Shown here: in pieces, positions 1 through 24,490 of the stretch | Layout of the letters: the number at the start of each line of letters is the position of its first letter | Position numbering within the stretch: the first letter of the stretch is position 1 | Source: a virus | Length of the DNA stretch: 24,490 bases | Virus record (IMG/VR): IMGVR_UViG_3300032046_000212 | Span: 1-24,490 of that record | Reading direction: 5' to 3' (one strand) | The notes under the pieces: generated by a model | Databases searched by the model: none | What the model was told of the DNA's origin: nothing | The model's input: the letters and a program-made list of their open reading frames with translations, nothing else | Program-made: the position numbers and the translations under genes

Positions 1-1007
1 GACGACGAGTCGCCCGAGTAGAGCTCGAGCTTGCGGACGGCCGCGATGTTGAGCACCGCCATGCCGATGTCCTCCCAGGCCTGGAAGGTGATCATGTTGG
101 CGATCTTGTCGATGTAGAACTTCGTGTTGTTCAACACGTAGAACTTCCCGAAGAACTCCGGCTTGGTGAAGCAGTAGATGTTGCCCGGACGGAGGATGTC
201 CGTCTTGATGGTACGGACGTACGAACGACCGAGGATCGTGTTGTACTTGTACCCATCCACCGTGGTCTCGGACTGGATGCGGTCACCCTGGTCTTCGACG
301 GTCCACTGAAGGAGATCGTCCCAGTCCATCTCCGTCATCAGGAGGCGCTCCGAACGGAGGCGGTTCCCGTCGAGGAGCTTGAACAGGTTGACGAGGTCCG
401 GACGCTGCAGCGGACGAACCGTTGCATCGTTCGTAGCCGCCGACCGAGCGAGCTCACCCTTGCGGATGGAGAACTCCACGACCGAGCCTGCGCCGATGGT
501 CGTAGCGTTGAGAGACGTGACGACACCGCCGTTGGCCTCCGTCTGGAGGGCCTGGACAGCCGCCTCGATGTGGATCGTGAACTCGCGGTCCTCGATCTCC
601 TGGATGTCCTTCACCGAGTTCTCCTCGATGATCTTCGTGATGGGCATCTCGTAGGCGAGAAGCTCCTGCTCCGTCTTCTGGAAGATCTCAGAGGAGATCG
701 TGTAGAAGGCGACTTCCGCACGGCTGCCACGGATGAACCGTGCCGTGGGCTGACCGCGGAAGGAGATCGCCATGGCCCGGCTCTTGGGCTCGATGTCGAC
801 GATCTTCACCAGCGTGTCGTGGTTGACCGAACGCTGACAGTCAGCGCGGGTCACCATCTCGGGGGGCAGCACCTTGCGGGCGTAGCTGACCTCGCGGAGA
901 CGGTCGCGGATATAGGATCCGCCGAATTCTGCCATCTTCTCTTTGCCCTCTGCGGACGAGAGCTTCTGCGTGAAGAGCTCGTTGAGGACGCGCGCCGGAA
1001 CACTCAT
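1..1007 (-). CDS. Major capsid protein, C-terminus beyond window
   Basis: This open frame starts with ATG at 1007-1005 behind a purine-rich Shine-Dalgarno stretch (AAGGAGAAG) and runs off the left edge without a stop, giving 335 codons. It is probably the shell-forming HK97-fold capsid subunit. The call rests on position and on the visible C-terminal part: the run around GNIYCFTKPEFFGKFYVL, then a segment ending AWEDIGMAVLNIA, resembles the conserved end of capsid proteins in this class. It is also the last gene after a maturation protease, scaffold-like genes and a possible decoration gene, which is the usual head-gene order. The N-terminal third is helical and charged and holds KEKMAEFGG, a version of the K-x-A motif seen in neighbouring head proteins. 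It could be another abundant head protein, but that is less likely. Confidence 0.78.
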   Translation of the reverse strand, partial: MSVPARVLNELFTQKLSSAEGKEKMAEFGGSYIRDRLREVSYARKVLPPEMVTRADCQRSVNHDTLVKIVDIEPKSRAMAISFRGQPTARFIRGSRAEVAFYTISSEIFQKTEQELLAYEMPITKIIEENSVKDIQEIEDREFTIHIEAAVQALQTEANGGVVTSLNATTIGAGSVVEFSIRKGELARSAATNDATVRPLQRPDLVNLFKLLDGNRLRSERLLMTEMDWDDLLQWTVEDQGDRIQSETTVDGYKYNTILGRSYVRTIKTDILRPGNIYCFTKPEFFGKFYVLNNTKFYIDKIANMITFQAWEDIGMAVLNIAAVRKLELYSGDSS

Positions 1008-1035
1008 GATCTTCTCCTTCCTTTCCTAGCGTCCT

Positions 1036-1575
1036 TCAGACGCGCCAGCCGTTGATGAGACGCAGCTTCCCGCCGTTGTTGGCGGAGAGCCGGGTCACGT
1101 AGCCAGCGACGGGGGCAGCATCTGCCGAACCGCCATGGCCAACGAGACCAACGTAGTTGCGTCCACCAAGAGCGATGGTTGCGACCTTGACACCCTGGAG
1201 GACAGTCGTGATGGCTGCCCCCGAACCGACGACAGCTGCCGCATCGAAGATGCGGGTGTCGAACTCCCACTCACCACGGAAGATGACCGGCATCTTCGTG
1301 CCGGCGATTGCCTGCACGTCGTAGCGGCCACGCTCTGCGAAGAGGGGGAAGCTCAGAAGGGTTGCACGACCACCAGCGCCGGCGGTGCCGAGCGTAGCGA
1401 TGTCGGCTGCCCGAAGGAGCTTGTAGCTGTTGTTGATGACCATCCACTCACCGTCCACGAGCGCCACCGCGTTCAGCGGCTGGGCGAGCGTGGGATCGGC
1501 AAGCGGAAAGTCACGGAACTGGGTCTGCAGTACCGTGCTGACCGGCTCGAAGTTGACTTTCTGCACCGTCGACAT
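1036..1575 (-). CDS. Possible capsid decoration or head-stabilising protein
   Basis: The 179-residue protein is rich in Gly, Ala and Val and looks mostly beta-stranded, with no membrane segment or enzyme motif. ATG at 1575 is preceded by AGGAG eight bases upstream, so the start is clear. It lies immediately before the major capsid gene and after coiled-coil scaffold-like genes. In lambda-like head clusters this slot is filled by the decoration protein that binds the shell after expansion. A segment near residues 40-55 reads VDGEWMVINNSYKLLRA and a later stretch has repeated short hydrophobic strands. I do not recognise the family by sequence; the role is inferred from position and composition. 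Alternatives are a head fibre base or another minor capsid component. Confidence 0.4.
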   Translation of the reverse strand: MSTVQKVNFEPVSTVLQTQFRDFPLADPTLAQPLNAVALVDGEWMVINNSYKLLRAADIATLGTAGAGGRATLLSFPLFAERGRYDVQAIAGTKMPVIFRGEWEFDTRIFDAAAVVGSGAAITTVLQGVKVATIALGGRNYVGLVGHGGSADAAPVAGYVTRLSANNGGKLRLINGWRV

Positions 1576-1615
1576 GATCTATTCTCCTGACTTCACTTTT
1601 TGAGCGGTTGTTGTT

Positions 1616-1981
1616 TCAGCCGACGCCGCCGACGATGAACCGCTCAAAAGCAGACCCCGCCGCCGCATTGTTGCCATCGTTGTTCGAGAGCGAGGCCAGC
1701 TTGGAACCCATGTCGGGCCCAGTCAGGTCCACGGCCTCTCGATACGTCTCGAGCTTGCCCTGCTCAGCCGCCTTCTCGAGGCGGGCCGTGAGGTCCTCCA
1801 TCGAGACGTCGAGCTCGAGACCCTTCTCGTGCATGGTCTCCGCCAGCTTCTCAGCTGCATCGCGGCGCTCCATGTGAGCGACCTTGTCACGGAGAACTTC
1901 GTTCTCACTGACGAGATCACGGATGACTCCCGGTGCCTCAGAAAGGACCGCGGAGATCTGCTCATTGCTCAGCTTCTTCAT
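1616..1981 (-). CDS. Small coiled-coil scaffold-like protein
   Basis: The 121-residue protein is highly charged and helical. Residues 1-85 look like one or two coiled coils (VLSEAPGVIRDLVSENEVL, then DKVAHMERRDAAEKLAETM). The tail after about residue 95 is low-complexity and Asn/Ala/Gly-rich and ends FERFIVGGVG. This build, next to capsid and protease genes, is typical of a scaffolding or core protein that directs shell assembly and is then removed. It carries three versions of the K-x-A motif found in its neighbours (EKLAE, LEKAAE, SKLAS). The start has GAGAGGA just upstream, and the preceding gene's stop lies only 8 bases away, so the two are likely co-translated. The scaffold role is an inference; there is no family match I can name. 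Confidence 0.5.
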   Translation of the reverse strand: MKKLSNEQISAVLSEAPGVIRDLVSENEVLRDKVAHMERRDAAEKLAETMHEKGLELDVSMEDLTARLEKAAEQGKLETYREAVDLTGPDMGSKLASLSNNDGNNAAAGSAFERFIVGGVG

Positions 1982-1989
1982 GGTTCCTC

Positions 1990-3219
1990 TCAGCCGCCGT
2001 TGGCAGCCGACTCCTTCTTCTTGTTGGTCTCTTCGGCGAGCTTCTCGAGGACAGCTCGAGCCGCAGCGACCTTCGTACCGGTGCCGACAGACGCGAACTT
2101 GGTGCCGGCCTTAGCCGTGTTCTCGAAGGCGTTGGCCAACGTCTTGTCCGTCTGGGCCGAGAGCGCCGGCTCATTGAAGTACTGCTTCAGCTCCGCCTTG
2201 CGGGGGTCGTGAGCAGTGCCCTTCTGGTAGTTCATGGCCGAGTCGTTCGAGCTGACGAGGCTGGTCGGACCCTGGGGTGCCCCGCCGGCAGGCTCACCGC
2301 CGGACTCACCAGCCGCGCTGGTGTCCGGAGCGACAGCTGCGCCAGCCGAGATGTGCGCCGGGTTGATGGCATCCTCAGCGACCTTCTGCATCTTGCGTGC
2401 AGTTGTGGCGATCGAAGCCGTCTTGAAGGCTCCACGGATCGAGGCAACCTTGCCCTTGCCGGCGGTCATGGCCGTGGTCTGGTGGCCGGGGCCTCCCGGG
2501 GCACGAGCGTAGTCGTTCTCCATCTGAGTCGCCGGGCCGTGACCAGACGCCTGGAGCGGGGTGCTCATCGGAACCGTGTGGTGTCCGTGACCCTGATCGT
2601 CATTGGTGTGAGGGCCGCCACGCGCCTCAGAGACCTCGAGGGTGTTCGGTCCACGACCGATGCCCTGAAGGTTCTTGCCTTCCGAAGACTCCTTGGCGAT
2701 GTACTCGATCGCCGAAGCCAGCTTGAGGGCGTACTCGTGGTCCACGGCGCCGCTGGCCGAAGCCTGCTTCTCCGTCACATCACCAGAGTCGCTCATCTGA
2801 CGAGCAGCTTCGAGCGACACGTTCACCTTCGAGGCGCTCTGCGCCATCGCGGTCTTCAGCATGTCTTGCAGCCGGAGGGGCCGAACTCCCATCAACGCCA
2901 TGTCGACCTCATTTCCCTTCTTGATGAACGCGAACTTGTTGGCCGAAGCCGTGACTGTCATTTGAGCAGGTGGGGGAGGTATCGGAAGCTGTGGAAGAGG
3001 AGCTGGGGGGGTAATCGACCCCTGTTCCATCTTCCCCGCATCGGGCTTCGAACCAGCCACTGTGTTTGGCTGACCCACCCCTATCTGCCGAGGAACTTGC
3101 CCACCCTTCTGACTCCCCTGGCCCAGGGCTCCCGGAGGTGTGGTGGGCCTCATGGCCGAGTTTGGCCTGTTCCCCGTGAGAAAGGTATGGGAAGCGGGAT
3201 TCCGAATCTGCCCAGGCAT
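1990..3219 (-). CDS. Disordered scaffold- or core-like virion protein
   Basis: The 409-residue protein starts with a Gly/Pro/Gln-rich disordered region (about 1-90, including a proline run near 67-86). A helical middle follows, then a His/Gly-rich spacer around 200-235, and alternating helical segments to the end. It has no enzyme motif or membrane helix. The K-x-A motif is dense here (LKTAMAQ, EKQAS, GKVAS, FKTAS, QKVAE, LEKLAE). The gene lies between the protease side of the head cluster and the small coiled-coil protein. I infer an internal head, core or scaffold protein that may be cut during maturation. The start at 3219 has GGGAG upstream and a 24-base gap from the preceding stop. No named family is recognised. 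Confidence 0.45.
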   Translation of the reverse strand: MPGQIRNPASHTFLTGNRPNSAMRPTTPPGALGQGSQKGGQVPRQIGVGQPNTVAGSKPDAGKMEQGSITPPAPLPQLPIPPPPAQMTVTASANKFAFIKKGNEVDMALMGVRPLRLQDMLKTAMAQSASKVNVSLEAARQMSDSGDVTEKQASASGAVDHEYALKLASAIEYIAKESSEGKNLQGIGRGPNTLEVSEARGGPHTNDDQGHGHHTVPMSTPLQASGHGPATQMENDYARAPGGPGHQTTAMTAGKGKVASIRGAFKTASIATTARKMQKVAEDAINPAHISAGAAVAPDTSAAGESGGEPAGGAPQGPTSLVSSNDSAMNYQKGTAHDPRKAELKQYFNEPALSAQTDKTLANAFENTAKAGTKFASVGTGTKVAAARAVLEKLAEETNKKKESAANGG

Positions 3220-3243
3220 GTTGGACTCCCGCTTCCCTCACGA

Positions 3244-4239
3244 TCAATCCCAGTTGACCGGGTAGCCGGCCTGCTCGAGGATCTCCGACGAGCGGATGTC
3301 GATGGCTCCATCGACGTCAGACGCCATGGCGACCTTCGAGCCATCTTCCGAGGGACCGAGGATCATGACGGCAGCGACACGCTCGCCGGCCTCCTCGCCA
3401 TCCCAGCCTGCGGCTGCGGCCTTCTCGATAGCCAGCTCTGCAGCGAGCTCATCGATGGCCGAAGCCTTCTTGTCACGGGTCGCTGCGTAGCCTGCGCCAC
3501 CAGCTGCGGCAGCGCCTGCTGCACCGGTTGCTGCGCGAGTCCGGAAGACCTTCTTGCCTTCTTCCGCAGCCGCCGCACCCTCACGCGTACCCTTGTCCTT
3601 GGCCAAAGCCTTGTTGACGCGGGACGACATGCTGTCGCCGCTGAGGTTGTCGCTGATCTTGTTGGCCTGCGCACTGCGTGCGGCATGCGTGTCACGCTTC
3701 GAGCCCGACAAGAGCTCCTTGTAGCGCTTCGCGCCAGCGCTGGCGTGCTCGCTGACGTAGTCAGCTGCATCGCCGACGGACTTCTTCACGGACTTCTTGC
3801 CCGAGTGGTACATCTGCTTGAGATGCGAGCCCTTCGGCAGGGAGAGGGCCTCCTTGGTGGAGCCGTCATCCGTGGCCTCAGCGATCTTGTTGAGCTCCTG
3901 GACGTAGGCGTGAGCCATGACGCGTCCGAGGAAATCAGCCTCACCAAGCTTCTCTTGCTGGGCCTTCTTCTCCTCGTGCTCTTCCTTGGCCTTCTCCTTC
4001 TTCTCACCACCGTCCTTGTCGTCCTCGTCCTTGTCGTCGGAGGCCTCCTTGGAGAAGGTGTTGTTGTACAGGGTCTCGACCTGCGCGTCAGTCAGCTGGT
4101 TGAGGTCGATGCCCTCAGCCGCTGCCATCTTCGCGAACAGCTCGACCTGCGCCTGCTTGCCCATGCCGTCGTCCGTCGCCTCTGCAACACCGCCACCGGT
4201 GCCGTAGTACTCGGCGAGGAATTGGTCCATTCCGCTCAT
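3244..4239 (-). CDS. Charged internal head or scaffold-like protein
   Basis: The 331-residue protein overlaps the end of the protease gene by four bases (ATGA), suggesting translational coupling. Visible parts are a helical segment around 32-66 (DLNQLTDAQVETLYNNTF), a very charged Asp/Lys/Glu run at 64-98, a conserved-looking helix at 101-118 (ADFLGRVMAHAYVQEL), a Lys-rich middle, an Ala/Gly-rich stretch near 235-258 and an acidic C-terminus. A twelve-residue element starting AEATDDG occurs twice (residues 19-30 and 120-131), each ending K-[QE]-A. The composition resembles prohead core or scaffold proteins. The Ala/Gly stretch might be a membrane-like helix but is weak. Function is inferred from location only. 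Confidence 0.45.
   Translation of the reverse strand: MSGMDQFLAEYYGTGGGVAEATDDGMGKQAQVELFAKMAAAEGIDLNQLTDAQVETLYNNTFSKEASDDKDEDDKDGGEKKEKAKEEHEEKKAQQEKLGEADFLGRVMAHAYVQELNKIAEATDDGSTKEALSLPKGSHLKQMYHSGKKSVKKSVGDAADYVSEHASAGAKRYKELLSGSKRDTHAARSAQANKISDNLSGDSMSSRVNKALAKDKGTREGAAAAEEGKKVFRTRAATGAAGAAAAGGAGYAATRDKKASAIDELAAELAIEKAAAAGWDGEEAGERVAAVMILGPSEDGSKVAMASDVDGAIDIRSSEILEQAGYPVNWD
3847..3882 (-). repeat. Second copy of AEATDDG element
   Basis: It encodes AEATDDGSTKEA at residues 120-131 of the same protein, matching the copy at 4150-4185 in nine of twelve residues. It follows the K-x-A form LNKIAEA. Confidence 0.6.
4150..4185 (-). repeat. First copy of AEATDDG element
   Basis: It encodes AEATDDGMGKQA at residues 19-30 of the 331-residue head-cluster protein. 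The partner copy is at 3847-3882. Residue matches are kept although codons differ, so the similarity is at protein level. Confidence 0.6.
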
Positions 4240-5897
4240 TGAACTCTCCGTGCATTGAACATGCTCAACGTGTTCTTTGAGGGGGTTGCCCTCTCCACGG
4301 TGGCCGAAGCCTGAGCGATCTTGGTTTCCCCCGACTCATCCCGGAACGCATCCTGGATGTACGCAACCGACATCGGCGTGAAGACCTGGTCCGCAGGAGC
4401 GCCGGCGAGCTTCGCAAGGTGAATGTCTTCACCTGCGATGTCTCCGATCAAGTCCTGACTGTGAGCGACCATGTTCATTACACCGTGCCGGTAGCTGTCG
4501 TAGGCACTGCCCATCTTACGCATCGAGGAAGATGAATGGGAAGAAGTGCCCTTTGTCTTCTCTTCAGTAGCCTTGGAGGGCAGACCGACGACAATGATTG
4601 TTCTTCTTTCGATGAACGGGCCGAGCATCGATCTACCGGGCAGGTGGCCAAGCATCATCATCGCCAGAGCCTTGTTGAACTTCTCTGGGGACTGCTTGAT
4701 TTCCGCGTCCTCTGAGCCGCCCGAGACGTGATCGAACTCACCCGGCTTGAGAATAATCCCGAGGCCAGAGGCCGTAGAAAGGGAGTCCTCAAGGGGCAGA
4801 TGCTTCATCACATCCAAGATATCGTCCGGTAGATCTTCTTCGTGCTTCGACAGAACGGGCACAGCCTTCCCGGTGAACTGACTGGGGATGACGTCCTTGG
4901 TCATCTCGCTCTGCTTGTTCTTGGCTGCCTTGCCGATGAAGGCAATCTTGAGCGGGTCGTCCTCAACAACAGAGGCAATCTTCTCTTCTCCTTGGAAGGC
5001 GGGGAAGAGGACCTCGTTGCCCTCAGCATACCCAAGCTTCTCAGCGAGCTCCGCGCTGCCAGCAATCTTCATCATCGTCTTCGCCGTACGGTCGGCGCCT
5101 ATGAAGACGAAGCTGATGTCAAAGAACTTGGGGTAGTCGTTGTAGACGAACACCTTCCGACCGTCGGGCCGGATACGGTTCATCTCTCGCTTGGCGTGCT
5201 CGCAGTAGTCCGCTCGAGTGATGGAGACGCCGCGGATCTTCTTGGCCTTGTGCCACCGAAGGATGGCATCACCAGGGTGCTTGTCTTTGCCCTTGATGAA
5301 CGTGGCCTGAGCTCGGTGGTACGTGTCCCAATCGAGGCAGATAGAACACGTATCAAACGGCACCTTCGTACCCATCGAGACATCGGGGAACTGCCCGCTC
5401 TGAAGCTTGTCCCAGACCTGCAGTCCTCCGAACTTCTCGCACTTGTCCTTGTCGACGCGGCAGACAAGTTCCACCCGCTTCATGCTCGGGTGCCAGACCG
5501 CGAGCTCCACCTCACCGAAGGCTCGAGTCGAATCCTTGTTGCGATGGTGGGCGTAAGGATGCGCCAGGTAAAACGTGGGAAAGCCGAAGGGCCAAGTCTT
5601 CGCCTTGATCTTGTCGACCAAAGGGTTGCCTGACCAATCGTCCGGAGCATGGATGAGGGATGCCTCCGGGAAGGCATCACCGTTGATGTTCGAGCCGTAG
5701 TACTCGCTGGCGCCCATGGCGTTGACTAGGACGTACTGAGAGCCGTTCTGCGGACGCAGCGACGCGATGTACCGGTTCACGTCTGGGAGAAGTTTGGCCG
5801 AAGCAGTCTTCTCAAAGACAGAGTCCGCCGGGCCGAAGAGCGGGACGGCACTCGGACCGTGCTCACTCTGGCCGGCGAACGTACTGATCTTGAGCAT
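4236..5897 (-). CDS. Capsid maturation (prohead) serine protease
   Basis: The 553-residue protein looks like a phage prohead protease of the assemblin-like Ser-His fold, which trims scaffold and shell proteins inside the procapsid. The visible signature is a His region at 110-118 (YLAHPYAHH) followed by NKDSTRAFGEVELAVW, then the probable nucleophile S174 in PDVSMGTKVPFDTCSIC, and a closing strand FFDISFVFIGADRTA near 258-272. C184 and C187, with C232 and H234, form a CxxC/CxxH set that could bind zinc. Residues from about 275 to 553 form a long extension, which may be a fused scaffold domain and contains several K-x-A motifs (FEKTAS at 28-33, EKIAS, LAKLAG, TKIAQ). The gene lies three bases after the upstream gene and overlaps the next by ATGA. 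Which histidine is catalytic cannot be settled by eye. Confidence 0.78.
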   Translation of the reverse strand: MLKISTFAGQSEHGPSAVPLFGPADSVFEKTASAKLLPDVNRYIASLRPQNGSQYVLVNAMGASEYYGSNINGDAFPEASLIHAPDDWSGNPLVDKIKAKTWPFGFPTFYLAHPYAHHRNKDSTRAFGEVELAVWHPSMKRVELVCRVDKDKCEKFGGLQVWDKLQSGQFPDVSMGTKVPFDTCSICLDWDTYHRAQATFIKGKDKHPGDAILRWHKAKKIRGVSITRADYCEHAKREMNRIRPDGRKVFVYNDYPKFFDISFVFIGADRTAKTMMKIAGSAELAEKLGYAEGNEVLFPAFQGEEKIASVVEDDPLKIAFIGKAAKNKQSEMTKDVIPSQFTGKAVPVLSKHEEDLPDDILDVMKHLPLEDSLSTASGLGIILKPGEFDHVSGGSEDAEIKQSPEKFNKALAMMMLGHLPGRSMLGPFIERRTIIVVGLPSKATEEKTKGTSSHSSSSMRKMGSAYDSYRHGVMNMVAHSQDLIGDIAGEDIHLAKLAGAPADQVFTPMSVAYIQDAFRDESGETKIAQASATVERATPSKNTLSMFNARRVQ

Positions 5898-5900
5898 GGG

Positions 5901-6428
5901 CTACCGCCTAGGGCGGGCAGCCCCATCCCCTGCGTTGGGCGCACCCGCCCTGCCGTGCTGAAGGCCCGCCTTTGCTCCTTCGCGGGCAAAGTCGTGGGCT
6001 ACTCCGAAGGCAGACTCGGGATAGTCACCACGCTGCTTGAGAGCTTCGCCGGCGATACCGCCGATGCCCATCGGACTCTCGATCATACGACGCATGAATG
6101 AGCCTGCGACGAGCGGGTCCTTCGAGAACTCAGGGTTGACGTTGCGAAGCGTGTTGAACATCAGGTTGAACCGCTGCGGGTCCTGCTCATGATGCATCTG
6201 TAGATCTTCGTTGGCTTCCATCATGTGGCGGAAGTCACGGCCCTTAGTGGCCGCATCAAGAATCCCGGAGACAGCAGCTCCGAGCCCAGCGCCCATAAGG
6301 CCGACTGCACCAGCAGCAGCAGCACCGGTGGCAGCGTGAGCCATGTGCTGGGGGAACTTCTTGGCGGCATCCGTGAGGAAGTTCGCCTTCTTGGACATCT
6401 CCACAAACTCTTCAACAGGGTTCTTCAT
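5901..6428 (-). CDS. Small virion-type protein with hydrophobic segment
   Basis: The 175-residue protein has an amphipathic N-terminus, a strongly Ala/Gly-rich hydrophobic segment at about 32-60 that could span a membrane, and a helical remainder with NPEFSKDPLVAGSFMRRM near 115-135. The C-terminal 25 residues are Arg/Gly/Ala-rich and disordered. It sits directly before the protease gene, its stop codon lying only a few bases from the next ATG. The start has GAGAGGA upstream. I do not recognise the family. The location suggests a head or internal virion protein, and the hydrophobic segment leaves open a role at a membrane during genome entry. Confidence 0.4.
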   Translation of the reverse strand: MKNPVEEFVEMSKKANFLTDAAKKFPQHMAHAATGAAAAGAVGLMGAGLGAAVSGILDAATKGRDFRHMMEANEDLQMHHEQDPQRFNLMFNTLRNVNPEFSKDPLVAGSFMRRMIESPMGIGGIAGEALKQRGDYPESAFGVAHDFAREGAKAGLQHGRAGAPNAGDGAARPRR

Positions 6429-6437
6429 GATGTCCTC

Positions 6438-7679
6438 TCAGTAGACCTGGGGATAGCCGCCGCCGCCCACCTGTTGACGGTAGGTCTCCTGATCCCAGTC
6501 ATTGCTCAGCGGATTCACGTGCGCCTGAATGCCGTGATACGCCTGGCTAGCCACCGGGTCATTCATCGCACGACGAGCCAACTCTACCGCGGCACCAGCA
6601 GCGAGGGCATGCGGCAGATACTTCACGCCCGTCTCCACCCCCTTCCGAGCCGCCTCCCCAACACCCGAGCCCAGGGTGAACTCCATGGCTCGTCCAACAT
6701 GCTTGCCGATGTGCGGGGCTGCATGCTCCGCAGCGTCCATCACATGCTTGCCGGCATGAACGAGTACGCCCTTGCTGTCCGCAGACTTCAGGAAGGCTGT
6801 AGCCTGCGCCTGCGCGACGTTGACCTCCTGGGCCGCCATCCTTGTGTGGGCGAGCTTGTCGAGGCACTGCGCGAACTCTGAGATGGCTGTGACGAGCGGG
6901 TGCTGTCGATTCACAACAACACGACTGGCCGTCTTGTCCATAGAGACAAGCGCCTCCTGGATGTCACGGTAGACACCTTCCTTCAGAAGGCGGGGAGTCA
7001 TCTGCTCGAAGGCGATCTTGAGGAACTTGGCATCGGGAGCGCCGACCTCGAGGACCTGGGCGATATCCCCAAGACTCGAGCCGTGGAGAGCCGCCTGCTT
7101 CACGGTCTGGTAGAGGATCTCCGCCGTGTCCTCATACATGATCTCGAGGCCCGAGAGCTGCGACGAGAGATGCTCGTATGCCCCGGCTAGCTTGTCACGA
7201 AGGTCGGTCACATCCGAGAGCGGGTCCTCGAGGGGGATACCGTAGTCGAACCCGAAGGTCTGAGCGAGGACAGCCTCCTCACGCAGGGAGGCCGAGGCAC
7301 GCTTCTCCGACGGGGGCATGTGGTAGTCCGACGTGCCGGGGTCGTAGACCGAGCCGCCACCACCATCGTTGAGGTCCTTGAGGACTTCGCTCGGGTCCGC
7401 AGGACCGCCCTGGAAGTCGACGACGTGGTGCCCGACGCCGGACTCCTTCTTGAACTCCTTCAGGAAAGCGTCGGTGTTGGCGAACTCACAGACACGCTTG
7501 ACGTGCTCAGGAGCAAGGCCCGCGTGCTTCACCGTCTCCACAACGGCGTCGTTGAGAGTCTTTGCTCGGCCACCCAACCACTTCGAGGACGCCATCTTCC
7601 CCAAGACCTCGAGCTCCTCGCCTGTCTTCGGGCGAGCGTGCGACTGCTGAAAAAGACCGTGACTCGGAAGGTCGCTCAT
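6438..7679 (-). CDS. Unknown head-cluster protein
   Basis: The 413-residue protein begins MSDLPSHGLFQQ and is mainly helical. A Gly-rich break lies near residues 102-110 (DGGGGSVYDPG), a long helical centre runs from about 130 to 300, and an Ala-rich C-terminal part ends in a Gly/Tyr tail. No portal, protease or nuclease motif is seen. K-x-A motifs occur at GKMAS (27-31), EKRAS and DKTAS. The gene occupies the slot between terminase and protease where a portal would normally sit, but its sequence does not look like a portal: it lacks the usual length and the mixed stem/clip pattern. The start has TAGGAG upstream. It is followed 9 bases later by the next gene. I infer a virion component. Confidence 0.4.
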   Translation of the reverse strand: MSDLPSHGLFQQSHARPKTGEELEVLGKMASSKWLGGRAKTLNDAVVETVKHAGLAPEHVKRVCEFANTDAFLKEFKKESGVGHHVVDFQGGPADPSEVLKDLNDGGGGSVYDPGTSDYHMPPSEKRASASLREEAVLAQTFGFDYGIPLEDPLSDVTDLRDKLAGAYEHLSSQLSGLEIMYEDTAEILYQTVKQAALHGSSLGDIAQVLEVGAPDAKFLKIAFEQMTPRLLKEGVYRDIQEALVSMDKTASRVVVNRQHPLVTAISEFAQCLDKLAHTRMAAQEVNVAQAQATAFLKSADSKGVLVHAGKHVMDAAEHAAPHIGKHVGRAMEFTLGSGVGEAARKGVETGVKYLPHALAAGAAVELARRAMNDPVASQAYHGIQAHVNPLSNDWDQETYRQQVGGGGYPQVY

Positions 7680-7716
7680 CGTGCGCTCCTAGAGGTAGAC
7701 TCTCTGAAGAAATTAC

Positions 7717-8427
7717 ATGAGCAGCAAAGTAATGGGAATCCAGTCGGACTTGCTCTCCCGAAAGGACACAGCGTCCCTGCTGAGGGTAACAATTCAGTGC
7801 TTGCGCAAGTTCGTCAAGCAGGGCCTGCTCAAACCCGAGGGCAAGGGGCGGCAAGTCTGCTTTCGCAGGGTCGATGTGGTGGCCCTCCTCGAGACTGTGG
7901 GCGGCACCATGGACCTCGCCTCGGTAGCGAACACCGCCATGCGTGCCCTCATCAAGGCAGAACAGTGCGAGCAGGTCCTCAACAAACTCCTTAGCACCCT
8001 CGGCTTCACCAGCCGGCCCTTGGTCACCTCGAGGGCGGCCATCCTCCGGCTATATGAACGGGCCAAGGGGTATCGTGCAGAAAAAGAGGGCACCTCCGAA
8101 GCCGGAACAGTCTTCTATTTCTCGCAAGAACTGTTCGGGATCTCGGAAGAATACCTCCGCCTCGTTGAGCACTACACCGCCGATGGGGAGCCCTGGCGAG
8201 TCTTCCTCGAGGCAAGCGAGAAGCTCTGCGAGCTGGCTCCCCGTCACAGGCTCGTCCACGATTACGAGCTTGCCAGCGCTTATGGGTTTCTCGAGGCAGC
8301 ACGGAGACATATACGCTCCGTGGCCTACCTTTATGTACGTGCGACCCACGGAGCGAAGGTAGCTGATGACGCCTTCATTGGGGACAATGCCTTTGACCCG
8401 GTGATCACAACGCTCTTTCCCAACTGA
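7717..8427 (+). CDS. MerR/excisionase-like helix-turn-helix protein
   Basis: The 236-residue protein lies on the strand opposite the surrounding structural genes. Residues 10-60 (DLLSRKDTASLLRVTIQ, then FVKQGLLKPEGKGRQVCF and RVDVVALLE) match the winged helix-turn-helix of the MerR/excisionase type: helix, recognition helix with KFVKQGLL, a wing with Gly/Arg, then a closing helix. The rest is helical, with an ISEEYLRLVEHYTADGEPWRVFL section near 145-170, and looks like a separate effector or dimerisation domain. It is probably a DNA-binding regulator; its target is not visible. The ATG at 7717 has little Shine-Dalgarno, and ATG 7732 is also possible. Only 37 bases separate it from the divergent gene at 7679. 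A small Cys-rich gene follows after 6 bases. Confidence 0.6.
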   Translation: MSSKVMGIQSDLLSRKDTASLLRVTIQCLRKFVKQGLLKPEGKGRQVCFRRVDVVALLETVGGTMDLASVANTAMRALIKAEQCEQVLNKLLSTLGFTSRPLVTSRAAILRLYERAKGYRAEKEGTSEAGTVFYFSQELFGISEEYLRLVEHYTADGEPWRVFLEASEKLCELAPRHRLVHDYELASAYGFLEAARRHIRSVAYLYVRATHGAKVADDAFIGDNAFDPVITTLFPN

Positions 8428-8433
8428 GGCACT

Positions 8434-8571
8434 GTGCTCAAAGAACCCGAGTGCAAGATGTGCAAGTGCCCCCAGTCCAACCACTTCAAGGACTACGAGG
8501 GGTACTGGGCCTGCCTCACCACGTTTTGCAAGTGCACGAAGTACGTACCTCCAGCACCGAAGAAGCCCTAA
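8434..8571 (+). CDS. 45-residue zinc-ribbon-like mini-protein
   Basis: The frame opens with GTG at 8434, preceded by TGAGG, six bases after the helix-turn-helix gene, and ends TAA at 8569-8571. The product has C7, C10, C12, H17, C27, C32 and C34 in 45 residues, reading ECKMCKC, then SNHFKDYEGYWAC, then FCKCTKYVPP. This C-x2-C-x-C / C-x4-C-x-C pattern with a central His resembles small zinc-binding proteins common in phage genomes. Its stop overlaps the terminase stop on the other strand by four bases. It is likely co-transcribed with the regulator gene. It is short and lacks an ATG, but the clustered cysteines and tight spacing support it. Confidence 0.6.
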   Translation: MLKEPECKMCKCPQSNHFKDYEGYWACLTTFCKCTKYVPPAPKKP

Positions 8572-10388
8572 CCCTGGTTCGTAGGGCCTGAGTAGTTCGA
8601 GAAGAGCGGACCACGGGTCCCGTCCTCCCTGTTCGGCGAGATGATGTCTGGCCTGGGCTGCATGATCATCGATGCGAGCAGGCAGTACAGGACAGCGTGA
8701 AACGTATCGTCCGGTTTGTCGGGACCGTGGCTGTACTGGATCATCCGCAGCGTCTCGTTGTACTCGCTGAAGATGTTGAGCATGTCCTGGGCGAAGGGCT
8801 CTCGCCACTCCTCCCAACGGGGGAACTCAATCTGGTTCCGCTTGATGGCGTTGAAGACATCGCTCATCACTTCCGTGCGGTGCACCATCCAACGCTTGTA
8901 GTTCGGGTTCCAGTTGACCTTCTTCTTGGTCTTCGCCATGTACTGGTACTTGTGCACGCGCTGCGTGCCGAACTCACGTACCAGCCGGTCATTCGAGTGG
9001 AAACCACCACCGTAGTCGGCGCCGATGACACGGACGTTGAAGTCCTTGAGCATCTGCACAATGATGTTGAGCTGTACAACGGGATCGGTCTCTTCACCCT
9101 CGAAACGGTGGGCATAGAAGACTCGGAACTTCGTCCCGACGTACATGCCGAGAACGAGCACCGTGAATGAGTGCTCCCCAGTACCCCAGTCGAGCCCTGC
9201 GTAGATCGGATGGCCGTGCGCCAGTGCCCGATACTTCTTGAGCATGTCCGGGTCCATCGTGACCTTCGGGTGCGAACACTCCTGCACCTGGGCAGTTGTG
9301 AGTGGACGCATGCCCGAGTCGAACGAGATGCCGAGGACTTCGTTGTAGAACTTGTCCCGAGGATACCGCCTGTAGTCGAGCAGGATTTCATCCCAGCTCT
9401 TCCACGGCACCATGAGCTGGGGAATGCGGTAACTCTCGAACGGGGTTCTCTGAGGGTCATACCGCACCATGTTCGCCCACTGGGCGTCAGGGTGCGCCGG
9501 GTTGATGAGCCCGCCGCACTTCTCACAGGACAGCCCCTTCAGGCCGATGTTCTTCTCGCCCAGAACGTTCCAGTACCTCCCCGTCTCTCCGCCGTGGGCA
9601 TCGCAGGGGACAACCCACTCACCCTGCGTGGAGAGGTTGGAACGGTAGTACTCGATGACGTTGTCGAGACTCTTCGGGGTACCGGCGTAAATGTACCGCT
9701 TCCATGCCTCAGGCGCGTGGCTGGTGCACTGCTCGATGATGGGGATGTTGTCCCCGAGGATGTCCTGGAGCTCGTCTACGCAGAGGCCCCAGGCCGGGAT
9801 GCCTCGAGTACGGTCGGCGTTGAGGAAGGCGTAACGCAGTGTGATCTTCGAGCGGTTGATGAACTGCTTCTCGAAGACGTTCTGCTGGAGCACGCTAGTC
9901 GTGAATGACTTGAGGACGTGGCTGGTCTCGAGCGGGTCCTTGATACGGTCGTGGCTGAAAGTCTTCGTCTGCGTGGCCGACGGCGACACGTACAGAGATC
10001 GATACCCTGCCACGAGGCAGGAGTAGGCGATCATCTTGTTGCCCAGCAGCGTGGACTTCTCTACCTGTCGAGCGCAGAAGAGTAGGATGCGGCGAGCTGG
10101 GGTGTCATAGGGCTGACGCATATGGCGTCGTCCCTCGAAGGAGAAAGGCACGTAGCCGAGCCCATCATCTCCCGGCATGCGGAAGGCGAACTCGGTGAAC
10201 TGAGATGGTAGAACTGCGGGTATGCGGCCTAGTAGCTTCTTCTGCTTGAAGGGCTCGTCTAGGTCCGTAATGAGTTCCTGCTCCGGAAACCAGAGCTCGC
10301 TATCGTCGAGAAGGTCCTCCTCAGCGGCTGCTGCGTTCTCCTGATAAGCGATCTCTTCAGGATCTAGTTGAGTGCTAACCGCTGCCAT
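8568..10388 (-). CDS. terL: Terminase large subunit
   Basis: The 606-residue protein is the ATP-driven DNA packaging motor with a headful-type nuclease. The ATPase half shows a Walker A-like CARQVEKST at 105-113, a Walker B GLCVDELQDI (V204, D205, E206) and a coupling-region AGTP at 235-238. A Cys pair with a nearby Cys (C262; C288 and C291) suggests a metal-binding insert. The nuclease half shows the RNase H-like acid triad: D400 in YAGLDWGTG, D458 in VIGADYGGG and D561 in PDDTFHAV. The usual glycine before the Walker A lysine is Glu110. The stop overlaps the convergent mini-gene by four bases. The Shine-Dalgarno before ATG 10388 is poor and there is no coding gene on this strand for 252 bases upstream. 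Confidence 0.93.
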   Translation of the reverse strand: MAAVSTQLDPEEIAYQENAAAAEEDLLDDSELWFPEQELITDLDEPFKQKKLLGRIPAVLPSQFTEFAFRMPGDDGLGYVPFSFEGRRHMRQPYDTPARRILLFCARQVEKSTLLGNKMIAYSCLVAGYRSLYVSPSATQTKTFSHDRIKDPLETSHVLKSFTTSVLQQNVFEKQFINRSKITLRYAFLNADRTRGIPAWGLCVDELQDILGDNIPIIEQCTSHAPEAWKRYIYAGTPKSLDNVIEYYRSNLSTQGEWVVPCDAHGGETGRYWNVLGEKNIGLKGLSCEKCGGLINPAHPDAQWANMVRYDPQRTPFESYRIPQLMVPWKSWDEILLDYRRYPRDKFYNEVLGISFDSGMRPLTTAQVQECSHPKVTMDPDMLKKYRALAHGHPIYAGLDWGTGEHSFTVLVLGMYVGTKFRVFYAHRFEGEETDPVVQLNIIVQMLKDFNVRVIGADYGGGFHSNDRLVREFGTQRVHKYQYMAKTKKKVNWNPNYKRWMVHRTEVMSDVFNAIKRNQIEFPRWEEWREPFAQDMLNIFSEYNETLRMIQYSHGPDKPDDTFHAVLYCLLASMIMQPRPDIISPNREDGTRGPLFSNYSGPTNQG

Positions 10389-10396
10389 CCTATGTA
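10368..10396 (+). promoter_or_regulatory. Possible sigma70-type promoter, leaderless
   Basis: TTGAGT (10368-10373) and TATGTA (10391-10396) are 17 bases apart, close to a -35/-10 pair (4 of 6 and 3 of 6 to consensus). Transcription would begin near 10403, about five bases before the ATG at 10408, which lacks a Shine-Dalgarno. It overlaps the first codons of the divergent terminase gene. The match is modest. Confidence 0.25.
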
Positions 10397-10407
10397 TCGA
10401 CTAGCAC

Positions 10408-10671
10408 ATGAGCGACGACACCAAGCCTAATGTTGCACTTGAGCAGCTCTGGGACTCGTTGTGTCGTACGGGCGGGCACTGGGGTAAGGACGTCCTACTG
10501 ACTGAAGAAGGGGACAAGTTCGAGGCGCACTTCTACCTCGAGGACGTGCTGCCCCAAGGGTCTGCCAGCCACATCCAGAGCTACGTCAAAGCCTTCATGG
10601 CAGCGCAGGGCTGGAAGGTAAAGACACAGCTCACGCGGCACTACTTGCGGCTGGAGCTCTCCAAAGCCTGA
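10408..10671 (+). CDS. Unknown 87-residue plus-strand protein
   Basis: This ORF sits in the 252-base gap in the minus-strand block between terminase and the gene ending at 10641. The product (MSDDTKPNVALEQLWDSL, then EAHFYLEDVL and SHIQSYVKAFMAAQGWKVK) looks like a compact alpha/beta protein with alternating strands and a helix, with no repeats or membrane segment. No minus-strand reading of the gap looks as protein-like. It has no clear Shine-Dalgarno; a promoter-like pair ends 11 bases before the ATG. Its end overlaps the convergent minus gene by 31 bases. I do not recognise a family. It may be a moron-like accessory gene inserted in the late block. Confidence 0.55.
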   Translation: MSDDTKPNVALEQLWDSLCRTGGHWGKDVLLTEEGDKFEAHFYLEDVLPQGSASHIQSYVKAFMAAQGWKVKTQLTRHYLRLELSKA

Positions 10672-11090
10672 TCGAGCAGCTCGAGAAATTGCGTGACCAG
10701 CAAGTCGACGTCTGGCACTTCCGTCTGCTGCACGATCATCCACCACGAATCCTGCGGCACCTCCTTCTCGTCCTGCCCATAACGAAGGACACCTTCGATG
10801 AGGCTGGCCTGGATGCGCGGATACTCGAAGCCAAAGTGAGCTCGAGCAATCTTGTCTAGGCAGTGAGCAAAGGTCACCTTCCAGTACTCCTTGCCCAGCG
10901 TTTTGGACTCCAGGGTCTCGAAGAAGTGGAAGTGCACATCGCGCTCCCCCTTGACCGTGTACTCCGCGGAGAACGTTGTGTACTCGTTCACAAGGGTGAA
11001 CGGCTGGACTTCAACCGGTAGGCTTTGCTCCGCCTTCAGCGGGGTCAACTGCTCCGAGCGGCTCGATGAGCTCGAGTTCTCCACTTCCAT
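10641..11090 (-). CDS. Unknown 149-residue protein before terminase
   Basis: After a Ser-rich disordered N-terminus (residues 1-20), the protein has alternating strands (FTLVNEYTTFSAEYTV, then RDVHFHFFETLES), a helix with KVTFAHCLDKIARAHFGFEYP and a helical C-terminus. No enzyme motif is seen. The start at 11090 lies inside the preceding gene (80-base overlap); an AAGGGA about eight bases upstream supports it, although a later start would cut only the disordered part. It is two genes before terminase, so a packaging-related role is possible but unproven. Its 3' end overlaps the plus-strand 87-residue gene. Confidence 0.45.
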   Translation of the reverse strand: MEVENSSSSSRSEQLTPLKAEQSLPVEVQPFTLVNEYTTFSAEYTVKGERDVHFHFFETLESKTLGKEYWKVTFAHCLDKIARAHFGFEYPRIQASLIEGVLRYGQDEKEVPQDSWWMIVQQTEVPDVDLLVTQFLELLDQALESSSRK

Positions 11091-12009
11091 CTCCAGATCC
11101 CTTCGGCATGGGTTGCATGTCTACTGTGTGCTTCCCCTTGCTCAACTCGTGAACATAGGGCACGGGCTTGTTCTCAGTCCGCATGGCGATCTGGGAAAGC
11201 TGCTCGCGCATATTCTCGTCTGGTTTGACGACAACTTCCAGCACATCCGTAAACGTCTTCACAACAACGGCCATGTCCCGAGCCTTCTCGTGGTCTTTCA
11301 TGCCGTTAGTGCACATCGCTTCGTACGAGGTCATGGCCGCCATGTCTCGAGCACGGGCTAGCACCTTGGGGAGATCCATCTCCGCCGGCATGTACCCCAT
11401 GCGCATCTGAGCCATGACCGTAGAGAGCGGGGAGAAGGGCATCTCTGCCACTGAGCGGCGAGGATCGTTCCAGGCAGAGGCCATCAGCGCCGGCGCCTGC
11501 CGTTGGATGTCCGTGCTGGGATGGGCTGCTGCTGCCATAGGACGCATCTTCAGGAGAGCTCGCATCTGGACGCTGTCGACCAAGTCGACGTTCCAAAAGA
11601 ACTGCTTGAAGATCTCCACCGCTCTGGGCGTGGCGGGAAACTTTCGGTGCCTCGTCAGCGAGTGGGCAATGGCCTCCGGCGGAGCGTAGGCAATCAGCAT
11701 CGACTCTACGAACTCTTTCATCCTGGGGTACTCCAGGATGCGGAAGGACGTGGCCGTGTCGTCATCGGGGAAGTAGAGGTCCTGAATGCCCTCCTTCATC
11801 AAGAACCGCTGCGACCTGAAGTGCAGCCTGTCCGTCGGGAAGAAGGGCTTCGGGGGCTTCAGCTTCTTTCGCAGACGGTCGATGTAGTACCCGCCCAGAT
11901 CGTCCAGCCCCATCTCAAAGAGCTGCTCGTGGATCTCTTCATCCACATGCTCGTCCGGATGGACAATCAGGTACTTGAGGAAGAACTCGACTGGCGTTCG
12001 ACGGATCAC
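11011..12009 (-). CDS. Possible small terminase or packaging-related protein
   Basis: The 332-residue protein starts one base after the preceding stop. The N-terminal 70 residues are helical with many Lys/Pro near 45-58. Residues 108-140 (AYAPPEAIAHSLTRH, then FPATPRAVEIFKQFFWNV) look like a helix-turn-helix followed by a helix, a pattern seen in DNA-recognition parts of small terminase subunits. A long helical region follows to about 270 (MAQMRMGYMPAEMDLPK, then ARDMAAMTSYEAM), and the last 50 residues are low-complexity Gly/Pro/Glu. The gene lies upstream of terminase, separated by one unknown gene and the 252-base gap. The resemblance is by eye and weak; it could equally be an unrelated virion protein. 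Confidence 0.35.
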   Translation of the reverse strand: MIRRTPVEFFLKYLIVHPDEHVDEEIHEQLFEMGLDDLGGYYIDRLRKKLKPPKPFFPTDRLHFRSQRFLMKEGIQDLYFPDDDTATSFRILEYPRMKEFVESMLIAYAPPEAIAHSLTRHRKFPATPRAVEIFKQFFWNVDLVDSVQMRALLKMRPMAAAAHPSTDIQRQAPALMASAWNDPRRSVAEMPFSPLSTVMAQMRMGYMPAEMDLPKVLARARDMAAMTSYEAMCTNGMKDHEKARDMAVVVKTFTDVLEVVVKPDENMREQLSQIAMRTENKPVPYVHELSKGKHTVDMQPMPKGSGDGSGELELIEPLGAVDPAEGGAKPTG

Positions 12010-12010
12010 T

Positions 12011-14362
12011 TCAGTTCTTCTGGAACGCCAGAACCTTCAACCCTTCGAGGACATCTTCCGTTGCACGGACAGCCTTCTCGAGGGCGGACACGGGGACATC
12101 ACGCATGCCGAGACGGCTGGCGACAAGAAGCTCGCACATCCGGCTTTGCGCCTCGTCAATCAACGGCAGGTAGCCGATGAACGTGCCGAGGTTCTCGGGG
12201 TTGATGAACCCGAGGGAGAGCACCGTATCGACCGCGACCGGGTCTGGGATGACCGCGGCTTCCTTGAGGAGATCGACACGGAGCTCATGGACAAGGGAGC
12301 GCAGGGCGCTGGCCTTCTTCTCGTAGGTGCCGATCTGCTCGCTGGCGAGCTTGATCTGACGGCCTGCGCGGATGTCGACAGGGGTGGAGTGTCCCCACGC
12401 CTCTGCCATTTTCTCCATTGCCTTGGCCGGCGCAACGCCGAGGCCAGCCAGGAGGAAGACAGTCTGATCGAAGGAGAGGAACTCCTTGTCGTTCGAGGCC
12501 AGCTTCTCGAGCGGGTACCCCGAGAGGGAGTAGCTGTCTTCGCCAGCAGAGCGAAGAACAACAGTGCTGAAGACACGACCCGGATGGGCCGTCTTCTCCT
12601 CGTTCGCCGGGTCGGATACGAGCTTGACGGCGTTCTCCTGGTCGAGAGAAACCCACTGCATCGTGTCCGGGACGAGCATGTGGTCACCCTCGCCGGCGAC
12701 CTCCTGGATGTTGGGCTGCACCATGACGTGCACCTGGCGTCCATCGAAGGTCTCTCCGACGAGAGCGAAGCCCTCTCCGGCATCGAGGGTGGCCTTGATG
12801 TCGAGGGGGATGGTGGCCTTGCCGTGGCCGTCCGTGAAGAAGCCGTAGCCTCGAGGATGGCCTTCGGCGAGAGTCACTTCTTCACCCGGAGCAGGAGTAC
12901 CGGAGATCTCCCCCTGTAGAGCAGCGGCATCGCCGTTTGTGAAGAGCATCATGGGCAGCGTGTGGCCGTCCACGTCGATGAGCTCGGGGAAGACAAGGCC
13001 GGTGAGCTCCTCACCCGCCTCCGTGCACACGCGGTACTGACCGAACTGAGAGACGAGGGCCTTCTCTTCCGGAGCTGCCTCTTCAGGAGCGCCCGCACCC
13101 TCAGCCATCGTCACGGTGCCGTTCGTGTCTGCCGCGAGAACAATCTTCTCGCCGTAGGCCCGCACTGCCTCGCCTCGGCTGTAAACGTGGTGAGTCGGCG
13201 CCCAGAAACTGTGGTTTGCCGCCAAAGCCTGGTAGCCCTGCGCCAGCTTCGTGAGCTGGACGACACTGCACGGGACGGAGCCGTAGATGGCAGCAGCCAT
13301 CTTCTCCTGGCTCATCGGCTCGTACTTGGAGAGCAGTCCGAGGGGGCCAGCCGTTGCTTCTGCGTTGGCCACAAGGGCAGACTGCAGCTCTTCGCTGCCA
13401 ATCTTCGCGAAGAAACTGGCGTAGGTGTCTGCTTCGATGGTGGGAAGAATGGTGGCTAGAAGAGAAGCCTTCTTCTCCTTCTTATGCTCCTTGGGAGCCT
13501 TGTGCTCGCCGTAGAACAGACCGGTACCGCTCGGGCCTTCGTGTGAGCTAGGGGTGAGAATACCGCCGAAGGGGTTCCAGGCGTTGTTCCCCTTCTCATG
13601 CTCCTTGGCGGCGTACTCGTGGTGGCGCGGGTCCATGGCCAACGCATCCTCCCCGGTCATCCCGAAGCGAAGAGCCTCGAGCATGTTCGGACCCTTGCGG
13701 CCATCTCCGTACCCAGGAGCGTAGGCCTGCGTGTGCCCAAGAAGCTCGGCGCCATGTCGCGCCTTCATGCGGTGATGCTCGGCGTCGAATTTGTGGCCTT
13801 TCTCGGTGACAGCGAAGGCGGTCTTAGCCGAAGCCGTCTTGCCTCCGCCACCCATGCCTCCCATGGCCGCACCACCACCGCCGAAGCCGCCACCCTGCCG
13901 GAACGGCGGGTAGAGCTGGCCGATCATGGAGGTGTCGCCGGGGGTCAGGCTGGTGACGTCGAAGGCCGACGGACGGAACACGGCTGAACGAAGCCGGGCT
14001 TCTGTGAGCGGGATGACCTTGGCGTTCTCGGTGACGAGGACATCGAAGGGCTGGAGCTTGCGGTCACGGACGATGATCGGGATGCGGGCCTGCTTGATGC
14101 CCGCCGAGGCCATTGCCTGCGGGTCCATGCCACGCTGAATCTCCGTCTTGTTCATCACTTCGATGTGGCCGAAGGCGAAGCCTCGCTCAGCATCCACTCG
14201 GTCCATGACGACGTGAGGCTCGAAGTCCGAGATGTACGGGACCTGCTTGAACAGCTCCTGAAGGATCTCGTTCGGCCAAGCGTTCGGGTCCTCCGGGAGT
14301 GCAACTTCCGAAGCGGTCTTCTCGAACGTCAGCGTCGAGGCGATGAACAAGTCCTGAGTCAT
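12011..14362 (-). CDS. Large multidomain probable virion protein
   Basis: The 783-residue protein has a folded N-terminal domain (about 20-150) with FEPHVVMDRVDAERGFAFG and IPIIVRDRKLQPFDVLV, which reads like a family of phage structural proteins known only by position. It continues through a Gly-rich linker at 157-174, directly followed by GKTASAKTA, then a His/Lys-rich low-complexity region (190-300), and a mixed C-terminal half with beta-rich (about 400-600) and helical (620-783) parts. FEKTAS lies at residues 13-18, and many further K-x-A motifs follow (EKMAA, EKTAH, LEKLAS, MEKMAE, EKKAS). The start has a strong GGTAGGAG. The linker and motif suggest cleavage into pieces. No enzyme motif is seen; a portal role is unlikely. 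Confidence 0.45.
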   Translation of the reverse strand: MTQDLFIASTLTFEKTASEVALPEDPNAWPNEILQELFKQVPYISDFEPHVVMDRVDAERGFAFGHIEVMNKTEIQRGMDPQAMASAGIKQARIPIIVRDRKLQPFDVLVTENAKVIPLTEARLRSAVFRPSAFDVTSLTPGDTSMIGQLYPPFRQGGGFGGGGAAMGGMGGGGKTASAKTAFAVTEKGHKFDAEHHRMKARHGAELLGHTQAYAPGYGDGRKGPNMLEALRFGMTGEDALAMDPRHHEYAAKEHEKGNNAWNPFGGILTPSSHEGPSGTGLFYGEHKAPKEHKKEKKASLLATILPTIEADTYASFFAKIGSEELQSALVANAEATAGPLGLLSKYEPMSQEKMAAAIYGSVPCSVVQLTKLAQGYQALAANHSFWAPTHHVYSRGEAVRAYGEKIVLAADTNGTVTMAEGAGAPEEAAPEEKALVSQFGQYRVCTEAGEELTGLVFPELIDVDGHTLPMMLFTNGDAAALQGEISGTPAPGEEVTLAEGHPRGYGFFTDGHGKATIPLDIKATLDAGEGFALVGETFDGRQVHVMVQPNIQEVAGEGDHMLVPDTMQWVSLDQENAVKLVSDPANEEKTAHPGRVFSTVVLRSAGEDSYSLSGYPLEKLASNDKEFLSFDQTVFLLAGLGVAPAKAMEKMAEAWGHSTPVDIRAGRQIKLASEQIGTYEKKASALRSLVHELRVDLLKEAAVIPDPVAVDTVLSLGFINPENLGTFIGYLPLIDEAQSRMCELLVASRLGMRDVPVSALEKAVRATEDVLEGLKVLAFQKN

Positions 14363-14394
14363 CGTATTCTCCTACCTTCCGGAGGGTACAAGTA

Positions 14395-15018
14395 CTAGAC
14401 GATTTTGAGAACCAGCCCCAGAGAGGCAAAGACCGAGGGGGACTTGGTGAGGAGAATGATGCCCTGAACTGCCTCAGCGGCGGTGATGAAGTTACCACCA
14501 TCCACAAGACCCGCCGAGAACTGCGAGGCAATCTCTCCGCCGGCGCCGGCAAGTGTGACGTTGTCGAAGTTCAGGAGGAATACGGGTCCTGCAGAGAGAG
14601 CAGCCGCCAGAGCTGCGAAGAAGGCCACCGCAGGTAGCTTCACAGCTAGGGCTGCTTCGATGAGCGCTGAGATACCTCCCAGCTTGATACCCAAGGCCAG
14701 GGCCAGAGAGATGTTTGCCCCGATGTCCAGGGCGATGGAGGGGACTGGCAGGTTGAGGGCGAGCTGGATGTTCGCCATGAGGTTGGCGAGACCTGACAGG
14801 AGTAGCGCCGGGTTTTGGATCGTCAGAGAGACGGAGATCTGTGCCTGTACTGCGGCGTTGAACTGGGCGGAGATGTCCGCCTGCAGCCCGCCAAGACCGA
14901 AGGCTCCGAACAGAGCCAGGTCCAGCTGAGCAAACAGCGGCGCAACAATCCCGAGGGACGCTGCCGCTGCGATGTTGATCCCCCCGATGGGGAGAGCTCC
15001 GAGGATGTTGACCGTCAT
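14395..15018 (-). CDS. Ala/Leu-rich hydrophobic tail-region protein
   Basis: The 207-residue protein is almost free of charge, with Ala, Leu, Ile and Gly forming repeated short amphipathic units (QLDLALFGAFGLGGLQAD, then SAQFNAAVQAQISVSL). It ends LLTKSPSVFASLGLVLKIV. The start overlaps the spike gene stop (ATGA), so the two genes are coupled. Its pattern could be a helical bundle, a membrane-inserting protein or a self-assembling tail component. The neighbour suggests a tail baseplate role. I do not recognise a family with certainty. The low complexity makes simple membrane-segment counts unreliable. Confidence 0.45.
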   Translation of the reverse strand: MTVNILGALPIGGINIAAAASLGIVAPLFAQLDLALFGAFGLGGLQADISAQFNAAVQAQISVSLTIQNPALLLSGLANLMANIQLALNLPVPSIALDIGANISLALALGIKLGGISALIEAALAVKLPAVAFFAALAAALSAGPVFLLNFDNVTLAGAGGEIASQFSAGLVDGGNFITAAEAVQGIILLTKSPSVFASLGLVLKIV

Positions 15019-16316
15019 ACCTTCACCGTCTCGTTACCGTTCACGATGGTGCCGACCTGGGGGAGTACCGTGGAGATCACTCCTGCAGGTATCGTGAAGG
15101 CGGCGCCGGCGATGGCGAACGGGATGGGTGGGCCTGGTGGCGCTCCCGGCGGGGAGAGAATCATTGTGCCTGCAAGAATGAGAGTTCCAGACAGCATGCA
15201 CGGCGCCAGGCTGATGGGCGTGCTGACCAAACCTCCCTTGAAAGCGACAGCGATATCGCCCTTACCCAGACGGACAAGGTCCCCCTTCATGTGCGTGTAG
15301 ACACCGCCCGTAATGTCCATGCCATTCTTCGAGCTCACGCTCATGGCTGCGTCTGTGGAGATGGAGATGTCCTCGTCCACCTTGAGGGTGAGCTTCTTCT
15401 TGATGTGGCAGAAGACGTCACCTTTGACCGTGCAGGCGATGTTGCCGTCCCTATCCAAGGCGAACTTGTAGACCACATCCTCCGCCGTACTACTGCCGGC
15501 AGCGTCCCCGCTATCGGCATTGAAGCCCTTGGGAGAGACTACAACCTCGTAGACGACCCGGGCGGGTAGCCCGCCCTCCGGATCAATCGGGTTCGCAACA
15601 TGGCCTTTTGAAATCCGGATGTCCGCGTACTTGTCATCCGCGAAGATCCTGAAGACCTCGACGTTGGTAACGGCGGTGTCCTGTCGGCCCTCCGATAGAC
15701 CCCAGAGAATAGAACCACCAACGTTGTGGTGGCTGTAGCGCTCACTGATATCGAGCATGTGGTTGTCGAGTGGGATGAAGATGCGCTGACTAAGTTCAGT
15801 AGCTCCAATCTGCAGCACTCCTCCCCGATGAAGAATCACGAACTGTCCATCGCGCCCCCGCATCATGATGTCGCCGGGCTTCGCTCGAGGACGCCCGCCA
15901 TCAAAGCGTGCCTCGGTGGCGTTATTCATCACGCCGCCGTGGCTGGCCGTCCCCTTAGGGGCATCAGGGGCTGAAGCATCCGCCACCTTCTCGAAGGGCA
16001 TGATGAAGCAGAGTACGAAGGGAGGAGAGCTATCTGAGGGGAGGCAGACCGTGCACTTCGCACCGACTTCCGGCATGGCGTAGATGCCCTCCCCGTTGGA
16101 GTAGTGCATGTACGGGCTGGCAACCTGGATATTGAGGTACTTCTTCCGGTCAAACGTAGTGCTGACGTCGACTGTCCAAGTCACAACATTCAGTCCGATG
16201 ACCTTACCGTCGACAATCTTGCCAGCAACAGCACCTTCGCTCGAGGTCATGGACGAGCGAAATGCGCTCGCTGACCCAGCCTTCCTGTGGTCGTTTACTG
16301 ATGCTGAGCCAGCCAT
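15015..16316 (-). CDS. Tail spike / baseplate puncturing protein (gp5/gpV-like)
   Basis: The 433-residue protein has an OB-fold-like domain at about 30-106 (GKIVDGKVIGLNVVTWTVDV, then NIQVASPYMHYSNGEGIY and MPEVGAKCTV, ending PPFVLCFI), as at the head of gp5/VgrG-type spikes. Residues 280-345 show repeated short strands (KLTLKVDEDISISTDAAMS, then GMDITGGVYTHMKGD) that look like a beta-helix shaft. The C-terminal 60 residues are hydrophobic, Gly/Pro-rich and may form the tip or a PAAR-like cap. The protein would pierce the host envelope at the end of the tail and suggests a contractile tail. It starts two bases after the RNA polymerase stop, so the two are in one operon. I see no lysozyme domain. 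Confidence 0.7.
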   Translation of the reverse strand: MAGSASVNDHRKAGSASAFRSSMTSSEGAVAGKIVDGKVIGLNVVTWTVDVSTTFDRKKYLNIQVASPYMHYSNGEGIYAMPEVGAKCTVCLPSDSSPPFVLCFIMPFEKVADASAPDAPKGTASHGGVMNNATEARFDGGRPRAKPGDIMMRGRDGQFVILHRGGVLQIGATELSQRIFIPLDNHMLDISERYSHHNVGGSILWGLSEGRQDTAVTNVEVFRIFADDKYADIRISKGHVANPIDPEGGLPARVVYEVVVSPKGFNADSGDAAGSSTAEDVVYKFALDRDGNIACTVKGDVFCHIKKKLTLKVDEDISISTDAAMSVSSKNGMDITGGVYTHMKGDLVRLGKGDIAVAFKGGLVSTPISLAPCMLSGTLILAGTMILSPPGAPPGPPIPFAIAGAAFTIPAGVISTVLPQVGTIVNGNETVKV

Positions 16317-16318
16317 GG

Positions 16319-19300
16319 TCAGTAGTGGTGTTCCGGGACGTCCTTGAGCTTACCTAGTCCCGGCAGCTTCGACTTTGCCTGAGTCATCCCGAACTCTGCT
16401 CCAAAAGCGATGCCTGGCACTGGGTGGAGTCCGTGGATGTTGGACTGCGCATGAGTAGAGGCTGCATCGAGGATGGTGTCCTTCAGCCTCTGGTGTTGCA
16501 GCTTCGCCATCCAGTCTTCCTGCAGCGAGAGCGGCATCATGTCGACACCCTTCAGCACAGGCTTGTGCTCGATGGGGTTCTTGCCAGCCTTCACCAAGTC
16601 CGAGTTGATCTTGCGGATGATGGAGAGTGGGCGGAAGTCTCCGCGCAATGTCTCATGGTGATCGCCTGGGTCGACGATCTTTGTGAGGTTCGACATCGCA
16701 CTCACCACGGTCTCGACAGCACGACGGCGGACACCCTCGCTCTTATAGAGCTCATGAATCTCCGAGGTCATGTGGTTCTGGACCTTCTCCATGTTCCCAG
16801 TGGCCTTATACAGATCATGGGGGTTCACGAACGTGCGATTCGGGTCGGACAGGTGCTGTCCCGCATCGAAGTGCATCCCCACTTTCGGCGCCTCCCAAGG
16901 GATGAAGCCTTCGACTTGCTTCTCGTGGGGGAGAAGTTCGTGCAGTGGCATGCCGCTGTCGTCCTTGCCGACGAAGTGCTTCACGCCGCCGATGAAGATG
17001 TTCGCCCCGATATCCGTCCTCTCAATCTTGTCCACCTTCCCCGAGTGCATGGCAAGAGAAGAAGCGTTGGGGATCTTCTGGGGGAGCATGGTGAGCTGCT
17101 GGAACCGAGCGAAACTGTTCAGTAGTTTGCCACCTCCCTGCTCCTTCACGCCTCCGGTGTGGAAGCTCTTGAGCGTGAGCTGGACGGCTCGCTCTCCCAC
17201 GGCATGTGCCGCCAAGACACCCAGGTTGGTGCCGAGGGGGTGGTCATGCCCGCCGTGGCCGAGGCCGGCGTCCATCTGACAGATGCCCTTCTCGCTCTCG
17301 CACTTGAGGGGGCTGCGGACGACGATCTTCGCATCCTTCTTCGCCGCTATGATCTGCCCCACAACGTCAGGGCTCAATCGGGTCCCGGCAGTGATGTGCA
17401 TCTGCCCGTGCTTGAAGTCCTCAGCGAGGTAGCGATCATGAACATCCGGCTCGTGGATGTCCAAGGAGATGCCCTTCTTGGTCCCGCAGTCGTGCTCGTT
17501 GACCACCAGGTGCATCATGTTGTTCATCAGGAGCTTCGACATGTAGCCGGGCTCCTGAACCTCTTGAACCTTCATGACGGCGCCGCGTCGAGCTCCGTGC
17601 ATCTGAGTCCAGTACCCGCCCACGTCGAGCCCTTCGGAGTAGCTCTTGGTGACTGGTGTGGGGATCTTTCGGTCCGCCGAGTCTCGGTAGATCATCGGAG
17701 CGATGACCATCTGCTTGTACTGCTCCCAGCCCGGCTTCACGCCTGCTTGGTACATCTGGAACAGGTTCGTAGGATCTTTCTTGAGCTTCTCCTCGTGCTT
17801 GTCCTTGATGGCCTCCTCAGCCTTCTCGTACACCACGATGGCCCGACGGTCCTTGTCCGCCTCCGGGATGTTGTGGTTGGCTCGAAGGTCCTTGACCTCC
17901 TTGTGGGCCTCAGCGAGCAACTTGTCTCGGGACTCGTGGTCCGGAGTGAAGTCTGCCAGGGACAGTGAGTGTGTCCCCACAGGGATGACAACCTTCTTCT
18001 TGGTCTCTGCCAGGGGAAGGTTCTTGTGGAAGACGAAGTTGTGGCCGGCGTTTTCCGGCGGGTGCACCTCGACTAGCCCGAAGGCTGCTCCGTTACCGAG
18101 GTCCTTCATCTTATTGACGATGCTTCCAAAGTCCTTCGGGTGGTTGTTGGCGATCGTAGTGAAGAGACTGTCGAGGCCCTTCCGGTGGATGCGGAAGTCG
18201 AGGTTGTGCATGACATCCTTCTGCATCGCTTCCGGCAGTGCCGTAGCAAGAAGGACTCGTCCTCCCGTTGTCTTCTTGTCGCCAACGTGGACGATGTCGT
18301 GGATGGTCAGATCTCCCTTACGAACCGCGTCAACGACCAGTCCTTCATGGGCGAACTTCTTCCCGGTGTCCTTGCCGGTGACGCTCAGTTTGTAGAGGCC
18401 CAGCGCGGCCTCGAGCGTGGGCGTGAACATGACCTTGCCCGTCGCGTCGTTGAACAGGTTGTTCGAGGGCATCATCTTGTATGCCTCGGCTACAGCCTCG
18501 TGGTGAATGGGCACGAAGATGCTCATCGTGTCCCCGTCGAAGTCAGCGTTGTATCCACCCGTGACGAGCGGGTGAATCTGGATAGCCTGACCTTCGACGA
18601 GCTTCGGCTTGAACGCCTGCACGCTGAACTTGTGAAGCGCCGGGTCGCGCTTCATGAGAACCGGACGCTCCTCAACCACCTTCTGCAGGGCGTGCCACAC
18701 CGCAGGGGTCTTTTGCGTGATGAGTTTCTGGGCCTCGATGGCGGTAGGCGCGTGCCCCAAGTCTCGTAGCTTCCGCACGACAAAGGGTTTGAAGAGGTCG
18801 AGCGCCGCCGTCCTCGGCAGCCCTACCTCGTCCAGTCCCAGGCTCGGCTCCGGCACAATCGTGGAGCGCATCGTCATGTCCTGACGGCGATCCATCAGCG
18901 TGCTCTGAAAGAAGCCAGTCTTCGGGCTTGCGCCGGCGATCTGGTGGAGGACACCCTTCTGGTTGTTCTTCGTGTCCTCGTAGGGGATGCCGACACCCAT
19001 GATGGCCTTCACGCCATCGTAGAAGTCTCTCCGGAGGTTCGTCTTACCGGGGTCGGTGAGGTTCTTCTTGAGGAAGGGGTCCCCAAGCTTCTCGTTGACC
19101 TCACCGAAGTTCGAGTAGAGGCCGTTCAAGTCGGCGTACTTCACAGCCCCTGTCGGTAGCATCGAGACGGGGCGCATCACCGGAGGGATGAGCGGGAGGT
19201 GGTGCAGGACATAGGCTTCGCTTGGCTTGAGGCCGAGCTCCTGCAGCGACTGGAGGTACTTCACCTTCTTCAGTGCCGGGTCGATCTTCGCCCCCTTCGC

Positions 19301-22300
19301 TCCCGTGAGCTCCTTCTTTGCCGACTTGAGATCCTTCTCTACGTCGATCTTGTCGAGAAGCATCTTGATGGCCGCACCACCCGTCACTCCTGAGCCAACG
19401 TCCACAAGGCTGCCCGTGGGGGCCACGCCACGCTCGCCGGAGACGACCGAGAAGTAGTCCTTCTTGGAGAGGCCCGTCAGTCTCTGGATGGGCTTCTCGA
19501 AGATAGGGTTCGGGACGGGCTCAGCCAGCACGATGTGCGACCACTTCCGGCCACCAAGACCGCCGGTGATTTTCTCGTCGAAGATGCCACCCGGACGGGG
19601 CTTGAGGTCGCCGTCCTTCAGCTTCGCATCCAGCCTCTCTGTGGGCTTCGGGATTGCCCCGTTGCTCATGTGGAGGATGTGCTTGTCCGTGAGGGGGGAG
19701 AGCGAGAACGCATGCCCCTGCTTCTCGACGTTCACACCGGACGCACGGAGCATGTCCGTGAACTTCTGGAAGGCAAAAGTAGACGTCGGCACCGGCAGCG
19801 GCTGGCCCGTCTGAATGGCCGTCCACACCTGGTTATGCTGGGAGTTCCAGGCCTTGGCGGGGTTGGTCTGGGGGTCTGCGCCCTCCGACTTCCACGTCTG
19901 CATCTCACGGACGTTGGCCTTGGCCCCGTGCGCCAGCATGGCGTACATGCCGAGGACACCCATGGATTGTCCGCCGGTTCCTGCACCGCTCGTGGGCTGC
20001 AGGTTCATGTCGTAGTGCTCGTTCGATCCAATGCCTGGAGAGCCCATACCGGAGCGGACACTCATCTTCTTGTCCACCTGATGGACCAGCTTGAGCATGT
20101 GCTGGGGACCGACCAAAGCCTTGCCAATTGAGTGGCCAGAGACCGGGTCAATGAGCTCTTCGGTGTCCGACAGTCCGTGCTCCTTGAGCTCCGACTTCAC
20201 TCGAGCAAGAGTGTCGACCATCGGCTCGAAGTTCTTCACCGTGTAGGTCTTGCCAGTCTTCTGGGCAACCTTGCCCGCACAGACCTCGAGCACCTGCCCA
20301 ACGTTCATACGGCCAGGGATCCCACTAGGGTTGAGGGCAACCTCGATGTGCTTTCCGTCCTTGGTGTGGGGCATGTCGTGGTCCGGTAGAACCATCGTGA
20401 CAATGCCCTTGTTGCCGTAGCGGCCAGCCATCTTGTCACCGACCTGCATCGGCTCGATGGTGCGCACATGGACAATGACGTCCTTGCCCGTCTTGTGCGT
20501 GCTGACGACTTCTCCCTGGAAGTCAGAGTCCCAGCGCATACTCTTGTCCGTGTGTGTTCCAGCCAACGAGCGCCGAATAGCCGCAACACCTGTGCGGTCA
20601 CGCAGACGGAAGGGCTTCATGGCCAGGATGAGAGGGTCTCCTGGGCTCACCTTCGTGCCGACACGCACGATGCCGTCATCACCAACCTTCTTGAGCTGGT
20701 CCTTCGTGAAGGTCGTGGGGTTCTGCACCTCGAACCTCTTCGGACTGAAGACCGTGTCTTCCTCGAAGGGGAGCGTGTGCTTGTGGAGATGCTGGCTTGA
20801 CAGCTTGTCCGCAGCGCTCTGGGAGATGACGATGCCGTCCTCGAAGTTGTAGCCCTTGAAGGGCACATACCCAACGCGGAGGTTCGTGCCGAGAGCCAGC
20901 GTTCCGTTCTTGGAGAAGTTGGTGTCAGCAACTGTCTGGCCCATCTTGATCTTGTCGCCGATAGCAACAAGCGGCGTAGAGTGCATGACACTCTTCGCGT
21001 CGTTCAGGGGGTAGTTGTTGTAGAGCTGAACTTCGTGCTTCTTGCCCGAGGCATCTTGGATGTGGATTGCATCCTTCTTGATGTCGGTCACCGTGCCGTC
21101 CACGTGTGAGCGGTGAGACGCCTGCTTGCCGACCACGTTCTCGAAAGTCTCGAAGCCCTTAGCCGTGACGCCCGAGGACACCTGCACCAGCGGACTCTCC
21201 CGATTCACCAGGGAGATCGACTGCTCGATGTGCCGGCTTGCCATGGACGCACGGTTACCGCTCGTGTTCCCCAGGAACGGGATCAAGTTCGAGGTGATGT
21301 TGAACAGCTGGCTCGGGTGACGAAGCACGTACTTCGCGTCGGAGAACTTGCCCTCACGAATCTCCTGCCCCAGCACATTCATCTTCACCTCTGGGTGCAG
21401 AGGTACTGGCTTGTTGTTCTCCCAGCGAACCTGGTCCGGGAGCACGATAGAGGACTTGTGGACCTCACCGGGCGGGACGAGCTCAGTCTTACCTGTCTGG
21501 ATATTGTAGAGGTGAATCTTCGGCTGGTTGCCATCCTTCTTCACGCCGATGGGAAGGCGAAGCGTGATGCCCGTCTTCTCCCCCTCCGGCGTATGAATGG
21601 GGTCGAGGAAGCCCAGGTGAGACGGGTTGACGAACTTCGCCTCATCCGTGACGGACTGCTCCGACTGGATGCCACCAGGCCCCATGATGGTTGTCTGCTG
21701 GGACGAGCTCACCATCTCCACCGGGTTGATCTGCGAGGCCACTCGGGTCGCGCTGTTCTTGTGGAAGATGTCCTTCATCGGCTTGTTGAACAGGTCGAAC
21801 TTCACGACCTCACGCACGGCCGTTGCCGTGTTGATCTTCCGGCTCGCCTTGTCTCGGATGGTGCGGCTGGCCTGGCGCAGCTTGTCGAAGGCGAAGTCCC
21901 CGACGGTACGCAGGTCCTTGAAGACAAGGCTGTCGCGGTCGTCCTCGGGGGCACCAGCCTGGACCTTGAGCATCTTGGCCGTGGCCAGGTGCATGGCCTC
22001 TCCCGTCACATGTGGGAACGCCTTGCCCAGCGTGAGCTCCGTTGCCTCAGGGCGCATCTTCGACTCGGTCATCGTATCGAAGAGGTGCTGCTTTGCTTCC
22101 TCTGCCGATGCCGGTGCCACGCGCTTGTCCGCCTTGAAGAAACGCTCCACGGCGCCAGCCGTACCTCGAGCATTCTTGTTGTCCTCGAGGATCTTCTTGC
22201 CCCAGGACTTCTCGAGATCGTCATCCGCGATGCCCATCGTCTTGAGGATGGGGTAGAGCGGTAGCTTGCTCTTGCCGTACTCCATCAAGAAGCGGTTCGA

Positions 22301-22747
22301 CTTCGGCTCGAACATGATGTCGAAGGCTTTGCGGCCCGACACATTGAAGCGGCTCTCGAGCTCGCCGTTACGCCGGCGCCGAACATAGACACCGGGCTTG
22401 AGCTGCCACTGGTTGTCGACCTGGTACTCCTGCCCATCGACGATGTAACTGTAGCGCTTCGTCATCTTCGGGATCTCAGCGACGCGCACACGCTGCGTGT
22501 CCACTGCTTTGCCCGTAGTGTTGTCCTTCAGCTCGAGCGTGGCGTAGACGGGGACACTCCAAGAGTCTCCGTTGATCTTCGCCTTGTGCTGCGAACGAAT
22601 GTCGTCCGGATCTAGGTGGTCCTTGGTCTCCAAAGACTTGAGATGGAGGGACTGCACCTTCCCATTCAAAGGGAAGTGCTGACGGATGCCCTCCTCAACC
22701 TTTTCTTGGAGGTGAGCAAACGCTTCCTGTGGATCTAGGTGCGCCAT
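16319..22747 (-). CDS. Single-chain beta-beta' fused phage RNA polymerase
   Basis: The 2142-residue protein carries both large subunits of a cellular-type RNA polymerase in one frame. The beta half has HTPEG (385-389), NRASM (498-502), GYNFEDG (632-638), GDKMAGR..GNKG (770-781), then PSGIPGRMNVGQVLE and, near 949, MQTW. About 90 linker residues follow. The beta' half begins near 1053 (GGIFDEK) and has RPVSMLP, DLFKPFVVRK, the metal-binding NADFDGD at 1400-1406 (D1402, D1404, D1406), a trigger helix MHGARRG from 1716, and GERAVQLTLKSFHTGGV. It ends in a KLKDVPEHHY tail. The beta' N-terminal zinc domain is absent. At the second zinc site C1754, C1816 and C1823 remain but the fourth Cys is D1826. 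At 2142 residues it is shorter than the E. coli sum. It heads the late block and no alpha or sigma is visible. Confidence 0.95.
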   Translation of the reverse strand: MAHLDPQEAFAHLQEKVEEGIRQHFPLNGKVQSLHLKSLETKDHLDPDDIRSQHKAKINGDSWSVPVYATLELKDNTTGKAVDTQRVRVAEIPKMTKRYSYIVDGQEYQVDNQWQLKPGVYVRRRRNGELESRFNVSGRKAFDIMFEPKSNRFLMEYGKSKLPLYPILKTMGIADDDLEKSWGKKILEDNKNARGTAGAVERFFKADKRVAPASAEEAKQHLFDTMTESKMRPEATELTLGKAFPHVTGEAMHLATAKMLKVQAGAPEDDRDSLVFKDLRTVGDFAFDKLRQASRTIRDKASRKINTATAVREVVKFDLFNKPMKDIFHKNSATRVASQINPVEMVSSSQQTTIMGPGGIQSEQSVTDEAKFVNPSHLGFLDPIHTPEGEKTGITLRLPIGVKKDGNQPKIHLYNIQTGKTELVPPGEVHKSSIVLPDQVRWENNKPVPLHPEVKMNVLGQEIREGKFSDAKYVLRHPSQLFNITSNLIPFLGNTSGNRASMASRHIEQSISLVNRESPLVQVSSGVTAKGFETFENVVGKQASHRSHVDGTVTDIKKDAIHIQDASGKKHEVQLYNNYPLNDAKSVMHSTPLVAIGDKIKMGQTVADTNFSKNGTLALGTNLRVGYVPFKGYNFEDGIVISQSAADKLSSQHLHKHTLPFEEDTVFSPKRFEVQNPTTFTKDQLKKVGDDGIVRVGTKVSPGDPLILAMKPFRLRDRTGVAAIRRSLAGTHTDKSMRWDSDFQGEVVSTHKTGKDVIVHVRTIEPMQVGDKMAGRYGNKGIVTMVLPDHDMPHTKDGKHIEVALNPSGIPGRMNVGQVLEVCAGKVAQKTGKTYTVKNFEPMVDTLARVKSELKEHGLSDTEELIDPVSGHSIGKALVGPQHMLKLVHQVDKKMSVRSGMGSPGIGSNEHYDMNLQPTSGAGTGGQSMGVLGMYAMLAHGAKANVREMQTWKSEGADPQTNPAKAWNSQHNQVWTAIQTGQPLPVPTSTFAFQKFTDMLRASGVNVEKQGHAFSLSPLTDKHILHMSNGAIPKPTERLDAKLKDGDLKPRPGGIFDEKITGGLGGRKWSHIVLAEPVPNPIFEKPIQRLTGLSKKDYFSVVSGERGVAPTGSLVDVGSGVTGGAAIKMLLDKIDVEKDLKSAKKELTGAKGAKIDPALKKVKYLQSLQELGLKPSEAYVLHHLPLIPPVMRPVSMLPTGAVKYADLNGLYSNFGEVNEKLGDPFLKKNLTDPGKTNLRRDFYDGVKAIMGVGIPYEDTKNNQKGVLHQIAGASPKTGFFQSTLMDRRQDMTMRSTIVPEPSLGLDEVGLPRTAALDLFKPFVVRKLRDLGHAPTAIEAQKLITQKTPAVWHALQKVVEERPVLMKRDPALHKFSVQAFKPKLVEGQAIQIHPLVTGGYNADFDGDTMSIFVPIHHEAVAEAYKMMPSNNLFNDATGKVMFTPTLEAALGLYKLSVTGKDTGKKFAHEGLVVDAVRKGDLTIHDIVHVGDKKTTGGRVLLATALPEAMQKDVMHNLDFRIHRKGLDSLFTTIANNHPKDFGSIVNKMKDLGNGAAFGLVEVHPPENAGHNFVFHKNLPLAETKKKVVIPVGTHSLSLADFTPDHESRDKLLAEAHKEVKDLRANHNIPEADKDRRAIVVYEKAEEAIKDKHEEKLKKDPTNLFQMYQAGVKPGWEQYKQMVIAPMIYRDSADRKIPTPVTKSYSEGLDVGGYWTQMHGARRGAVMKVQEVQEPGYMSKLLMNNMMHLVVNEHDCGTKKGISLDIHEPDVHDRYLAEDFKHGQMHITAGTRLSPDVVGQIIAAKKDAKIVVRSPLKCESEKGICQMDAGLGHGGHDHPLGTNLGVLAAHAVGERAVQLTLKSFHTGGVKEQGGGKLLNSFARFQQLTMLPQKIPNASSLAMHSGKVDKIERTDIGANIFIGGVKHFVGKDDSGMPLHELLPHEKQVEGFIPWEAPKVGMHFDAGQHLSDPNRTFVNPHDLYKATGNMEKVQNHMTSEIHELYKSEGVRRRAVETVVSAMSNLTKIVDPGDHHETLRGDFRPLSIIRKINSDLVKAGKNPIEHKPVLKGVDMMPLSLQEDWMAKLQHQRLKDTILDAASTHAQSNIHGLHPVPGIAFGAEFGMTQAKSKLPGLGKLKDVPEHHY

Positions 22748-22866
22748 GGGCTACCGAGAGGTTACCCCAGGACGCCGTGCATAAGAACTGAGAAGCGTGC
22801 AAGACCTCCCATTACGCGGGGATAAGTGTCTTGGTGGGAAACATCTCATCAGACTTTGGAGGTCGC
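22748..22866. promoter_or_regulatory. Divergent intergenic region
   Basis: These 119 bases separate the polymerase (minus) from the small plus-strand genes. It should hold promoters for both directions. I see no convincing -35/-10 pair. An inverted repeat (22803-22809 with 22858-22864) includes the Shine-Dalgarno of the first plus gene. Confidence 0.4.
22803..22864 (+). repeat. Inverted repeat enclosing an SD sequence
   Basis: GACCTCC at 22803-22809 is the exact reverse complement of GGAGGTC at 22858-22864, 48 bases apart. The right arm contains the GGAGG that serves the GTG at 22867. If the arms pair in RNA they would mask the ribosome site. Confidence 0.4.
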
Positions 22867-23004
22867 GTGGGTGTGCCGATGGTTGCGGGTCCCGGTCAGA
22901 CGGATGGCGGCATGTTCGAGGATGACATCGACAGTCTCTTCGATGGGAGTGACGACTACGACGACGACAGCGATGACCGAGACTCGGGCGGAGACGACGA
23001 TTGA
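22867..23004 (+). CDS. 45-residue acidic mini-protein
   Basis: This frame starts GTG at 22867 with GGAGG upstream (an in-frame ATG at 22879 is also possible) and ends TGA at 23002-23004. The product has a small Gly-rich N-terminus and then a run of Asp/Ser/Gly (MFEDDIDSLFDGSDDYDDDS, then DRDSGGDDD), giving strong negative charge. It has no recognised fold. Acidic mini-proteins in phages can be DNA mimics or partners of basic proteins, but there is no direct evidence here. The next gene's ATG overlaps its stop (TGATG), so the pair is probably translated together. A longer overlapping frame in another phase has repetitive Thr/Arg content and is not protein-like. Confidence 0.6.
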   Translation: MGVPMVAGPGQTDGGMFEDDIDSLFDGSDDYDDDSDDRDSGGDDD

Positions 23005-23105
23005 TGTTGTTCTGGGCAGTGACCGCAGGGCTGATGAACGGAACGCTCATCTGGATTAGGAGGAGGCTCGCGAAGATCCAACGGGAACAAGAATCTAGGA
23101 GGTAG
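23004..23105 (+). CDS. 33-residue membrane peptide
   Basis: ATG at 23004 overlaps the preceding TGA. The peptide has a hydrophobic segment (MLFWAVTAGLMNGTLIWI) long enough to cross a membrane, followed by a basic RRRLAKIQREQ tail. This is the layout of a small single-pass membrane protein with the tail inside. The end carries the Shine-Dalgarno (AGGAGGT, 23097-23103) of the next gene. Function is unknown; holin-like, superinfection-related or membrane-anchor roles are possible. It is short, but the coupling and the clear topology support it. Confidence 0.5.
   Translation: MLFWAVTAGLMNGTLIWIRRRLAKIQREQESRR
23097..23103 (+). promoter_or_regulatory. Strong Shine-Dalgarno of the GTG at 23109
   Basis: AGGAGGT, five bases before GTG 23109, lies within the last codons and stop of the 33-residue gene. 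It decides the GTG as the start of the next gene. Confidence 0.8.
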
Positions 23106-23108
23106 CTC

Positions 23109-23702
23109 GTGCTTCTCGACCCGTACCTAGACAAGCACCTGGTGGTCCCGTACGCGGGCACACGACTCTTGCCTGAGACCTTCGACCTAGTTGGTGCGGA
23201 GATCTTAGACCCGGCAAATTCTGAACGCAGGTGGACTCTCAAAGCTTTCTACGCACCGGTGCGTGGCAGAGCCCTCGGGGGAGTCCGCGCCAAGCTGACG
23301 GACCAGAAAGGTTTTACTACGTTCTGCAACCAGCGAGATCTGGAGGTACTCGTTGGCATAGCGGAGCCTGGAGCCTACTGCCCGTGGGCGAAGGAGGATT
23401 ACGCCGAGCCTGGGGGGCAGGACTGGTACGGGCTGTTCATGGATGACGATGACCTCGACGATGACATGCACGATCGGGAGATGTTGCTGCGCTCGCAGTC
23501 ACTCTCTGGAATCTTGGTGGGCAGCCTCGAGGTCGTTCGTCGTCTGCACATAGATACGCAGTACGACGTGGAGGAGCTCTCAATGCTTCTCTGGGACTGC
23601 GACCCACGCACAGGAATCACTCCTGACCTGCGCTTGGAAACCGTTGACGGCCGCTGGAAGCGCGTCGAAAGGATAAAGGTTCAATGGCAGTACCTTCGAT
23701 GA
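23109..23702 (+). CDS. Unknown 197-residue protein
   Basis: The GTG start at 23109 has a near-perfect Shine-Dalgarno. The protein begins MLLDPYLDKHLVVPYAGTRLL and has a mixed alpha/beta look with an Asp-rich loop at 111-123 (FMDDDDLDDDMHD) and a C-terminus of alternating strands (RLETVDGRWKRVERIKVQW). No catalytic motif is recognised. It follows two mini-genes and overlaps the next gene by 19 bases, so it belongs to one operon. Its function cannot be inferred beyond being an accessory protein of the plus-strand operon. Confidence 0.6.
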   Translation: MLLDPYLDKHLVVPYAGTRLLPETFDLVGAEILDPANSERRWTLKAFYAPVRGRALGGVRAKLTDQKGFTTFCNQRDLEVLVGIAEPGAYCPWAKEDYAEPGGQDWYGLFMDDDDLDDDMHDREMLLRSQSLSGILVGSLEVVRRLHIDTQYDVEELSMLLWDCDPRTGITPDLRLETVDGRWKRVERIKVQWQYLR

Positions 23703-24331
23703 GTCTCCTGTTCCGTCAGCACCTGGAACAAGAGCTGGAGGTGGAAGAGGAAGAAGAGGAACGACAGCCAGGTGAAGCCGAGCAGACCTGCATGGCCTGC
23801 GACGCTCCCCTCATCTACACGGAAGAGGTGTTCAAGCTGGTGGTTGAGTACCCGCTCTTCAATGGGCGGGAAACTCTGCATCTGGACTTTCAACATGACG
23901 AGGGGGTGTATGAGGGCGACTTCTACTACGAGCCGCTGTTCTTCGAGTTCTCTTGCTGGGAGAACGCGACAGAGTCTCTGAGGAAGATGCTCGAGGATGC
24001 TCCGCCGGTGAAGCATTCAACAGAGCTCTTCGCATGCAGCTTCTGCGAGTCCTCCATCTGCGATCTGGAGATCTACGGGGCTGCCTATATCGGCGAGCTC
24101 CACGTCTCCCCCAGGATGCCCAACGGAGAGCCCACCGACACGTTCGTCACGATCGCAAAGCCAGACTACATCTGTCTCGGATGCCTCCTGCTGTTGGACG
24201 GCGAAGAGATCGACCTCTGGGATGAGGAGCTGAACCAGGTCGGGGAGTGCCAAGAGTGCTCTCACATCCGGTGCTGGCGGTACGGGGACGGGCGCTGCCC
24301 CTGTCCGTGCCACACCGAGGAGGAAGAATAG
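23684..24331 (+). CDS. Cys-rich likely metal-binding protein
   Basis: The 215-residue protein has a short N-terminus, a Glu-rich run (16-27) and then cysteine pairs: C36/C39, C118/C121 with C126, C164/C167, C189/C192 with C197, and C205, C207, C209 next to H210. This looks like a multi-zinc or other metal protein, with a beta-strand-rich part between (EGDFYYEPLFFEFS). The start at 23684 has AAAGGT upstream; an ATG at 23699 overlaps the previous TGA but lacks a ribosome site. The C-terminus is acidic (TEEEE). No known family is recognised. The gene overlaps its upstream neighbour by 19 bases. Confidence 0.65.
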   Translation: MAVPSMSLLFRQHLEQELEVEEEEEERQPGEAEQTCMACDAPLIYTEEVFKLVVEYPLFNGRETLHLDFQHDEGVYEGDFYYEPLFFEFSCWENATESLRKMLEDAPPVKHSTELFACSFCESSICDLEIYGAAYIGELHVSPRMPNGEPTDTFVTIAKPDYICLGCLLLLDGEEIDLWDEELNQVGECQECSHIRCWRYGDGRCPCPCHTEEEE

Positions 24332-24432
24332 TGCGTGGTCCGTCGTGCTGCTGGGCGAGTGCCTGGCGGTGCGGCGGAGCATCGTTTCTGCGCGGGGGTC
24401 TTTGTTACCCCCACACTTGTCTGAAGAAGTGA
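24331..24432 (+). CDS. Possible 33-residue Cys-rich peptide
   Basis: GTG at 24331 overlaps the TAG stop of the preceding gene (TAGTG), with GGAGGAAG upstream. The frame ends TGA at 24430-24432. The peptide has two adjacent cysteines and three more (CC, C, C, C) and a Lys end. It could be genuine because of the coupling and ribosome site, but it is short, and a G/C hairpin in its last third may be a terminator instead. Low confidence. Confidence 0.3.
   Translation: MRGPSCCWASAWRCGGASFLRGGLCYPHTCLKK
24394..24412 (+). terminator. Possible hairpin (terminator or attenuator)
   Basis: GGGGGT (24394-24399) can pair with ACCCCC (24407-24412) around a seven-base loop. The stem is strong but short and has no following U-run, so a standard intrinsic terminator is doubtful. 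Confidence 0.25.
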
Positions 24433-24456
24433 ACTGAACACGAGCAAGGAACAAGA

Positions 24457-24490
24457 ATGGCCAAGCAAGCTGTGACGCTGGAAGCAATCC
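24457..24490 (+). CDS. Start of a gene cut by the right edge
   Basis: ATG at 24457 has AAGGA eight bases upstream and reads MAKQAVTLEAI before the window ends. It follows the preceding gene's stop by 24 bases (or 125 if the mini-peptide is not real). Too little is present to identify the product. Confidence 0.5.
   Translation, partial: MAKQAVTLEAI

Follow-up and report, generated by a model that had tools for sequence, protein, structure and literature searches.

Does the long open reading frame on the minus strand of IMG/VR virus record IMGVR_UViG_3300032046_000212, of which we analysed positions 1 to 24,490 (in the following "the window"), actually encode the beta and beta' subunits of a bacterial-type RNA polymerase as a single chain and, if so, how might a phage use such an enzyme? 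The original prediction, made from sequence alone, assumed that all key motifs of both subunits reside on one uninterrupted frame, separated by a linker of about 90 residues, and that this protein constitutes a compact, possibly alpha-independent transcriptase. As a first step we examined the frame itself, which runs from 22747 to 16319, comprises 2142 codons and contains no stop. Pfam profiles of both subunits match the translated protein, namely Rpb2_3 at residues 336-398, Rpb2_6 at 549-899 (E 4.5e-64), Rpb1_2 at 1352-1426 (E 1e-28) and Rpb1_5 at 1706-2030 (E 1.2e-18), and a phmmer search against the PDB retrieves bacterial RpoC with E values down to 3.9e-100. The NADFDGD motif is located at residues 1400-1406, exactly as had been predicted. 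The elements of the gene are as follows:

16319..22747, minus strand: gene of the single-chain RNA polymerase (2142 aa plus stop)
19718..22747, minus strand: beta part (residues 1-1010), with Rpb2_3 at 336-398 and Rpb2_6/catalytic barrel at 549-899
20405..20452, minus strand: beta catalytic lysines K772 and K780 (E. coli K1065 and K1073) within GDKMAGRYGNKG
19694..19735, minus strand: joint between beta and beta' (residues 1005-1018), predicted as strand, two-residue turn G1011-H1012, strand
16322..19711, minus strand: beta' part (residues 1013-2142)
19535..19579, minus strand: place where the N-terminal zinc ribbon of bacterial beta' (E. coli C70-C88) is missing
18530..18550, minus strand: metal-binding NADFDGD motif (residues 1400-1406)
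17270..17488, minus strand: second zinc site with C1754, C1816 and C1823
17150..17167, minus strand: trigger loop SFHTGG with catalytic H1863 (E. coli H936)

A frame of this kind could in principle arise from a sequencing error or an assembly fault joining two genes, or it could derive from a cellular contig mistaken for a phage, and a joining error of this sort had been named beforehand as a finding that would overturn the prediction. Nothing was found in favour of such an artefact, although some records in the phage collection do carry cellular-type rpoB and rpoC (e.g. the record designated L045, which, like similar records, appears to contain cellular polymerases). In IMG/VR we found 154 distinct full-length homologues which are uninterrupted single frames with a median length of 2081 aa. 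In the phylogenetic tree the sampled fused sequences form one clade (UFBoot 100) which is separate from the bacterial enzymes, of which, however, merely 6-7 were included as references, along with no archaeal ones. In addition, phage genes are present in the same operon, and the zinc ribbon is missing in all sequences aligned. The conserved frame in independent contigs refutes an artefact, and the observation that beta and beta' are fused in one phage gene is thus confirmed. One apparently unfused relative, L358, turned out to be one frame which is interrupted only by TGA codons read as Trp. Contigs of the L428 type, at first sight unfused as well, retain the joint and are cut about 110 residues into beta'. 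Phage polymerases with separate genes do exist (Cobetia phage Carin-5, Yersinia phage YerA41 and Rhizobium phages) but fall outside the fused clade.

To obtain indication of whether both halves are intact, we inspected the catalytic residues in an alignment of 153 sequences. The two beta lysines and the trigger loop with its catalytic histidine are conserved in 153 of 153 sequences, as are D1402 and D1404 of the NADFDGD motif, while D1406 is present in 150 of 153. Together with R425/P427 and R1106 (E. coli numbering), the residues checked are invariant or nearly so. In contrast, all four cysteines of the N-terminal beta' zinc ribbon are absent in the phage sequences. At the second zinc site the fourth cysteine is replaced by D1826 in the window protein, whereas a cysteine is found in 143 of 153 relatives. 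At the positions of the rifampicin contacts D516, H526, R529 and S531 the window protein harbours S, S, Q and T, so that its enzyme is predicted to be insensitive to this antibiotic. The fold was assessed by two AlphaFold models (pLDDT 86 and 85). The model of residues 965-2142 matches RpoC chains with a TM score of 0.80 (E 2.7e-65), while VIA-align yields Z scores of 34-38 to bacterial and plastid RpoB, a comparison which covers only the beta half of the model concerned.

The assumed linker of about 90 residues is not supported. The residues in question correspond to the homologous beta C-terminus and beta' N-terminus, and in the alignment to E. coli merely about three residues separate the two subunits. 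Both AlphaFold models predict the joint as a hairpin of strands 1005-1010 and 1013-1018 connected by the two-residue turn G1011-H1012, with a local pLDDT of about 87-95. In an Arash-like subgroup beta' is cut further downstream, yet the joint at the cellular beta|beta' boundary is kept. This applies to Salmonella phage Arash (gp206 and gp216; PMC10585845) and Vibrio phages D69, D148 and D181, which possess genomes of similar size (181-187 kb) and in which beta' is broken after the catalytic barrel, leading to two proteins instead of one. Arash and D69 nest inside the fused clade. In these phages the protein is annotated as a "beta" subunit or as hypothetical, and the fusion is not noted.

We next considered the genomic surroundings of the gene. 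The polymerase gene heads an operon in which terminase, protease and baseplate-like genes follow, and the same gene order is found in the related records L002, L010, L014 and L033:

15015..16316, minus strand: next gene of the operon, baseplate-like (weak PHROG match)
8568..10388, minus strand: terminase large subunit (phrog_675, E 2.6e-55; PF05876, E 2.9e-8)
4236..5897, minus strand: probable prohead protease (phrog_18299, E 4.7e-4)

No homologue of the alpha subunit was detected in 19 related records, while the control was recovered in 13 of 14 genomes, and the related genomes hold one RNA polymerase each. No alpha was found in Arash or D69 either. A sigma factor homologous to Arash gp10 is present in 13 of 24 IMG/VR contigs, in Arash and D69, and in the large Arash-like contigs G037, G038, G039 and G043. 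No such homologue was found in several contigs, mostly incomplete ones but including the 170 kb contig G001, nor was one found within the window, which comprises only 24 kb. The absence of an alpha gene is compatible with two views. The single-chain core may be independent of alpha, which is supported although not proven, or it may still need host alpha, omega or a host sigma, so that the phage would replace only beta and beta' of the host enzyme. The latter view draws on the close resemblance of the chain to bacterial RpoB/RpoC in fold, the lack of an encoded alpha and the availability of host alpha in the cell. Host alpha could indeed still bind, but other phage multisubunit polymerases are described with beta- and beta'-like subunits only (PMC7598289) and a phage sigma is often encoded; we regard a requirement for host subunits as unlikely.

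Evidence on the place of the enzyme in the phage life cycle comes from published mass spectrometry of Arash virions (PMC10585845). There, the beta-beta'N chain gp206 is the most detected of all proteins with 128 unique peptides and 3516 spectra, while the beta'C chain gp216 is represented by 40 and 1210, and sigma gp10 by 24 and 467, respectively. The second sigma factor, gp196, is not in the list. By analogy, the polymerase of the window is probably a virion protein, yet Arash is a relative with about 33% identity whose beta' is split, its authors allow for carry-over of abundant proteins, and their table contains odd rows (100% coverage with two unique peptides). The alternative, namely that the polymerase is made during infection as the first gene of the structural operon, serves middle or late transcription and reaches Arash particles by carry-over only, is in accordance with the gene order described above. 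However, virion proteins are in general made late together with structural genes, so that the operon does not speak against packaging, and the peptide and spectral counts of gp206, with gp216 and gp10 also strong and gp196 not listed, argue against mere carry-over. We consider this alternative possible but rather unlikely.

Finally, we searched for promoter-like sequences. Two near-complete relatives, G005 and G015, show a non-canonical motif, GCAA-N16-GGGATAAGAA, with 15 sites in G005 against 0.5 expected and 22 in G015 against 1.5 expected, although the motif matrix was trained on the same two genomes in which the enrichment was counted. A start codon with a ribosome site lies downstream in 12 of 15 and 14 of 21 cases, compared to 19% at random places. 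The motif occurs directly before the sigma gene in G003/G005, G004 and G007 (further related contigs), and a similar GGTATAAG class is present in Arash. A canonical sigma-70 motif (TTGAC..TAnnnT) was almost absent upstream of genes in the two near-complete relatives. Within the window, one site was found:

22799..22828, plus strand: promoter-like motif GCAA-N16-GGGATAAG, pointing away from the polymerase gene (20.8 bits; Markov expectation 0 at 14 bits in the window)
22867..23004, plus strand: small acidic ORF (45 aa) just downstream of that motif, a possible early gene (weak, by sequence only)

The motif remains a correlation and could equally be read by host polymerase carrying the phage sigma. 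Furthermore, the polymerase gene itself lies at the head of the structural operon without the motif.

Taken together, sequence and models show a core of the two-barrel DNA-dependent RNA polymerase type in one chain, both halves of which are complete with their catalytic residues. The fusion was made at the old beta|beta' boundary by joining two neighbouring strands, so that no linker is needed, the beta' N-terminal zinc ribbon is gone, and no alpha gene is detectable in related genomes. What we infer, in the absence of biochemistry, is transcription activity itself, and further that the enzyme is packed in the virion, enters the cell with the DNA and, together with a phage sigma factor homologous to gp10, transcribes early genes from promoters of the type GCAA-N16-GGGATAAGAA, including in some genomes the sigma gene itself. 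We hold this explanation to be somewhat more likely than not. The interpretation given in the original prediction is supported only in part, as it correctly recognised a phage gene for fused beta and beta' but did not include that the fusion defines a whole clade rather than one phage, that the polymerase is probably a virion protein which probably works with a phage sigma factor, and that the chain has been re-cut inside beta' in the Arash-like subgroup.

Homologues, on which the original prediction had left the question open, are partly described. The mReC (multi-subunit-RNAP-encoding Caudovirales; Weinheimer and Aylward 2020, PMC7481178; 97 contigs) are tailed phages with beta and beta' which are readily alignable to cellular enzymes and form a clade apart from bacteria; the window meets this description within the limits of the bacterial references mentioned above. 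That paper treats beta and beta' as two subunits and mentions fusion only for crAssphage. The mReC capsid family PF07068 was found in none of 26 records in a search without positive control, and terminase family PF03237 (the mReC TerL being of PF03237/VOG01069 type) gave mostly weak matches in 8 of 26 records, while the terminase of the window matches PF05876. Tethered beta-beta' occurs in Helicobacter and Wolbachia, again with full beta and beta' in one chain, and a fused E. coli beta-beta' assembles into a functional enzyme (as cited in PMC1750930). These are cellular enzymes with alpha, omega and host sigma. The phage clade, in contrast, has lost the beta' zinc ribbon, has no detectable alpha gene and forms its own clade among the sequences sampled, which did not include the Helicobacter and Wolbachia fusions. 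In phiKZ-like jumbo phages the polymerases (vRNAP and nvRNAP) are likewise phage-encoded and related to beta and beta', and one version is in the virion (PMC7598289), but both subunits are each cut into two or more proteins, there are usually two polymerases per phage and no sigma (PMC7824862), as opposed to one chain, one polymerase and an often encoded sigma here. Crass-like phage RNAP and YonO combine both catalytic barrels in one chain, and the crAss-like enzymes as well as one P23-45 enzyme are virion proteins (PMC7886860, PMC10770324). The crAss-like enzymes are, however, so divergent that COG0085/COG0086 profiles do not detect them (PMC7481178), whereas the window protein matches RpoC with E 4e-100. 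We found no description of a full beta-beta' fusion in phages, albeit in a literature search restricted to open-licence papers.

A further-reaching view, which we put forward only tentatively and deem less likely than not, is that a large phage lineage carries a two-protein holoenzyme, consisting of one 2100-residue core chain and one phage sigma, packed in the virion, independent of alpha, omega and host factors and reading its own promoter class, i.e. a bacterial-type sigma-dependent transcription system reduced to two polypeptides. Bacterial-type RNA polymerase is taught as a multi-subunit assembly built on an alpha dimer, while a whole phage lineage appears to build the same core from one chain, with a joint that needs no linker, and to pair it with a sigma factor. 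If active alone, it would be a bacterial-type, sigma-programmable polymerase with only two parts to express, useful for studying mechanism and for synthetic biology, and it would show which core functions need alpha and the beta' zinc ribbon. It also gives a natural series of one, two and three pieces, cut at new places, for studying how polymerase subunits fuse and split, and it revises the annotation of Arash-like phages.

In the window the following feature is present:

16319-22747, minus strand: a single frame of 2142 codons encoding the fused RNA polymerase beta and beta' sequences.

The first half of this frame matches RNA polymerase beta (Rpb2 domains 3 and 6), while its second half matches beta' (Rpb1 domains 2 and 5), the latter being, by sequence, closest in PDB to bacterial RpoC (E 3.9e-100). 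The gene heads an operon which also comprises a baseplate-like gene, a terminase large subunit gene and the gene of a probable prohead protease. The same gene order recurs in L002, L010, L014 and L033.

Scans of IMG/VR yielded 154 distinct full-length homologues, each of which is one open frame, with a median length of 2081 aa. The originally predicted fused frame is real and conserved. The other homologues retrieved are either cut by contig ends or belong to two classes of exception. Firstly, the polymerase gene of L358 (contig IMGVR_UViG_3300025602_000002, 205 kb) is one frame if TGA is read as Trp, since it contains four in-frame TGA codons and its sister sequences carry Trp at three or four of these positions. 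This phage therefore probably uses TGA as a Trp codon. Secondly, in an Arash-like group consisting of Arash, the Vibrio phages D69, D148 and D181, the record L390 and the contigs G037-G043, beta' is cut after the catalytic barrel and, in some of these, also about 110 residues into beta'. In each member of this group that was examined, however, the chain carrying the beta catalytic barrel runs on across the cellular beta|beta' boundary. In Vibrio phage D181 (record L053, 1959-7473) a homing endonuclease gene, which is absent from D69, interrupts the beta part of the polymerase gene, possibly as part of an intron.

In trees which include six or seven bacterial references the fused sequences form one clade (FastTree 1.0, UFBoot 100). 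Phages with separate genes (Carin-5, YerA41 and a Rhizobium phage) lie outside this clade, while Arash, D69 and L390 group together inside it (UFBoot 99). The node which places the L038 group outside Arash is, however, supported by a UFBoot value of only 88. The simplest reading of these trees is one fusion event followed by later cuts inside beta'. L045 and other wastewater records of the phage collection (SA 1306 Kay, LM 4-11-1 and the like) carry cellular-type rpoB and rpoC. L045 groups with the E. coli enzyme in the trees and is likely to represent contamination.

Large in-frame insertions of about 330-530 aa are observed at conserved places in the polymerase genes of L017, L019, L035, L036, L037, L235, L249, L262, L310, L384, L385, L393 and L394. 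They are located after NADFDGD in eight genomes, near GRxGNKG, and at P811, E388 and H1863. Several of them start with Cys and end with SGN or SHN, and the three which were tested match LAGLIDADG domains, identifying them as inteins which have apparently been acquired several times.

Alignment to the E. coli subunits reveals that beta ends and beta' begins with about three residues between them. Two AlphaFold models of overlapping pieces (residues 440-1460, pLDDT 86.0, and residues 965-2142, pLDDT 85.2) agree on two strands formed by residues 1005-1010 and 1013-1018 which are connected by a two-residue turn. Hence, the linker of about 90 residues assumed in the original prediction actually consists of the homologous ends of the two subunits.

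In 153 aligned phage sequences the equivalents of beta K1065, K1073 and R1106 as well as of beta' R425, P427, D460, D462 and H936 are invariant. D464 is an aspartate in 150 of them, while R678, E813 and D814 are nearly invariant. In contrast, the N-terminal zinc ribbon of beta' is missing in all sequences. The second zinc site is retained in most, although its fourth Cys is replaced by Asp in the window. At the positions of the rifampicin contacts D516, H526, R529 and S531 the window protein has S, S, Q and T, respectively. The predicted structure of the beta' half matches RpoC chains over its length (TM 0.80), while that of the beta half matches RpoB with Z values of 34-38.

To obtain indication of possible partners, we searched 19 related records for the alpha subunit (PF01193), which was found in none of them, while the control gave a match in 13 of 14 genomes. 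In 18 of these 19 records the beta' profile detected one gene only, whereas in genome G011 two candidates were obtained at first inspection. A sigma-70-like protein homologous to Arash gp10 is present in 13 of 24 IMG/VR contigs, in Arash and D69, and in the large Arash-like contigs. According to the published analysis of purified Arash particles (PMC10585845), gp206 is the most detected protein (128 unique peptides, 3516 spectra), while gp216 (40 and 1210) and the sigma factor gp10 (24 and 467) are present as well. In the present study gp206 is identified as beta plus the catalytic half of beta', and gp216 as the rest of beta'. The authors of that study, however, note carry-over as an alternative explanation. 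A second sigma-like protein of Arash, gp196 (record L044, 4483-5520), in which Pfam recognises region 2 only, is not contained in the published virion protein list.

In two near-complete relatives, G005 (L400-L409) and G015 (L410-L419), an unbiased k-mer count upstream of genes raised GGGATAAG. The aligned sites share GCAA 16 nt upstream as well as a ribosome site and a start codon about 28 nt downstream, giving a promoter-like class GCAA-N16-GGGATAAGAA with a short leader. At 14 bits, 15 sites against 0.5 expected are present in G005 and 22 against 1.5 in G015, although it must be considered that the matrix was trained on the same two genomes. The motif was not seen before the polymerase gene but lies before small genes and, in G003/G005, G004 and G007, directly before the sigma gene. 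Arash shows a similar GGTATAAG class. In the window, two features are of relevance in this context:

22799-22828, site at 22819 on the plus strand: the only copy of the promoter-like motif in the window, pointing away from the polymerase gene.
22867-23004: a possible very acidic protein of 45 aa right behind this motif.

Phage multisubunit polymerases (mReC, phiKZ-like), single-chain two-barrel enzymes (crAss-like, YonO) and cellular beta-beta' fusions (in Helicobacter, and made artificially in E. coli, as cited in PMC1750930) are each known. We found no account of a full bacterial-type beta-beta' fusion in phages in the open-licence literature searched, nor was one shown in the consulted passages of a 2026 review of jumbo phages. 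The closest described group, mReC, may overlap with or include the present clade.

The original interpretation is partly supported. Sequences and models show a complete single-chain core with intact catalytic residues, the direct joint between beta and beta', the loss of the zinc ribbon and the absence of a detectable alpha gene in related genomes, which does not exclude that host alpha joins the enzyme. Packaging of the polymerase in the virion, in contrast, is inferred from a relative, and its transcription activity is only implied by sequence. Co-occurrence and the motif, finally, lead to the inference that the enzyme would initiate with a phage sigma factor at promoters of its own, located mostly before small genes that may be early genes.
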